A stretch of DNA of 64,000 nt. Source: Bacteroidota bacterium. Its GTDB lineage: Bacteria; Bacteroidota; Bacteroidia; Chitinophagales; Chitinophagaceae. Positions within the stretch are counted from its first letter, which is position 1. Every line of letters begins with the position of its first letter. Positions 1 to 64,000 of this stretch are shown here, one piece after another. The DNA lies in NCBI GenBank assembly GCA_947452555.1, contig CANGDH010000001.1:310001-374000 (forward strand), in the 5' to 3' direction. A program made the position numbers and the translations under genes. A model generated the notes under the pieces. The model was not told the origin of the DNA and did not search any database. It saw only the letters and a program-made list of their open reading frames with translations.

Positions 1-2741
1 TGTACAAGTTGGCTAATATTATTTTGAATTACTGCATGTTTAGTTTCTGCTTCAACGATTGGGGTTGTAATGACTGGAGTTTCAATAATAAGTTGCTTCA
101 AATAGGCTTCAGTTTCTTTTCTTTTTTTAAGTTCTGCAATAATATTCTTAGCTCTTTCTCTTATAGTTTCATTTTGATTGCTAAGTATTATAGAATCAAG
201 AATGATAATTGCAATACTATCCTTTCTTTGTTGAGCATTCATTTTAACTTTCAAAAACTGGAATGGGGTATTCCACTTCGTCCTAAAGAGGCTTAAATTT
301 AGCTTATAGCTCAGATTAGCCAAGCTATCCCAATTTCCAATTTGCGTTAAAAAATATGCCTCTTTATAGTCTTCAACGGAACTTTGTGTTCTTACCTTTT
401 TGCTATAAGCTTCTTGTTTCTTTGTAACGTAATACCCTTTAGGAAATCGATCAGTTACAATCTGAATTATACTGTCTGAAATCGTAGATTTATTATCATG
501 TAAATATTGACTTGCCATGTCTAATAAGGCTCTTTCAGTTATAGTAGGTTCAATATTTTTTTCTATTATTTTTTTATATATTGGAAGTGCTTTATCAAAG
601 TCATTCAATTTTAATAAAAATAATTGTGCATTTGCCATTGCTGCTTTATTCCACGTTAACTGTGATTTCACATAGTCTGCGGAGTCATTAATGGCATCTA
701 TTACAGAAGCTACATCTTGCTTTATTGTATTTTTATTTGTACTATCTTTTTTACTACTAGCTAAAGGAGCATTCGTATTTATGTTTGTATTGACTAAATT
801 TGTTTTATTGTATGCAATATTACCGCTAGTTTTTCTTCTCCAGTTATCGACATTGGGGCGCTCTCCCCATTTTTGAGTGAAGTTTTGTTTACCCTGAACT
901 ACAGAATTTTTATTTTCAAAATAAAAATCACTTATTGTATTGTTATTGAAATTGTTTTTATTTAAGGTAGATCCAAAGCTATTATTGTTATTCCCAAAGC
1001 TATTATTCCCGAAATTGTTATTAATTTGGTTGTTTCCAAATCCGTTGTTTACTATATTATTTCCAGAATTATTATTAGTAAAGTTGGTATTATTTGATTC
1101 TGAATTTTTCTTATCAATTTTTTCTATGAAAATATTTGTAAGACTTTCTGCTAAAGATTCATTGTTTTTCTGCCATTTCAAAATGCTAGTGCGTTGAGCA
1201 TCTTTAGGTAATCCATAAAAATATGATAAACTATCCTCTTTTTGAATAATTTGATTGTTAGTATTAATTTGGTCTAACCATTTTTTCCTCAAAATTATTT
1301 TTTCATAATTTGGATTAGTTTTAAGTACTCCTGTTAAATTTTCATATGCTAATTTAGCAATACTATAATTATTATTATCATAGGTCAATGAGCCTAGTAG
1401 TTCAAATGCTTTTTGTTTCTGTTTTAAGTTAGTAGTATTTTTTTTAATTGATAAAACAAGCCAGTCTTGTGCTTGTTTTATCCCATTATTTTTAATTGCC
1501 AATTTTGCCATTTCAAAATAAATAATATCACTATATGGTTTGTACTTTTCACGCTTAGTCATGCGCTCCAATGTGTTTGCCAAATCATCCCATTTATTAT
1601 TTGAATTCTTTGCGTCAATATTTATTACATTGATTTTTGCGTAAACCGATAAAATCGGGTTAATAGCTTGTTGACTTGCTTTTTGATACCAATGATAAGC
1701 CTCTAAATTTTTATCTGCCTTATCCCATAATTGGGCAATTAAAAAGTACCATCTTGCTTTAGCATTATTGTCTAAAGCATTTGGCAATGCTTTAATTAAA
1801 TATGTTGCAGCACTGTCAGGTAAATCCATTTGATAATAACCATATGCTAATTGTTCAAATAAGAATGGATGTAATCTTTCCGGGAATACAGCATCTGTTT
1901 TGAGTAATTGTAACAAGCTTAGGCCTTGATTCAATTCACCAATTTCAAAATAGTTCCTTGCTTGCCAAACCAGACTTTCGTTTCTGACATTGCCATTCTC
2001 CCAAATTCTATTGTTATCAGGACTAGCGATGCTGAATTTTCCTTTTGTATTTCTTAAATTACTGCCAATGATTAAGTCGGCGCCATTTTCTTTTTCGTCA
2101 AAAGAATAGTTAATAAATTGTAAAATGCTTCCTGCAGTATCAAAATTTCTATGATATAAGTAAGCTTTCGCCATTAACAAATAAGCGTCATCTATCCAAT
2201 TATTTCTTAAATCGTGTAATACAATATTGGCATTACACCGGTAAATTATAGAATCTATACTGCGTTTAGAAGTAGTTGCTAAGTCGAAATCATAGAAAGG
2301 GAGTAATTCTGTATAGTCTTCTTGAAAACTTGTTCTGGATGTCAGAATTATTTCTTTTAATTCCTCTTCTGCATTAAAATAATAATTGAATTGAGATACG
2401 GTATTTTGATAAGCTCGTCTCCCTAATGTATATTTTTTATTTAAAAGCTTTTCATAAGGCAGAGGCTTTTCTATTTCACGTGGTAGATTTTTTTGAACTG
2501 ACTTATTCAAATTTCCTTTTAAAGAATCTGCTTTATTAAGAATCAGCTTATTTATTTTTTTCTGGTTACTATCTAATACACTGTTAACTTTTTTTAAGAT
2601 TTTATTATTATTAAAATCGAGTAAAGGCCTAGTACTATCTTGCGCAGATAATTGATTGGTTTTGATAGTAATCAAACAAAATAACCCTAAGCAAAGGGTA
2701 CTAAATTTAAAAGTGTATTTCCTAGGGTATCTCATGTGCAT
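1..2741 (-). CDS. TPR-type lipoprotein, PorW/SprE-like (type IX secretion / gliding associated), C-terminus cut by window edge
   Basis: Manual reverse-strand translation is open from ATG at 2741 (or 2735) to position 1 without a stop. N-terminus MHMRYPRKYTFKFSTLCLGLFCLITIKTNQLSAQ is signal-like, followed by TPR-like helices and the motif SDFYFENKNSVVQGKQNFTQKWGERPNVDNWRR, which resembles the conserved PorW/SprE 'YFYNP..FGK..F...WG.R...DNWR' segment. Absent from the ORF track because it is truncated. Confidence 0.75.
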   Translation of the reverse strand, partial: MHMRYPRKYTFKFSTLCLGLFCLITIKTNQLSAQDSTRPLLDFNNNKILKKVNSVLDSNQKKINKLILNKADSLKGNLNKSVQKNLPREIEKPLPYEKLLNKKYTLGRRAYQNTVSQFNYYFNAEEELKEIILTSRTSFQEDYTELLPFYDFDLATTSKRSIDSIIYRCNANIVLHDLRNNWIDDAYLLMAKAYLYHRNFDTAGSILQFINYSFDEKENGADLIIGSNLRNTKGKFSIASPDNNRIWENGNVRNESLVWQARNYFEIGELNQGLSLLQLLKTDAVFPERLHPFLFEQLAYGYYQMDLPDSAATYLIKALPNALDNNAKARWYFLIAQLWDKADKNLEAYHWYQKASQQAINPILSVYAKINVINIDAKNSNNKWDDLANTLERMTKREKYKPYSDIIYFEMAKLAIKNNGIKQAQDWLVLSIKKNTTNLKQKQKAFELLGSLTYDNNNYSIAKLAYENLTGVLKTNPNYEKIILRKKWLDQINTNNQIIQKEDSLSYFYGLPKDAQRTSILKWQKNNESLAESLTNIFIEKIDKKNSESNNTNFTNNNSGNNIVNNGFGNNQINNNFGNNSFGNNNNSFGSTLNKNNFNNNTISDFYFENKNSVVQGKQNFTQKWGERPNVDNWRRKTSGNIAYNKTNLVNTNINTNAPLASSKKDSTNKNTIKQDVASVIDAINDSADYVKSQLTWNKAAMANAQLFLLKLNDFDKALPIYKKIIEKNIEPTITERALLDMASQYLHDNKSTISDSIIQIVTDRFPKGYYVTKKQEAYSKKVRTQSSVEDYKEAYFLTQIGNWDSLANLSYKLNLSLFRTKWNTPFQFLKVKMNAQQRKDSIAIIILDSIILSNQNETIRERAKNIIAELKKRKETEAYLKQLIIETPVITTPIVEAETKHAVIQNNISQLV

Positions 2742-2838
2742 AAAAACTCCTTAAAAATACAGTTAATTCTGTTTATTTGGCTTTAGATTAAGCTCCTTTT
2801 TTGTTTAATTACTTTATCTTTAACAAGCAGTTATAATT

Positions 2839-3234
2839 ATGGCAAATTTCGATATCAATAATACCTTCAAAAGGCGTAGTAATACCTATAGATTGGTAGT
2901 CACAAATGACGATACCTATGACGAAGTTGTTGCATTTAGATTGTCAAGAAACACAGTTTATTTTGGTTTTAGTATTGCTTTTATCCTATTAGTAGGTCTT
3001 ACCATTGCATTAATCGCGTTTACACCTTTAAAATATTATATTCCGGGCTACGGAACCAAAGAAAGTAGAACCGCTCTTCAGCTATTAAAAATAAGAACAG
3101 ATTCATTAGAACAATCTATACATTATAAAGAGCAATATTTAGAAGGTCTTAAAAAAGTATTATCAGAAGGGAATACTAACCAATTAGACACTATCCCATT
3201 AGTATTACCTGAGGGGCAACCTTCCATTGATTAG
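2839..3234 (+). CDS. Short single-pass membrane protein resembling the N-terminal part of Bacteroidota M23 peptidase-like proteins, no peptidase domain
   Basis: 131-aa ORF with one TM segment (FSIAFILLVGLTIALIAFTP) followed by a short coiled-coil-like tail; no HxxxD/HxH zinc motifs. Confidence 0.55.
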   Translation: MANFDINNTFKRRSNTYRLVVTNDDTYDEVVAFRLSRNTVYFGFSIAFILLVGLTIALIAFTPLKYYIPGYGTKESRTALQLLKIRTDSLEQSIHYKEQYLEGLKKVLSEGNTNQLDTIPLVLPEGQPSID

Positions 3235-3254
3235 TTTAAAGTATAAATTTAATT

Positions 3255-3482
3255 ATGCTAGATAAGCAATCTAAAAACAAGCCAGTTATTCAGTGGGCCA
3301 ATTTTGCTGGATTAGCAAGTCAATGGGCAGTAGCACTTGCAGGATTATTATATTTAGGGAAGTTTCTTGACAAATGGATGAAACTTTCAGTTAAGACACC
3401 CATTTTTATATGGCTACTACCATTTTTTTTTATAATTTTCTCATTAATAAGAATTATTAAAAGTACCAATACAAAACAATGA
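3255..3482 (+). CDS. AtpZ/AtpI family protein
   Basis: 75 aa, two TM helices, motif WANFAGLASQWAVALAGLLYLGKFLDKWM typical of AtpZ/AtpI-like proteins. Confidence 0.75.
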   Translation: MLDKQSKNKPVIQWANFAGLASQWAVALAGLLYLGKFLDKWMKLSVKTPIFIWLLPFFFIIFSLIRIIKSTNTKQ

Positions 3483-3856
3483 TTTTTTATAAAAAATTTC
3501 TTCCTATTCTTACTTTATTTGTATTTACAATTGCAGCTTGTTTAAGTATTAAATACATTATCCCCTTATATGTTATAAAAATTGATTTTATTTTAGTTGT
3601 CAATTTTATGTTATTTGTTTTATCCTATTTTAATTTTAAGAGAATAAACAAAATGGATATTTCAAAGCCAACTTCAATGGTTCAATCAGTTATGTTAGGT
3701 AGTTTATTAAAGATGGTTGTTTTTGCTGGGGCAGCTTTGGTTTATGCTACCCAGAAAAAAAGCCCAGTTGGGATTGCAACGTTATTAGTGAGTATGGCAT
3801 TGTATCTTTTATATACTTGGCTAGAAATTCAATGGACTACTAAAAAAAGTAATTAA
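3479..3856 (+). CDS. Small membrane protein, ATP-synthase-I-like hypothetical
   Basis: 125 aa, about four TM segments; overlaps the AtpZ-like ORF by 4 nt (ATGA-type coupling). Confidence 0.55.
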   Translation: MIFYKKFLPILTLFVFTIAACLSIKYIIPLYVIKIDFILVVNFMLFVLSYFNFKRINKMDISKPTSMVQSVMLGSLLKMVVFAGAALVYATQKKSPVGIATLLVSMALYLLYTWLEIQWTTKKSN

Positions 3857-3897
3857 AATAAAGTCATCTCAAACTTATCAATAAATAATTATTATCC

Positions 3898-4524
3898 TTG
3901 GCAAAAGTTGAACATCCATTACATGCTTTAAATGCGTATTTGCCAGTAGGCTCCTTTGATCCAGTGGTACATTTAATTAATCAATACAAAGTACACCTTA
4001 CCGTCAGTAAGGCCAGAAAATCTGTTTTAGGAGACTACAGGCATGCGGGTATTGGTGCAAATCATAAAATATCCGTAAATGGAAATTTAAATCAATATGA
4101 ATTCTTACTTACTTTGTTGCATGAGCTAGCTCATTTATTGTGCTTTGAACAATTTAAAAATAGGGTAGAAGCACATGGAAAAGAATGGAAAAAAATTTAT
4201 AGTGAATTATTGATTCAGTTTGTGCAAATGGATGTTTTCCCTACTGACATACAGAAGAGTTTAAAGAAAACTATTTTAAATCCCGCCGCAACAGCGAATG
4301 GAGAGACAGCGTTATTACTGGTTTTGAGAAAATATAATACTAAAATAAATGTGGGTCATACTTTTGTTGCACATCTTGCAGAAGGAGTTCTGTTTGAGTC
4401 ATTGCAAGGAAGAATTTTTAGGAGAGGAAAGAAACGTCGTATACGAATTGAATGTATAGAAGTAGCAACGGGCCACGTATATTCTTTCAGTGCACTCACT
4501 GAAGTGAAAGTGCTGCCATCTTAA
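3898..4524 (+). CDS. SprT-like zinc metalloprotease family protein
   Basis: TTG start; HELAHLLCFE zinc-binding motif with downstream H/E residues (EAHGKEWKK). Confidence 0.8.
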   Translation: MAKVEHPLHALNAYLPVGSFDPVVHLINQYKVHLTVSKARKSVLGDYRHAGIGANHKISVNGNLNQYEFLLTLLHELAHLLCFEQFKNRVEAHGKEWKKIYSELLIQFVQMDVFPTDIQKSLKKTILNPAATANGETALLLVLRKYNTKINVGHTFVAHLAEGVLFESLQGRIFRRGKKRRIRIECIEVATGHVYSFSALTEVKVLPS

Positions 4525-4540
4525 AACATTCATTCAAACA

Positions 4541-4568
4541 AAAAAGCCAACGTGTAAGTTGGCTTTTT
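4541..4568. terminator. Bidirectional intrinsic terminator between SprT-like gene and sucC
   Basis: Perfect inverted repeat AAAAAGCCAAC-gtgtaa-GTTGGCTTTTT in a convergent intergenic region. Confidence 0.85.
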
Positions 4569-4628
4569 TAAAATCATAAGCGTGTTTTAGTCTGCATTTA
4601 ATAATCTATAAAAATGCGTAAATTAAAA

Positions 4629-5840
4629 CTACGCAACTGCTTGCTTCACTAATTCAGCAGCTTCGCTCAATTGTATTGCAGATTGTACTTTCAATCCACT
4701 CTCGTCTATTAATTTTTTAGCTTCTACAGCATTTGTTCCTTGTAAACGTACAATGATAGGGATATTAATATTCCCTAATTTATTGAAAGCTTCAATAACT
4801 CCAGCTGCAACACGGTCGCAACGAACGATACCGCCAAAGATGTTAATTAAAATTGCCTTTACATTAGGGTCTTTCATGATAATTCTGAATCCAGCTTCTA
4901 CTGTTTGTGCATTTGCAGAGCCCCCTACGTCTAAGAAGTTAGCTGGTTCACCACCACTTAACTTAATCATGTCCATAGTTGCCATTGCTAAACCAGCACC
5001 ATTAACCATACAGCCTACATTACCGTCTAATTTCACAAAGTTCAAATTGAACTCTCCAGCTTCTACTTCAGTAGGGTCTTCTTCTGTAACGTCTCTCATT
5101 GCTAATAAATCAGGATGACGCATTAAAGCACTGTCATCGATATTCATTTTACAATCCACCGCGATCATTTTATCGTCAGATGTTTTGAACAATGGGTTAA
5201 TCTCTAACATGCCGCAGTCTAAACCTACATAAGCATTGTATAAATTAGTTACGAATTTTACACAATTTTTGAATGCATCACCACTTAGTCCAAAGTTGAA
5301 TGCAATTTTTCTTGCTTGGAATCCTTGTAGTCCACCACCTGGGTGAATCCACTCTTTATATATTTTTTCTGGTGTGTTATGAGCTACTTCTTCAATATCC
5401 ATACCACCTTCAGTACTATACATAATAACGTTCATGCCTTTAGCACGATCTAGTAAAATTGAAAGGTATAATTCTTTAGTAGGTTGAGGACCTTCATAAT
5501 AAACGTCTTGAGCAACTAAAATCTTACTTACTAACTTACCTGCTGGACCAGTTTGGATGGTTACTAAAGTACCACCTAAAATGTTTTTAGCAAATGTTTC
5601 AATATCAGCAGCAGATTTGCCAACCGCAACACCTCTTTGTTCTGTGCCAATCACTTTACCTTTACCACGACCACCAGCATGGATTTGAGCCTTAACGACA
5701 GCAAATTTATTGTTAGTGTCAGCAGCTATTTTATGATAAGCAGCTACTGCAGCGTCAACTGTTTCAACAGCAACGCCTTCTTGAACAGGGACATTGTACT
5801 TTTTAAGCAATTCTTTTGCTTGATATTCATGCAGGTTCAT
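4629..5840 (-). CDS. sucC: Succinyl-CoA ligase (ADP-forming) subunit beta
   Basis: Starts MNLHEYQAKELLKKYNVPVQEG; contains GGRGKGKV and INIFGGIVRCDRVA motifs; full length. Confidence 0.97.
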   Translation of the reverse strand: MNLHEYQAKELLKKYNVPVQEGVAVETVDAAVAAYHKIAADTNNKFAVVKAQIHAGGRGKGKVIGTEQRGVAVGKSAADIETFAKNILGGTLVTIQTGPAGKLVSKILVAQDVYYEGPQPTKELYLSILLDRAKGMNVIMYSTEGGMDIEEVAHNTPEKIYKEWIHPGGGLQGFQARKIAFNFGLSGDAFKNCVKFVTNLYNAYVGLDCGMLEINPLFKTSDDKMIAVDCKMNIDDSALMRHPDLLAMRDVTEEDPTEVEAGEFNLNFVKLDGNVGCMVNGAGLAMATMDMIKLSGGEPANFLDVGGSANAQTVEAGFRIIMKDPNVKAILINIFGGIVRCDRVAAGVIEAFNKLGNINIPIIVRLQGTNAVEAKKLIDESGLKVQSAIQLSEAAELVKQAVA

Positions 5841-5997
5841 ACGTAGGAATTTTGGCGAAGATAATAGATAAAATGCAGATTATTAGTGTGAAATACAGCT
5901 AAAAAATATATTTTGTTGTTTAAACATTGATTTGTAATTTTGTTGCATCATTTTAAAGGACTTACTTTAATATATAAAACAAACAAAAAATCGAATT

Positions 5998-6573
5998 ATG
6001 AAAAAAATCGTGTTTTCAATGACATTGATCTTGGCATCAATCGCAATTTTCTCTTTTGCTCCTAAAACAGCAATTAAAGACGTTGTAACTTTTAATGTAA
6101 ATGCTACAAAAAGTAAAGTTAGCTGGACTGGTTCTAAAACAGGCGATTTCCATACAGGATTCTTCCCTGTTAAGTCTGGTGCTATTCAAACAAACGGTGG
6201 CAAATTAGTAGGTGGTAGTTTTGTTATTGATATTGCTGGCAATAAAGTAACTGACGAAGCAGGTGCTAAATTAGAAGGTCATTTGTCTTCTCCTGATTTT
6301 TTCGATGTAACTAAATTTGGTCAAGCTACTTTTACAATTACAAGCGTAACTTATACTAAAGGTAATAAAGCTACAATAGCGGGTGATTTGTCTTTAAAAG
6401 GTGTTAAAGCTCCAGTAACATTTGAAGCTTCTATCAGAAGTGTAGATGCTGAAAAAGGTTTTTTTGCTGAAGCATTTTTCCCTTTAGACAGAACTATATT
6501 CGGTATCAACTATGGCGTTGGCATGGTAGATTCTGAAGTTCAAATTGCTGTCCATTTATACGGAACTAAATAG
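5998..6573 (+). CDS. YceI family lipocalin-like protein
   Basis: Signal peptide plus VSWTGSKTGDFHTGFFPVKSG, HLSSPDFFDVTKFGQATFTIT motifs. Confidence 0.92.
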   Translation: MKKIVFSMTLILASIAIFSFAPKTAIKDVVTFNVNATKSKVSWTGSKTGDFHTGFFPVKSGAIQTNGGKLVGGSFVIDIAGNKVTDEAGAKLEGHLSSPDFFDVTKFGQATFTITSVTYTKGNKATIAGDLSLKGVKAPVTFEASIRSVDAEKGFFAEAFFPLDRTIFGINYGVGMVDSEVQIAVHLYGTK

Positions 6574-6595
6574 TTTATAACTATTAGATTTATAG

Positions 6596-6622
6596 CAAAG
6601 GCCTCCAAATTGGAGGCCTTTG
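6596..6622. terminator. Long perfect hairpin downstream of yceI-family gene
   Basis: CAAAGGCCTCCAA-a-TTGGAGGCCTTTG, 13-nt arms; no strong T-tract directly after. Confidence 0.65.
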
Positions 6623-6633
6623 TCGTAGTAAGA

Positions 6634-6661
6634 AAAAGGGGTGTCGAATGACACTCCTTTT
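6634..6661. terminator. Second intrinsic-terminator-like hairpin in the yceI/DinB convergent gap
   Basis: AAAAGGGGTGTC-gaat-GACACTCCTTTT (one G.U) with A/T tracts on both sides. Confidence 0.7.
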
Positions 6662-6720
6662 AAAAACTAGTAGCATATTTTTCATAGCCATTATATTTAA
6701 AGAATAGGGCGTATGAAAAA

Positions 6721-7233
6721 TTAAATATCGTAACGCTCTTTAAGTATATGTAAATGGTGTAGTGCATGTCCAAAAATGATAAAGCCTAAAGCATTTACAG
6801 AAATCGGATTACCACTAGCCATTCCCTTTTGCTTTATGTCGTCTTCTGTAAAAGAAGCGAAAAGCATATTTGTAGATTGTCTAACAACACGCCATTCCAC
6901 CAACATTTCTTTCCAGTTTCTATTAACAGCGGTTCCTTTTTTTGCATATTCGTTTTCATCAAAACCTAATAATGCATTTTGTTCCCCTCTTGCTACACAT
7001 AAAGCACGGTATGCGAATATTCTTTCCGTATCTATTACATGTTGAAACATTTGCTTAATTGTCCATTTATCTGGAGCATAAGCTTCATTTATTTTTTCCA
7101 AGGGAATAGCGGACCATGATTCAATAATGCGTTCATTATATTGTTGAACTAAAATGGAGTAATCTTTTCCACTGGTGTAGTTTACATAAGTTTGGTAGTA
7201 ACTACCATATTCTGTGGCACTTGGTCTAGGCAT
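6721..7233 (-). CDS. DinB family protein
   Basis: 170 aa; W/H pattern of DinB/YfiT fold (KWTIKQMFQHVIDTERIFAYRALC ... GHALHHLHILKERY). Confidence 0.85.
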   Translation of the reverse strand: MPRPSATEYGSYYQTYVNYTSGKDYSILVQQYNERIIESWSAIPLEKINEAYAPDKWTIKQMFQHVIDTERIFAYRALCVARGEQNALLGFDENEYAKKGTAVNRNWKEMLVEWRVVRQSTNMLFASFTEDDIKQKGMASGNPISVNALGFIIFGHALHHLHILKERYDI

Positions 7234-7235
7234 AT

Positions 7236-8867
7236 TTAGTTTTTATTTTTTCTAACTTTAGATTTTTTGTATGATTGCGAAGCTATGTATTCTTGTGCAT
7301 ATTGAACTGCATTTGATGCATTTACAATTCCTCCAGTTTTGCAAATTGATAATAGGGTAGTCTTTGTAACTTTATCTTGTGGTATCCAACAGCTTTTTAA
7401 TAAAATATTTTTAACTTCTACTGCTGTTAATTGGGGAAAATAGGCTCTTATTATTCCGGCAATATGAGATACAATTGGAGCAGCCATACTAGTACCACTT
7501 AAATTACCATAACTATTATTAGGAGTAGTTGAATATATTTTATCTCCGGGACTCATTAAGTCAACTACTTTATTTCCATAATTGCTAAAATCAGTAAGAA
7601 GACCACCACTAACAATGGAGTCACTACTTGCTGCCACAGTAATTATATTGTTTGCTGTATCATTAAAAGTATCAGAAAAAGTAGAAGGAAATACAGACTT
7701 AGTATTTAAATCATATTTTTCATTCCCCGCTGAATGAATCAATAATACGTCCTTTGCGGCAGCATATCTAATAGCACTATCTACCCAAGCTTGTTCTGGT
7801 GAAAAAGATTTACCAAAGCTCATGTTAATAATTTTCGCTCCATTGTCAACTGCATAACGAATGCCCAAAGCAATGTCCTTATCGTATTCGTCACCATCAG
7901 GCACTGCCCTTATTCCCATTATACTAATGTAATTAGATAAGTTACTAGCTAATCCAGCAACATGTGTTCCATGCTTTGGGCTAGGCCCCATTATGTCATT
8001 ATTTCCATAGAATCGGTCGGAAAAATCAAAATAATTATCTTGCACAATTTGAGCTCGAATGGGAGAAGGTGCTAGCTCTTTTTCATTCTCCATTTTTTCT
8101 TTAGACTCTACATATTCATTTAAATCGGTCAAGATATCTTTCGCGCCCATTTCTTTATCGACCCCTAGTATATTTATTGTTTTTAAATAAACAATTTTAG
8201 CTTCTAATCCTATTCTGCCAAAAGGCTGATATCCTTCCAATTTTTCTACTTTAAAATTACTATCTGCAATTTCTTTGTATAGGGTAGTCATGACCCTGGA
8301 TAAAACATTCCTGCTCATTCTAATATATTGCAAATTGGCTCTTTCTTCCTCTGGAAAATCAATTTGATTAGCAGCAGCTAGCCAGTTTTGGTATTGTTTT
8401 TTTTCAGTTTTATTTAAGCTATTGGTGTCAATACTTTTGTTTTCGTAGAATGCTTTATAAGCATGATAAACTCTAGCTTTTTCGCTTGGTAGCTTGTTTA
8501 AATTTTGGCCATTTTCCCCTCCTAAAAAATTCCAGCCATGTATATCGTCCACATAGCCATTATGATCATCGTCAATATTATTGCCGGGAATTTCTTTTGT
8601 ATTTGTCCAAAGTGATGATTTGATGTCTTTATGATTCGTGTCAATTCCTCCATCAAGTATGGCAATAATAATTGGAGTGGGTGCTTGCGGTAATAAATTT
8701 AAAAGTTGTTGTGCATTAGCTAAACTAATTCCATGAATAGTATCTGACTTCCAGTCCTTCCATTGCCAATTTTTTAATGATTGACTATACGAAAAACTAG
8801 TTCCAATAATCAATAGGATAAGAATGAAAAATATTTTATGCCTAACAAACAACATATTATAAATCAA
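7236..8867 (-). CDS. S8 family serine peptidase (subtilase), secreted
   Basis: Signal peptide; catalytic motifs IAILDGGIDTNHKD, KHGTHVAGLA, GTSMAAPIVSHIAG. Start could be 8855 (MLFVRHK). Confidence 0.92.
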   Translation of the reverse strand: MIYNMLFVRHKIFFILILLIIGTSFSYSQSLKNWQWKDWKSDTIHGISLANAQQLLNLLPQAPTPIIIAILDGGIDTNHKDIKSSLWTNTKEIPGNNIDDDHNGYVDDIHGWNFLGGENGQNLNKLPSEKARVYHAYKAFYENKSIDTNSLNKTEKKQYQNWLAAANQIDFPEEERANLQYIRMSRNVLSRVMTTLYKEIADSNFKVEKLEGYQPFGRIGLEAKIVYLKTINILGVDKEMGAKDILTDLNEYVESKEKMENEKELAPSPIRAQIVQDNYFDFSDRFYGNNDIMGPSPKHGTHVAGLASNLSNYISIMGIRAVPDGDEYDKDIALGIRYAVDNGAKIINMSFGKSFSPEQAWVDSAIRYAAAKDVLLIHSAGNEKYDLNTKSVFPSTFSDTFNDTANNIITVAASSDSIVSGGLLTDFSNYGNKVVDLMSPGDKIYSTTPNNSYGNLSGTSMAAPIVSHIAGIIRAYFPQLTAVEVKNILLKSCWIPQDKVTKTTLLSICKTGGIVNASNAVQYAQEYIASQSYKKSKVRKNKN

Positions 8868-10380
8868 ATTTAATGCCCTGTGCTAATGGTAAACTATTAC
8901 TCCAGTTAATAGTATTTGTTTGTCTGCGCATATAAGCTTTCCAAGCATCACTTCCACTTTCTCTACCACCACCTGTCTCTTTTTCACCACCAAATGCTCC
9001 CCCAATTTCTGCACCACTGGTGCCAATATTTACATTGGCAATACCACAATCGCTTCCTTTTTGTGATAAGAATAATTCAGACTCTCTCATATTTAAAGTC
9101 ATGATGGCAGAAGACAAACCTTGTGGTACTCCATTTTGTATAGCTATTGCTTCTCCTAATGTTTTATATTTCATTACATATAAGATAGGCGCGAAGGTTT
9201 CGTGTTGGACTATTTTGTAATGTGGTAATGCAGCTGCAATGCATGGTTTTACATAACATCCGCTTTCATACCCATTACCTTCTAAAACACCACCTTCTAC
9301 TAAGAAAGTTCCACCTTCTTTCTTACAGGCTTCGATTGATTTTAGATACATTTCAACAGCCGATTTATCTATTAATGGACCCATATGATTATTTACATCT
9401 AATGGATCTCCAATTTTTATTTGTTGATATGCTTTAACTAATTTGGTAACAAAACTATCATATACTTTTTCATGAATAATTAAACGTCTTGTACTAGTAC
9501 ACCTTTGACCAGCAGTGCCAACAGCTCCAAATACTGCACCAATCAATGACATGTCTAAGTCGGCATGTTCTGAAATTATGATGGCATTATTACCTCCTAA
9601 TTCTAAAATTGTTTTACCTAATCTTGCAGCTACTGCCGAATTTAATTCTTTACCCATTCTTGTAGATCCTGTTGCAGAAACTAATGGTATACGTGTGTCA
9701 TGGCTCATCCATTCTCCCACTTCACGTCCACCTTGAATTAAATTATTCACGCCCTCCGGAACATTATTTGCTGCAAATACTTTTGCTACAATATTTTGAA
9801 TTGCATTTCCACACAAAGGTGTTTTTTCGCTAGGCTTCCACACTGTTACGTTTCCACATACCCAAGCCAATGCAGCATTCCAACTCCATACTGCAACAGG
9901 GAAATTAAATGCAGAAATAATACCCACAATTCCCATTGGGTGCCATTGCTCATACATTCTATGAGAAGGTCTTTCGCTATGCATTGTTAAACCATATAAC
10001 TGTCTTGATAATCCTACTGCGAAATCACATATGTCAATCATCTCTTGTACTTCTCCTAAACCTTCTTGTAAACTTTTTCCCATTTCATAGCTTACTAACT
10101 GTCCCAAAGCATGTTTTTCTATTCTTAATGCTTCACCTAATTGTCTTACAACGTCACCTCTTTTTGGAGCTGGCCAATTACGCCATTCTAAAAAAGCGAT
10201 TTGTGCAGTTTGCATTAAAGCTTCGTAAGCAGCTTTGTCAGTATTTGTAACAGCACCTATCAAATTTGTATCTACAGGAGAGAATGATAAGTTTAATTCG
10301 CCAGAAGATTTAATCCAAATATTTCCTGTTGAAGTCCCTTCATTCTCTTTTTGTAATTGTAATTGTTGTAAAAATTTCAT
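8857..10380 (-). CDS. Aldehyde dehydrogenase, ALDH7 / L-aminoadipate-semialdehyde dehydrogenase-like
   Basis: 507 aa; PMGIVGIISAFNFPVAVWSWNAALA, TILELGGNNAIIISEHAD, GTAGQRCTSTRRL, motifs of antiquitin-type ALDH. Confidence 0.9.
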   Translation of the reverse strand: MKFLQQLQLQKENEGTSTGNIWIKSSGELNLSFSPVDTNLIGAVTNTDKAAYEALMQTAQIAFLEWRNWPAPKRGDVVRQLGEALRIEKHALGQLVSYEMGKSLQEGLGEVQEMIDICDFAVGLSRQLYGLTMHSERPSHRMYEQWHPMGIVGIISAFNFPVAVWSWNAALAWVCGNVTVWKPSEKTPLCGNAIQNIVAKVFAANNVPEGVNNLIQGGREVGEWMSHDTRIPLVSATGSTRMGKELNSAVAARLGKTILELGGNNAIIISEHADLDMSLIGAVFGAVGTAGQRCTSTRRLIIHEKVYDSFVTKLVKAYQQIKIGDPLDVNNHMGPLIDKSAVEMYLKSIEACKKEGGTFLVEGGVLEGNGYESGCYVKPCIAAALPHYKIVQHETFAPILYVMKYKTLGEAIAIQNGVPQGLSSAIMTLNMRESELFLSQKGSDCGIANVNIGTSGAEIGGAFGGEKETGGGRESGSDAWKAYMRRQTNTINWSNSLPLAQGIKFDL

Positions 10381-10405
10381 TTGAATTATTTATATTTTCT
10401 TTTAA

Positions 10406-10894
10406 TTATTTTTTAATCTTCTCTATCAAATTTGTTGTTGAAAATCCCTCAACCATATTATTAATTATGACTTTTCCACCTGATGCAATCACTTCTTTTG
10501 CACCTACAATTTGTTCTAAAGTATAATCGCCACCTTTTACTAATACGTTAGGCAATAATTCAGTTATAAGCTCAAGTGGGGTGTCTTCTTCAAATACTAC
10601 TACAGCATCAACTAAAACTAAATTAGCAATTATAATTGCTCGGCTTTTGGTGTTATTAATTGGCCTCTCAGGACCTTTAAGCCTTTTCACACTTGCGTCA
10701 CTATTTAAACCTACAATTAAATAATCTGCTTCTTTAGCAGCTTGCCCAAGTGAAAATATATGACCAGGATGTAAAATATCAAAACAACCATTTGTGAATG
10801 AAACAGTTTTTCCAAGTACTTTCCAAGAAGCAATAATTGATTTAGCTTCCTTCACTGTCATTATTTTTTTTGCTATTGCATCTATTTGACGCAT
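10406..10894 (-). CDS. rfaE2: D-glycero-beta-D-manno-heptose 1-phosphate adenylyltransferase (RfaE2/HldE C-terminal type)
   Basis: FTNGCFDILHPGHIFSL, GLNSDASVKRLKGPERPINN, VLVKGGDYTLEQIVGAKEV motifs. Confidence 0.92.
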   Translation of the reverse strand: MRQIDAIAKKIMTVKEAKSIIASWKVLGKTVSFTNGCFDILHPGHIFSLGQAAKEADYLIVGLNSDASVKRLKGPERPINNTKSRAIIIANLVLVDAVVVFEEDTPLELITELLPNVLVKGGDYTLEQIVGAKEVIASGGKVIINNMVEGFSTTNLIEKIKK

Positions 10895-10895
10895 A

Positions 10896-11879
10896 TTATT
10901 TTTTTTGTCTGTTTATAATTGGTAAAATAATTAAACTTAAACCTCCAAGTACCAACACAATTAAAAATTGTGAAAACCATTGTAAAGTTCCATTTGCCAA
11001 TCCTAAGGTATAGTCTACGCCATTTAACTCTAATACTTTAGCCATGAAATATGCATATGCGCCAATTCCTCCAGGAGTCAATATCATTCCAATACTGGCA
11101 TAGGCTAAACAACTGATAGCTGTTGCGAAAGAACTTCCTGTTCCTTCGGTTCCATAAAGGCCAATAAATGTGGCTAATAAATACATAAACCAAATTCCGA
11201 ATGAGTATAAGAAAAACAAATTATGTTTTTTAAGTTTTGATGCGCTTATAACGCCTTCCCAAATTCCAGCTAAAATATGTTTAAAGCCATCTATTGCTTT
11301 TTTTAGTTTACTCCTGAAAATATAAATAAGAATTCCAGCTACAATAATAATTGCCACAATCCCAATAAAAATGTAATTACGATTACTATGATCAACTGGC
11401 CCTTGTGCAGTGTGAGATTGTAATTGATGCCAACCTGCTTGTATTACATTGAATTGTAAGGTTAGAGCCAACAAAAAAATTAAACCAAGGCTAACAACAT
11501 CAAAAGCACGTTCAGCAACAATAGTACCAACTATTTTTTCTGCTGGTACTTTTTCATATTTTGAGAGCAAGGTACATTTCAAAACCTCCCCTAATCTTGG
11601 TATAGCTAAGTTGGCTAAATAGCCTATGAGAACTGCTAAAAAGGTATTCCAAATAGAGGGTTTATAACCTAATGGTTCCATAATCAACCTCCATCTTAAA
11701 GCCCTTAGGAAATGTGAAAATCCTAGAATTACGAATACTGGGATAATAATCCAAAACTTAGAATGTTTTAAAGCAATCTTAAATTTATCCCATTCATTTG
11801 AGGGTATTTGGTGTAAACTCCACCAAATCAGTAATATACCAATTAAGAAAAAGACTCCAATTTTTAAGAATTTACCCAT
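10896..11879 (-). CDS. UPF0104 / lysylphosphatidylglycerol synthase TM-region family protein
   Basis: 327 aa, multiple TM helices; RALRWRLIMEPLGY, ANLAIPRLGEVLKCTLLSKYE, TPGGIGAYAY motifs. Confidence 0.88.
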   Translation of the reverse strand: MGKFLKIGVFFLIGILLIWWSLHQIPSNEWDKFKIALKHSKFWIIIPVFVILGFSHFLRALRWRLIMEPLGYKPSIWNTFLAVLIGYLANLAIPRLGEVLKCTLLSKYEKVPAEKIVGTIVAERAFDVVSLGLIFLLALTLQFNVIQAGWHQLQSHTAQGPVDHSNRNYIFIGIVAIIIVAGILIYIFRSKLKKAIDGFKHILAGIWEGVISASKLKKHNLFFLYSFGIWFMYLLATFIGLYGTEGTGSSFATAISCLAYASIGMILTPGGIGAYAYFMAKVLELNGVDYTLGLANGTLQWFSQFLIVLVLGGLSLIILPIINRQKK

Positions 11880-11996
11880 TTTGAGCGATTATTTAGGTCG
11901 CCTTGCAATTTACGACCAATTGTTAATATAATAGGAGTAGGTTGGTTGATATTTATTCCCTGTGCTTGGGGGTTTCATAAAGTCCTTGTTTTAACG

Positions 11997-12004
11997 TACC
12001 TTTG
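11997..12004 (+). promoter_or_regulatory. Bacteroidota -7 element TACCTTTG upstream of GT5-like gene
   Basis: TACCTTTG matches TAnnTTTG, 36 nt before ATG 12041; no clean -33 TTG at ideal spacing. Confidence 0.45.
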
Positions 12005-12040
12005 CAGACTCAAAGTCGGTTCTGAGTTAAACTTTATAGA

Positions 12041-12859
12041 ATGTCTGAAAAAAAACGAATCTTATACATCGCCACTGAAATGTCGCCTTATTTAGAGTTG
12101 ACAGAATTTGCGGAGGTAATTAATAAGCTCGCAATTAAAAGTAATGATAGCGGATTAGAAGTTCGCTGCATTATGCCAAGATTTGGAGTAATTAACGAAC
12201 GTAGACATCGTTTACACGAAGTAGTTCGTCTTTCTGGAATCAATGTTCAAGTTGACAGCGACGATTATCCATTACAAATTAAAGTAGCTTCTTTACCAAA
12301 TGCACGATTACAGGTGTATTTCTTAGAAAACGAAGACTTTTTTAAACGTAAGCATATTTTTCATGATGAAAATGAAACTTGGTTTGACGACAATGTCATG
12401 AGAACCGTATTTTTCTGTAGAGGCGCTTTAGAAACCGTTAAGAAATTTGGATGGCCTCCAGACATTATTCATTGTAGTGGATGGATGACAGGCCTGATTC
12501 CAGCATATATTAAAACTGCTTTTAAGAAAGAGCCTGTTTTTTCTAATTCTAAAGTGGTATTCACTATTGGTGCAAATACTTTTGAAGAAAAATTAGATAA
12601 GGATTTTATGTCTAAAGCATTGATCAATGCTAATATTAAAGAGAAAGAATTAGAGCCATTTAAAGAATTAACTAACACTGCTTTATTTAGAGGAGGTGCT
12701 TCATATGCAGACGCTATCACTTTTGGTTCTGATATAATTGACAAAAAATTAATTTCAGAATTTTCAGAGGTGAAAGGAAAGAAAGTGGTTCCATTCAATG
12801 GATGGGATTCCGATTTAACAGAGTATTTAGATTTATACAACGAACTTGCAGGCAAGTAA
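12041..12859 (+). CDS. Glycogen/starch synthase-like (GT5 N-terminal domain only)
   Basis: KRILYIATEMSPYLELTEFAEVINKL ... GLEVRCIMPRFGVINERRHRLHEVVRLSG ... PPDIIHCSGWMTGLIPAYIK; only 272 aa, lacks the C-terminal GT-B half. Confidence 0.85.
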   Translation: MSEKKRILYIATEMSPYLELTEFAEVINKLAIKSNDSGLEVRCIMPRFGVINERRHRLHEVVRLSGINVQVDSDDYPLQIKVASLPNARLQVYFLENEDFFKRKHIFHDENETWFDDNVMRTVFFCRGALETVKKFGWPPDIIHCSGWMTGLIPAYIKTAFKKEPVFSNSKVVFTIGANTFEEKLDKDFMSKALINANIKEKELEPFKELTNTALFRGGASYADAITFGSDIIDKKLISEFSEVKGKKVVPFNGWDSDLTEYLDLYNELAGK

Positions 12860-12874
12860 AGATAAAATCAATTC

Positions 12875-14362
12875 ATGGCATCAAACATTACAGTTAAGAG
12901 ATTCTCTTTTTCTATTTTAATATTAACTATTCTATTTTCGGCATGTACTAGAGTAAGTTCTTCTGAGCTTGGTCTTGGTTTATTACCTTCAATGGATGCG
13001 ATCAATACAAAAGACACTATTATCGACGTTGAGGCAGAAACTGTTGACATGTTAGATAGCGTTAAGGTATATGGCAATGACGACCATATTTTAGGAGAGA
13101 TTACGAATGATCCAATTTTCGGTAAGACAAAAGCTACTATGTTTTTTCAATTAGTACCTCAATATTTTCCATTCTATATCCCAGGAACAAGAGATAGTAT
13201 TATAGTTGATTCTGCTGTATTAGTTTTAAAATACAACGGATTTTACGGAGACTCTTCTGTCCCAGTAAAAATCAATGTAAATCAAGTAGATCCAACCACG
13301 CCTTTAGACATAAAACAATATTATTCGGCTAATTACCCAGATGCCTATGGCATTAAAGCCGGATCTGCCTTAGGTAATCCTGTTACAGTGGACTTAGCTA
13401 GAGTGGGAGATTCAGTTATTAATAGATACGAAAAAGCGAAGGATCAAATTCGTTTTAGATTATATGATCGAATTGCGAATCAGTTTATTAAAGTTTTTGA
13501 TTCCAATACTGCTTACCATAATGATACAACCTTAAGGGCTTATTTCCCTGGCTTTGCATTGTCAATTGACCCAACAGCTAATAAGAATGTATTATTAAAA
13601 ATCAATTTAGCAGATACAAATACAAAGTTGGCTTTATATTACAAATCTAATTACACTCCATTAGGTGCAACCGGAGTGAAGGATACTACAGTTGCTTATT
13701 TAAAATTCAGCTTAATCAGTAATGGGGATGCTAATTTTATTAAGCGTGACAGAACAGGTTCTGAATTAGCAAAGCATTTAGGTAAAGGCAAAGATTCTTT
13801 GGTTTATATTCAAACAAGCCCTGGTACTTCTGTTAAAATCAAAATTCCAGGTTTAAGAACTTTCGCCAATAAATTAATACACCGAGCTGAATTAATTACA
13901 GAGCAGGTTCCTGACGATGCTAGGATTACTGGTCTGGAAACGCAAATGCTGCCTCCTAAATATTTATTCTTAGGAGCGTATGATTCTACAAATAAGGTTT
14001 TTAGAACAGTACCCAATGATTATCAAACTGCTGCAAATACAGAACTTTTTGCAAGATTCGGTGGTTATTTAACCTATAAAGCACTAAACGGATATGACAA
14101 AGTAGCTAGCTATAATTTCAATATTACTCGTTATGTTCAAGGCGTAATTTCTAGAACAGATTCTTTATTCGATTTAAGAATGTATGCACCAGTAAATGAC
14201 TCTGTGATTTACGTTCCTCCTTATCCTTATAATAAGACTTCAAGTACAGAGTATTTAGGTACATCTTTGGGAAATCAGCCTGCATATGGTAGAGTTCGTT
14301 TAGGCGGAGGTTCTCATTCTAAGTTTAAAATGAGATTACGAATCTATTATTCTGACTTATAA
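12875..14362 (+). CDS. DUF4270 family lipoprotein
   Basis: Lipoprotein-type N-terminus (ILFSACTR), GLGLLPSMDAINTKDTIIDVEAETVDMLDS; directly downstream of the GT5-like gene. Confidence 0.85.
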   Translation: MASNITVKRFSFSILILTILFSACTRVSSSELGLGLLPSMDAINTKDTIIDVEAETVDMLDSVKVYGNDDHILGEITNDPIFGKTKATMFFQLVPQYFPFYIPGTRDSIIVDSAVLVLKYNGFYGDSSVPVKINVNQVDPTTPLDIKQYYSANYPDAYGIKAGSALGNPVTVDLARVGDSVINRYEKAKDQIRFRLYDRIANQFIKVFDSNTAYHNDTTLRAYFPGFALSIDPTANKNVLLKINLADTNTKLALYYKSNYTPLGATGVKDTTVAYLKFSLISNGDANFIKRDRTGSELAKHLGKGKDSLVYIQTSPGTSVKIKIPGLRTFANKLIHRAELITEQVPDDARITGLETQMLPPKYLFLGAYDSTNKVFRTVPNDYQTAANTELFARFGGYLTYKALNGYDKVASYNFNITRYVQGVISRTDSLFDLRMYAPVNDSVIYVPPYPYNKTSSTEYLGTSLGNQPAYGRVRLGGGSHSKFKMRLRIYYSDL

Positions 14363-14379
14363 TCATTAGGATTAATTAA

Positions 14380-14387
14380 TATATTTG
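14380..14387 (+). promoter_or_regulatory. Bacteroidota -7 element TATATTTG upstream of metK
   Basis: TATATTTG 30 nt before ATG. Confidence 0.45.
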
Positions 14388-14417
14388 CAAAATACTATTC
14401 AATCTAAATAATACAAT

Positions 14418-15671
14418 ATGCCTTATTTATTTACTTCAGAGAGTGTTTCTGAGGGACATCCAGACAAAGTAGCGGATCAGATTTCTGACGCTTTAATTGA
14501 CAATTTTTTAGCGTTTGACCCACAGTCAAAAGTGGCATGTGAAACTTTAGTAACAACAGGTCAAGTAATATTGGCAGGTGAGGTGAAATCTAAAGCGTAT
14601 TTAGATGTGCAAGAAATTGCACGTGGTGTAATTCGTAAGATTGGATATACAAAGAGTGAATATATGTTTGAGGCGAATAGCTGCGGAATTTTAAGCGCTA
14701 TCCACGAACAATCTGCTGATATTAATCAAGGGGTGGACAGAAAGAAAAAAGAAGAGCAAGGTGCAGGTGACCAAGGTATGATGTTTGGTTATGCAAGTAA
14801 CGAAACAGAAGACTATATGCCATTAGCATTGGACTTAGCACATAAAATTTTAATTGAATTAGCTGCTTTAAGAAGAGAGAACAAAGCCATTAAATATTTA
14901 CGACCTGACGCAAAATCTCAAGTTACATTAGAGTACAACGACAATAACGAGCCAGTAAGAATTGACGCTATTGTGGTGTCTACTCAACATGATGATTTTG
15001 ATAAAGAAGGCAAGATGTTGGAGAAGATCAAAAAAGACATCGTTGAAATTTTAATTCCAAGAGTTAAAGCAAAATATAAGAAATACGGCAAGTTGTTTAA
15101 TAAGGACATTAAGTATCATATTAATCCAACAGGTAAGTTTGTAATTGGTGGACCACATGGTGACACTGGTTTAACTGGTCGTAAAATTATTGTGGACACT
15201 TATGGTGGAAAAGGTGCACACGGTGGTGGTGCTTTCTCTGGAAAAGATCCAAGTAAAGTGGACCGTTCTGCTGCTTATGCAACAAGACATATTGCCAAGA
15301 ACTTAGTAGCTGCAGGTGTTGCGAGTGAAGTATTAGTACAAGTATCTTACGCGATTGGGGTAGCTAAACCAACTTCCATTAACGTGAACACATACGGTAC
15401 TGCAAAAGTTAAATTAATAGACGGACAAATAGGTAAATTAGTAGAATCAATTTTTGATCTACGTCCTTACTTTATTGAGCAACGTTTAAAATTGAGAACT
15501 CCAATGTATAGTGAGACTGCTGCTTACGGACATATGGGCCGTAAGAATGAAACAGTTACTAAAACATTTACAACCCCAGACGGTAAAACAAAAACTATGA
15601 AAGTAGAATTGTTTACTTGGGAGAAATTAGATTATGTAACAAAAGTTAAAAAAGCTTTTGGTTTAAAATAG
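14418..15671 (+). CDS. metK: S-adenosylmethionine synthetase
   Basis: [56 protein letters not shown] motifs. Confidence 0.98.
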
Positions 15672-15684
15672 TTGATTAATTTTC

Positions 15685-15718
15685 AAAAGCCCGCCCTGGA
15701 AACAGCGGCGGGTTTTTT
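15685..15718 (+). terminator. Intrinsic terminator after metK
   Basis: CCCGCC-ctggaaacagc-GGCGGG followed by TTTTTT. Confidence 0.85.
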
Positions 15719-15748
15719 ATTTACCTCGCTTGAGTGTTGTTAAATCCT

Positions 15749-16318
15749 ATGATAATGGAAAATGAAATAAATCCCTGGAAAACATTAAGTGGTGTTTTGA
15801 AATATGACAATCCATGGATAAGCTTGACAGAGTATAATGTAATTACGCCTGCTGGAACAGAAGGAATTTATGGAAAAGTACATTTCAAAAATATTGCGAT
15901 TGGGGTAATTGCAGTTGACGCGGAAGACAATATTTATTTAGTTGGACAATACAGATTCCCATTAGACTTATACAGTTGGGAGATTCCGGAAGGGGGGTGC
16001 CCAGAAGGAACTGACTGGCTTGAATCGGCTAAAAGAGAACTAAAAGAAGAGACAGGTTTTGAAGCCGGAACGTGGATGGAAATTTTAAAAATGCATGTTT
16101 CTAATTCCGTTTCTGATGAATTTGCAGTAGTATACGTAGCAAGAGATTTAGTTGAAGGACAAGCAACTCCAGAGGATACTGAGCAGTTAGCAATTAAAAA
16201 AATTCCATTTAAACAAGCGGTTCAATGGGTCATGGAAGGAAAAATTACTGATTCCATATCGGTTGCTGCTATCTTAAAATGGAATGCCATAACTTTGAGC
16301 CATGCAGGAGAGAAATAA
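15749..16318 (+). CDS. NUDIX hydrolase (ADP-ribose pyrophosphatase-like)
   Basis: Nudix box GGCPEGTDWLESAKRELKEETGFEAG. ORF-track start 15734 uses GTG; ATG at 15749 or 15755 is more likely. Confidence 0.9.
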   Translation: MIMENEINPWKTLSGVLKYDNPWISLTEYNVITPAGTEGIYGKVHFKNIAIGVIAVDAEDNIYLVGQYRFPLDLYSWEIPEGGCPEGTDWLESAKRELKEETGFEAGTWMEILKMHVSNSVSDEFAVVYVARDLVEGQATPEDTEQLAIKKIPFKQAVQWVMEGKITDSISVAAILKWNAITLSHAGEK

Positions 16319-17156
16319 TAGACCAGTACGATCGGAACGACCAGAGCGATCAGATAGACCAGAAAGAAAATTTTCAGGACAAAGAAGATTCAGCCCACGT
16401 CCTAGTTTTACTACGGAGCGAAAATTTATAATTGGTCGTCAACCCCTTATTGAATCCTTAGAGTCGGGAGCTAATATTGAAAAAATATTAATTCAGAAGA
16501 ATGCTCAAGGAGAAGGCTTGAATGAGATTAAACAATTCGCTAGAGACAAAACGATACCCATTCAATTAGTACCCATTGAGAAATTAAATGGAATGACTAA
16601 GGCAAATCACCAAGGAGTGTTGGCATTTATTTCCAATGTAAAATATTTAGACTTACAACAAGTAATAGATTTTGTAGTTGCAAAAGGAGAAACACCTTTA
16701 TTTGTAATGCTAGACGGTGTAACAGACGTTAGAAATATTGGAGCAATAAGTAGAAGTATTCATTGTTGTGGTGCACAGGCTTTAATTATTCCTGATAAAG
16801 GAGTTGGTGCATTAAATGAAGAAGCGTTTAAAAGTAGTGCAGGAGCTTTAGAGCATATACATGTAGTTCGCGTTAGTAGTTTATTAAAAGCAGTGGACGA
16901 TTTGCATTTAAACGGCATACAAGTTTTTACAAGTGAAATGCGTGCAGACAAAAATGTACATGAATTAGATTTTAATATGCCAAGTTGTATAATAATGGGG
17001 GACGAAGGAAGAGGCGTACAACCTTATTTAGCGAAAGCAGCAGACTATTTTTTCAAAATCCCAATGGCCACAAATTTCGATTCCTTTAATGTGTCGGTAG
17101 CGGCGGGAATAGTATTATACGAAGCCATGAAGCAAAGAATGTTTTCTACAAAATAA
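16302..17156 (+). CDS. rlmB: 23S rRNA (guanosine-2'-O)-methyltransferase, RlmB family SpoU/TrmH
   Basis: IIGRQPLIESLESGANIEKILIQ; VRNIGAISRSIHCCGAQALIIP; IIMGDEGRGVQPYLAKAADYFFKIPM; FNVSVAAGIVLYEA. Overlaps the NUDIX ORF by 17 nt. Confidence 0.93.
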   Translation: MQERNNRPVRSERPERSDRPERKFSGQRRFSPRPSFTTERKFIIGRQPLIESLESGANIEKILIQKNAQGEGLNEIKQFARDKTIPIQLVPIEKLNGMTKANHQGVLAFISNVKYLDLQQVIDFVVAKGETPLFVMLDGVTDVRNIGAISRSIHCCGAQALIIPDKGVGALNEEAFKSSAGALEHIHVVRVSSLLKAVDDLHLNGIQVFTSEMRADKNVHELDFNMPSCIIMGDEGRGVQPYLAKAADYFFKIPMATNFDSFNVSVAAGIVLYEAMKQRMFSTK

Positions 17157-17172
17157 GCAGCAATTAAGCATC

Positions 17173-18174
17173 ATGAAATTCAAATTAACATTAGACGCTA
17201 AAACATCTAAGTATTCAATTGAATACAAGGATAAACTAATGTTAATTGGTTCTTGCTTCACCGAAAATATCGGGGCTAAGTTTAATGCGCATTTATTTGA
17301 AGTACTTGAAAATCCACATGGGATTTTATTCAATCCAATGAGTGTAGAACAATCTTTAAATGATTGTATTCAAAACAAGCAATACACGGAGAAGGATTTA
17401 TTTAAATTAAATGATGTTTGGAATAGCTGGAATCATCATAGCCGTTTCTCCAATGTTTATCAAGTAGATGCTTTGGCTAAAATTAATACTGCAATTCATA
17501 ATGCGTATCAATTTTTAAAAACGGCGAATCATTTAGTGATAACATTAGGTTCCGCTTGGTTATACGAGTTGACAGAATTAGCGCCATTAAGTGAGGGGCA
17601 AGTAGTTGCGAATAATCATAAGGCACCTGCTACTTGGTTTAGAAAGTCTTTAATGCAGCCGGAGAATTTAAAAGAGCGACTACACAGTTTAGTAAATTCA
17701 TTACTTAAATTCAATCCACAATTACATATTGTATTTACCATTAGTCCTGTGAGACATTTAAGAGAGGGATTGGTGGAGAATAATAGGAGTAAAGCAGTTT
17801 TGATTCATGCAGTCCATGAAATTATTGCTTCGACGGAACAGGTTGAATATTTCCCTGCTTACGAATATGTGATTGACGACTTAAGAGATTATCGTTTTTA
17901 TTCCGAAGACTTAGTGCATCCTAATTACGCAGCTTCAGGATATGTTTGGGAGAAGTTAGTTGAAACCTATATGAAAGATGGGACACAAGCTATCATGAAG
18001 CAAGTAGCTGAGTTACAATTAGCTGTAAATCATAAACCATTCTTCGCAGGATCTGCTGAACATCAAAAATTTGCAAACGCATGTATTGAAAAAACGGAAC
18101 GTTTAATGCAAACCTGTCCCAATCTACCTATGCAAAAGCATTTAGAATTTTTTAGAAGCGCCATTGCTAAATAA
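17173..18174 (+). CDS. GSCFA domain-containing protein
   Basis: MLIGSCFTENIG start-region motif and SGYVWEKLVETYM; 333 aa. Confidence 0.85.
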   Translation: MKFKLTLDAKTSKYSIEYKDKLMLIGSCFTENIGAKFNAHLFEVLENPHGILFNPMSVEQSLNDCIQNKQYTEKDLFKLNDVWNSWNHHSRFSNVYQVDALAKINTAIHNAYQFLKTANHLVITLGSAWLYELTELAPLSEGQVVANNHKAPATWFRKSLMQPENLKERLHSLVNSLLKFNPQLHIVFTISPVRHLREGLVENNRSKAVLIHAVHEIIASTEQVEYFPAYEYVIDDLRDYRFYSEDLVHPNYAASGYVWEKLVETYMKDGTQAIMKQVAELQLAVNHKPFFAGSAEHQKFANACIEKTERLMQTCPNLPMQKHLEFFRSAIAK

Positions 18175-18203
18175 TAGCTAAATTAGGGGTCTAAATTATT
18201 GCT

Positions 18204-20681
18204 ATGCGATTAATGCCTTTTTTAGCGTCGGCTGTTATAACTGCTGGGCTTGTCTTTACCTTAAACATTCAACTAAAGTCAGGAAGTTCTAAAACACCTA
18301 GACTTGGTTATTTTTTATCACCTCAACATGGGTTCTGGAAAAACGCTGAAAAAATCAATACTGATTTTAATGCTTCTTTAGTAGCCAATGAATTGAAAGG
18401 GGACGTGGACGTTTATATGGATGATCGTTTGGTTCCTCACATTTACGCTGAACATGACGAGGATGCTTATTTTGTGCAAGGTTATTTACACGCTAAGTTT
18501 AGATTATGGCAAATGGATTTTCAAACTCGTGTAGCTTCTGGCCGCTTGAGTGAAATTGCAGGTGCAGACAAGTTAAGCATTGATCGTTTTTTTAGAAGAC
18601 TAGGAATGGTTTATGGCGCAGAAAAAACAGAAGCCTCTATCAACACAACTAATCCTGTAATGAAAGCAACTGTGGATGCATATACTGCAGGCGTAAATGC
18701 TTATATCAAACAATTATCTCCAGAAGATCTGCCATTTGAGTTTAAATTAATGAACTATGCGCCAGAAGAATGGACGCCGAAAAAAACATATCTGTTTTTA
18801 ATGTTCATGTCTTATGATTTAACAGGTCGTTCTGCAGCAGCTGATTTGCAATTAACTAATACTCGTGATTATCTAGGGTATGATTTATTTGATAAATTAT
18901 ATACCAATCAACAGGATTCATTGGATCCAATTATTCCTAAAGGAACTGCTTATTCAGTTCCTGCAATTACGCCGTTAAAGCCAGTAGGTTCCGATCTAGC
19001 TTACTTACATAAACAAGATCCCAATTTGGCAATAAAGACTTCAGTAAGTCCAGAAGCGCCTAACAAAAACAATGGTAGTAATAATTGGGCAGTGTCTGGT
19101 ACCAAAACAAAATCAGGCAGACCTATATTATGTAGTGATCCACATTTAGGCTTGAATTTACCTTCACTTTGGTATGAGGTTCAGATTACAACTCCTACTC
19201 ATAGTACATATGGTGCAAGTTTTCCAGGGTCTCCTGCAGTTATTATTGGATTCAATGATAGTTTAGCTTGGGGTGTTACCAATGCAGGAAGAGATGTATT
19301 AGACTATTATGAGTTAAAGTTCAAGGATAGTACTCAAAAAGAATATTGGTTTAATGGGACATGGCAAGCAACAAGTAATAGACAAGAAATTATCAAAGTT
19401 AAAGACAGTGCTGACGTTGTTGAAAATATTGCGATGACAAATTGGGGACCTGCAATGTTTGATGCCCATTATCAAAACCCACAATCGAAAGGGCGTAATT
19501 TAGCAGTAAAATGGACTGCTCATGATGCATCAACAGGGGTAGAAGCTTTTTATAAATTAAACAGAGCTAAAAATATTGATGACTATTTGGAAGCCATTGC
19601 ATTATGGAAATGCCCTGGACAGAATTTTGTAGTAGCTACCAAGTCTGGTGATATTGCTATAAAACAACAAGGAAATTTCATCGCAAGATGGGATCATCAA
19701 GGTGATTTTATTATGCCAGGATTTGATACTTCTTATGATTGGCAAGGAATTATTCCAATGAGTGAAAATCCCTTTATTAAAAATCCAGAAAGAGGTTTTG
19801 TAAGTAGCGCGAATCAAAAGCCAACAGACGCAACATACCCTTATTATTTAGGTACGGCAAGTTCCTTCCCTTTATATAGAGGTATCAGTGTTAACAAGCA
19901 ATTAAATGCCATGACTCAGATTACTGCTCAGGACATGCAAGCAATGCAAACAAGTAACTATAATGTATTTGCAGAAATGGCTAGGCCGGCACTTATGAAA
20001 TTTATAAAAGTAGATAAATTAAGTACTGATGCGAAAAGAATGGTTTCTTCAATGACCAATTGGAATTTATATAACAATGAGCATGAAACTGGAATAACTG
20101 CATTTAAGGTTATTTGGGATAGTGTGGAAGATGCTGTCTGGGGAGACGAATTGGCTGGATCAAGTATCCCATTAACTAAGCCCGAATCTTATATTTTATT
20201 AGAACAAATGAAAAGGGATTCGAATTTTTCAGTCGCAGACGATATTAGAACAAAAAATAAAATCGAGACTTTACAAGAGCAAGTAATGGTAGGAGTGGAA
20301 AATGCAACAAAGAAATTAGTGGCATTAGAGAAAGAAAATAAATTAGAATGGTCTTTATATAAAGCAACGCGTGTTTTACACTTAACTAAAATCCCTGCAT
20401 TAAGTAGAATGAATTTGCCAATAGGTGGAGGAGTGAATATTATAAATGCAACTAGTGAAAATCATGGACCAAGTTGGAGAATGATTGTGCATTTGACTGA
20501 TGAAATTGAAGCTTATGGTTTATACCCTGGTGGTCAAAATGGTAATCCTGGTAGTCCATATTATGATAGCTTTGTTGATTATTGGGCTGCTGGAAAGTAT
20601 TACCGTTTATTGTTCATGGCGAAAGAGAAGTTGAAAGCTAATGAACACACAAAATGGCATATTCAATTTAAAACAGCTTAA
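18204..20681 (+). CDS. Penicillin acylase family protein (Ntn hydrolase)
   Basis: DVYMDDRLVPHIYAEHDEDAYFVQGYLHAKFRLWQMDFQTR and NNGSNNWAVSGTKTKSGRPILCSDPHLGLNLPSLWYE (catalytic Ser after GSNN-type site). Confidence 0.93.
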   Translation: MRLMPFLASAVITAGLVFTLNIQLKSGSSKTPRLGYFLSPQHGFWKNAEKINTDFNASLVANELKGDVDVYMDDRLVPHIYAEHDEDAYFVQGYLHAKFRLWQMDFQTRVASGRLSEIAGADKLSIDRFFRRLGMVYGAEKTEASINTTNPVMKATVDAYTAGVNAYIKQLSPEDLPFEFKLMNYAPEEWTPKKTYLFLMFMSYDLTGRSAAADLQLTNTRDYLGYDLFDKLYTNQQDSLDPIIPKGTAYSVPAITPLKPVGSDLAYLHKQDPNLAIKTSVSPEAPNKNNGSNNWAVSGTKTKSGRPILCSDPHLGLNLPSLWYEVQITTPTHSTYGASFPGSPAVIIGFNDSLAWGVTNAGRDVLDYYELKFKDSTQKEYWFNGTWQATSNRQEIIKVKDSADVVENIAMTNWGPAMFDAHYQNPQSKGRNLAVKWTAHDASTGVEAFYKLNRAKNIDDYLEAIALWKCPGQNFVVATKSGDIAIKQQGNFIARWDHQGDFIMPGFDTSYDWQGIIPMSENPFIKNPERGFVSSANQKPTDATYPYYLGTASSFPLYRGISVNKQLNAMTQITAQDMQAMQTSNYNVFAEMARPALMKFIKVDKLSTDAKRMVSSMTNWNLYNNEHETGITAFKVIWDSVEDAVWGDELAGSSIPLTKPESYILLEQMKRDSNFSVADDIRTKNKIETLQEQVMVGVENATKKLVALEKENKLEWSLYKATRVLHLTKIPALSRMNLPIGGGVNIINATSENHGPSWRMIVHLTDEIEAYGLYPGGQNGNPGSPYYDSFVDYWAAGKYYRLLFMAKEKLKANEHTKWHIQFKTA

Positions 20682-20757
20682 AAATAAAACAAGCTATTAA
20701 AATTAACTAATTCATTAAAAAGGTTGATTTAATTCATCTAATCACAAATTATTATTT

Positions 20758-21129
20758 ATGAAAACATCAGTATCAAATAGCATGAAATTTCTTGTAACAG
20801 TTTTATTATCAGCACTTGCAGCATATGCAGTAGGCATTTATGGAAATCTTCCTTGGTGGAGTTTTGTATTCACTAATATTTTAATAGCAGTAGCAATTCC
20901 TCAGAAACCAATTTATGCATTTTTATCTGGTGTATTAGGAATCGGATTGTTATGGTTTAGTCTGGCTTTTATCATTGACAATCAAAATCAACATATATTA
21001 TCTACCAAAGTAGCGAATGTACTTCCATTACATGGATCTTTCGTTTCATTAATAATACTTACTACCGTGGTAGGTGCATTATTAGGAGGCTTGGCTGCAT
21101 TAACAGGTTCTTATATTAGAAAAGCTTAA
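20758..21129 (+). CDS. Hypothetical four-TM membrane protein
   Basis: 123 aa, strongly hydrophobic; no recognisable family. Confidence 0.6.
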   Translation: MKTSVSNSMKFLVTVLLSALAAYAVGIYGNLPWWSFVFTNILIAVAIPQKPIYAFLSGVLGIGLLWFSLAFIIDNQNQHILSTKVANVLPLHGSFVSLIILTTVVGALLGGLAALTGSYIRKA

Positions 21130-21187
21130 TGATTGCATCACATACTCGGTATATAATTACTTCTATTAAATAGCGTTATATAATTTG

Positions 21188-21213
21188 CAATGGCTGATTT
21201 TTATCAGCCATTG
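21188..21213 (+). terminator. Perfect hairpin, probable terminator of 20758-21129 gene
   Basis: CAATGGCTGAT-tttt-ATCAGCCATTG, 11-bp perfect arms; weak T tract after. Confidence 0.6.
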
Positions 21214-21241
21214 TTGTATATGTCAATTTGTAATTTTGACT

Positions 21242-21249
21242 TACCTTTG
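21242..21249 (+). promoter_or_regulatory. Bacteroidota -7 element TACCTTTG upstream of trhO
   Basis: TACCTTTG about 45 nt before ATG 21294. Confidence 0.45.
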
Positions 21250-21293
21250 TGTACAATTTGCTTAATCTGTAATTGAGCTTAAATTTTTTAAAT

Positions 21294-22343
21294 ATGGCAC
21301 AACTGCACAATCGTGTTTCCAACATTGAGTTGAAACAAAAAATGTATGAAGAAACATTTCCTAGAACTACAATAAGTTTTTATAAGTATTTTTCTATTCC
21401 AGAACCCACAATTTTCAGAGACGAAATGTATAAGCAATTAGTTGCTTTGCAGGTATTTGGACGTATTTATATAGCTACAGAGGGTATTAATGCTCAAATC
21501 AGTTTACCTTCTCATAATTTCGAGGCATTCAAGTTATACCTATATTCAATTCCAGCTTTAAATGGCTTAAGATTGAATATAGCGGTGAATGACAATGGGA
21601 AAAGTTTTTGGGTATTACGAATTAAAGTGCGTGAAAAAATTGTTGCGGACGGAATTGAGGATCCTGGTTTCAGTATGGAAAATAGAGGTAAGTATGTAAA
21701 TGCTGCAGAAATGAATAATCTATTACAAGACCAAGAAACTATTGTGATTGACATGCGGAATCATTATGAATATGAAGTTGGACATTTTGATAAGGCTATT
21801 GAGATTCCCTCTGATACGTTTAGAGAACAATTGCCAATGGCAGCAGAAATGATGAAGGACAAGAAGGACAAAAATATCATTATGTATTGTACAGGAGGGA
21901 TCCGTTGTGAAAAGGCAAGTGCTTATATGCTTCATCAAGGGTTTAAAAATGTCTTTCATTTAGAAGGTGGTATAATTAATTATGCCAATAAAATAAAAGA
22001 AGAAGGGCTGCAAAGTGGATTTAAAGGGAAGAATTTTGTATTTGATGAGCGCCTAGGTGAAAAGATAACAGATGATGTTATAGCTAAATGCCACCAATGT
22101 GGTAAAGCATGCGATACTCATACCAATTGTAAAAATGACGCCTGCCATTTATTGTTTATACAATGCGAGGAATGTGCCCAAGCTTTTGATGGCTGTTGCA
22201 CAACTGAATGCAAGGATGTGTATCATTTGCCATTAGAAGAACAAGAAAGTCTAAGAGCCGGCAATAAAAATGGCATTCAAGTATTTAATAAGAGTAAACA
22301 GCGTTTAAGGCCAAGGCTGGGAATAGATATTGAAGTAAAATAA
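21294..22343 (+). CDS. trhO: Rhodanese-related sulfurtransferase / tRNA uridine(34) hydroxylase
   Basis: [47 protein letters not shown]; Cys-rich C-terminus [33 protein letters not shown]-track start 21273 extended upstream; ATG 21294 chosen. Confidence 0.92.
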
Positions 22344-22351
22344 CCATAAAT

Positions 22352-22382
22352 AAAAATGTCCCGAAATTTTCGGGACATTTTT
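22352..22382. terminator. Bidirectional intrinsic terminator between trhO and purC
   Basis: AAAAATGTCCCGAAA-t-TTTCGGGACATTTTT. Confidence 0.85.
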
Positions 22383-22427
22383 ATTTATCAGAGAGTTCTG
22401 AGAATATTAGTAAACAATATTTAAAAT

Positions 22428-23357
22428 TTATTTACTAAGTCTTTCTAGTTCTGCACAAATTAGGTCGTAAGTCTCTTCGTCTGTTTTTGGTTCTGGTTTG
22501 AAAGGTGCACCAATTACTTGCTCATAAAGTTCTATATATCTTTTTGAGATTGTATCAATCCACTCAGGGTTCATTGTGGGAACGGTCTGTCCTTCCTTTC
22601 CCATGAAATTATTTTCAATTAGCCATTCTCTTACAAACTCTTTACTTAATTGTTTTTGTTTTTCTTTTTTAGCTTGTCTTTCTTCAAAACCTGCTGCATA
22701 GAAATATCTTGACGAGTCTGGTGTATGAATTTCGTCCATCAGATAAATAGTATCACCAATTTTCCCGAATTCATATTTTGTGTCTACTAAAATAAGCCCT
22801 TGTTTAGCAGCAATTTCTTTACCTCTTTCAAATAATGCTAATGTATACTTTTTTAATATATCCCAGTCTGCTGCATTTGCAAGACCTTGTGCAATAATAG
22901 CTGTTTCAGAAATATCCTCATCATGTCCCTCACTTGCTTTTGTAGAAGGAGTAATAATTGGAGTTGGGAAATAATCGTTCTCGTTTAAACCTTCTGCCAA
23001 GTTCACACCACATAAAGTTCTTGCTCCTGATTGATAGGTTCTCCAAGCATGACCTACTAAATTCCCTCTTACAACCATTTCTATTTTAAATGGCTCGCAT
23101 TTTTTACCAATAGCCACATTCGGGGCAGGGGTGGAAAGGAGCCAATTAGGACAAATATCGTCTGTTGCCTTAAGCATATAGGCTGCAATCTGATTTAATA
23201 CTTGTCCTTTAAAAGGAATTGGATTTGGTAAAATAACGTCAAATGCAGAAATTCTATCACTTGCTATCATTACAAGTAATTCATTATCAATGAAATAGAC
23301 GTCTCTAACTTTTCCATGGTATTCATTAATCTGGTGGGGAAAGGGCTGTAGTTTCAT
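22428..23357 (-). CDS. purC: Phosphoribosylaminoimidazolesuccinocarboxamide synthase
   Basis: [59 protein letters not shown]. Confidence 0.96.
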
Positions 23358-23455
23358 TCTGCTAAATTAAAAGTTTAACACTATATTATATAATTTTTTC
23401 TCAAGTGATAACAATTTGGTATTTTGCCATACAATTCAACTTAAAACAAATATTT

Positions 23456-26386
23456 ATGAGCAAATTTTTAAGACATTTTGGTGTTATTTGTATGACTTCA
23501 GCGATCGCTGTAAGCGCAAATGCCCAGAATGCTGGTACCGTAACTGGTACTGTTAAAAATTCAACTAATGCTGAAACATTAACTGCGGTTACTGTAACAT
23601 TAAAAGGCAGTAACAATGGAACTTTTACGAGTGATAAAGGTGTATTCAAATTACCTGTAGCTGTAAAGCCTCCATTTACTTTAGTTTTTTCTTCAGTAGG
23701 ATTTGAATCAAAAGAAGTAACAGTAGCATCTTTAGCAACTAAAATAGAAGTAAGCTTAAAGCCGGCCTATGTACTTGGTACTGAGGTTGTGGTAGCTGCT
23801 TCAAGAGTTTCTGAGCGTATTTTAGAATCGCCAGTAACAATTGAAAGAATCAGTTCAAACACTATTAAGTCTGCACCAGCTTCTAGCTATTACGACATCT
23901 TAGCTAATTTAAAAGGCGTAGACGTAACAGCAGCAAGTTTAACATTTAAGAGTATCACAACAAGAGGTTTTAGCGGAAGTGGAAACACACGTTTAAATCA
24001 ATTGATTGACGGTATGGATAACCAAGCACCTGGTTTGAATTTCTCAGTAGGTAGCATTGTTGGTTTGACAGAATTAGATGTTGACAATATCGAATTATTA
24101 GCTGGAGCATCTTCTGCATTATATGGTGCAGGTGGAATGAACGGTACTGTTTTAATTAACAGCAAAAGCCCTTTCAAATACCAAGGTTTAAGTTTCCAAG
24201 TTAAACAAGGTGTGAACCACGTTGATAATTATCAACGTCCTCAAGCTGCTTTCAAAGACTATACAGTTAGATGGGCTGCAAAAGTAGGCAATCGTTTTGC
24301 TTACAAAATTGCTGCTCAGTATACGGAAGCACAAGATTGGTTAGCAAATAACAAATCTGATTATTCAAGATCAACCGGTACGCAAAACGGAGAAGCTATT
24401 GGAGGATCTAGATCTTCAGATCCAAACTATGATGGTGTTAACGTTTATGGAGATGAGACAACTTCAAGTTTAGCTTCAGTAAATTCTAGTATTTTATCTA
24501 GCGTTAAAGCTGGTGTAGGTGCTGCAACTTATTCTGCTTTATATGGTGCTTCTCAAGCTTTCTTAAACGGTACTCCAGGTGCTAATTTAGCTGCTTATAA
24601 TGGTTACTTAAATAAAATTGGTGGTGCTGCATTAGTAGGTGCTGGTTATTCTCAATTCTTATATGGTGATATTCGTAAAATTTATACTGGGATCAACGTA
24701 AGTAGAACTGGTTATAACGAAAGCGATGTAATTGATCCTACTACTAAAAATATGAAAGTAACAGGTGCTTTACACTATAAAGTAACTGACGACGTGGAAG
24801 CTTCTGTAAGTGGTTATACTGGTAATGGTAACACCGTTTATACTGGTAGTGACCGTTATTCTTTGAAGAACTTAAAGATGAGTCAATTCAAATTTGAATT
24901 GAAAGGAAGAAACTGGTTTGTAAGAGCTTATACAACTTTGGAAAATTCTGGAGATTCATATAACTCAACTATTTCAACTCGTTTATTCAACGAAGCTTGG
25001 AAGGCAAGCACTGTTTGGTATCCTACTTATGTTGGAGCTTATACACAAGCTTTGGAAGCTGGTTTAAACCAACCTGCTGCTCACGCTGCTGCAAGAGCTA
25101 CAGCTGATGCTGGTCGTCCAACTGGAGTTATTGCAGAAGATGCAAGATTCAAAACTATTATAAGCACACCAATCTCTAAAGGTGGTGGTTTATTTGTAGA
25201 TAAAACTTCATTGTATGTTGCTGAAGGTCAAGTAAACTTAACTGAGCAATTAGGTTTAGATAAATACAATGCTGATTTAATTTTAGGTGGTAGCACAAAA
25301 CAATACTGGTTAGATTCAAAAGGAACATTATTTGCTGATACAGCAGGTATGATTTCTATTAAAGAGTCTGGAGCTTATACTCAATTGTCTAAGCGTTTCT
25401 TTGATGATTTTATCAAGGTTTCAGTTTCTGGTAGATATGATAAAAACCAAAACTTTGAAGGTCGTTTCACACCAAGAGTTTCTATGGTTGTTAAATTAAA
25501 TCAAGACAACAATATCCGTTTCTCTTACCAATCAGCTTACCGTTTCCCAACAACTCAAAACCAATGGATCAATTTGACAATTGGTGGTGGTACAAGATTA
25601 ATGGGAGGTTTGCCAGAATTGAGAACTTTCAACCATTTCCAAATCAATCCTGCTTATACTGTAGCTAGTGTAACTGCATTTGGCGCATCTGCTGCTGCAG
25701 GAGCTCCTAATGCTGGTTTATTAAAGCAACAAGCTTTTGGTGATTTCAAACCAGAGTCTTTAAGTACTTATGAAATTGGCTACAAAACTTTAATCGCTAA
25801 AAGATTAATGATTGACGCTTATGCTTATGCTGGAAAGTATAGCAACTTTATTAGCGGTGTAACAGTATTACAATCAAGAGATGCTGCTAAACAAAGTGTT
25901 TATGATTTATTAGATGCTAACAAGCGTATTGGTTATAGCATTTCAACTAATGCTAATGCGGACGTTTCTTCAGTAGGTTGGGGTATTTCTGCAGATTATT
26001 TATTACCTCGTAACTTTAGTGTTTCTGGTAGTGTATATTCTGACGAAATTGGAGATTTGCCAAATGGTTTCATCTCTTACTTCAACACTCCTAAATTAAG
26101 AGCTAATATCGCTTTAAACAATAGCGGTTTCTTGTTGAAAAACAGACTTGGATTTAGCGCTAACTTGCACTACCAAGACGGTTTTGTATACGAAGGAACA
26201 TTTGCTGTAGGTAAAGTGTCTGCATTTAACACTGTGGATGCGGTATTAACTTACAAAGTACCTCAGATTAAATCTATGATTAAAGCTGGTGGAACAAATA
26301 TCTTCAACCATTATTATAGCACTGCATACGGTAGTCCATTTATTGGTGGATTATACTATGTAAGCTTTGCATATAATATATTGTAA
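23456..26386 (+). CDS. TonB-dependent receptor with carboxypeptidase-regulatory-like N-terminal domain
   Basis: Signal peptide MSKFLRHFGVICMTSAIAVSANAQ; CarboxypepD_reg-like VTGTVKNSTNAETLTAVTVTLKGSNNGTFTSDKGVFKLPV; plug domain and beta-barrel C-terminus ending YYVSFAYNIL. ATG 23456 preferred over ORF-track 23405. Confidence 0.92.
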   Translation: MSKFLRHFGVICMTSAIAVSANAQNAGTVTGTVKNSTNAETLTAVTVTLKGSNNGTFTSDKGVFKLPVAVKPPFTLVFSSVGFESKEVTVASLATKIEVSLKPAYVLGTEVVVAASRVSERILESPVTIERISSNTIKSAPASSYYDILANLKGVDVTAASLTFKSITTRGFSGSGNTRLNQLIDGMDNQAPGLNFSVGSIVGLTELDVDNIELLAGASSALYGAGGMNGTVLINSKSPFKYQGLSFQVKQGVNHVDNYQRPQAAFKDYTVRWAAKVGNRFAYKIAAQYTEAQDWLANNKSDYSRSTGTQNGEAIGGSRSSDPNYDGVNVYGDETTSSLASVNSSILSSVKAGVGAATYSALYGASQAFLNGTPGANLAAYNGYLNKIGGAALVGAGYSQFLYGDIRKIYTGINVSRTGYNESDVIDPTTKNMKVTGALHYKVTDDVEASVSGYTGNGNTVYTGSDRYSLKNLKMSQFKFELKGRNWFVRAYTTLENSGDSYNSTISTRLFNEAWKASTVWYPTYVGAYTQALEAGLNQPAAHAAARATADAGRPTGVIAEDARFKTIISTPISKGGGLFVDKTSLYVAEGQVNLTEQLGLDKYNADLILGGSTKQYWLDSKGTLFADTAGMISIKESGAYTQLSKRFFDDFIKVSVSGRYDKNQNFEGRFTPRVSMVVKLNQDNNIRFSYQSAYRFPTTQNQWINLTIGGGTRLMGGLPELRTFNHFQINPAYTVASVTAFGASAAAGAPNAGLLKQQAFGDFKPESLSTYEIGYKTLIAKRLMIDAYAYAGKYSNFISGVTVLQSRDAAKQSVYDLLDANKRIGYSISTNANADVSSVGWGISADYLLPRNFSVSGSVYSDEIGDLPNGFISYFNTPKLRANIALNNSGFLLKNRLGFSANLHYQDGFVYEGTFAVGKVSAFNTVDAVLTYKVPQIKSMIKAGGTNIFNHYYSTAYGSPFIGGLYYVSFAYNIL

Positions 26387-26415
26387 TATATTTTAGGATG
26401 GGTTAGTCCTATTAG

Positions 26416-26450
26416 TCCCTTCCCGATTTTTCGGGAGGGGATTTTTTTTT
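26416..26450 (+). terminator. Intrinsic terminator after TonB-dependent receptor
   Basis: TCCCTTCCCGA-tttt-TCGGGAGGGGA followed by T10. Confidence 0.88.
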
Positions 26451-26484
26451 TGGGAAATATGTGGCATTTTCCTATATAAAACGC

Positions 26485-26492
26485 TATTTTTG
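26485..26492 (+). promoter_or_regulatory. Bacteroidota -7 element TATTTTTG upstream of pdhB
   Basis: TATTTTTG 23 nt before ATG. Confidence 0.45.
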
Positions 26493-26515
26493 CCACTCAA
26501 ATTAAATACTATTTC

Positions 26516-27502
26516 ATGCGATCAATAGCCTTTAGAGAAGCCCTACGCGAAGCGATGAATGAAGAAATGAGAAGAGACGAGAAAGTCTTTTTAATGGGAG
26601 AAGAAGTTGCTGAGTATAATGGAGCTTATAAAGTAAGTCAAGGTATGTTAGCTGAATTTGGTGCTAAGCGTGTAATTGATACACCCATTTCCGAATTAGG
26701 GTTTACAGCAGTTGCAGTTGGTGCTGCTCAAAATGGATTAAGACCCATTGTTGAGTTTATGACTTGGAACTTTGCAGTTCTGCCATTAGATCAAATTTTG
26801 AATACAGCATCTAAGATGTTGGCAATGAGCGGTGGACAAATTGGTTGCCCAATTGTAATGAGAGGTCCTAATGGAAGTGCAGGACAATTAGGCGCTCAAC
26901 ACTCCACTGCATTTGAAAGTTATTTAGCTAATATACCTGGTATTAAAGTGGTATCTCCTTCAAATGGTTATGATGCTAAAGGTCTATTAAAGCAAGCTAT
27001 TCGTTATGAAGAAGATCCTATTATGTTTTTAGAGAGTGAAGTAATGTATGGTGATAAATGTGATGTTCCTGAAGAAGAATATTATATCCCATTAGGAAAA
27101 GCAGACGTTAAAAAAGCAGGAACAGATATCACGATTGTTTCATACAATAAAATGATGAAAGTTGCTTTAGGGGCTGCTGCAGAATTAGAGAAAGAAGGAA
27201 TTAGTGCGGAAGTTATTGACTTAAGAACTATCCGTCCTTTAGACTGGATGACTGTTTTAGAAAGTGTTAAAAAAACAAATAGATTGGTGATTATAGAAGA
27301 ACAATGGCCATTTGCTTCTATTTCTTCTGAATTATCATACCGAATACAAAAAGAAGGCTTTGACTATTTAGATGCGCCAATTCGTCGCATTACAAGTGCG
27401 GATGCTCCAATGCACTATGCGCCAAATTTAACAGCTTTAGCGATACCAGATATTACAAGATCGGTGAAATTGGTTAAAGAAGTTTTACAACAGTACAAGT
27501 AA
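26516..27502 (+). CDS. pdhB: Pyruvate dehydrogenase E1 component subunit beta
   Basis: REALREAMNEEMRRDEKVFLMGEEVAEYNGAYKVSQGMLAEFG; VIDLRTIRPLD; transketolase C-terminal region. Confidence 0.95.
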   Translation: MRSIAFREALREAMNEEMRRDEKVFLMGEEVAEYNGAYKVSQGMLAEFGAKRVIDTPISELGFTAVAVGAAQNGLRPIVEFMTWNFAVLPLDQILNTASKMLAMSGGQIGCPIVMRGPNGSAGQLGAQHSTAFESYLANIPGIKVVSPSNGYDAKGLLKQAIRYEEDPIMFLESEVMYGDKCDVPEEEYYIPLGKADVKKAGTDITIVSYNKMMKVALGAAAELEKEGISAEVIDLRTIRPLDWMTVLESVKKTNRLVIIEEQWPFASISSELSYRIQKEGFDYLDAPIRRITSADAPMHYAPNLTALAIPDITRSVKLVKEVLQQYK

Positions 27503-27555
27503 TCCTTGTTTTTGGCCATTTATCGATTTTATAAAGACTTTAAAAATCTTTTTAC

Positions 27556-27582
27556 AAATATCCCTCACAAAGGGATATTTTT
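27556..27582 (+). terminator. Intrinsic terminator after pdhB
   Basis: AAATATCCCT-cacaa-AGGGATATTT followed by TT. Confidence 0.75.
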
Positions 27583-27606
27583 GTTAGATATAATTAAGTA
27601 AATATT

Positions 27607-29118
27607 ATGGGATTAATTTTATTAGTGTTGTTTTGGGTAGGTTGGTATATTGGTATTTATGCTATGCTGAAAAAAGCAGGTGTGGCTGAAAGCAAAGCAA
27701 TTATTCCAATTTATAATACTTGGGAAGTTGTGAAGCTTTGTAATATCCCAAAAATTTGGTTTTGGATACAGCTTATTCCAATTTTAGGTCAATTTGTATC
27801 CTTGTGGATTAGTATCATATTTGTAATGCATTTCAAAAAAATTAATTTAATTCAACATACCTTAACAGTTTTATTTCCTTTTATCTATTTACCCTATTTA
27901 GGTTTTTCTTCTACTGAAAAATGGGTTGGTCAAGAAGCATTAGTGCATTATCATAAACCTGCTTCAAGAGAATGGATAGATGCAGCTGTGTTTGCAGTTG
28001 TTGCCGCGACTTTAATAAGAACTTTTATTTTTGAAGCCTATGTGATACCAACAGAAAGCATGGAAAAGACACTACTAGTTAATGACTTTTTATTTGTAGA
28101 TAAAGTAACATTTGGTGCAAGAATTCCTCAAACTCCTGTATCTTTTCCTTTTGTACATAACACAATGCCAGGTTCTATAACAACACCTTCTTATACTAAA
28201 CTGGTTCAACTTGATTATAGTAGACTACCAAATATCAGACCCATCAAAAGAAACGATGTTGTAGTATTCAATTTCCCGGCAGGAGACACAATTATTAATC
28301 TTCCAGAATTTGGGAGTAAGGTTCCATATTATGATGTTTTAAGGAGTTCTGAATTTAATGGTGATAGAGAAAAGTTACAATCACAATATCCTATTCTAGT
28401 TCATCCTATGGATAAAACAGATAATTATATTAAACGTTGTGTTGGAGTTCCTGGAGATGTTCTACAAGTTAAGTCAAGTCAACTATGGGTGAATGGGAAG
28501 CCAGCTGTGGTGACTCCATATGCGCAAACAGAGTATTTAGTTACAACAGACGGCAATGCAATACCAGAAGATTATATTATAGACAGTATTGGAATTAATT
28601 TAACTGAAGCTACACCAGACTATGGTATAGTAGAAGGTATGTCTAATACTTATAGAATCAATATGACTGCAATTGCAGCGGCGAATTTAAAAAGATTACC
28701 ACACGTTAAATCTGTTGAATTTTATATTGATAATAATGTAGGTTATACTTTTCCAAATGATGTAACACATTTCCCATGGACAGTAGACAATTTCGGTCCA
28801 ATTAGTGTTCCCAAAAAAGGGGACATCATTCCATTAAATGATACTTCGATAGAAATTTATAGAAGATTAATTACTTCCTATGAGCATAACACATTGGTTC
28901 AAAAGGAAGGTAAAATTTTTCTAAATGGGAAAGAAGCAACTGCCTATACTATTCACCAAAACTATTATTGGATGATGGGAGATAATAGACATAGAAGTCA
29001 GGATAGTCGTTTTTGGGGTTTTGTTCCAGAAACACATATTGTAGGAAGAGCTGCATTAATTTGGTTTAGCTACAGTCAGTCAGTTCGTTGGAATAGAATT
29101 TTTAAATTAATAAAATAA
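27607..29118 (+). CDS. lepB: Signal peptidase I with N-terminal DUF5684-like membrane domain
   Basis: N-terminal TM domain (KAIIPIYNTWEVVKL); catalytic PTESMEKTLLVNDFLFVDK; DNYIKRCVGVPGD; MMGDNRHRSQDSRFWGFVP. Confidence 0.95.
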   Translation: MGLILLVLFWVGWYIGIYAMLKKAGVAESKAIIPIYNTWEVVKLCNIPKIWFWIQLIPILGQFVSLWISIIFVMHFKKINLIQHTLTVLFPFIYLPYLGFSSTEKWVGQEALVHYHKPASREWIDAAVFAVVAATLIRTFIFEAYVIPTESMEKTLLVNDFLFVDKVTFGARIPQTPVSFPFVHNTMPGSITTPSYTKLVQLDYSRLPNIRPIKRNDVVVFNFPAGDTIINLPEFGSKVPYYDVLRSSEFNGDREKLQSQYPILVHPMDKTDNYIKRCVGVPGDVLQVKSSQLWVNGKPAVVTPYAQTEYLVTTDGNAIPEDYIIDSIGINLTEATPDYGIVEGMSNTYRINMTAIAAANLKRLPHVKSVEFYIDNNVGYTFPNDVTHFPWTVDNFGPISVPKKGDIIPLNDTSIEIYRRLITSYEHNTLVQKEGKIFLNGKEATAYTIHQNYYWMMGDNRHRSQDSRFWGFVPETHIVGRAALIWFSYSQSVRWNRIFKLIK

Positions 29119-29126
29119 AATAGTTA

Positions 29127-29149
29127 GAGCCCCACAATTGTGGGGTTTT
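29127..29149 (+). terminator. Intrinsic terminator after lepB
   Basis: CCCCACAATTGTGGGG followed by TTTT. Confidence 0.8.
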
Positions 29150-29167
29150 GATTTTAAATAGGGAAAT

Positions 29168-29659
29168 ATGAAACAGAAATTTGAATTCGAATATGATTCT
29201 TTTGATAGTGTAGATTCACTATCAACTGCAGATCAGTCTTTACTTGCTACAGCTAAAGATGCTACCGAGACTGCTTTTGCAATTTATTCTAATTTTAAAG
29301 TGGGTGCTGCTGCATTATTGTCTAATGGTCAAATTGTAATTGGATCCAATCAAGAAAGTGCAAGCTATCCTGTTGGCATTTGTGCGGAAAGGACTTTATT
29401 GAATAGTATTGGAAGTCAATATCCTAAAGAAACCATTTTGTCTATGGCTATCAGCTACCACCCAGTTGGTAAACCTTCTGATGAGCCTTTATCTCCATGT
29501 GGAATGTGCAGACAATCTTTACTTGACTATGAAAATAGATATGAAGCTCCAATTAAAATAATACTAGGAGGCTTTACAGGCCCCGTGATGGTCTTCAAGT
29601 CTGCTTCTCAATTATTGCCATTCGGGTTTAATGGATCGGTACTAAAGGGTTTAAAATAG
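29168..29659 (+). CDS. cdd: Cytidine deaminase
   Basis: FKVGAAALLSNGQIVIGSNQESASYPVGICAERTLL; PCGMCRQSLLDYE zinc motifs. Confidence 0.93.
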   Translation: MKQKFEFEYDSFDSVDSLSTADQSLLATAKDATETAFAIYSNFKVGAAALLSNGQIVIGSNQESASYPVGICAERTLLNSIGSQYPKETILSMAISYHPVGKPSDEPLSPCGMCRQSLLDYENRYEAPIKIILGGFTGPVMVFKSASQLLPFGFNGSVLKGLK

Positions 29660-30154
29660 TGTTTGAACGCCAAGTGCTAGCCTAAACTCATGTTGTAGAA
29701 GCCATCTCTTTCTCGATTTGCCCCAAGCATAGCCTACAAGTGATTGATCTGCTCCAATGATTCTATGACATGGAACAATAATAGCTATTTTGTTTTTCCC
29801 ATTAGCAGATGCTGCAGCTCTTACACATTTTGGGTCTCCCAGTTTCTTTGCTAACTCTCCATAACTTAGCGTTTTACCAAAAGGAACTTCATAAAGCTCT
29901 CTCCAAACTTTTTGTTGAAATTCCGTACCTGTTTGATTAATTGGGACGCTAAATGTCCTTCTAGTTCCCGCAAAATATTCAATGAGTTCTTCTATACATT
30001 GGTGAATTACTTCATTGCTTTGCGTAATAAGTAATTCCATTTCTGGAATTGTTTCGGATTCTAAAAAAATGAGTTCTTCAATACTATTTGCTGCGGCAAC
30101 TATTTTGATGGCACCAATGGGGCTATGATAAATATGTATTAAGTGTGACTGCAT
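29651..30154 (-). CDS. ogt: Methylated-DNA--[protein]-cysteine S-methyltransferase
   Basis: TEFQQKVWRELYEVPFGKTLSYGELAKKLG; active site IIVPCHRIIGADQSLVGYAWG. Confidence 0.94.
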   Translation of the reverse strand: MQSHLIHIYHSPIGAIKIVAAANSIEELIFLESETIPEMELLITQSNEVIHQCIEELIEYFAGTRRTFSVPINQTGTEFQQKVWRELYEVPFGKTLSYGELAKKLGDPKCVRAAASANGKNKIAIIVPCHRIIGADQSLVGYAWGKSRKRWLLQHEFRLALGVQTLF

Positions 30155-30486
30155 TATCCAATGGCTTGTCCATTGTTAGTAGGGTGTAAAGGACTCAATA
30201 AAACTACTTCATTTTCGTCATCATAAACACCTAATACCAAACAATCGCTTATGAAATTAGCAATTTGTTTTGGCGGAAAATTTACAACGGCAATGATTTG
30301 CTTACCTATAAGGGTATCTATAGTATAGTGTTTTGTAATTTGAGCGGAAGATTTTTTGATACCCAATTTTCCAAAATCGATAATTAATTGGTAAGCTGGT
30401 TTCTTAGCTTTTGGGAAGGGTTGTACTTCTATAATGGTGCCAGTACGAATATCTATTTTTGCAAAATCATCCCATTGTATCATCAT
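30154..30486 (-). CDS. csaA: tRNA-binding domain protein, CsaA-like
   Basis: DFAKIDIRTGTIIEVQPFPKAKKPAYQLIIDFG; SSAQITKHY; VVNFPPKQIANFISDCLVLG. Confidence 0.92.
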   Translation of the reverse strand: MMIQWDDFAKIDIRTGTIIEVQPFPKAKKPAYQLIIDFGKLGIKKSSAQITKHYTIDTLIGKQIIAVVNFPPKQIANFISDCLVLGVYDDENEVVLLSPLHPTNNGQAIG

Positions 30487-30542
30487 AGTTCTTTTATATT
30501 TTAATGGCTAATTTTCAAACTAAAGCTAGTTTTTGATTATAC

Positions 30543-31415
30543 TTATTCTAATAAGTTTGCTAAATCAATTAAGTCTTTCTGTTTATACTGTAAAGTTGGA
30601 CTATTAAAGCATTTAGCAAATTCAAGTAAAAGTTTTTTTATAATTCGGGGGTTAGAAAGGGGCTTGTAATAAATATTTTTTGGTTCAATATTGGAGCGCT
30701 CAAAATATTTATCTAAGTCAGCTTGTGAAAAAGCATGGCCTGTAGTGCCTTCAATGTAAAATTGTATAAACTCTTGTGGGTTTGGATAAATCTCATCAGG
30801 AGACCAATCTAATGTGTAAAAAGCAATAATACATTGCTTAGGGATGTTAATAAAATCTGAAATGATATCTAATTGCTGGCAGAGCTCTGCATACAAAATT
30901 GTATTAGCAAATGCATTTCCTTTCTTAGATTGTAGAGGAGCCGATATTAAAAATTCTTCGGGGTTTGCGTAGCTAACTTCTGCTCCCTTTAATTGGTAAT
31001 AACTAAATAAAATATTTTTCAAAACATTGGCTTGCTCCAAAGGGGTTAGATAGTTGTTTAATTCTAACCAAATATTACGTCTTATCTTTTCTAATTGATG
31101 ACGTAAAGTATCTAAGTTTAATTCCGGGAAATGAAATTTAGTTACCAATAATGCGCCTTCGAACAAGGAAGGTTCTGGTTTAGACTTCCATTCAATAAAT
31201 GCATCTTTTAAATCGTTCAAGCGTAATTTATAAATCATCATTTCAATACGCTCTTGGGTACTTTCATCTAAAGTAGTTTCCCATAAATGCTCCAAGTCAG
31301 GAATAATTGGGCTGCCATAATTCATGAGTCTGTCAGAAATCGTGTTGAACACTTCTTCGTCAGGGTCATCAATAAGATTAAACAAGGCCTTTATTTCTTC
31401 TTCAGTTTTTTGCAT
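30543..31415 (-). CDS. Transglutaminase-like / SirB1-type protein
   Basis: 290 aa; PEEFLISAPLQSKKGNAFANTILYAELCQQLDI region resembles SirB1 N-terminal family. Confidence 0.7.
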   Translation of the reverse strand: MQKTEEEIKALFNLIDDPDEEVFNTISDRLMNYGSPIIPDLEHLWETTLDESTQERIEMMIYKLRLNDLKDAFIEWKSKPEPSLFEGALLVTKFHFPELNLDTLRHQLEKIRRNIWLELNNYLTPLEQANVLKNILFSYYQLKGAEVSYANPEEFLISAPLQSKKGNAFANTILYAELCQQLDIISDFINIPKQCIIAFYTLDWSPDEIYPNPQEFIQFYIEGTTGHAFSQADLDKYFERSNIEPKNIYYKPLSNPRIIKKLLLEFAKCFNSPTLQYKQKDLIDLANLLE

Positions 31416-31589
31416 TTTATATAAATCAATTTTTAAACTTATTCAAATCAACGCAAAATAAATGACAATTGTCAGCTTAGTTATCCCATAACTGTGGATA
31501 TATTTAACAATAGTTTACATAATAAATCTAATTACTATTCGTTAGCACAAATAATAGTCTATTTATAGGTCAAGGAATTGCGAATTGAC

Positions 31590-31597
31590 TATCTTTG
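31590..31597 (+). promoter_or_regulatory. Bacteroidota -7 element TATCTTTG upstream of desaturase
   Basis: TATCTTTG 16 nt before ATG 31614. Confidence 0.45.
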
Positions 31598-31613
31598 CAC
31601 ATTAATAAAATTT

Positions 31614-32705
31614 ATGCATAACCAAACAATTGCTACCCCCAAGTTTCCGGTTTCGACTAAATCTTTACATGCTGAACTTAAAAGACGTGTTAATGAATAC
31701 TTAGAATCTCAAAATATAAAAGCAACTGGTAACAGTAAACTTTTTTCTAAGGCAATCATTTTGATTAGTTTATTTATTGCAACTTATATTCATTTAGTAT
31801 TTTTCACACCGCCTGTATTTTTTGCAGTTATAGAATGTATTTTTTTTGGAGCATTAATTGCTTCCATTGGTTTCAATGTGATGCACGATGGTAGCCACGG
31901 AAGTTTTAGTAAACATCCTTGGTTAAATAAATTAGCAGCTTCTTCTATTAGCGTTTTAGGTGCGAGTAGATTTATGTGGAGTATGAAACATGTAACAATT
32001 CACCATACGTATACTAATATTGATGGAGTAGACGACGATATTGAAGTAGGTATGTTAATGAGAATGGCACCTACTCAGAAGCATTACTTAATGCATCGTT
32101 TTCAGCATATTTATTTCTGGGTACTGTATATGTTATTATATATTTTCTGGTTGTTCTATACAGACTATAAAAAGTATTTTTCAAGAATGATTGGTTCTGT
32201 GCCATTAAAGAAAATGACAATTGCAGAACATATTGAATTTTGGCTGGTAAAAATTTATCATGCAGTTGTGTTTATTGCATTGCCAATTTATATGGTTGGA
32301 TTCACAAGCTGGTTAGTTGGCTTTTTGCTTATTGGTTGTGCCGCAGGTCTGATTTTAAGTATCGTATTCCAATTAGCACATACCGTGTCTGACACAGAAT
32401 TTCCAGTTGCTATTCAACCAGAGAATAGAATGCCTGACGAATTTGCTGCTCACCAAATACATACTACTGCTAACTTTGCAACAAAAAGCAAATTGGTTAG
32501 TTGGTTAGTAGGTGGATTGAATTTTCAAATAGAGCATCATTTATTCCCAAAGATCTCTCACGTACATTATCCAGCAATTTCTAAAATAGTAAAAGAAGCA
32601 TGTGCTGATTTTAAATTGAAATACATTGAATACCCAACAGTGCTTAGTGCTATTAAGGCCCATGTTGCACATTTAAAATCTTTGAGTAAGCCTTCGATTG
32701 CTTAA
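31614..32705 (+). CDS. Fatty acid (acyl) desaturase, membrane type
   Basis: His boxes HDGSHGS, HHTYTN, QIEHHLFP; ATG at 31614 preferred to ORF-track 31578. Confidence 0.93.
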   Translation: MHNQTIATPKFPVSTKSLHAELKRRVNEYLESQNIKATGNSKLFSKAIILISLFIATYIHLVFFTPPVFFAVIECIFFGALIASIGFNVMHDGSHGSFSKHPWLNKLAASSISVLGASRFMWSMKHVTIHHTYTNIDGVDDDIEVGMLMRMAPTQKHYLMHRFQHIYFWVLYMLLYIFWLFYTDYKKYFSRMIGSVPLKKMTIAEHIEFWLVKIYHAVVFIALPIYMVGFTSWLVGFLLIGCAAGLILSIVFQLAHTVSDTEFPVAIQPENRMPDEFAAHQIHTTANFATKSKLVSWLVGGLNFQIEHHLFPKISHVHYPAISKIVKEACADFKLKYIEYPTVLSAIKAHVAHLKSLSKPSIA

Positions 32706-32724
32706 TTCATAAATTCATATTTTC

Positions 32725-32755
32725 AAAGCCTCGGAATTTTCCGGGGCTTTTTTTT
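32725..32755 (+). terminator. Intrinsic terminator after desaturase
   Basis: AAAGCCTCGG-aatttt-CCGGGGCTTT followed by T-tract. Confidence 0.8.
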
Positions 32756-32908
32756 ATGCTTATATTTTTAGCGACAGGTCGAGCAGTGAGCGATAGTTTG
32801 TTTTATAAAGCACTTTATGTAAGTTAAAGGTTTGATGATTGACATTTCAAATAAAGGACAGTGCTAGAGGAAAATCGCAAACGACAGCAAATAAAGTAGG
32901 TAGTGGGC

Positions 32909-32944
32909 AAAAAAAATCCCGAAGGCGTTGAGGCGATCGGGATT
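32909..32944 (-). terminator. Intrinsic terminator of topA
   Basis: On the minus strand AATCCCGA...TCGGGATT followed by TTTTTT, with nested GGCG/CGCC pairing. Confidence 0.75.
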
Positions 32945-32949
32945 GTATA

Positions 32950-35307
32950 TTAAGCTTTCTTTTTGCGGGCTATTTTGCGAGGTGGATTCTTTTTCAATTC
33001 CTCAATAATCGCTTTAACTTCCTCGATAGTCAATTCTTCTACTTTTTCTTGTTGTTCTTTTGTCAACTTAAAATTGCGCAAGCCTTGTTTAATATAAGGA
33101 CCATAAGGACCTCTCAAAAGTTGAATCTTGTCTTTTTCAAATATTTTAATAGTTCGCTCGTCTTTTGCTTTACGTTTTTCGGCGATCATAGGAGTCAATT
33201 CTTCAAGTGTAACCGTGTAAGGGTCCATTTCCTTGTTAAGTGAGTAGAACTTCTTGTCATGAGCCGCATAGGGGCCAAAACGTCCAATATTAACTGCGAC
33301 TTCCATGTCTTCAAACATCCCAAGTGTTCTTGGAAGTTTGAAAAGTTCCATTGCTTCGTCAAAACTGATAGTCTCAATACTTTGAGAAGGCTTCAATTTT
33401 GCGAATTTTGGTTTTTCTTCCTCATCCTGATGTCCAATTTGTACCATAGGTCCGTAACGGCCCATACGTGCGATTACTTTTTTACCACTTACTGCATCAA
33501 AACCTAATTCTCTTTCTCCTTTAGCTCTTTCCGCAGTTTCTAATGTATGTTCAATAGTCTCATGGAAAGGATTGTAGAATTCCTCTAGCATCTTACTCCA
33601 CTTCAATTTACCTGCAGCGATTTCATCAAATTCGCCTTCAATTTTTGCAGTAAATCCAAAGTCCATTACTTTTTCAAAGTGTTGCTTTAAAAAGTCAGTA
33701 ACAACTAAACCTAAGTCAGTTGGAGATAATTTATTCTTTTCAGCACCGGTAATTTCACTTGCCGATTCTGTTTTAATTTCGTCCTTATTGTTTAAAGACA
33801 ATATTTGGTAGATACGTTTAACACCTTCTTTCTCTTTCTTCTCTACGTAATTACGTTTCATAATTGTAGATATAGTAGGAGCGTATGTAGAAGGTCGGCC
33901 AATACCCAATTCTTCTAATTTTTTCACTAAACTAGCTTCTGTATATCTTGATGAAGGACGACTAAATCTTTCTAATCCTGTCATACTTACAAAATCTAAT
34001 ACTTGGCCAACAGCAAGTGGAGGTAAAATTGCTTCATTTCCATCTGCATCATTCGATTCTTCCTCCTCATCCTCGTCTTTACTTTCTAAATATACTTTTA
34101 AGAAACCATCAAATTTCATCACTTCACCGGAAGCAGTTAGGGTTTCTTTATTTGTAGAAATATCAATTTTAGCAACCGTCTTTTCAAATTGTGCATCACT
34201 CATTTGAGAAGCAATAGTTCGCTTCCAAATTAATTCATATAAACGATTCGTGTCAGCATCATCAACTTTGCTTTCGTTCATATAGGAAGGGCGAATGGCT
34301 TCATGCGCTTCTTGCGCATTCTCGTTTTTGTTTTTAAACTTGCGTGGTTGGTAATAGTTGGCTCCAAAGCTTGTATTGATTTCTGCTTTGATTGCATCAA
34401 TTGCAGTTTCACTCAAGCTGATACTATCAGTTCTCATGTATGTGATCTTACCACTTTCATATAATTTTTGTGCAAGTAACATGGTCTTACTAACACTATA
34501 TCCTAATTTTCTAGAGGCTTCTTGTTGCAAGGTAGAAGTAGTGAAAGGGGCAGATGGTGTTCGTTTTCCGTCTTTAACAGTAATATCTTTTACAGTATAT
34601 TTAGCACCCTTACATTCGTTCAAAAATTTCTCAGCAGCTCCTCCAGTTGTTAACTTTTGAGGGCCGTCTGCTTTGAATTTTACTTTCTTCTTATTAATAT
34701 CTAAAGCAGTAAATAATGCGAATACTTTAAATACACTTTCTGGAAGGAATTGGTTAATTTCTCTTTCTCTTTCTGCAATTAATCTTACTGCAACACTTTG
34801 TACACGACCAGCACTTAAGCTTCTTTGCATACCAATCTTACGCCATAAAACTGGACTTAATTCAAATCCTACTATTCTATCTAAAATTCTTCTTGCTTGT
34901 TGTGCGTCCACCAAATCCATATTTATTAAACGTGGATTTGCTACAGCTTTTTTAATAGCGGGTGCGGTAATCTCGTGAAATACGATACGCTTTGTTTTTT
35001 TAGGGTCTAAACCTAAAACTTCTGCCAAATGCCAACTGATACTTTCTCCTTCACGGTCCTCATCCGACGCAAGCCATACTTCCTTCGCCTTCTTGGTCAT
35101 TGATTTAAGTTCCTTAACCACTTTTTCTTTCTCACTAGGGACAATATATCTTGGAGCAAAATGATTTTTCATGTCTATCCCCATATCATTTTTTTCCAGA
35201 TCACGGATATGACCATAACAGCTTCTTACTTCAAATTCTTCCCCCAAAATCTTCTCAATTGTCTTTGCTTTCGCAGGTGACTCAACGATTAATAAGTTCT
35301 TTGACAT
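32950..35307 (-). CDS. topA: DNA topoisomerase I
   Basis: MSKNLLIVESPAKAKTIEKILGEEFEVRSCYGHIRDL; active site TYMRTDSISLS; C-terminal GRYGPMVQIG / GRFGPYA / GPYGPYIKQG repeats and a Lys/Arg tail. ORF-track start 35334 is 27 nt upstream. Confidence 0.97.
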   Translation of the reverse strand: MSKNLLIVESPAKAKTIEKILGEEFEVRSCYGHIRDLEKNDMGIDMKNHFAPRYIVPSEKEKVVKELKSMTKKAKEVWLASDEDREGESISWHLAEVLGLDPKKTKRIVFHEITAPAIKKAVANPRLINMDLVDAQQARRILDRIVGFELSPVLWRKIGMQRSLSAGRVQSVAVRLIAEREREINQFLPESVFKVFALFTALDINKKKVKFKADGPQKLTTGGAAEKFLNECKGAKYTVKDITVKDGKRTPSAPFTTSTLQQEASRKLGYSVSKTMLLAQKLYESGKITYMRTDSISLSETAIDAIKAEINTSFGANYYQPRKFKNKNENAQEAHEAIRPSYMNESKVDDADTNRLYELIWKRTIASQMSDAQFEKTVAKIDISTNKETLTASGEVMKFDGFLKVYLESKDEDEEEESNDADGNEAILPPLAVGQVLDFVSMTGLERFSRPSSRYTEASLVKKLEELGIGRPSTYAPTISTIMKRNYVEKKEKEGVKRIYQILSLNNKDEIKTESASEITGAEKNKLSPTDLGLVVTDFLKQHFEKVMDFGFTAKIEGEFDEIAAGKLKWSKMLEEFYNPFHETIEHTLETAERAKGERELGFDAVSGKKVIARMGRYGPMVQIGHQDEEEKPKFAKLKPSQSIETISFDEAMELFKLPRTLGMFEDMEVAVNIGRFGPYAAHDKKFYSLNKEMDPYTVTLEELTPMIAEKRKAKDERTIKIFEKDKIQLLRGPYGPYIKQGLRNFKLTKEQQEKVEELTIEEVKAIIEELKKNPPRKIARKKKA

Positions 35308-35355
35308 AGGTGCAATATTAGAGTATTCACCCACGAAAAAAAAATTTAGCTATTA

Positions 35356-36225
35356 CTAGGAAGCCAAAAATGATACAATTTGGTCAATTACGTCCTGTGT
35401 TTTGTATATTTTGTTATGACCTAATTCGTTGGTAATCAAGAATTTAATATTCTCATGTGCAGAATTCTTAAAATTAACCAAATCTTTGTATGGACAAACG
35501 CGGTCACCCTGGTCATGGACCCAAAGTAGGGGTCCTTTGTAGTTTTCGATTGCCCTATCTGCTTCAAAATAAGATATAGGATGGGATGTTCTGCTATTTA
35601 ATTCGTTTAAAAAAGCTGCTCTAATTGGTTCACTAAAGTGCATCATATCAAAATAATTGGCGAATGTGGTTGAGGTCTTGGTTGCAGGTGCAATAAGTAC
35701 AAATTTGTGTGTTGTTGGATTTTCTATTGTTTCAGCAATGAGTGCAAGGGTAATTCCCCCTAAAGAATGTCCCATAAAGTGGTCAATAGGTCCGCAAGAT
35801 TTAATAATTTGTTCAATAGCATCCTTATATATAAGTATATTAATGTACTTCCCCTCACTTGTGCCATGTCCAGGGGCATCAAAACCTAAAACACGGAACC
35901 CTGCTTTTAATAATGGAGCGATATATTGCTCAAATTTGTAGAAATAACTTGCATATCCATGTACAATTAAAACCGTTTTCCCATTTGGTTTCGAAGCATT
36001 CCACTCAAAACCATGGATATTAATATCTCCGTCTACTTTAACGTATAAAGACTTAGCCTGATTAAAAATAGCGGGTGCTTTTCGTTTTTTATACTTTGGG
36101 AAGGGGGTGCAAAATAAATCAAATGCAGATTTTCCTGCTACAGCTGGCGAAACCATCCCTAAAGCTTTAAATTTTGTCCTCAAAAACTGTAGATACATTC
36201 TTTCTGAAACCCCCTGCTTCGCCAT
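35356..36225 (-). CDS. Alpha/beta hydrolase
   Basis: VLIVHGYASYFYKFEQYIAPLLKAGFRVLGFDAPGHGTSEG; nucleophile elbow GHSLGGI. Confidence 0.92.
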   Translation of the reverse strand: MAKQGVSERMYLQFLRTKFKALGMVSPAVAGKSAFDLFCTPFPKYKKRKAPAIFNQAKSLYVKVDGDINIHGFEWNASKPNGKTVLIVHGYASYFYKFEQYIAPLLKAGFRVLGFDAPGHGTSEGKYINILIYKDAIEQIIKSCGPIDHFMGHSLGGITLALIAETIENPTTHKFVLIAPATKTSTTFANYFDMMHFSEPIRAAFLNELNSRTSHPISYFEADRAIENYKGPLLWVHDQGDRVCPYKDLVNFKNSAHENIKFLITNELGHNKIYKTQDVIDQIVSFLAS

Positions 36226-36243
36226 ATTTATTAATTATTATTC

Positions 36244-36251
36244 CAAAGATA
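36244..36251 (-). promoter_or_regulatory. Bacteroidota -7 element (TATCTTTG on minus) upstream of alpha/beta hydrolase
   Basis: Forward CAAAGATA, about 19 nt before the minus-strand ATG at 36225. Confidence 0.45.
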
Positions 36252-36336
36252 AGCCGGTCACAGCGATGCGATTCAGTTTTTTTGTATTTCGCAAACTAAA
36301 AAAGACAAATCTAGCAGGGTATTGAATGATAAAAGT

Positions 36337-36344
36337 TATTTTTG
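36337..36344 (+). promoter_or_regulatory. Bacteroidota -7 element TATTTTTG upstream of ferredoxin gene
   Basis: TATTTTTG 19 nt before ATG. Confidence 0.45.
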
Positions 36345-36363
36345 CGAAAATCGAGATTGAATT

Positions 36364-36699
36364 ATGTATTCATTGAAAATCAACTTTGAGCAAAAAGGAT
36401 TAGCGTCCATTACGCTTGAAAATATTGCAGCCGACCAAAGTCTATTAGAAGTTATCTTGGATAATGGAATAGAGTTACATCATAACTGTGGTGGGGTTTG
36501 TGCATGCAGTACTTGTCATTTATATGTAAATAAAGGAAGTGAGCATTTGGCAGAATTGTCTGATAAAGAAGAAGACTTTATTGATAGAGCTTTAATTCCA
36601 AGAATTGAATCAAGACTAGGATGTCAATGTGAATTAAAAGCAGGTACAGGGGTGATTGAAGTAACATTACCTGACCAAACTCAATTTTTAGGAGAATAA
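36364..36699 (+). CDS. 2Fe-2S ferredoxin (ISC/adrenodoxin type)
   Basis: HHNCGGVCACSTCHLYV and SRLGCQCEL cysteine motifs. Confidence 0.93.
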   Translation: MYSLKINFEQKGLASITLENIAADQSLLEVILDNGIELHHNCGGVCACSTCHLYVNKGSEHLAELSDKEEDFIDRALIPRIESRLGCQCELKAGTGVIEVTLPDQTQFLGE

Positions 36700-36712
36700 A
36701 ATTAATACAACT

Positions 36713-36952
36713 ATGACTCAGTTTGAACCGCCGATCCATTGGAATGACCATGAAGATATTGCTCAAAAGTTATACGAAAAGTTCGGAGATGACTATACAG
36801 AATCTAAAATTTATAGAGTACGCTTTACCGATTTATTAGATTGGATATTGACTTTGCCTCATTTTGAAGGTAAAAAAGAAGAATCTAGTGAGGGACATTT
36901 AGAGATGATCCAAAGTGCTTGGGTATATGAGTGGCGCGATAACCAAAAATAA
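36713..36952 (+). CDS. iscX: Fe-S cluster assembly protein IscX
   Basis: IHWNDHEDIAQKLYEKFGDDYTESKIYRVRFTDLLDWIL...LEMIQSAWVYEW. Confidence 0.92.
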   Translation: MTQFEPPIHWNDHEDIAQKLYEKFGDDYTESKIYRVRFTDLLDWILTLPHFEGKKEESSEGHLEMIQSAWVYEWRDNQK

Positions 36953-36984
36953 GTTTACATTTATCTTATTAAAATTATCAAGTT

Positions 36985-37500
36985 TTGCTTACAGCTTTCA
37001 AGAAAATTAAATGTTTCGTTTTTGATGTAGATGGCGTTTTGACAAACGGCCTGTTAATGGTATTGCCAAATGGTGTTATGGCAAGAGCCATGAATATTAA
37101 GGATGGGTATGCAATTCAATTAGCCATTAAAAAAGGGTATAAGATTTGGGTAATTTCTGGGGGCAATTCGGAAGAAGTCAGAGATAGATTATATCGTTTG
37201 GGTGTTCATGATGTATTCATGAAAGTGTCAGACAAAAGAGAGTTACTTCAACAGTTATCAATTACAGAACAAATACCTTTAGACGAGATTTTATATATGG
37301 GTGACGACATGCCAGACTATGAAGCTATGCAGATAGTTGGTTTGCCGTCTTGTCCTAGTGATGCCGCTATTGATATCAAATCAATATGTACTTATAAGGC
37401 AGTTGCTAAAGGGGGAGACGGTTGTGCAAGAGAAGTAATAGAAAAGACATTAAAGCTAAATGATCATTGGGATTTGGAAGATCATATACGCGCTAAATAG
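36985..37500 (+). CDS. kdsC: HAD phosphatase, KdsC-like (KDO-8-P phosphatase)
   Basis: TTG start; CFVFDVDGVLTNGLL, KDGYAIQLAIKKGYKIWVISG, YMGDDMPDYEAM. Confidence 0.88.
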   Translation: MLTAFKKIKCFVFDVDGVLTNGLLMVLPNGVMARAMNIKDGYAIQLAIKKGYKIWVISGGNSEEVRDRLYRLGVHDVFMKVSDKRELLQQLSITEQIPLDEILYMGDDMPDYEAMQIVGLPSCPSDAAIDIKSICTYKAVAKGGDGCAREVIEKTLKLNDHWDLEDHIRAK

Positions 37501-37513
37501 TAAATAATACATT

Positions 37514-38449
37514 TTGAAAGTAGTTATACATTTTTTGAAATTAGTACGTTGGCCAAATTTACTTTTCATTTTATTGGCAGAATGTTTATTTCATTTTTGT
37601 ATTTATAAACCATTATATCCATTAGGAGGTGCCACAGCAGACCGTCAATTTTATTTTATATTAATTACTTATGTTTTAATAGCGGCGGCAGGATATATTA
37701 TTAACGATTATTTTGATGTAAATATTGATCAAGTTAATAAACCTAAGAAAGTAGTTGTGGGTGAATTTATTAGTAGAAGATGGGTTATATTTTGGCATTT
37801 AATTTTTAGTTTATTAGGTATTTATATTTCTACCATTGCTTTCCCATTTCAATTTTATTGGCATATACATTTAGCCAATTTAGCTACTATTTTATTTCTT
37901 TGGTTTTATTCAACCAATTTCAAAAAAGATTTTCTAGTTGGAAATGTAGTCATATCGATACTTACAGCTTGGTCAATTGCCGTAGTATATTTTTCTAAGT
38001 TTACTGTTCAAGAAGTATTTCATCCTCAAATTGGATCAACTGCTAATGTGCGCTTTTTTAAACTCATGTTGTTGTATAGTGCATTCGCATTTATACTTAC
38101 TTTAGTTCGTGAAGCATTAAAGGATATGGAAGATATTGAAGGAGATGAAAAATTTGGATGCAAAACTTTACCAATAGTTTGGGGATTGATGCCAACTAAA
38201 GTGTATATCGCAGTATGGTTAATGGTAGTCATTTTGATGCTGACAATTATTCAAATTTTCGTTTTGCCGCTAGGATGGTGGTTTAGTATTTTTTATTGTT
38301 TAATGTTAATAGTTGCCCCCCTAATTTATGTATTAGTAAAACTTCCAAGTTCCTTTACTAGCAAAGATTTCACAAGACTAAGCTCTTGGATAAAATTTGC
38401 TATGCTTGCAGGTATTTTGTCTATGGGCTTTTTTTATTTCTTATTATAA
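37514..38449 (+). CDS. UbiA-family prenyltransferase (annotated in relatives as geranylgeranylglycerol-phosphate geranylgeranyltransferase)
   Basis: TTG start; Asp motifs NDYFDVNIDQVNKP and DMEDIEGDEKFG; polytopic membrane protein. Confidence 0.87.
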   Translation: MKVVIHFLKLVRWPNLLFILLAECLFHFCIYKPLYPLGGATADRQFYFILITYVLIAAAGYIINDYFDVNIDQVNKPKKVVVGEFISRRWVIFWHLIFSLLGIYISTIAFPFQFYWHIHLANLATILFLWFYSTNFKKDFLVGNVVISILTAWSIAVVYFSKFTVQEVFHPQIGSTANVRFFKLMLLYSAFAFILTLVREALKDMEDIEGDEKFGCKTLPIVWGLMPTKVYIAVWLMVVILMLTIIQIFVLPLGWWFSIFYCLMLIVAPLIYVLVKLPSSFTSKDFTRLSSWIKFAMLAGILSMGFFYFLL

Positions 38450-38455
38450 TTGCAC

Positions 38456-39061
38456 ATGGCAGATATCATATTAGCTTCCCAGTCACCAAGACGAAAAACC
38501 TTATTAGAGTGGGCAAATATTCCATTCGAAATTGTAGTTTCAGATTCCGACGAATCATTCCCAGAAACAATGGCTAAACAAGAAGTGCCAGTTTTTATTG
38601 CAAGCAATAAAGCAAAGGCGGTTTTAGAGAAACTTGAACAACTACAAGAACCACACCAACAAAAAGACGCTTTAAAAGATTTTTGTATTATTGCAGCTGA
38701 TACAATTGTTTTATTGGATCAATTAATTTTAGGAAAGCCATTGGATCGTCAAGATGCAGTGAATTCTTTAAGCTTATTGTCAGGTAGATCACATCAAGTA
38801 ATTACAGGAGTTGTAGTATTATATCAAGGGAAAGAATATGCGTTTAGTGAAACCACTCAAGTAGATTTTCATAGTTTAACTTTAGCTCAAATTGAATACT
38901 ATGTGGATCATTACAAACCTTTTGATAAAGCCGGTGGCTATGCCATTCAAGAATGGATTGGGGTAATTGGAATTAAAGGAATTCAAGGCGATTTTTACAA
39001 TGTTATGGGACTGCCAGTTAGTTTATTGGTACAAAAATTAAAGCAGCTAGGGATTGACTAA
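38456..39061 (+). CDS. maf: Maf family nucleotide pyrophosphatase
   Basis: IILASQSPRRKTLLEWANIPFEIV; AADTIV; FDKAGGYAIQEWIGVIGIKGIQGDFYNVMGLPV. Confidence 0.94.
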   Translation: MADIILASQSPRRKTLLEWANIPFEIVVSDSDESFPETMAKQEVPVFIASNKAKAVLEKLEQLQEPHQQKDALKDFCIIAADTIVLLDQLILGKPLDRQDAVNSLSLLSGRSHQVITGVVVLYQGKEYAFSETTQVDFHSLTLAQIEYYVDHYKPFDKAGGYAIQEWIGVIGIKGIQGDFYNVMGLPVSLLVQKLKQLGID

Positions 39062-39140
39062 CTGCTTAGTATATTGTAAAATCCGTCGAAATAGCTGCTT
39101 AATCAAAATTAGTTTTTCAGACCAAATTATTTAGTTGCAC

Positions 39141-39545
39141 TTACAACCAATTGAATGCAATGTCTAATTCAACGTCTGGGTGCAAACTTCTTTCTACTGG
39201 GCAGGTTCTTGCAACACGCTCTAATATTTCTTTTGTTTTTTCGTCTAAGTTTAAAGAAGGCATTGTTACATGTGCAATAATTTTTCCGATTCTTCTTGGC
39301 TCTGAAGCCATAACTTTTGTTACTTCCACTTTGGCACCGTCTAAAGCAATATCCATAGTTTGTGCTTTAATGCCCATTGTAGTTATCATGCAAGCGCCAA
39401 GGCCGGTTGCAATTAAGTCGGTTGGAGAGAACCGTTCCCCTTTTCCTTTATTGTCTGTAGGGGCATCTGTTTCTATTGCAGAACCGCTTTGTAAATGTAA
39501 GCAAGTGGTTCTCAGATTTGATTCATAGGTAACTGTAGCTGTCAT
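39141..39545 (-). CDS. OsmC family protein
   Basis: ERFSPTDLIATGLGACMITTMGIKAQ; CPVERSLHPDVELDIAF (redox Cys pair). Confidence 0.93.
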   Translation of the reverse strand: MTATVTYESNLRTTCLHLQSGSAIETDAPTDNKGKGERFSPTDLIATGLGACMITTMGIKAQTMDIALDGAKVEVTKVMASEPRRIGKIIAHVTMPSLNLDEKTKEILERVARTCPVERSLHPDVELDIAFNWL

Positions 39546-39607
39546 AGTAACTTTTTTAGTGATTTATGATTTTGGTAAAATTACGATTTTATTCCCCTCA
39601 AGTCTTG

Positions 39608-39615
39608 TATTTTTG
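39608..39615 (+). promoter_or_regulatory. Bacteroidota -7 element TATTTTTG upstream of lipA
   Basis: TATTTTTG 21 nt before ATG 39637. Confidence 0.45.
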
Positions 39616-39636
39616 CGGAGTTAATTGAAGATTACT

Positions 39637-40563
39637 ATGCAAGAATTACCCGTTGTTTCCGCAGATCAAAGTACACGCTTAAAAAAGCCAGATTGGTTAA
39701 GAGTTAAATTACCAATTGGAGAGAGCTATAAACATGTGCGTGGTTTAGTGGATACGCATAAATTACATACTATATGCGAAAGTGGTAATTGTCCTAATAT
39801 GGGTGAATGTTGGGGTGAGGGAACAGCAACTTTTATGATTTTGGGTAATATTTGTACAAGAAGTTGTCAGTTTTGCGCAGTGGCTACTGGACGTCCCAAG
39901 CCAGTTGAATGGGACGAGCCTCAACGAGTTGCAGAAGCCGTTTTTTTAATGAAGGTTAAACATGCAGTATTAACAAGTGTAGATAGAGATGAATTACCAG
40001 ATGGGGGTTCTATAATTTGGGCGAATACAATTAAAGCAATCAAAACTTTAAGTCCAGAAACTACATTGGAAACTTTGATTCCAGATTTCAGAGGTATACA
40101 AGAACAAATTGATAGATTAATAGAAGCTGCTCCAGAAGTGATTAGTCATAATATGGAAACAGTAGAACGAAATACTAAACGTGTTCGTATTCAAGCTAAA
40201 TACCTACGTAGTTTAGGTGTTTTAGAATCATTGAAAAAAGGTGGCATGCGAACGAAGACAGGATTAATGTTAGGCATTGGAGAAGAGAAGCATGAAGTGA
40301 TACAAACAATGAAAGACTTAGTAGGTGTGGGCTGTGACGTATTAACACTTGGTCAATATTTACAACCTACCAAAAAACATTTACCTGTACAACGTTTTGT
40401 TCATCCCGATGAATTTGCAGAGCTAAGACAGATAGGATATGAATTAGGGTTTGATTATGTAGAGAGTGGACCGTTGGTGCGTTCTTCTTATCATAGTGAA
40501 AAGCATGTAATTGCAGGATGGGGAAGAAACAAATGGATGGAAGAATTAGCAATAAAAAAATAA
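39637..40563 (+). CDS. lipA: Lipoyl synthase
   Basis: [34 protein letters not shown] double FeS motif; [23 protein letters not shown] 39637 preferred over TTG 39625. Confidence 0.96.
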
Positions 40564-40577
40564 ATCTGCTACATCAT

Positions 40578-40612
40578 AAAAAAAGGCTCCAATTTATTTG
40601 GAGCCTTTTTTT
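40578..40612 (+). terminator. Intrinsic terminator after lipA
   Basis: AAAAAAGGCTCCAA-tttat-TTGGAGCCTTTTTTT. Confidence 0.9.
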
Positions 40613-40740
40613 ATAATTAATCTATTGAGAGAGATTATAATTAATCTATTGAGAGAGATTATAATTAATCTATTGAGAGAGATTATAATTAATCTATTGA
40701 GAGAGATATAATTAATCTATTGAGAGATTATAATTGAGAG
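40613..40740. repeat. Tandem repeat, 24-bp unit ATAATTAATCTATTGAGAGAGATT, 5 copies plus a partial sixth
   Basis: Direct reading: 40613-40636, 40637-40660, 40661-40684 identical; 40685-40707 (23 bp), 40708-40729 (22 bp), then ATAATTGAGAG fragment 40730-40740. Confidence 0.97.
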
Positions 40741-40748
40741 TTAATACC

Positions 40749-40768
40749 GAATTCATTTTAATGAATTC
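40749..40768. repeat. Perfect inverted repeat (9-bp arms)
   Basis: GAATTCATT-tt-AATGAATTC. Confidence 0.9.
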
Positions 40769-40770
40769 AA

Positions 40771-40805
40771 GGATTAAGATTTAAGCATAGCTTAAATCTT
40801 AATCC
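40771..40805. repeat. Perfect inverted repeat (16-bp arms, 3-nt loop) overlapping the ROK stop codon
   Basis: GGATTAAGATTTAAGC-ata-GCTTAAATCTTAATCC. Confidence 0.95.
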
Positions 40806-41749
40806 CACATTAGGGCAGAAGCGCCTAAAATTGCAGCGTCTGATTCTTTCAAATGACTAAATAAAATCTTTACTTTATTTTCAAAAATCTCAATCACATT
40901 CGCTTCCATATGTTCACGAGTAGGTTTCAAAATCATATCGCCAGCTTTTGTTAAGCCGCCAAATAAGATAATGGCTTCAGGACTCGAAAACATTACAAAA
41001 TTTGCCAAAGACATTCCTAATATCTTACCTGTGTATTCAAATACTTCCTTAGCAACTTCATCGTCTTTCTGCGCTGCTTCAAAAACATCTTTAGAAGTAA
41101 TTTTCTCTAGCGGAATAGATCTTAATAAACTAGGTCGGTTGGTAGTACTTAAAATTTCTACTGCGGTAAGTGCAACTCCAGTAGCGGATGCATAACTTTC
41201 AAGAGAGCCTTTTTTACCAGTTCCAGTGTGCAATCTTCCGTCAGGAATAATAATAGTATGTCCTAGTTCTCCAGCAAATCCATCATGACCATATATCAAT
41301 TGTCCATTGGCAACTATTCCACTTCCAACACCTGTTCCTAAGGTAATCATGATAAAATCTTTCATGCCTTTAGCTGCACCATACATCATTTCACCAACAG
41401 CAGCTGCATTCGCATCGTTGGTTAATTTTACTGGCAATTTAAATTTGTCTTGAACCATTTTAGCAAAAGGGATCACTCCTTTCCATGGCAAGTTTGGAGC
41501 ATATTCAATGGTACCTGTATAGATATTTCCATTGGGTGCACCTATTCCAATTCCCTTGATACGACCAACACCACCTACTTTTTCAATTAACTCACTTAGT
41601 TTGACATATAACTCGTCAATAAATGTGTGTACCTGCGCATGTGTGTTAGTAGGCATAGAACTTGAATGTAAAACGTTTCCGTCTTTATCTACTATACCAT
41701 ACTTAGTACCTGTCCCACCAATATCAACACCAACTACATAAGAATCCAT
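40799..41749 (-). CDS. ROK family sugar kinase (glucokinase-like)
   Basis: VVGVDIGGTGTKYGIVD; LTNDANAAAVGE; TLGTGVGSGIVANGQLIYGHDGFAGELGHT. Confidence 0.93.
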   Translation of the reverse strand: MDSYVVGVDIGGTGTKYGIVDKDGNVLHSSSMPTNTHAQVHTFIDELYVKLSELIEKVGGVGRIKGIGIGAPNGNIYTGTIEYAPNLPWKGVIPFAKMVQDKFKLPVKLTNDANAAAVGEMMYGAAKGMKDFIMITLGTGVGSGIVANGQLIYGHDGFAGELGHTIIIPDGRLHTGTGKKGSLESYASATGVALTAVEILSTTNRPSLLRSIPLEKITSKDVFEAAQKDDEVAKEVFEYTGKILGMSLANFVMFSSPEAIILFGGLTKAGDMILKPTREHMEANVIEIFENKVKILFSHLKESDAAILGASALMWD

Positions 41750-41781
41750 TGTATCAGAATTTATTTTTTTTAATAATTTAG

Positions 41782-43470
41782 TTAGTGACCTGCTTTTGCT
41801 TCAGCTTCTTCATAATTTATTCCTTGTTTCTTTAAAATACCTTTTACTGCAATTGCAAAGAAAAGGATATATGAGAAACATACTACCGGGATCCAAAATG
41901 AATTATGAATACCGTAACCAGGAGTATCTAAATGGGAAGATTGTAAAAAATCAGATAATTTACCTTGGATGGGAGGAATAATTCCACCACCTAGAATCAT
42001 CATAATTAAAAATGCAGCACCTTGTGTTGTGTATTTGCCTAATCCTGCAATTGACAATGCAAATATGGAAGGCCACATAATAGAACAAGCAATACCACCA
42101 GTTAAAAATGCATAAGTAGCTAAGTCACCTTTATTAAAAATTCCCACTAACATAGCAGTAATTCCAATTAAACTAAATATCATCAATGTTTTAGCTGGTT
42201 TGTCTTGACTTAAGAAGAAAGCTCCAATTTGAATAAAGATGCACACAATATACATGTATAAAGGACTCATATCATATTGAGCAATACTGTTTGCGCCAAT
42301 TACAATTCCAAAAGCAACTAATGGAACAATAAAAGTTAAGATTTTCTTAGTGTTACTTTTAAATTCAAATGCAGAAATTGCTCCAGTCCAACGACCAATC
42401 ATCATACTGCCCCAATACATAGAAACATAAGGAGCAATCTTTGATGATGGAATACTTCCGAAATCAGCTTGTTTTAATAATTCCCCTAAATTGGATCCAA
42501 TGGCAACTTCTACTCCAACATATACGAATAAGGCAAGCATGCCCAATACCAATTGAGGATATTTCATAGCACCCCAGCCATTTTCGTTTTTTTGTGCAGA
42601 GAAGTTCGCGTATAATAAACCAACTACAACTGTTGCTAAGGCACCAAATAACCATTTCAATCTAGTGGTTTCTAAATCTAATTTAGTCGCGTCGGTTAAA
42701 GTTGCAGGATCAATTTTATAACTATTAAAAATTGGGACAAACATGACAATTAATACCCCAGTCATGATTAGTAATAAATTAAGTGCTTTATTAGCTGGTT
42801 CAATCTTTTCTTCGCTAATGCCTGATGGAACTTTCTTTGAAAAGTGAAATAATGCAGCAGCAGCTAAAAATAAACAACCAGCGGCACTATATAATATCAC
42901 TACCTTGCTAAGACTTAATGCAGCAATCTGGTCATCGGTAATTGCAGCAGCTGTTCCAAATAAGGCAAATGCTACCACTATTGGCCCAATAGTAGTTCCA
43001 AATGAATTGATACCACCTGCAAGGTTCACTCGACTAGCTCCAGTGCTCTCGTCACCTAAAGCAATCGCGAAGGGTTGAGCCGCGGTTTGTTGCAATGAAA
43101 ATCCAAGTGCAACTATAAATAAGCCAACAAGCATTCCAGTAAAAGTATTTGCATTAACAGCAATAATCATAGCAGCTGCACCTATTGCAGAGAATAATAA
43201 ACCATAGACAATACTCTTTTTATATCCCCATTTTCCTACAAGATCTTTTCCTCCAAATGCACCATAAGCAAATAGGCCTAGGGCACCAAGGTAATATGCA
43301 AGGTAGAATGCAAAATCTACTAATTGACTTTGGAATTGGTCTAAGTTAAATTTGTGTTTGCAAAAAGGGATGAAAACACTATTGCTAGAAGCAATAAATC
43401 CCCAAAAGAAAAATACTACAATAAGGGTAGATAAGGCACCAGTATTGGTGGGTTGTTTGGTTTGGCTCAT
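41782..43470 (-). CDS. Sugar MFS transporter (FucP / glucose-galactose type)
   Basis: FFFWGFIASSNSVFIPFCKHKFNLDQFQSQLVDFAFYLAYYLGAL; GFSLQQTAAQPFAIALG; 562 aa. Confidence 0.9.
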   Translation of the reverse strand: MSQTKQPTNTGALSTLIVVFFFWGFIASSNSVFIPFCKHKFNLDQFQSQLVDFAFYLAYYLGALGLFAYGAFGGKDLVGKWGYKKSIVYGLLFSAIGAAAMIIAVNANTFTGMLVGLFIVALGFSLQQTAAQPFAIALGDESTGASRVNLAGGINSFGTTIGPIVVAFALFGTAAAITDDQIAALSLSKVVILYSAAGCLFLAAAALFHFSKKVPSGISEEKIEPANKALNLLLIMTGVLIVMFVPIFNSYKIDPATLTDATKLDLETTRLKWLFGALATVVVGLLYANFSAQKNENGWGAMKYPQLVLGMLALFVYVGVEVAIGSNLGELLKQADFGSIPSSKIAPYVSMYWGSMMIGRWTGAISAFEFKSNTKKILTFIVPLVAFGIVIGANSIAQYDMSPLYMYIVCIFIQIGAFFLSQDKPAKTLMIFSLIGITAMLVGIFNKGDLATYAFLTGGIACSIMWPSIFALSIAGLGKYTTQGAAFLIMMILGGGIIPPIQGKLSDFLQSSHLDTPGYGIHNSFWIPVVCFSYILFFAIAVKGILKKQGINYEEAEAKAGH

Positions 43471-43591
43471 ACTTTCGTTTGTTTAATCGTTTTTCGATCA
43501 CGTAAAATACTTAAAATAATAATCCATTGCTTAAAAAATTTAATAGAATTACCACTAGTTTTTAGTAAATTGAAACAAATTAGATTGCAAC

Positions 43592-45007
43592 ATGGTAATT
43601 GTACATGTAAGTGCTGAATGTTATCCTATGGCAAAGGCTGGTGGCCTTGGTGATGTGGTAGGTGCCTTGCCTAAATATCAAAAAAAGACAGGGTCGGAAT
43701 CTATGGTGGTTATGCCCATGTATCGTACTCCTTTTTTGGAAAAAAATGAATGGAATATTGTATTTAAAGGCAATGCATATTTAGGAAATTGGTTTTTTGA
43801 TTTCACCATTATCAAAGAAGCTACTGGCAAATTGGGTTATGATTTATACCTTGTAGACATTCATGGTTTATTAGACCGTCCAAAAATATACGGATATGCA
43901 GACGACAATGACCGATTTATAGGATTTCAAATTGCCGTTGTAAATTGGTTGTCTAGTTGGGAGCAAAAGCCAGGCATCGTACATTGTCATGATCATCAGT
44001 CGGGCTTGATACCTTTCATGATGAAGTATTGTTATGATTATCAAAGTCTCCAATTCGTAAAAACAGTTTTGACAATTCACAATGCTCAGTATCATGGATC
44101 TATGGGATGGGAAAAGAGTATTTTAATTCCTAAATGGGATAGCTGGAAACATGGACTGTTAGAATGGAATAATTCAATTAATTCTTTGGCTACTGGCATT
44201 AAATGTGCGGATAAAGTTACTACCGTGAGTGAGACGTATATGCACCAACTTAAATATCAGTCAGCCGGTTTAGAGCCCTTGTTTGAATATGAGCAAGGAA
44301 AATGTACTGGTATACTAAATGGAATAGACAGCGAAGTTTGGAATCCTGCAACAGACCCTATGGTTGCATTTCATTATGATATTAAAACGTATAAAGCAGG
44401 AAAGCAAAAAAACAAAGCATTGCTTTGTGAACAATACAATTTAGATATAAAAAAACCACTAATTATTTTCATAGGAAGACTAGTTGGGGAAAAAGCTGCG
44501 GATATATTACCTGGTGCTATTCAACATGCGTTGGATAAAACGAATTGTGCCGCTAACTTTCTAATTATTGGTACAGGAGAGACTCCTATAGAATCTGCAT
44601 TGAATTATTTGGTACAATTATATCCTGGCAATTTTAATACATGGATTGGATATGATGAAAAAGTAGGTCATCAGGCCTATGCAGGAGCAGATTTTTTATT
44701 GATGCCAAGTAGGGTGGAACCATGTGGATTGAATCAAATGTATTCCTTGCGTTATGGAACAATTCCAATGGTTAGAGATACAGGAGGACTACATGACACT
44801 GTGGTAGATATGGGAGACCCAGATGGATTTGGTATACGTTTTCTACATGCTACCGAAGAAGATATTGTTCATGCAATAGAGCGTGCTATTTCAGTATATC
44901 AAGACAAAGATCAAATGCAAAAAATGATACTTCACAGTATGGCAATTGACCATAGTTGGGAGTCAGTTGTTGCAGCGTATGAAAATATTTATCAATCAAT
45001 TTTATAA
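43592..45007 (+). CDS. glgA: Glycogen synthase (GT5)
   Basis: VIVHVSAECYPMAKAGGLGDVVGALPKYQ; full-length two-domain protein; PSRVEPCGLNQMYSLRYGTIPMVRDTGGLHDTV. Confidence 0.95.
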   Translation: MVIVHVSAECYPMAKAGGLGDVVGALPKYQKKTGSESMVVMPMYRTPFLEKNEWNIVFKGNAYLGNWFFDFTIIKEATGKLGYDLYLVDIHGLLDRPKIYGYADDNDRFIGFQIAVVNWLSSWEQKPGIVHCHDHQSGLIPFMMKYCYDYQSLQFVKTVLTIHNAQYHGSMGWEKSILIPKWDSWKHGLLEWNNSINSLATGIKCADKVTTVSETYMHQLKYQSAGLEPLFEYEQGKCTGILNGIDSEVWNPATDPMVAFHYDIKTYKAGKQKNKALLCEQYNLDIKKPLIIFIGRLVGEKAADILPGAIQHALDKTNCAANFLIIGTGETPIESALNYLVQLYPGNFNTWIGYDEKVGHQAYAGADFLLMPSRVEPCGLNQMYSLRYGTIPMVRDTGGLHDTVVDMGDPDGFGIRFLHATEEDIVHAIERAISVYQDKDQMQKMILHSMAIDHSWESVVAAYENIYQSIL

Positions 45008-45025
45008 ATTTTTAACTCTAATAGT

Positions 45026-46309
45026 ATGTCAGTGTACACTAAAGAAACAGTTTCAATCATTTTAGGAGGTGGTGCAGGTTCAAGATTGTCCCCGTTAACT
45101 GCTAGTAGGTCAAAGCCAGCAGTGCCAATAGCAGGTAAATATAGATTGGTAGACATTCCAATTAGTAATTGTATTAATAGTAATCTGAATCGAATTTTCG
45201 TATTGACACAGTTTAATTCTGCTTCACTAAATCAGCATATCAAAAATACCTATCATTTTAGTGCATTTAGTTCTGGATTTGTTGACATATTGGCTGCAGA
45301 ACAAACACCAGATAACCCAGGTTGGTTTCAAGGCACAGCAGATGCTGTTAGACAGTCTTTGAGACATTTGGATAAAATGGATTTCGAATATGTTTTAATT
45401 TTAAGTGGTGATCAGTTATATCAAATGGATTTTAGTAAAATGATTGATGCACATAAAAAAAGTGGTGCAGCATTAACCATTGCAACTATTCCAGTTGGAG
45501 ATAGAGAGGCACCCGAATTTGGAATTTTAAAATCCAATGAGGAGCAAGTAATCACTTCATTTATTGAAAAACCTAATAAAGATTTACTTCCTAACTGGGT
45601 AAGTGATACTGGTGCCGCAATGCAGGATCAGGGTAGAAACTATTTAGCGTCCATGGGGATTTATGTTTTTAATAAGGAAATTTTATATCAACTATTAAAC
45701 GAAGTACATCCCAATGCGACAGATTTTGGTAAAGAAATTATTCCAGACTCAATTGCAAATTACAAAGTGATTAGTTATCAGTATGATGGCTATTGGACAG
45801 ATATTGGAAATATATATTCCTTCTTTGAAGCTAACATTGCGTTAACTGATGATATTCCTCCTTTTAATCTTTTTGACAATGCGCAAACTGTATATACAAG
45901 GGCAAGAATGTTACCGCCTGCAAAAATTAGCGGAACCATTATTAACAAAGCACTAATTGCAGAAGGTTGTATTATTCATGCAGCGGCTATTGCAAAATCG
46001 GTAATTGGAATTCGATCAAGAATTGGCAAGGATACCGTAATTAATAATGCATATGTGATGGGTTGTGATTATTATGAAACTATTGAACAGATTGTTGAAA
46101 AAAAGTCAAAAGATCAACCAACAATTGGAATTGGAGAAAGATGTGTAATTGAAGACGCGATAATTGACAAAAACTGTTCAATAGGTAATGATGTTGTAAT
46201 AAGAGGCGGGCTGCATCGTGAAAAAGTGGATCATCCTTTATATACCATTAAAGATGGTATCGTAGTGGTAAAAAAAGGTGCCATTATTCCTAATGGCTTT
46301 ATAATTTAA
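45026..46309 (+). CDS. glgC: Glucose-1-phosphate adenylyltransferase
   Basis: ILGGGAGSRLSPLTASRSKPAVPIAGKYRLVDIPISNCINS; LSGDQLYQMDF. Confidence 0.97.
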   Translation: MSVYTKETVSIILGGGAGSRLSPLTASRSKPAVPIAGKYRLVDIPISNCINSNLNRIFVLTQFNSASLNQHIKNTYHFSAFSSGFVDILAAEQTPDNPGWFQGTADAVRQSLRHLDKMDFEYVLILSGDQLYQMDFSKMIDAHKKSGAALTIATIPVGDREAPEFGILKSNEEQVITSFIEKPNKDLLPNWVSDTGAAMQDQGRNYLASMGIYVFNKEILYQLLNEVHPNATDFGKEIIPDSIANYKVISYQYDGYWTDIGNIYSFFEANIALTDDIPPFNLFDNAQTVYTRARMLPPAKISGTIINKALIAEGCIIHAAAIAKSVIGIRSRIGKDTVINNAYVMGCDYYETIEQIVEKKSKDQPTIGIGERCVIEDAIIDKNCSIGNDVVIRGGLHREKVDHPLYTIKDGIVVVKKGAIIPNGFII

Positions 46310-46320
46310 AAAAGAACTAA

Positions 46321-47640
46321 ATGAGTACAGCATATACAGGTGAGAAAGCCAAATTGAGTTTTTGGCAAATTTGGAACATGTGTTTTGGGTTTTTTGGAAT
46401 ACAATTTGGATGGAGTTTGCAAATGGGAAACATGAGTGCCATCTACGAATTTTTAGGAGCAACTCCTGCGCAAATTCCAGGATTGTGGTTAGCTGCACCA
46501 ATGACTGGACTTATCATTCAGCCAATAATTGGATATTTTAGTGATAGAACTTGGCATCCTAGATTAGGTAGAAGAAGACCCTTCTTCTTAATTGGTGCAA
46601 TTTTGAGTTCAGCTTTATTATTTGTGATGCCAAATTCTTCTTCAGTTTGGATGGCAGCAGGAGTGTTATGGATTTTAGATTCAAGCATTAATGTAACTAT
46701 GGAACCCTTCAGGGCTTTTGTTGCTGACAATTTAGATGAGAAACAAAGGTCTTTCGGTTTTGCAATGCAAAGTATGTTTATCGGATTAGCTTCTTTTATT
46801 GCAGGTTATTTGCCACAATTGTTAGTCAACTGGTTCCATATTTCAAGAGAGAAAATTCATGGATCCATTCCTCAAAATATTTTATTATCATTTTATATTG
46901 GTGGTGCTGTATTTTTTGTGTCTGTAATGTATACCATTTTTAGAAGCAAGGAATATCCCCCATCTAATTTGGATTATGCAAAAAAGGAAGAAGTTAAAGA
47001 AAGTATAGTAAAAGAAATTTTTGATTCTATCAAAAACATGCCAGTTCAAATGAAACGTTTGGCATTGGTTAATTTTATCACTTGGCCAGGATTATTTTTA
47101 ATGTGGTTTTATTATAGTACTGGTGTAGCAAGTCAATTATTTCATGGCGACCCAATTACTAACAGCAATGTTTACACAATGGGGCTAGAACATGCCAATA
47201 CTACTTCTGCTATTTTGAATTTAGTAACATTTGGTTTTTCATTTACATTATCTTTTTGGGTTGGACTAATTGGGAAAAAATATACCCATGCAATGTGCTT
47301 GCTTATAGGAGCTATTGGTTTGATTTCTGTTTACTATATCCAACAACCGAATTATTTATATATAAGTATGGGATTGGTAGGTATTGCATGGGCTTCTATT
47401 TTATCAATGCCATATTCTATGTTAGCGGGGTTTATACCTGAACATAAAATGGGTATTTATATGGGTATATTTAATTTCTTTATTGTGCTGCCGGAAATTA
47501 TTGCTTCTTTATTTTTCGGGAAAATCATGTCTACTTATTTGCATAATGACCGTTTAATGGCAGTGCAGATTGGTGGATTTTTATTGTTGTTAGCGAGTAT
47601 TATTTGTGTAGTAATTATTAAAGAAGAAAAAAGTAAATAA
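46321..47640 (+). CDS. MFS transporter, SLC45/maltose-transporter-like
   Basis: FGIQFGWSLQMGNMSAIYEFLGA; GYFSDRTWHPRLGRRRPFFLIGA; embedded in glycogen locus. Confidence 0.85.
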   Translation: MSTAYTGEKAKLSFWQIWNMCFGFFGIQFGWSLQMGNMSAIYEFLGATPAQIPGLWLAAPMTGLIIQPIIGYFSDRTWHPRLGRRRPFFLIGAILSSALLFVMPNSSSVWMAAGVLWILDSSINVTMEPFRAFVADNLDEKQRSFGFAMQSMFIGLASFIAGYLPQLLVNWFHISREKIHGSIPQNILLSFYIGGAVFFVSVMYTIFRSKEYPPSNLDYAKKEEVKESIVKEIFDSIKNMPVQMKRLALVNFITWPGLFLMWFYYSTGVASQLFHGDPITNSNVYTMGLEHANTTSAILNLVTFGFSFTLSFWVGLIGKKYTHAMCLLIGAIGLISVYYIQQPNYLYISMGLVGIAWASILSMPYSMLAGFIPEHKMGIYMGIFNFFIVLPEIIASLFFGKIMSTYLHNDRLMAVQIGGFLLLLASIICVVIIKEEKSK

Positions 47641-49505
47641 TGAGAATAGACAGGTATCGGTATTTTGGGATATGGGGTTTTATAATAGTGCTTTTTAGTG
47701 CTTTGCCAACAATGGGGCAGCAAGTGGAAACATACCCAAGTAATTGGTTTGTTCAAATGAAGATGAACAAAGTGCAAGTATTATTTAGAACAACTAATGC
47801 TGATTTCTCAAAATCGACAGTGAATTTAAACTACAATGGAGTTAAGATAAACAAAATACATCATTTCAAAAATGGGCATTATATAGCTGTTGATATTGAG
47901 ATTGCTAATACAGCAAAGCCAGGTAATTTACATTTCATAATAAGTACACAGGGAGAAAATATTAATAAAACATGGGCTTTACTTCCAAGAAGAATAGGTA
48001 GAGGAACTCAATTTGCACAAGGAGTAAATTCAGCGGACCTTGTATATTTTTTAATGCCAGATCGTTTTAGTAATGGAGATCCTAGTAATGACCGCATCGC
48101 CGGTTTAAAGGACCAATCTTTAAATAGAGACTCCATATTTTTAAGACATGGGGGAGATTTAAAAGGGGTGACAAATCATTTGGATTATTTACAAAAGTTA
48201 GGTGCAACTACATTATGGATGACACCGGTTTTGGAAAATGATATGCCAGACCGAACAGAGCATGGCTATGCAGCTACTAATCAATATAAAGTGGAACAAA
48301 GGTTTGGAGGAGATAAAGCCTATTTGGAATTAAGCGATAGCTTGCATAAAAGAGGTATGAAATTAATTCAGGACGTGGTATATAACCATTTTGGAAGATT
48401 TCATTTCTTAGTACAAGACGCACCTGCAAGTGATTGGTTACATGTTTGGCCAAGTTATACTCAGACTCATTATAGAGAACAAGCTATATTTGATCCTTAT
48501 CATGCTAAAGTAGACGAACAAAAAATGATCAATGGGTGGTTTACAACAGAAATGCCCGACGTGAATCAAGAAAATAGTTTTGTAGAAAAATTCTTAACGC
48601 AATATGCGATTTGGTCTGTTGAAACATATGGCATTGACGGTTTTAGAATTGACACATATAAATATTGCAATGTAGTCGTGATGAACCGTTTAAATAAAGC
48701 ATTGTTAGACGAGTATCCTAAGATCACTGAATATGGAGAATGCTGGGTGGACGGAGTGGCTGCACAAGCCTATTTTGTGGAAAACAATTTAAACCTTCCT
48801 TTCAAAAGTAATTTACAAGCTACTTCAGATTTTCATTTATTATTTTCAGGAATTTTGCCTGCGTTGAATGAAAAGAATACATGGACCGATGGGGTTATTA
48901 AATTGTATACTGCATTGAGTAATGATTTCTTATACAAAGACCCAATGCGTAATGTGATATTCTTGGACAACCATGATATGACAAGAATACTTTCTTCATT
49001 AGGGGAAAGTATTCCAAAAACAAAAATGGCATATGCATGGCTAATGACTTGTAGAGGAATACCTCAATTATATTATGGCTCAGAAATTTTAATGAAGGGA
49101 ATTTCGAATCCGGATGGTTGGGTAAGACTAGACTTCCCTGGAGGATGGGGAGGAGACATTAAAAACGCATTTACAAGAGAGGGTTTAACTGCTGATGAAA
49201 AAGACATGCTAACCTATACACAGTTACTAGGCAATTTTAGAAAGCAGTCTTCTGCAATAACAAAAGGTAAAATGATGCAATATTTGCCTGACGATGGTTT
49301 ATATGTCTATTTCAGATATGATCAAAAACAAACAGTGATGTGCATTATGAATACTGGTAAACAAGAAAGAAATATTGATCTCAAAAATTTCACTGAAAGA
49401 ACCCAAGGTTTTGTTGGAGGGAAAGATATTATAAATGGAATTCAATTGAGCAGTCAATTTTCAATACCTTCCATGACAATGCAAGTAATTGAATTAACAA
49501 AATAA
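47640..49505 (+). CDS. Alpha-amylase family glycoside hydrolase (GH13, neopullulanase/cyclomaltodextrinase-like), exported
   Basis: Signal peptide ending TMGQQ; DLVYFLMPDRFSNGDPSND; QDVVYNHFG; GIDGFRIDTYKY; FLDNHDM motifs. Start codon overlaps the preceding stop (TAATG). Confidence 0.93.
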   Translation: MRIDRYRYFGIWGFIIVLFSALPTMGQQVETYPSNWFVQMKMNKVQVLFRTTNADFSKSTVNLNYNGVKINKIHHFKNGHYIAVDIEIANTAKPGNLHFIISTQGENINKTWALLPRRIGRGTQFAQGVNSADLVYFLMPDRFSNGDPSNDRIAGLKDQSLNRDSIFLRHGGDLKGVTNHLDYLQKLGATTLWMTPVLENDMPDRTEHGYAATNQYKVEQRFGGDKAYLELSDSLHKRGMKLIQDVVYNHFGRFHFLVQDAPASDWLHVWPSYTQTHYREQAIFDPYHAKVDEQKMINGWFTTEMPDVNQENSFVEKFLTQYAIWSVETYGIDGFRIDTYKYCNVVVMNRLNKALLDEYPKITEYGECWVDGVAAQAYFVENNLNLPFKSNLQATSDFHLLFSGILPALNEKNTWTDGVIKLYTALSNDFLYKDPMRNVIFLDNHDMTRILSSLGESIPKTKMAYAWLMTCRGIPQLYYGSEILMKGISNPDGWVRLDFPGGWGGDIKNAFTREGLTADEKDMLTYTQLLGNFRKQSSAITKGKMMQYLPDDGLYVYFRYDQKQTVMCIMNTGKQERNIDLKNFTERTQGFVGGKDIINGIQLSSQFSIPSMTMQVIELTK

Positions 49506-49507
49506 TT

Positions 49508-51448
49508 ATGCCAAAATACGAGGAAGTTCATTTTGTAGACGCTGCACAACCTGTATGGAATTATTCTTTATTTACAGAAGTAGATATTAATAATTTTCAA
49601 AACGGTACTCATTATAGTTTGTATAAATTATTTGGGAATAAGCAGTTGGAAGTGTTAGGTATTAAGGGAACTTATTTTGCTGTTTGGGCGCCTAATGCAA
49701 CAGCTGTCTTTGTAACAGGCAATTTTAATGATTGGGATAAAACAACACATCCTCTAAAAGTTAGATTGGATAGCTCTGGTATTTGGGAAGGGTTTATTCC
49801 GAATTTACACCAAGGAGAAGTTTATAAATATCATATACATGGTTATAAGGGCGCTAAGTTAGACAAGGGAGATCCTTACTCGCATTACTGGGAATTAAGG
49901 CCTTTAACAGCCTCAATAACATGGCAAACCGACTACAAGTGGAAGGACGAACTGTGGATGGAGCAAAGAAAAATTGCCAATAGAACCGATCAGCCATATT
50001 CTGTTTATGAAGTGCATTTGGCAAGTTGGATGCGACCTGACAAGAATGACGAAGAAAGTTATAATTCCTATACCCAGCTTATTAATTTGTTGGTTCCTTA
50101 TGTAAAGGAAATGGGTTTTACGCATGTAGAGTTCATGCCAGTTATGGAACATCCTTTTGACGGAAGTTGGGGATATCAAGGTATTGGCTTTTTTGCACCA
50201 ACATCAAGATTTGGAAATCCACAAGAGTTTGCAGCCTTAGTGGAAGCATTTCATGCCGCTGAGATTGGAGTAATAATTGACTGGGTACCTTCTCATTTCC
50301 CTTACGACGCTCATGGTTTGTTTATGTTTGACGGAGCCAATACTTATGAGTATGCAGATATGCGAAAGGGATATCATCCTGACTGGAATTCTTATATTTT
50401 TAATTATAAGCGCGGGGAAGTAAAATCTTTTTTAATAAGTAGTGCACGTTTCTGGTGCGACCAATTTCATATAGATGGGTTAAGAGTTGACGCAGTAAGT
50501 TCCATGTTAAAATTGAATTATAGCAGAGAAGAAGGGCAGTGGGAACCCAATGAATTTGGAGGGAATGGCAATTTAGAAGCAATTGCTTTTATTAAAGATC
50601 TGAATGAAACTTTATATCGTGATTTCCCTGCAATTCAAACAATTGCAGAAGAAGCCACAGACTGGCCTGGAATAAGTAAGCCAACTTTCATGGGTGGCCT
50701 GGGTTTTGGAATGAAATGGATGATGGGTTGGATGCATGACACTTTGGATTATTTTAAATTGGATCCAATATTAAGGTCGAATGCGCAGGATAAATTTACT
50801 TTTTCTATGATGTATTATTATGACGAACATTTTATGTTGCCTTTAAGTCATGATGAGGTAGTTCATGGTAAGAGTCCAATGATCTATAAAATGCCAGGAG
50901 ACGAATGGCAAAAATTTGCAAATCTAAGGTTGCTTTATACTTATATGTTTACACACCCAGGTGCTAAATTATTATTTATGGGTAATGAATTTGCAGCTAC
51001 TCAGGAATGGAATTATACAACAGAACTACAATGGGATTTATTAAGTCATTTGAGTCATGGGGGGATGAAACAATGTGTGCAGCAATTAAATATGTTATAT
51101 AAAAACAATCCTGCTTTATATGAATTGCAATATGAAGTGAGCGGATTTGAGTGGATCGAAACTAATAAGAGAGCGGAAGGGGTCATTGCATATAAAAGAA
51201 AGGGCAAGTTGCCAACCGAGGAGATCATTGTGGTTATGAATGTAACACCTGTTCCTAGACATCAATTTCCTATTCATGTTTATGGAAATCAAAAGCGTAA
51301 AGAAATTTTCAATAGTGACAATAAAACGTTCTGGGGAGTTGGGGATTTATACAATAAAGAAATTAAAATGGAGCCACAGGACGATAAGGGTGAATGGGTA
51401 AAGTTAATATTAGAACTTCCTGCTCTATCTGCGATTGTTATTAAATAG
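49508..51448 (+). CDS. glgB: 1,4-alpha-glucan branching enzyme (GH13)
   Basis: GTYFAVWAPNATAVFVTGNFNDWD; EFMPVMEHPFDGSWGYQGIGFFAPTSRFG; GLRVDAVSSML; LPLSHDEVVHGK. Confidence 0.96.
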   Translation: MPKYEEVHFVDAAQPVWNYSLFTEVDINNFQNGTHYSLYKLFGNKQLEVLGIKGTYFAVWAPNATAVFVTGNFNDWDKTTHPLKVRLDSSGIWEGFIPNLHQGEVYKYHIHGYKGAKLDKGDPYSHYWELRPLTASITWQTDYKWKDELWMEQRKIANRTDQPYSVYEVHLASWMRPDKNDEESYNSYTQLINLLVPYVKEMGFTHVEFMPVMEHPFDGSWGYQGIGFFAPTSRFGNPQEFAALVEAFHAAEIGVIIDWVPSHFPYDAHGLFMFDGANTYEYADMRKGYHPDWNSYIFNYKRGEVKSFLISSARFWCDQFHIDGLRVDAVSSMLKLNYSREEGQWEPNEFGGNGNLEAIAFIKDLNETLYRDFPAIQTIAEEATDWPGISKPTFMGGLGFGMKWMMGWMHDTLDYFKLDPILRSNAQDKFTFSMMYYYDEHFMLPLSHDEVVHGKSPMIYKMPGDEWQKFANLRLLYTYMFTHPGAKLLFMGNEFAATQEWNYTTELQWDLLSHLSHGGMKQCVQQLNMLYKNNPALYELQYEVSGFEWIETNKRAEGVIAYKRKGKLPTEEIIVVMNVTPVPRHQFPIHVYGNQKRKEIFNSDNKTFWGVGDLYNKEIKMEPQDDKGEWVKLILELPALSAIVIK

Positions 51449-51470
51449 TTCAATTCAAATTTTCAAATAA

Positions 51471-51504
51471 AAAAAATCCCACTTGAAAAAGTGGGATTTT
51501 TTTT
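51471..51504. terminator. Bidirectional intrinsic terminator after glgB
   Basis: AAAAAATCCCACTT-gaaa-AAGTGGGATTTTTT. Confidence 0.9.
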
Positions 51505-51523
51505 AATCATATTTTAAGGTCGA

Positions 51524-52438
51524 TTAAAACAATCCACCTTTTCTTAAAGAAGTTTTGCCTTCTCCAATTTTGAATCCGTTGTTGTATACTTCTACTTTGT
51601 ATTCGCCTTCAACAAACTTGCTAGTTTGCTTAATATCATAGCTAACTGGTAATGAAGCATTATGCTCGTATTGAACAGTCAATTTATTTGCAAAAGACTT
51701 TGTACCTTCTTCTCTTGTAGCAAATGTACCACCTTCTGTAAATGCTTTTCCGTCAGGAGCAGTGATACAAATATATAAGTCTTGAGCACCACTTGGAGTG
51801 ATTTTGTTTTTGTCAATTTGAAATGCTAAACGAATCGTGTTTGCTCTTTTTGCAGAATTAGTTGCTTTTTCTTTACCATCCGCTTTTATACGTAAAGCTT
51901 GGATACTAAAAGTAGAAGCGTGTAAAGTAGATCCGATATCTTGTAATCTTTCTTTTTCTTTAGTCGTTGCAGTTAAATTGGTATTTAAATTACCATTTTC
52001 AGTAGTTAAAACTTCGTTCTTAGAAGTTAAAATTTTATTTTCTGCTTGAGCTTTACCTAAATCAGTTAATAAGTCAGCTACTTTACCATTTAAAGACGTA
52101 ATCATTGTTTTAGCTTCTGCTAATTCTTTGTCTGATGCATTTTTCTTGCGTAGAATACTGCTGATATCCGTCTTTAATTTTTGAATATCATTTGATTTTT
52201 CAAGTAGACTTCCTTGTAATTGAGTGTTTTGAAGGTTCAAAGAGTCAATTTTAGCAGTCGCTGCTATAAACTCTGCTTGTACTAAATTTTTAGTGCTATC
52301 TAACGTAGTTACTTGTGCTGTATAATTTGTGATAATTTCAGTTTTTGAAGTACTGAAGTAGATCCAAGATCCAATTAATGCAGCTACTAATAAGCCGATA
52401 ATGATTTTACCGTTGTTGCTTGTTGATTCGTTACTCAT
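51524..52438 (-). CDS. Hypothetical membrane-anchored coiled-coil protein with C-terminal beta-rich domain
   Basis: One N-terminal TM (IIIGLLVAALIGSWIYF), about 130 aa heptad-like coiled coil, globular C-terminus (IRLAFQIDKNKITPSGAQDLYICITAPDGK...). Confidence 0.8.
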   Translation of the reverse strand: MSNESTSNNGKIIIGLLVAALIGSWIYFSTSKTEIITNYTAQVTTLDSTKNLVQAEFIAATAKIDSLNLQNTQLQGSLLEKSNDIQKLKTDISSILRKKNASDKELAEAKTMITSLNGKVADLLTDLGKAQAENKILTSKNEVLTTENGNLNTNLTATTKEKERLQDIGSTLHASTFSIQALRIKADGKEKATNSAKRANTIRLAFQIDKNKITPSGAQDLYICITAPDGKAFTEGGTFATREEGTKSFANKLTVQYEHNASLPVSYDIKQTSKFVEGEYKVEVYNNGFKIGEGKTSLRKGGLF

Positions 52439-52573
52439 AATAAGTGTTTTAAATATTGAAGCTCAAGATACAAAAAATAAAGAATATGATAAGTTATCGC
52501 TCCTTTTTTTGAAAATATAGATACATACTATAATATTTTTTTCATTTTTTAAGATTCTGCCTACTTGAATCTT

Positions 52574-52581
52574 TATCTTTG
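52574..52581 (+). promoter_or_regulatory. Bacteroidota -7 element TATCTTTG immediately before holA
   Basis: TATCTTTG with only AAAC between it and ATG 52586. Confidence 0.5.
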
Positions 52582-52585
52582 AAAC

Positions 52586-53596
52586 ATGCCAAGTTCAAAA
52601 ATAATAGCCAATTGGAAAAAGCAGGTATTCGATGCAGTGTACTGGTTAGAAGGAGAAGAGCCTTTTTATATAGATCAAGCTGTAGAATATGCAGAGAAAT
52701 ATTTATTGACAGAGGCAGAACAGGAATTCAACTTGACTATGTTTTATGGTAAAGATGCTGATTGGGCTGAAATAATTAACGCTTGTAAGCGTTATCCAGT
52801 TTTTGCAGAAAAACAAGTCGTAATTATAAAGGAAGCGCAGCATATGAATCATTTGGATAAGTTGTTATCCTATATTGAACATCCACTTTCTTCTACAATA
52901 TTAATAGTTGCTCATAAAGACAAGAATGTTGACGGACGTTCTGCACTAGCTAAAATACTCAAGACAAAAGCGGTTGTTGTAAGTACTAAAAAAATGTACG
53001 ACAATAAATTGCCTGAATGGGTAATGAACTATGTTACTGATGCTGGGTTTCAAATATCACCTAAGGCAGTTCAAATCATTGTGGATCATATCGGAAATGA
53101 TATTAGTAGAATTCAAAATGAGATACAAAAACTAATAGTAAATCTAGGTGATCGAAAAAAAATCACAGAAGACGATATTGAAAAATTTATTGGGATCAGC
53201 AAAGAGTATAATGCATTTGAATTTCAAGATGCTGTTGCACAAAGAAATTTCTCTAAAGCAATTAGAATGATTCAATATTTTGAATCAAATAATAAAGCAG
53301 CTCCAATACAATTAATATTACCAACCTTGTATGCTTTTTTTAGTAAGGTGTATGCTATTTACGGAGCCGGAACACAGGACGAGAAAAGAATTGCAAGTGA
53401 AGTAGGGATCTCCCCCTTTATGGTTAAAAACTATATAGCTGCAACGAGACATTATTCTTATAGTAAAGTAGAGCAGGTATTGTTATTGATACATGAATAT
53501 AATTTACGTGTACTTGGAATAAACGATGCATCTAATACTGATGCAGATTTGTTAAAAGAATTGGTTATTAAAATTATGGATACTGCTGCAAAATAG
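52586..53596 (+). CDS. holA: DNA polymerase III subunit delta
   Basis: YWLEGEEPFYIDQAVEYAEKYLL; VVIIKEAQHM; DISRIQNEIQKLIVNLG. Confidence 0.93.
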   Translation: MPSSKIIANWKKQVFDAVYWLEGEEPFYIDQAVEYAEKYLLTEAEQEFNLTMFYGKDADWAEIINACKRYPVFAEKQVVIIKEAQHMNHLDKLLSYIEHPLSSTILIVAHKDKNVDGRSALAKILKTKAVVVSTKKMYDNKLPEWVMNYVTDAGFQISPKAVQIIVDHIGNDISRIQNEIQKLIVNLGDRKKITEDDIEKFIGISKEYNAFEFQDAVAQRNFSKAIRMIQYFESNNKAAPIQLILPTLYAFFSKVYAIYGAGTQDEKRIASEVGISPFMVKNYIAATRHYSYSKVEQVLLLIHEYNLRVLGINDASNTDADLLKELVIKIMDTAAK

Positions 53597-54518
53597 TGCT
53601 AGCAGTTAGTCTGTCATTCTTAAGTTGAATTTTTAATGCATCAAGCCCTTCAAATTTTTGCTCACCTCTAATAAATTCATAAACAAGCACAGTAATATTT
53701 TGTTCGTAAATATCTTGGTCAAAGTCAAATATATTCACTTCAATTACTTTTTTCTGTCCGTCAACAGTTGGTCTTACACCAATATTCATCATGCCTTCTA
53801 ATAATGTTCCATTAGTACAATTGCCTTTTACTTTTACTGCATAAACTCCATTAGATGGTATTAGTTTTTCTTCGTCGTCAATATGTAAATTAGCTGTGGG
53901 AAATCCAATAGTTCTTCCCAATTGATTCCCTCTTACAACATAGCCTTCAAAGAAGTAGGGATAGCCTAATAATTTATTAGCTTTTTGAATATTTTTGTCA
54001 ACAATATAATTTCGAATCAAGGTAGAGCTAACAATTTCATCACCTACTTTTTGTTCATTTATTTCTTCTACATTAAATCCTAATATTTTACCATAAGCAG
54101 CAAGTAATTCAAAATTGCCAATTCGTCCATTTCCAAAACGATGGTCATATCCAACTATAATAGTACTAGGATGAAAGTAGGTAACTAAAAAATCTTTTAC
54201 ATATTGTTCGGCAGTCATATTAGAAAAACGATGATTAAACTTAACTACGACTAGATGGTCAACGCCGGCTTTTTCAAGTAATTCGATTCGCTCATTCAGG
54301 TTGGTCAATTGCTTGATTTCGCCGGGTACCGAAGAAATAACTTTTCTAGGATGCGGGTGAAACGTGATAATGATAGTTTCCCCTTTTACCTGACTCGCTA
54401 AGCTTTTCATTCTGTCTATAATTTGCTGATGTCCTTTATGAACACCGTCAAATGCGCCTGTGGTTATCACGGCATTGCGAAACTGGGGTAATTGTTGTAA
54501 ATCGTAGTGAACCTTCAT
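53574..54518 (-). CDS. ribF: Bifunctional riboflavin kinase / FAD synthetase
   Basis: AVITTGAFDGVHKGHQQII; GYDHRFGNGRIGNFELL; RGNQLGRTIGFPTANLHI. ATG 54518 preferred over ORF-track start 54578. Confidence 0.95.
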   Translation of the reverse strand: MKVHYDLQQLPQFRNAVITTGAFDGVHKGHQQIIDRMKSLASQVKGETIIITFHPHPRKVISSVPGEIKQLTNLNERIELLEKAGVDHLVVVKFNHRFSNMTAEQYVKDFLVTYFHPSTIIVGYDHRFGNGRIGNFELLAAYGKILGFNVEEINEQKVGDEIVSSTLIRNYIVDKNIQKANKLLGYPYFFEGYVVRGNQLGRTIGFPTANLHIDDEEKLIPSNGVYAVKVKGNCTNGTLLEGMMNIGVRPTVDGQKKVIEVNIFDFDQDIYEQNITVLVYEFIRGEQKFEGLDALKIQLKNDRLTASTILQQYP

Positions 54519-54557
54519 CTTATAATTGCTAAATATGGCACAAATGTAAAACAATTG

Positions 54558-54565
54558 TACCTTTG
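54558..54565 (+). promoter_or_regulatory. Bacteroidota -7 element TACCTTTG upstream of purM
   Basis: TACCTTTG 22 nt before ATG 54588. Confidence 0.45.
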
Positions 54566-54587
54566 TCCCACAAACCAATTTAGATCC

Positions 54588-55766
54588 ATGTCATTGTACG
54601 CTCAACGCGGGGTTTCCGCTCAAAAAGAAGAAGTTCACGCAGCCATTCAGCATTTAGATCAGGGATTATACCCTAATGCCTTTTGTAAGCTATACGCTGA
54701 CTTTTTAGGGGGGGATTCAGAGTACATTAATATAATGCATGCCGACGGAGCTGGCACTAAAAGTATATTGGCATATATCTATTGGAAAGAAACGGGTGAT
54801 GCAAGTGTATGGAAGGGTATTGCACAGGATGCCATTGCAATGAATTTAGATGACTTATTATGTGTAGGCATATATGATCAAATATTGTTCTCTTCCACTA
54901 TTGATAGAAATAAATTAGTAATTACAGGGGATGTTTTAAGTGAAGTAATAAACGGTTCACAGGATTTCTTTAATACATTAAAAACTTTTGGAGTAAATAT
55001 TGAATTTCTAGGTGGTGAAACTGCAGATGTTGGAGATGTGGTAAGAACTATTGCAGTTAATGGAACAATGACTGCAAGATGGCCAAAAGAAAAATTAATC
55101 ACCAATGATTTAATTGCTGCTGGACAAGTAATTGTGGGGTTCTCAAGCCATGGCCAAGCAAGCTATGAATCTTCTTATAATAGTGGTTTAGGTAGTAATG
55201 GTTTGACAAGTGCTAGGCATGATGTTTTGAGTAAAGAATATGCTACAAAATATCCTGAGACTTTCGAACCAAAACTAAATGACCAAGTGGTTTATATTGG
55301 CAAGAATAAAATTACTGATACTATTGATATTGCTGGATTTGGAGCCATTTCGGTCGGGAAATTATTATTGAGTCCCACCAGGACTTACGCACCTTTGGTA
55401 AAAGCCATTTTAACTGAACATTTTGATGCCATAAAAGGGATGATTCATTGTAGCGGTGGTGGTCAAACAAAGTGTATGAAGTACTTGCCTGGGCCAATGA
55501 GAATTGTAAAAGATACTTTAATGGAAGTACCCCCAATTTTCAAATTGATACAACAAAATTCTGGCGCTAATGCAAAGGAAATGTATCAAGTTTTTAATAT
55601 GGGGCATCGCTTAGAAATCTTTACTGACGCTAGTGCTGCCGAAGCATTAATAACGATTGCTAAAGGATTAAATATTGAAGCACAAATAATTGGAAGAGTA
55701 GAAGCTTCAGATACTAAAGAATTGGTCTTAAAGGGAAGTTTTGGAACAGAAACTTTTAGCTATTAA
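54588..55766 (+). CDS. purM: AIR synthase family protein, phosphoribosylformylglycinamidine cyclo-ligase
   Basis: MHADGAGTKSILAYIYWKETG; FLGGETADVGDVVRT; HCSGGGQTKCMKYLP. ATG 54588 preferred over ORF-track 54507. Confidence 0.88.
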   Translation: MSLYAQRGVSAQKEEVHAAIQHLDQGLYPNAFCKLYADFLGGDSEYINIMHADGAGTKSILAYIYWKETGDASVWKGIAQDAIAMNLDDLLCVGIYDQILFSSTIDRNKLVITGDVLSEVINGSQDFFNTLKTFGVNIEFLGGETADVGDVVRTIAVNGTMTARWPKEKLITNDLIAAGQVIVGFSSHGQASYESSYNSGLGSNGLTSARHDVLSKEYATKYPETFEPKLNDQVVYIGKNKITDTIDIAGFGAISVGKLLLSPTRTYAPLVKAILTEHFDAIKGMIHCSGGGQTKCMKYLPGPMRIVKDTLMEVPPIFKLIQQNSGANAKEMYQVFNMGHRLEIFTDASAAEALITIAKGLNIEAQIIGRVEASDTKELVLKGSFGTETFSY

Positions 55767-55788
55767 TTTTAACACAAATAGAGAAAAC

Positions 55789-56463
55789 ATGAATGAAGTA
55801 GTTGTGCAATTAAACCACGTAAATATTTACCAAAGCGGTAACTTAATATTACAAGACGTAAATTTCACAGTGGAGCGCGGCGAATTTGTATACTTAGTTG
55901 GTAAAACAGGTACTGGTAAAAGCAGTTTACTCAAATCTTTATATGGAGAGATCACCTTAACTGAAGGTGCTGGTATGGTGGTTGGCTTTGATTTAAAAGA
56001 AATGGACTGGAAAAAATTACCGTTTTTAAGAAGAAATCTAGGGGTGGTTTTCCAAGATTTCCAATTATTAACTGACCGGACGGTACAAGAAAATTTAAAA
56101 TTTGTCTTAAAAGCTACTGGCTGGCAGGACGAAAAGTTGATAGAACAAAAAATTGATGATGTTTTAACTAAAGTAGGCCTTCAAAATAAGGGTTTCAAAA
56201 TGACCTACGAGATGAGTGGAGGGGAGCAACAAAGGGTAGACATAGCTCGAGCTTTGCTAAATTCTCCTAAATTGATCCTTGCAGACGAGCCAACTGGTAG
56301 TTTAGACCCTGAAACCAGCGATGAAATCATGCAATTATTGTTTCAAATTACCAAAGACGATGGTACTGCCATTGTGATGGCAACCCACGATTTCATGGTG
56401 GTAAACAAGTTTCCTGCTAGAACCTTGACTACAGAGGGGGGAAAACTGTTAGAAAAGCAATAA
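55789..56463 (+). CDS. ftsE: ABC transporter ATP-binding protein, FtsE-like
   Basis: Walker [10 protein letters not shown], signature [16 protein letters not shown], Walker [18 protein letters not shown] 55789 preferred. Confidence 0.87.
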
Positions 56464-56556
56464 AATTCCTACAAAATTGTCATAATTTGACCTGGTTTTA
56501 CTTGAATACTTGCCGCTTTTTTCATATGTTCGCAGACATATTAAAGATCAAAGAAA

Positions 56557-59500
56557 GTGAGACTAAAGTCATTAGAAATCAAAGGGTTCAAGAGTTTTGC
56601 TGACAAAACAATTATCAAGTTTGATGAGGGAATTACTGGTATTATTGGGCCAAATGGTTGCGGTAAGAGTAATATCATCGATAGTATCAGATGGGTTATT
56701 GGTGAGCAGAAAATTTCAGCATTAAGATCAGAGAACTTAGACTCTCTTGTTTTCAACGGAAGTAAAACAAGAAATGCAAGCAGTATGGCGGAAGTGACGC
56801 TTACGTTTGAGAATACCAAAAACTTATTACCTACAGAATTTAGTACGATATCAGTTACTCGTCGTTTTTATAAAAATGGCGAAAGTGAATATCGTTTGAA
56901 TGATGTTGCTTGTCGATTAAAAGATATTCATAATTTATTTATGGATACTGGAGTTAGTACAGACAGTTATGCTATTATAGAATTAGGAATGGTAGACGAT
57001 ATTATCAAGGACAAGGATAATAGCCGTCGTAAAATGTTAGAGCAAGCTGCTGGAATTACTATCTATAAAACTAGAAAGAAAGAAGCCAAAAATAAATTAG
57101 ACGCTACTGAACAAGATTTGTCTAGAATTGAAGATTTGTTATTTGAAATTAATAACCAATTAAAAACGCTAGAGAATCAAGCTAAGAAAGCAGAGAAGTA
57201 TTTTGAGATAAAAAAAGATTATAAGGAAACTGCCATTGAATTAGCAATTGCTGCATTAGAAGGGTTTAATATTACTTACAAAGACCTTAATGATCAACAA
57301 GAATCTGAAACTGACAAGAAATTCCAATTAGAAGCTGCTATAGCAATAGAAGAAGCGACTTTAGAACAAGACAGACTAGTCTTCATTGAAAAAGAAAGAG
57401 GTTTACAAAGTATGCAACACGAGTTTAATGAAGTGTTGGGTAAATTGAGATCTAAAGAAAATGACAAGAACCTAGCTGCTCAGCGTTTAGACTATTTAAA
57501 TGACAAGGAAAAAGGATTACAAGAATTTCTAGAACGTGCAGAAGGCCAAGTAAAAACAATTGGCGACTCTATTGAATATACTAAACTACAAGTATTAGAC
57601 GAAGAAAAATTATACTTAGATTTCAAAAATAGAGTAGAGCAATCACAGGTGGAGTTAACAAACAAACGAGCTCAGTTTGACGACCAACGAACAGTATTGG
57701 ATAATTTACGTCAACAATATGGCCAGATTCAACGTAATCAGTTTGACGCAGAGAAGAAAGTGGCAGTATCTGATACTTCTATACAAAACGTACAAAGAAG
57801 TCAACAACAATTAGAAGAAGAGCAACATCATAGAGTGGGTCAAATCCAAGAGATCACATTGCAATTGGCAACTAAAGAACAAGACTTAGCTACCAGCAAA
57901 GCACATTTGGTAGAATTGCAAGCGCAGCATGAAAAAGCGAAAGCGAGTATTTTTGAAACACAAGCTGAATTAGAATTATTAAGATCCAACTTAGCAGAAC
58001 AATCAAGAATATTAGATGCTAAAAAGAATGAATACGATTTATTAAAAAGCTTAGTGGACTCTATGGAAGGATATCCAGAGAGTGTTAAGTTCTTGCATAA
58101 GAATACAGGTTGGAATCACAATGCACCTATCTTATCTGATATATTATATGTTCAAGAGCAATATCGTACCGCAGTTGAAAATGTATTAGAGCCATATTTA
58201 AACTATTATGTAGTTAATAACTTAAAAGAGGGGATGCAAGCGGTTCAGTTGTTAGATGACAACAAAAAAGGAAAAGCGAACTTCTTCTTATTGGATCAAT
58301 TGACAGGTGCAAAAGTGGAGTCCGCGCCTTCTAATACTATTGCTGCATTATCAGTAATTGAGGTAGATCCTCAATATGCTGCTTTAGCAAATCATTTGTT
58401 AGGGAATGTTTTCATTGCTGAAAATGAAGCTGCTTTAGAAGCGAATAGCACTGGTATTATTTTAGAGAAGAATGGTAAGTATGTTAAAGGAAAATATACT
58501 TTAACAGGAGGTAGTGTTGGTTTATTCGAAGGAAAGAAAATCGGACGTGCTAAGAACTTAGAGAAATTATTAGAGGATATTCAATCACAAGAAAAAGTGG
58601 TGAATAATTTAAAAGAACAAATTCAAGATAAACATAGTTCTGTTTTACAATTTAATGAGCTATTAAAAGAAAATGAAATTCGCAGCACAGAACAATCAAT
58701 CAATACATTGATCAATGAGGTATTTGCAAATAAGAATAGACTAGAGAACTTACAAGCAGCACAAACAAATGCGGTAGCTAAGTTAGCTGAATATAGTACC
58801 AAGGTACAGGACGAGCATGCTGCAATTGCTGACACAAGAATTGCGCTAGAAGCATTGAATATTTCATTGCATGAAACACAGGCGCAATTAGCGGATGTAG
58901 AATTAGCGTATCAAACTGCTGAGCAAGCTTACCATTTGGCTAGTGGTGAATTCAATGAAATGAATTTACAATTAACTAAGCAACATAGTAAAATTGAATC
59001 TTTACAACAAGAAGTTTTGTTTAAAGAAAATCAATTGAATGACTTACATGCGCAAATTCAAACGAACACCATTCAATTAACTGAAGCGTCTACTGCAATT
59101 GTAGAAAGTAGAGCTCAATTGGAGACTGTTGACAATGATTTAGTGATATTATTGAGAACTAAGGAAGAAGAGGAATTGAAATTAAATGAGGCAGATCAAT
59201 CTTATTATACATTAAGAACTTCTTTACAAGAAAAAGAAAGCGCATTAAGACATCAAGTAAAGTCTAAGGAATTGATGGACCAATTAATCAACGAGATTAA
59301 GGATAAATTAAATTCACTTAAGTTACAGTTAGCCGGAACTAAAGAACGTTTAAGCGTTGAGTTTAAAGTTGAGTTAGAGGACGTTCTGAATTTAGGAAGA
59401 CAAACTGAAGATAGCTTAGAGGAACTTCAAGTAAACGTAGATAAGATGAAGAAGCGTTTAGAGAATATGGGTGAAGTGAATCCTACAGCTATTGAAGCAT

Positions 59501-60075
59501 ATACTGAAATGAAGAAGCGTTATGACTTTATCTTAGAGCAGAAAAATGACTTAGTAACTGCTAAAGAAAGTTTAATGCAAACAATTCAAGAAGTTGAAGC
59601 AACAGCGAATCAAGCTTTCTTAGAAACTTATAATACTGCAAGAGAGAACTTCCAAAAAGTATTTAAAGCTTTATTTACAGAAGAAGATTCTTGTGATTTA
59701 ATATTAGTGGATCCAGACAATTTAGCTGAAACCGCTGTAGAGATTGTTGCTAAGCCTAAGGGTAAACGTCCTTCTTCAATTACACAGTTGAGTGGGGGAG
59801 AAAGAACTTTGACCGCAACTGCAATGTTATTTGCAATTTATTTAATTAAGCCAGCACCATTCTGTATTCTGGATGAGGTGGATGCACCATTAGATGACGC
59901 TAACGTAGGCAAGTTTACACAAATGATTCAGAAGTTCTCTGACAACTCACAGTTTATTATTGTAACACATAATAAACAAACAATGAGTGCAGTGGATGTA
60001 ATTTATGGAGTTACAATGCAAGAGCCTGGTGTTAGTAAATTAGTTCCTGTTGACTTTAGAAGTTTAAATAATTAA
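56557..60075 (+). CDS. smc: Chromosome segregation protein SMC
   Basis: GTG start; LKSLEIKGFKSFADKTIIKFDEGITGIIGPNGCGKSNIIDSIRWVIGEQ; hinge region; C-terminal LSGGERTLTATAMLFAIYLIKPAPFCILDEVDAPLDDAN. Confidence 0.97.
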   Translation: MRLKSLEIKGFKSFADKTIIKFDEGITGIIGPNGCGKSNIIDSIRWVIGEQKISALRSENLDSLVFNGSKTRNASSMAEVTLTFENTKNLLPTEFSTISVTRRFYKNGESEYRLNDVACRLKDIHNLFMDTGVSTDSYAIIELGMVDDIIKDKDNSRRKMLEQAAGITIYKTRKKEAKNKLDATEQDLSRIEDLLFEINNQLKTLENQAKKAEKYFEIKKDYKETAIELAIAALEGFNITYKDLNDQQESETDKKFQLEAAIAIEEATLEQDRLVFIEKERGLQSMQHEFNEVLGKLRSKENDKNLAAQRLDYLNDKEKGLQEFLERAEGQVKTIGDSIEYTKLQVLDEEKLYLDFKNRVEQSQVELTNKRAQFDDQRTVLDNLRQQYGQIQRNQFDAEKKVAVSDTSIQNVQRSQQQLEEEQHHRVGQIQEITLQLATKEQDLATSKAHLVELQAQHEKAKASIFETQAELELLRSNLAEQSRILDAKKNEYDLLKSLVDSMEGYPESVKFLHKNTGWNHNAPILSDILYVQEQYRTAVENVLEPYLNYYVVNNLKEGMQAVQLLDDNKKGKANFFLLDQLTGAKVESAPSNTIAALSVIEVDPQYAALANHLLGNVFIAENEAALEANSTGIILEKNGKYVKGKYTLTGGSVGLFEGKKIGRAKNLEKLLEDIQSQEKVVNNLKEQIQDKHSSVLQFNELLKENEIRSTEQSINTLINEVFANKNRLENLQAAQTNAVAKLAEYSTKVQDEHAAIADTRIALEALNISLHETQAQLADVELAYQTAEQAYHLASGEFNEMNLQLTKQHSKIESLQQEVLFKENQLNDLHAQIQTNTIQLTEASTAIVESRAQLETVDNDLVILLRTKEEEELKLNEADQSYYTLRTSLQEKESALRHQVKSKELMDQLINEIKDKLNSLKLQLAGTKERLSVEFKVELEDVLNLGRQTEDSLEELQVNVDKMKKRLENMGEVNPTAIEAYTEMKKRYDFILEQKNDLVTAKESLMQTIQEVEATANQAFLETYNTARENFQKVFKALFTEEDSCDLILVDPDNLAETAVEIVAKPKGKRPSSITQLSGGERTLTATAMLFAIYLIKPAPFCILDEVDAPLDDANVGKFTQMIQKFSDNSQFIIVTHNKQTMSAVDVIYGVTMQEPGVSKLVPVDFRSLNN

Positions 60076-60097
60076 ATTTTAATATAAATTAACTTTG

Positions 60098-60131
60098 AGA
60101 GTCCTTGGTAGTAATATCAGGGACTCTTTTT
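60098..60131 (+). terminator. Intrinsic terminator after smc
   Basis: AGAGTCC...GGACTCT followed by TTTTT. Confidence 0.75.
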
Positions 60132-60135
60132 AATT

Positions 60136-60552
60136 ATGATCAAGTCTGCAATTATATTATTTTTTTCTTTATTATTAGTATACCTACCTTTTAGTAGGAT
60201 GCCAGATTATTTTGATAGTGAAACTACTCCTGCATTGATAGTGCAAAATGGGGGTGCTATTGTTGCAAGCTTTATTGAAAATGGCAAAACGTATCAAATC
60301 ATATTAAATTCAGCTATCTATAAAGACAAAATTGGAAAAAGAGTAGAAGTGATATATGAATTAAGTCAACCGGGGAATGCAAAATTGAATAAAGTTTGGA
60401 ATTATTGGCTAGTGCCAACAGAGCTTGCATTTGCATTAGGAGTTTTTGTGGTATTATTAGGGGTAGCTTATGCAACAACACATCGACCAGATCCATCAGC
60501 TCTTGCTGAACAATTGGAATACAAAAAAGAAAATACGGGAAAGTACTATTAA
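60136..60552 (+). CDS. Hypothetical two-TM protein
   Basis: 138 aa, N- and C-terminal TM segments flanking a small beta-like region; no recognised family. Confidence 0.6.
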   Translation: MIKSAIILFFSLLLVYLPFSRMPDYFDSETTPALIVQNGGAIVASFIENGKTYQIILNSAIYKDKIGKRVEVIYELSQPGNAKLNKVWNYWLVPTELAFALGVFVVLLGVAYATTHRPDPSALAEQLEYKKENTGKYY

Positions 60553-60593
60553 AAAAAATGTAATTGGTACAACTTGATATGTGAATGCCAATA

Positions 60594-61055
60594 TTATTTA
60601 GCCAAGTAACGTTTAATATCTTTATCGATATCTCTATTCTTAATAGTTTCACGTTTATCGAATTCTTTCTTTCCCTTGCCAATGCCAATTTCTAATTTGG
60701 CATAGTGTTTTTCATTAAAGAAAATTCGCAGAGGTACAATGGTGAAACCTTTTTCTTTCACCTTCCCTTCAATTTTTTTTAGCTCTCTTTTTTCTAATAA
60801 TAATTTACGGTCATGCACTTCAATATGATTGTTAGCGGACCCATGAGAGTAGGCATTAATATATAAACTGCGTACCCATAATTCACCTCTATCGAAAAAG
60901 CAGAAGGAGTCATTGAAACTCACTTTCCCTTCTCTAATGGACTTTACTTCAGTCCCAAGCAATACAAGACCGGCCACATATTTATCTTCTATCTGGTAGT
61001 TGAAATAGGCTTGCCTATTATTAAGTTCTTTTGCTGGTAACGGTTTCTTTGCCAT
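60594..61055 (-). CDS. smpB: SsrA-binding protein
   Basis: NRQAYFNYQIEDKYVAGLVLLGTEVKSIREGKVSFNDSF; ATG 61055 preferred over ORF-track 61076. Confidence 0.96.
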   Translation of the reverse strand: MAKKPLPAKELNNRQAYFNYQIEDKYVAGLVLLGTEVKSIREGKVSFNDSFCFFDRGELWVRSLYINAYSHGSANNHIEVHDRKLLLEKRELKKIEGKVKEKGFTIVPLRIFFNEKHYAKLEIGIGKGKKEFDKRETIKNRDIDKDIKRYLAK

Positions 61056-61064
61056 AAAAAATAA

Positions 61065-61092
61065 TCCCGGACCCAATTGAATGGATCCGGGA
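61065..61092 (-). terminator. Intrinsic terminator downstream of accD, overlapping smpB leader
   Basis: On minus: TCCCGGA...TCCGGGA followed by TTATTTTTT then ATG of smpB. Confidence 0.65.
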
Positions 61093-61144
61093 ACAAAAGT
61101 AAGATAAGTAAGCCTAGTAAAGAAATAGAAATACTTAGATTCTC

Positions 61145-62062
61145 TTAGTTTCTAAACAGGAAGGCAACTTCCGCTAATTTATGCTTCAAATCCTTGCGGT
61201 CTACTATGAAATCCAAGAATCCATGTTCTAATAAAAATTCACTTCTTTGAAATCCAGGAGGCAAGTCTCTCTTAATAGTTTCCTTAATGACTCTAGGCCC
61301 CGCAAAGCCTATTAATGCTCCTGGTTCCGCTATATTAATATCACCTAACATTCCAAAGCTAGCGGAGATTCCACCAAAAGTAGGGTCTGTTAACAAAGAA
61401 ACAAACGGCAATTTAGCATCACTTAATTGAGAAAGTTTACCACTAGTTTTTGCTAATTGCATCAAACTAAATGCGCTCTCCATCATACGTGCACCACCAC
61501 TTTTACTGATCACTAAAAATGGAAGGCGGTGTTCAATGCAATAGTCAACTGCACGACTAAATTTTTCCCCCATTACGCTACCTAATGAACCTCCAATAAA
61601 TTCGAAATCCATACAAGCAACTACATAAGGTTCACTGTTCATTTTACCTACACCAACACGCATCGAATCTTTTAGATCTGTTTTAGCATGAATTTCGTCT
61701 AAACGTTTTTGGTAATTCTTAAGATCGGTAAAATTTAATGCATCCTTACTTACGATATTATCGAAAAGTACATTGTAGTCTTGGTCGTCAAATAAAATAT
61801 CAAAATATTCATCACTTCCAATTCGATGATGATAATTACAACTACTACAAATAAATAGATGTTCTTTTAATTCAGAACTCGTACATATATGATTACAAGT
61901 TGGACATTTTGTCCAGAGTCCTTCTGGAGTTTCTTTTTTGTCAGCAGTAGAAGTAGTAATCCCTTTTCTGATTCTTTTAAACCATCTGGATTTAGCTGCT
62001 TCTGTACTGGTAGATTCTTCTCCAGTTAAATTCACTTCAATATCTTCTTCTCTGTTTCGCAT
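61145..62062 (-). CDS. accD: Acetyl-CoA carboxylase carboxyltransferase subunit beta
   Basis: Zn ribbon CPTCNHICTSSELKEHLFICSSC; SGGARMMESAFSLMQLAKTS; GFAGPRVIKETI. Confidence 0.96.
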   Translation of the reverse strand: MRNREEDIEVNLTGEESTSTEAAKSRWFKRIRKGITTSTADKKETPEGLWTKCPTCNHICTSSELKEHLFICSSCNYHHRIGSDEYFDILFDDQDYNVLFDNIVSKDALNFTDLKNYQKRLDEIHAKTDLKDSMRVGVGKMNSEPYVVACMDFEFIGGSLGSVMGEKFSRAVDYCIEHRLPFLVISKSGGARMMESAFSLMQLAKTSGKLSQLSDAKLPFVSLLTDPTFGGISASFGMLGDINIAEPGALIGFAGPRVIKETIKRDLPPGFQRSEFLLEHGFLDFIVDRKDLKHKLAEVAFLFRN

Positions 62063-62116
62063 AGCGTTACATTTAAGTGAGCAATCGTTTTAATCTCTAT
62101 GAACTTATATAAATTA

Positions 62117-62146
62117 AACAGCCACCCATTTTTCAATGAGGCGGCT
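62117..62146 (-). terminator. Probable terminator of fbaA
   Basis: On minus AGCCGCC...GGTGGCT followed by GTTTAA. Confidence 0.5.
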
Positions 62147-62160
62147 ATTTAAAATTTTGA

Positions 62161-63228
62161 TTAAGCGTTTTTGTTGATACAGTTTAAGTCTTCAAAAGAT
62201 TGTTCTAATCTTTTAATAAATGACTCTTCTCCTTTTCTCAACCAAACTCTTGGATCGTAATATTTCTTATTCGGCTTTTCAGCTCCTTCAGGGTTTCCTA
62301 ATTGAGTCTGTAAATAAGCTTCATTCTTTTTGTAGTATCCTAAAACACCTTCCCAGAAAGCCCATTGCAAATCGGTATCTAAGTTCATTTTGATTGCACC
62401 ATATCCAATAGCTTCTCTAATTTGATTTTGAGGAGAACCAGAACCACCATGGAATACAAAGTATACTGGCTTAGGTGCAGTACCCATTGTTTTCTCAATA
62501 TGTACTTGGCTATTGTGTAAGATCTCAGGCTTTAATTCAACATTTCCTGGACTGTATACACCGTGTACATTACCGAAAGCTGCTGCAACCGTAAATAGAT
62601 TACCTACTTTACCTAATTCAGTATAAGCATAAGCAACGTGCTCAGGTTGTGTATATAACTTGTCGTTTTCAACACCACTGTTGTCAACTCCGTCTTCTTC
62701 ACCACCTGTAACACCTAATTCAATTTCAATACCCATTCCCAATGGAGCCATACGTTTGAAAAATTCTACAGATGTTTGAATATTCTCTTCAATTGGTTCT
62801 TCAGACAAATCCAACATATGTGAACTGAATAAAGGTTGACCATGTAATTTGTGATATTTTTCACTTTCGTCAATCAACGCACTAATCCATGGCAACCATT
62901 TTTTAGAAGCGTGGTCTGTATGTAAAATAACAGGAACGCCATAAAATTTAGCTACTTGATGTACGTGTAAAGCACCTGCAATAGCACCTTGAATATTTGC
63001 TTGCAAATTATCATTTGGCATACCTTTTCCTGCGATAAATTGAGCACCACCATTTGAAAATTGAATTATAATAGGAGAGTTCACTTTTGCTGCTGTTTCA
63101 ATAGCTGCATTAATAGTATCTGTTCCAGTGGTATTCACTGCTGGAATTGCAAAATTGTTTGCTTTTGCATCGTTATACAAAGTTTCCAATTCTTTGCCGA
63201 ATAAAACACCTGCTCTGTACTTGCTCAT
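62161..63228 (-). CDS. fbaA: Class II fructose-bisphosphate aldolase
   Basis: FAIPAVNTTGTDTINAAIETA; VILHTDHASKKWLPW; ELGVTGGEEDGVDNSG; FHGGSGSP; 355 aa. Confidence 0.96.
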   Translation of the reverse strand: MSKYRAGVLFGKELETLYNDAKANNFAIPAVNTTGTDTINAAIETAAKVNSPIIIQFSNGGAQFIAGKGMPNDNLQANIQGAIAGALHVHQVAKFYGVPVILHTDHASKKWLPWISALIDESEKYHKLHGQPLFSSHMLDLSEEPIEENIQTSVEFFKRMAPLGMGIEIELGVTGGEEDGVDNSGVENDKLYTQPEHVAYAYTELGKVGNLFTVAAAFGNVHGVYSPGNVELKPEILHNSQVHIEKTMGTAPKPVYFVFHGGSGSPQNQIREAIGYGAIKMNLDTDLQWAFWEGVLGYYKKNEAYLQTQLGNPEGAEKPNKKYYDPRVWLRKGEESFIKRLEQSFEDLNCINKNA

Positions 63229-63246
63229 AGTTTATTATTTGAGTGA

Positions 63247-63254
63247 CAAATATA
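63247..63254 (-). promoter_or_regulatory. Bacteroidota -7 element (TATATTTG on minus) upstream of fbaA
   Basis: Forward CAAATATA, 19 nt before minus-strand ATG 63228. Confidence 0.45.
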
Positions 63255-63293
63255 CAAATTTAGACCCAAACAGACGTTAGCCTGTTAAGGGGT

Positions 63294-64000
63294 TTACATA
63301 AAACCTTTACTTCTCATCCAGTCGTCATTATATACTTTTCCAATATATCTGCTTCCATGATCGTGGAATATACAAACTACAATATCGCTAGGCTTTAAAC
63401 GGTCTTTTAACTGCATTAATCCTTGAATACAAGCACCTGCACTATAACCACAAAAAAGTCCTTCTTGCTTTGCCAAACTTCTTGTCATAACCGCTCCATC
63501 TTTATCAGATACTTGCACAAAATGATCAATAACGGACATGTCATAATTAGCTGGAACAAAATCCTCACCGAATCCTTCTGCAACATAAGGTTGAACATAA
63601 TTCATATCCACTTCGCCAGTTTCAAAATAATGGGTCAATAAAGAACCAATTGGATCCACAGCCCAAATTTGAATTGCTGGGTTTTGTTCTTTTAAATATT
63701 TAGCAGTTCCAGTGATAGTTCCACCAGTTCCAGCAGTACATATTAAATGTGTGATTTTGCCTTGGGTTTGATTCCAAATTTCAGGACCTGTAGTCTCATA
63801 ATGCGCAAGACGATTTGCTAGGTTATCATATTGATTAAAGAAATAGGAGTTTGGGATGTCTACTGCTAATTTTCGAGCAACTGAATAATAACTTGCAGGG
63901 TCTTCAGGCGCCACATTGGTAGGACAAACAATAACTTCGGCACCTACTGCACGAAGGATATCCATTTTCTCTTTGCTCTGTTTGTCGGTAGTGGTAAAAA
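63294..64000 (-). CDS. PLP-dependent cysteine synthase / cystathionine beta-synthase family, N-terminus cut by window edge
   Basis: Frame stays open past the ORF-track ATG (63965) to the edge (TTTDKQSKEKMDILRAVGAEVIVCPTNVAPEDPASYYSVA); GTGGTITGTAKYLKEQNP; LFCGYSAGACIQG. Confidence 0.9.
   Translation of the reverse strand, partial: FTTTDKQSKEKMDILRAVGAEVIVCPTNVAPEDPASYYSVARKLAVDIPNSYFFNQYDNLANRLAHYETTGPEIWNQTQGKITHLICTAGTGGTITGTAKYLKEQNPAIQIWAVDPIGSLLTHYFETGEVDMNYVQPYVAEGFGEDFVPANYDMSVIDHFVQVSDKDGAVMTRSLAKQEGLFCGYSAGACIQGLMQLKDRLKPSDIVVCIFHDHGSRYIGKVYNDDWMRSKGFM

Follow-up and report, generated by a model that had tools for sequence, protein, structure and literature searches.

A probable slippage-born minisatellite in the gap between lipA and a convergent kinase gene

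Just behind the terminator of lipA, in the 64-kb stretch of DNA that we analysed (the window), a 24-bp unit is repeated head to tail. What is this array, and where did it come from? An earlier note, made from the sequence alone, had offered a VNTR, a protein-binding array and a structured 3' end as possibilities.

The array and its surroundings

The features of the locus are as follows.
39640..40563, + strand: lipA, lipoyl synthase, left neighbour (TIGR00510 equivalog, 359.9 bits against a cut-off of 310)
40573..40617, unstranded: symmetric terminator (from sequence, inverted repeats and folding; termination itself is predicted)
40611..40735, unstranded: 24-bp tandem array of 5.3 copies (TRF score 229; unit unique to the locus)
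40613..40684, unstranded: array copies 1-3, identical (from sequence)
40685..40730, unstranded: array copies 4 (minus one T) and 5 (minus one GA) (from sequence)
40731..40743, unstranded: putative degenerate sixth copy, ATAATT, then 8 nt lost, then GAGAGTT (as read from the sequence)
40749..40768, unstranded: 9-bp hairpin GAATTCATT/AATGAATTC, kept in several relatives (inverted-repeat search, relatives' gaps)
40771..40805, - strand: 16-bp perfect hairpin over the kinase stop codon, with no T-tract (covariation in 7 species)
40799..41749, - strand: ROK-family kinase, glucokinase-like and called glk, the convergent right neighbour (TIGR00744, E=3e-70, 237 bits, just under the cut-off of 260)

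The tandem array is real: TRF recovered it exactly at 40611-40735 (period 24, 5.3 copies, 96% matches) with a score of 229, whereas 308 intergenic gaps, the lipA-kinase gap among them, reached at most 83 when shuffled 20 times with their dinucleotides preserved. The other two TRF arrays in the window scored 50 and 55. As the earlier note had described, the first three copies are identical and the next two have lost 1 and 2 nt. A T is missing from the end of copy 4 (GATATAA vs GATTATAA), and one GA of the GAGAGA stretch from copy 5. The trailing fragment ATAATTGAGAG, which starts at 40731, is best read as a sixth copy from which 8 nt (AATCTATT) would have dropped out between two ATT repeats. 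The first bases of the array double as the base of the lipA terminator stem. The earlier note was right that the array is non-coding and sits where the lipA terminator ends, between convergent genes. A coding reading was rejected, since no ORF of at least 60 aa was called over the array, copies 4 and 5 carry indels, and the units of relatives (23 and 26 bp) are not multiples of three. A CRISPR array was also discarded because the units abut directly, with no unique spacers.

The unit belongs to this locus alone. All five matches with up to 3 mismatches in the 2.28-Mb genome lay inside the array, and the unit was absent from 100 relatives at up to 2 mismatches. The earlier note had proposed to look for copies scattered genome-wide, which would have spoken for an ordinary interspersed family; this search, once run, found the unit confined to the array locus. 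The array thus consists of non-coding repeats of at least 10 bp that abut head to tail, with a locus-specific, non-interspersed unit, as in an intergenic minisatellite.

Both flanks of the array are structured. The terminator has two arms of 20 nt (40573-40592 and 40598-40617) that are 95% complementary and separated by a 5-nt loop. As this palindrome has an A-tract on its left and a T-tract on its right, it would be usable by both genes, and it is plausible that it serves lipA (+) as well as the kinase (-). The strongest structure after the terminator is the kinase's own 16-bp 3' hairpin. In seven species, 92% of the cells of its stem were paired, compared with 74% in shuffles, and 17 double changes were found, compared with 6.5. 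Its retention with compensatory changes could reflect either selection or palindrome-making template switching. The hairpin takes in the stop codon and bases of the preceding codon. Because no T-tract directly follows the kinase hairpins, transcription of the kinase may continue across the array as far as the symmetric terminator; provided that it does, the array would be part of the 3' UTR of the kinase mRNA. The earlier note mentioned neither the symmetric terminator nor the 16-bp kinase hairpin, nor the tail shared by 18 species and the arrays of sister species that are described below.

We also asked how well the repeat itself folds. The AATCT/AGATT inverted repeat pointed out earlier is present in the unit, but 20% of units shuffled with the same dinucleotides folded equally well, and for four tandem copies this proportion was 55%. 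The array RNA alone gave a folding z of -2.1, which was no better than chance once the null kept the repeat structure, and the strong folding z of the whole gap was mostly due to the terminator and the kinase hairpin. A scan of the gap against Rfam gave no family at the gathering score, with sub-threshold matches located mostly over the terminator. A structured 3' end formed by the repeat itself is therefore not borne out, the folding of the window's unit being no better than chance.

Arrays and gap turnover in other species

Two other species carry arrays in the same lipA-kinase slot, G174 with 3.5 copies of a 23-bp unit (98%) and G032 with 4.3 copies of a 26-bp unit (96%). Their units resemble neither each other nor the 24-bp unit of the window. 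The G032 unit folded better than shuffles (p=0.007), the G174 unit weakly so (p=0.08); a tendency of units to form hairpins would be expected if hairpins promote slippage, but equally if they are under weak selection. In a tree of lipA and the kinase, the window genome (G000), G170 and G174 formed one clade (support 0.999), while G032 grouped with G034, which has no array. There were therefore at least two separate expansions, and three if the units of G000 and G174 have independent origins.

To define a strong array we took at least 3 copies, at least 90% match and a score of at least 100. Among 651 intergenic gaps sampled in 11 species (1.44 Mb, comprising 464 kb of the window genome, ~420 kb each of G174 and G032, and 143 kb of eight others), the lipA-kinase arrays of the window genome, G174 and G032 were the only strong multi-copy ones. 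The nearest below threshold were two repeats of G174, one an array of 20 bp x 4.2 at 86% and the other a duplication of 80 bp x 1.9. With the window genome excluded, arrays were found in 2 of 36 lipA-glk gaps and in 0 of 642 other gaps (Fisher p=0.003; p=0.004 for gaps of at least 100 bp). The recurrence at this slot is suggestive, the p values taking no account of relatedness or of the way the case came to light: it concerns two further species, found on inspecting about 50, and one of them belongs to the small clade of the window genome.

The gap itself comes and goes. In 15 of 53 species it is reduced to 0-5 bp, with no terminator, array or hairpin, which means that no component of the gap is indispensable across the genus. 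This loss occurred at several places in the tree (e.g. L013, L032, L033, L145). Most of the other species retain the gap and have no array. A slot with no array often holds a single hairpin specific to the species or species group, e.g. CTTCAATTTATTGAAG (L012, L017; species G009, G012, G018, G051, G115, G120). Tandem duplications with a period of 20-24 bp were about ten times commoner in gaps than expected (10 observed vs 0.95 in dinucleotide shuffles), as counted in the intergenic gaps of G000 C1:10001-474000 and of relatives. A perfect 50-bp x 2.1 tandem duplication straddles the 3' end of an ORF at G000:C1:52624-52726 (L148).

Origin of the array and competing explanations

Behind the lipA terminator, 18 species of the genus have in common a tail similar to ATAATTATATATTTT. 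The unit opens with ~14 nt that are a version of this conserved tail (ATAATTAATCTATT), with small differences, and the array therefore derives from resident sequence rather than from an insertion. G170, whose kinase is 98.7% identical, has ~1.75 diverged copies of the window's unit and lacks the kinase hairpin region; this plausibly represents an early or contracted state of the array. Compared between species, with one genome for each, copy number is about 1.75 in G170 and 5.3 in the window genome.

In our judgement the array is probably a lineage-specific, non-coding minisatellite and a VNTR candidate, which would have arisen when resident DNA slipped during replication, in a spacer that is dispensable and prone to repeats. 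At the far end of the lipA terminator, the conserved tail ATAATTAATCTATT and about ten adjacent bases would have been duplicated in tandem, and the duplication would then have expanded, most likely by replication slippage between strong palindromes, namely the terminator stem and, across the array, the kinase 3' hairpins. In vitro, archaeal polymerases slip at hairpins that have short direct repeats on either side (PMC4134008), and the palindromes may have played the same promoting role here. The three identical copies adjoining the terminator would be the youngest, copies 4-6 decaying through small slippage deletions. The spacer is presumably repeat-prone and under little constraint, which would explain the unrelated arrays, different inserts or complete lack of a gap in other species; the array would be nearly neutral, and its copy number is expected to vary between strains. 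Slippage with decay at one end had already been proposed in the earlier note and is supported as a reading, although the slippage itself is what we infer. Of the three functions it had considered, the VNTR fared best, the other two finding little support.

Selection could instead act on a 3'-end spacer or hairpin element, the slot favouring repeated hairpins, in the kinase 3' UTR or as a buffer for convergent transcription, while their sequence is free to turn over. The three array-bearing species at one slot, the folding of the G032 and, weakly, G174 units beyond shuffles, the structured flanks with a covarying kinase hairpin, and kinase transcripts that may cross the array as their hairpins lack a T-tract are all in line with this. 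It is nevertheless unlikely, as the window's unit folds no better than chance and is not conserved, and as the gap is missing from more than a quarter of the species and most others have no array. That the slot behind the lipA terminator is selected for fast-changing, unrelated hairpin arrays, which different species of the genus would evolve again and again because an array between convergent transcripts, in the kinase 3' UTR, improves mRNA 3' ends or separates the two transcription units, we hold to be quite unlikely. Binding of a nucleoid protein or regulator to each 24-bp unit (about 2.3 helical turns) would account for the regular spacing and the A+T-richness, in a convergent gap of the kind where positive supercoils gather, as seen with GapR (PMC8360656). 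This is very unlikely, since the unit is not conserved even in the closest relatives, the sister-species units of 23, 24 and 26 bp are dissimilar, and the 18-nt core showed no clear excess elsewhere in the genome (at 3 mismatches, 8 matches outside the array vs 4 for the reversed control).

An assembly artefact, with a true copy number of one or two, might be feared in a draft of 13 contigs. We find it highly improbable for an array of 125 bp, shorter than a usual read, which lies inside a 753-kb contig, has distinguishing indels in copies 4 and 5, and has counterparts in separately assembled sister genomes. A minisatellite carried by a small mobile element (MITE) of the BrickBuilt type would have a similar unit length (23 nt) and a host that is also a member of the Bacteroidota (PMC4596501). 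It can be almost wholly discounted here: the array occupies one locus, with no dispersed copies found, its unit arose from resident sequence, and no terminal inverted repeats bound it, the inverted repeats outside it being local hairpins that belong to the terminator or to the kinase 3' end.

Comparison with known systems

As a minisatellite, the array could be a strain-typing marker for the Sediminibacterium-like group of Chitinophagaceae. The three species, whose arrays are unrelated but have units of similar length and share one orthologous gap beside strong palindromes, also provide a natural setting in which to ask whether tandem duplications are seeded by terminator hairpins. Our literature search yielded background only and no report of the lipA-kinase array. 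A plasmid iteron, which shares direct repeats of about 20-24 bp with the array, was rejected because the array is chromosomal, between two metabolic genes, with no adjacent replication gene. BrickBuilt of Porphyromonas gingivalis is a MITE-borne 23-nt minisatellite with terminal inverted repeats, dispersed in about 10-20 copies (PMC4596501). Both it and the array are intergenic tandem units of similar length from Bacteroidota, but the array is single and resident. The array is ordinary in kind and most resembles bacterial intergenic minisatellites and VNTR loci, in which non-coding units of some tens of bases follow each other head to tail, each unit occupies one locus, and the copies are identical at one end and decaying at the other. 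It differs from these loci in that sister species carry arrays of other, unrelated units at the orthologous position, a recurrence that makes it mildly interesting.
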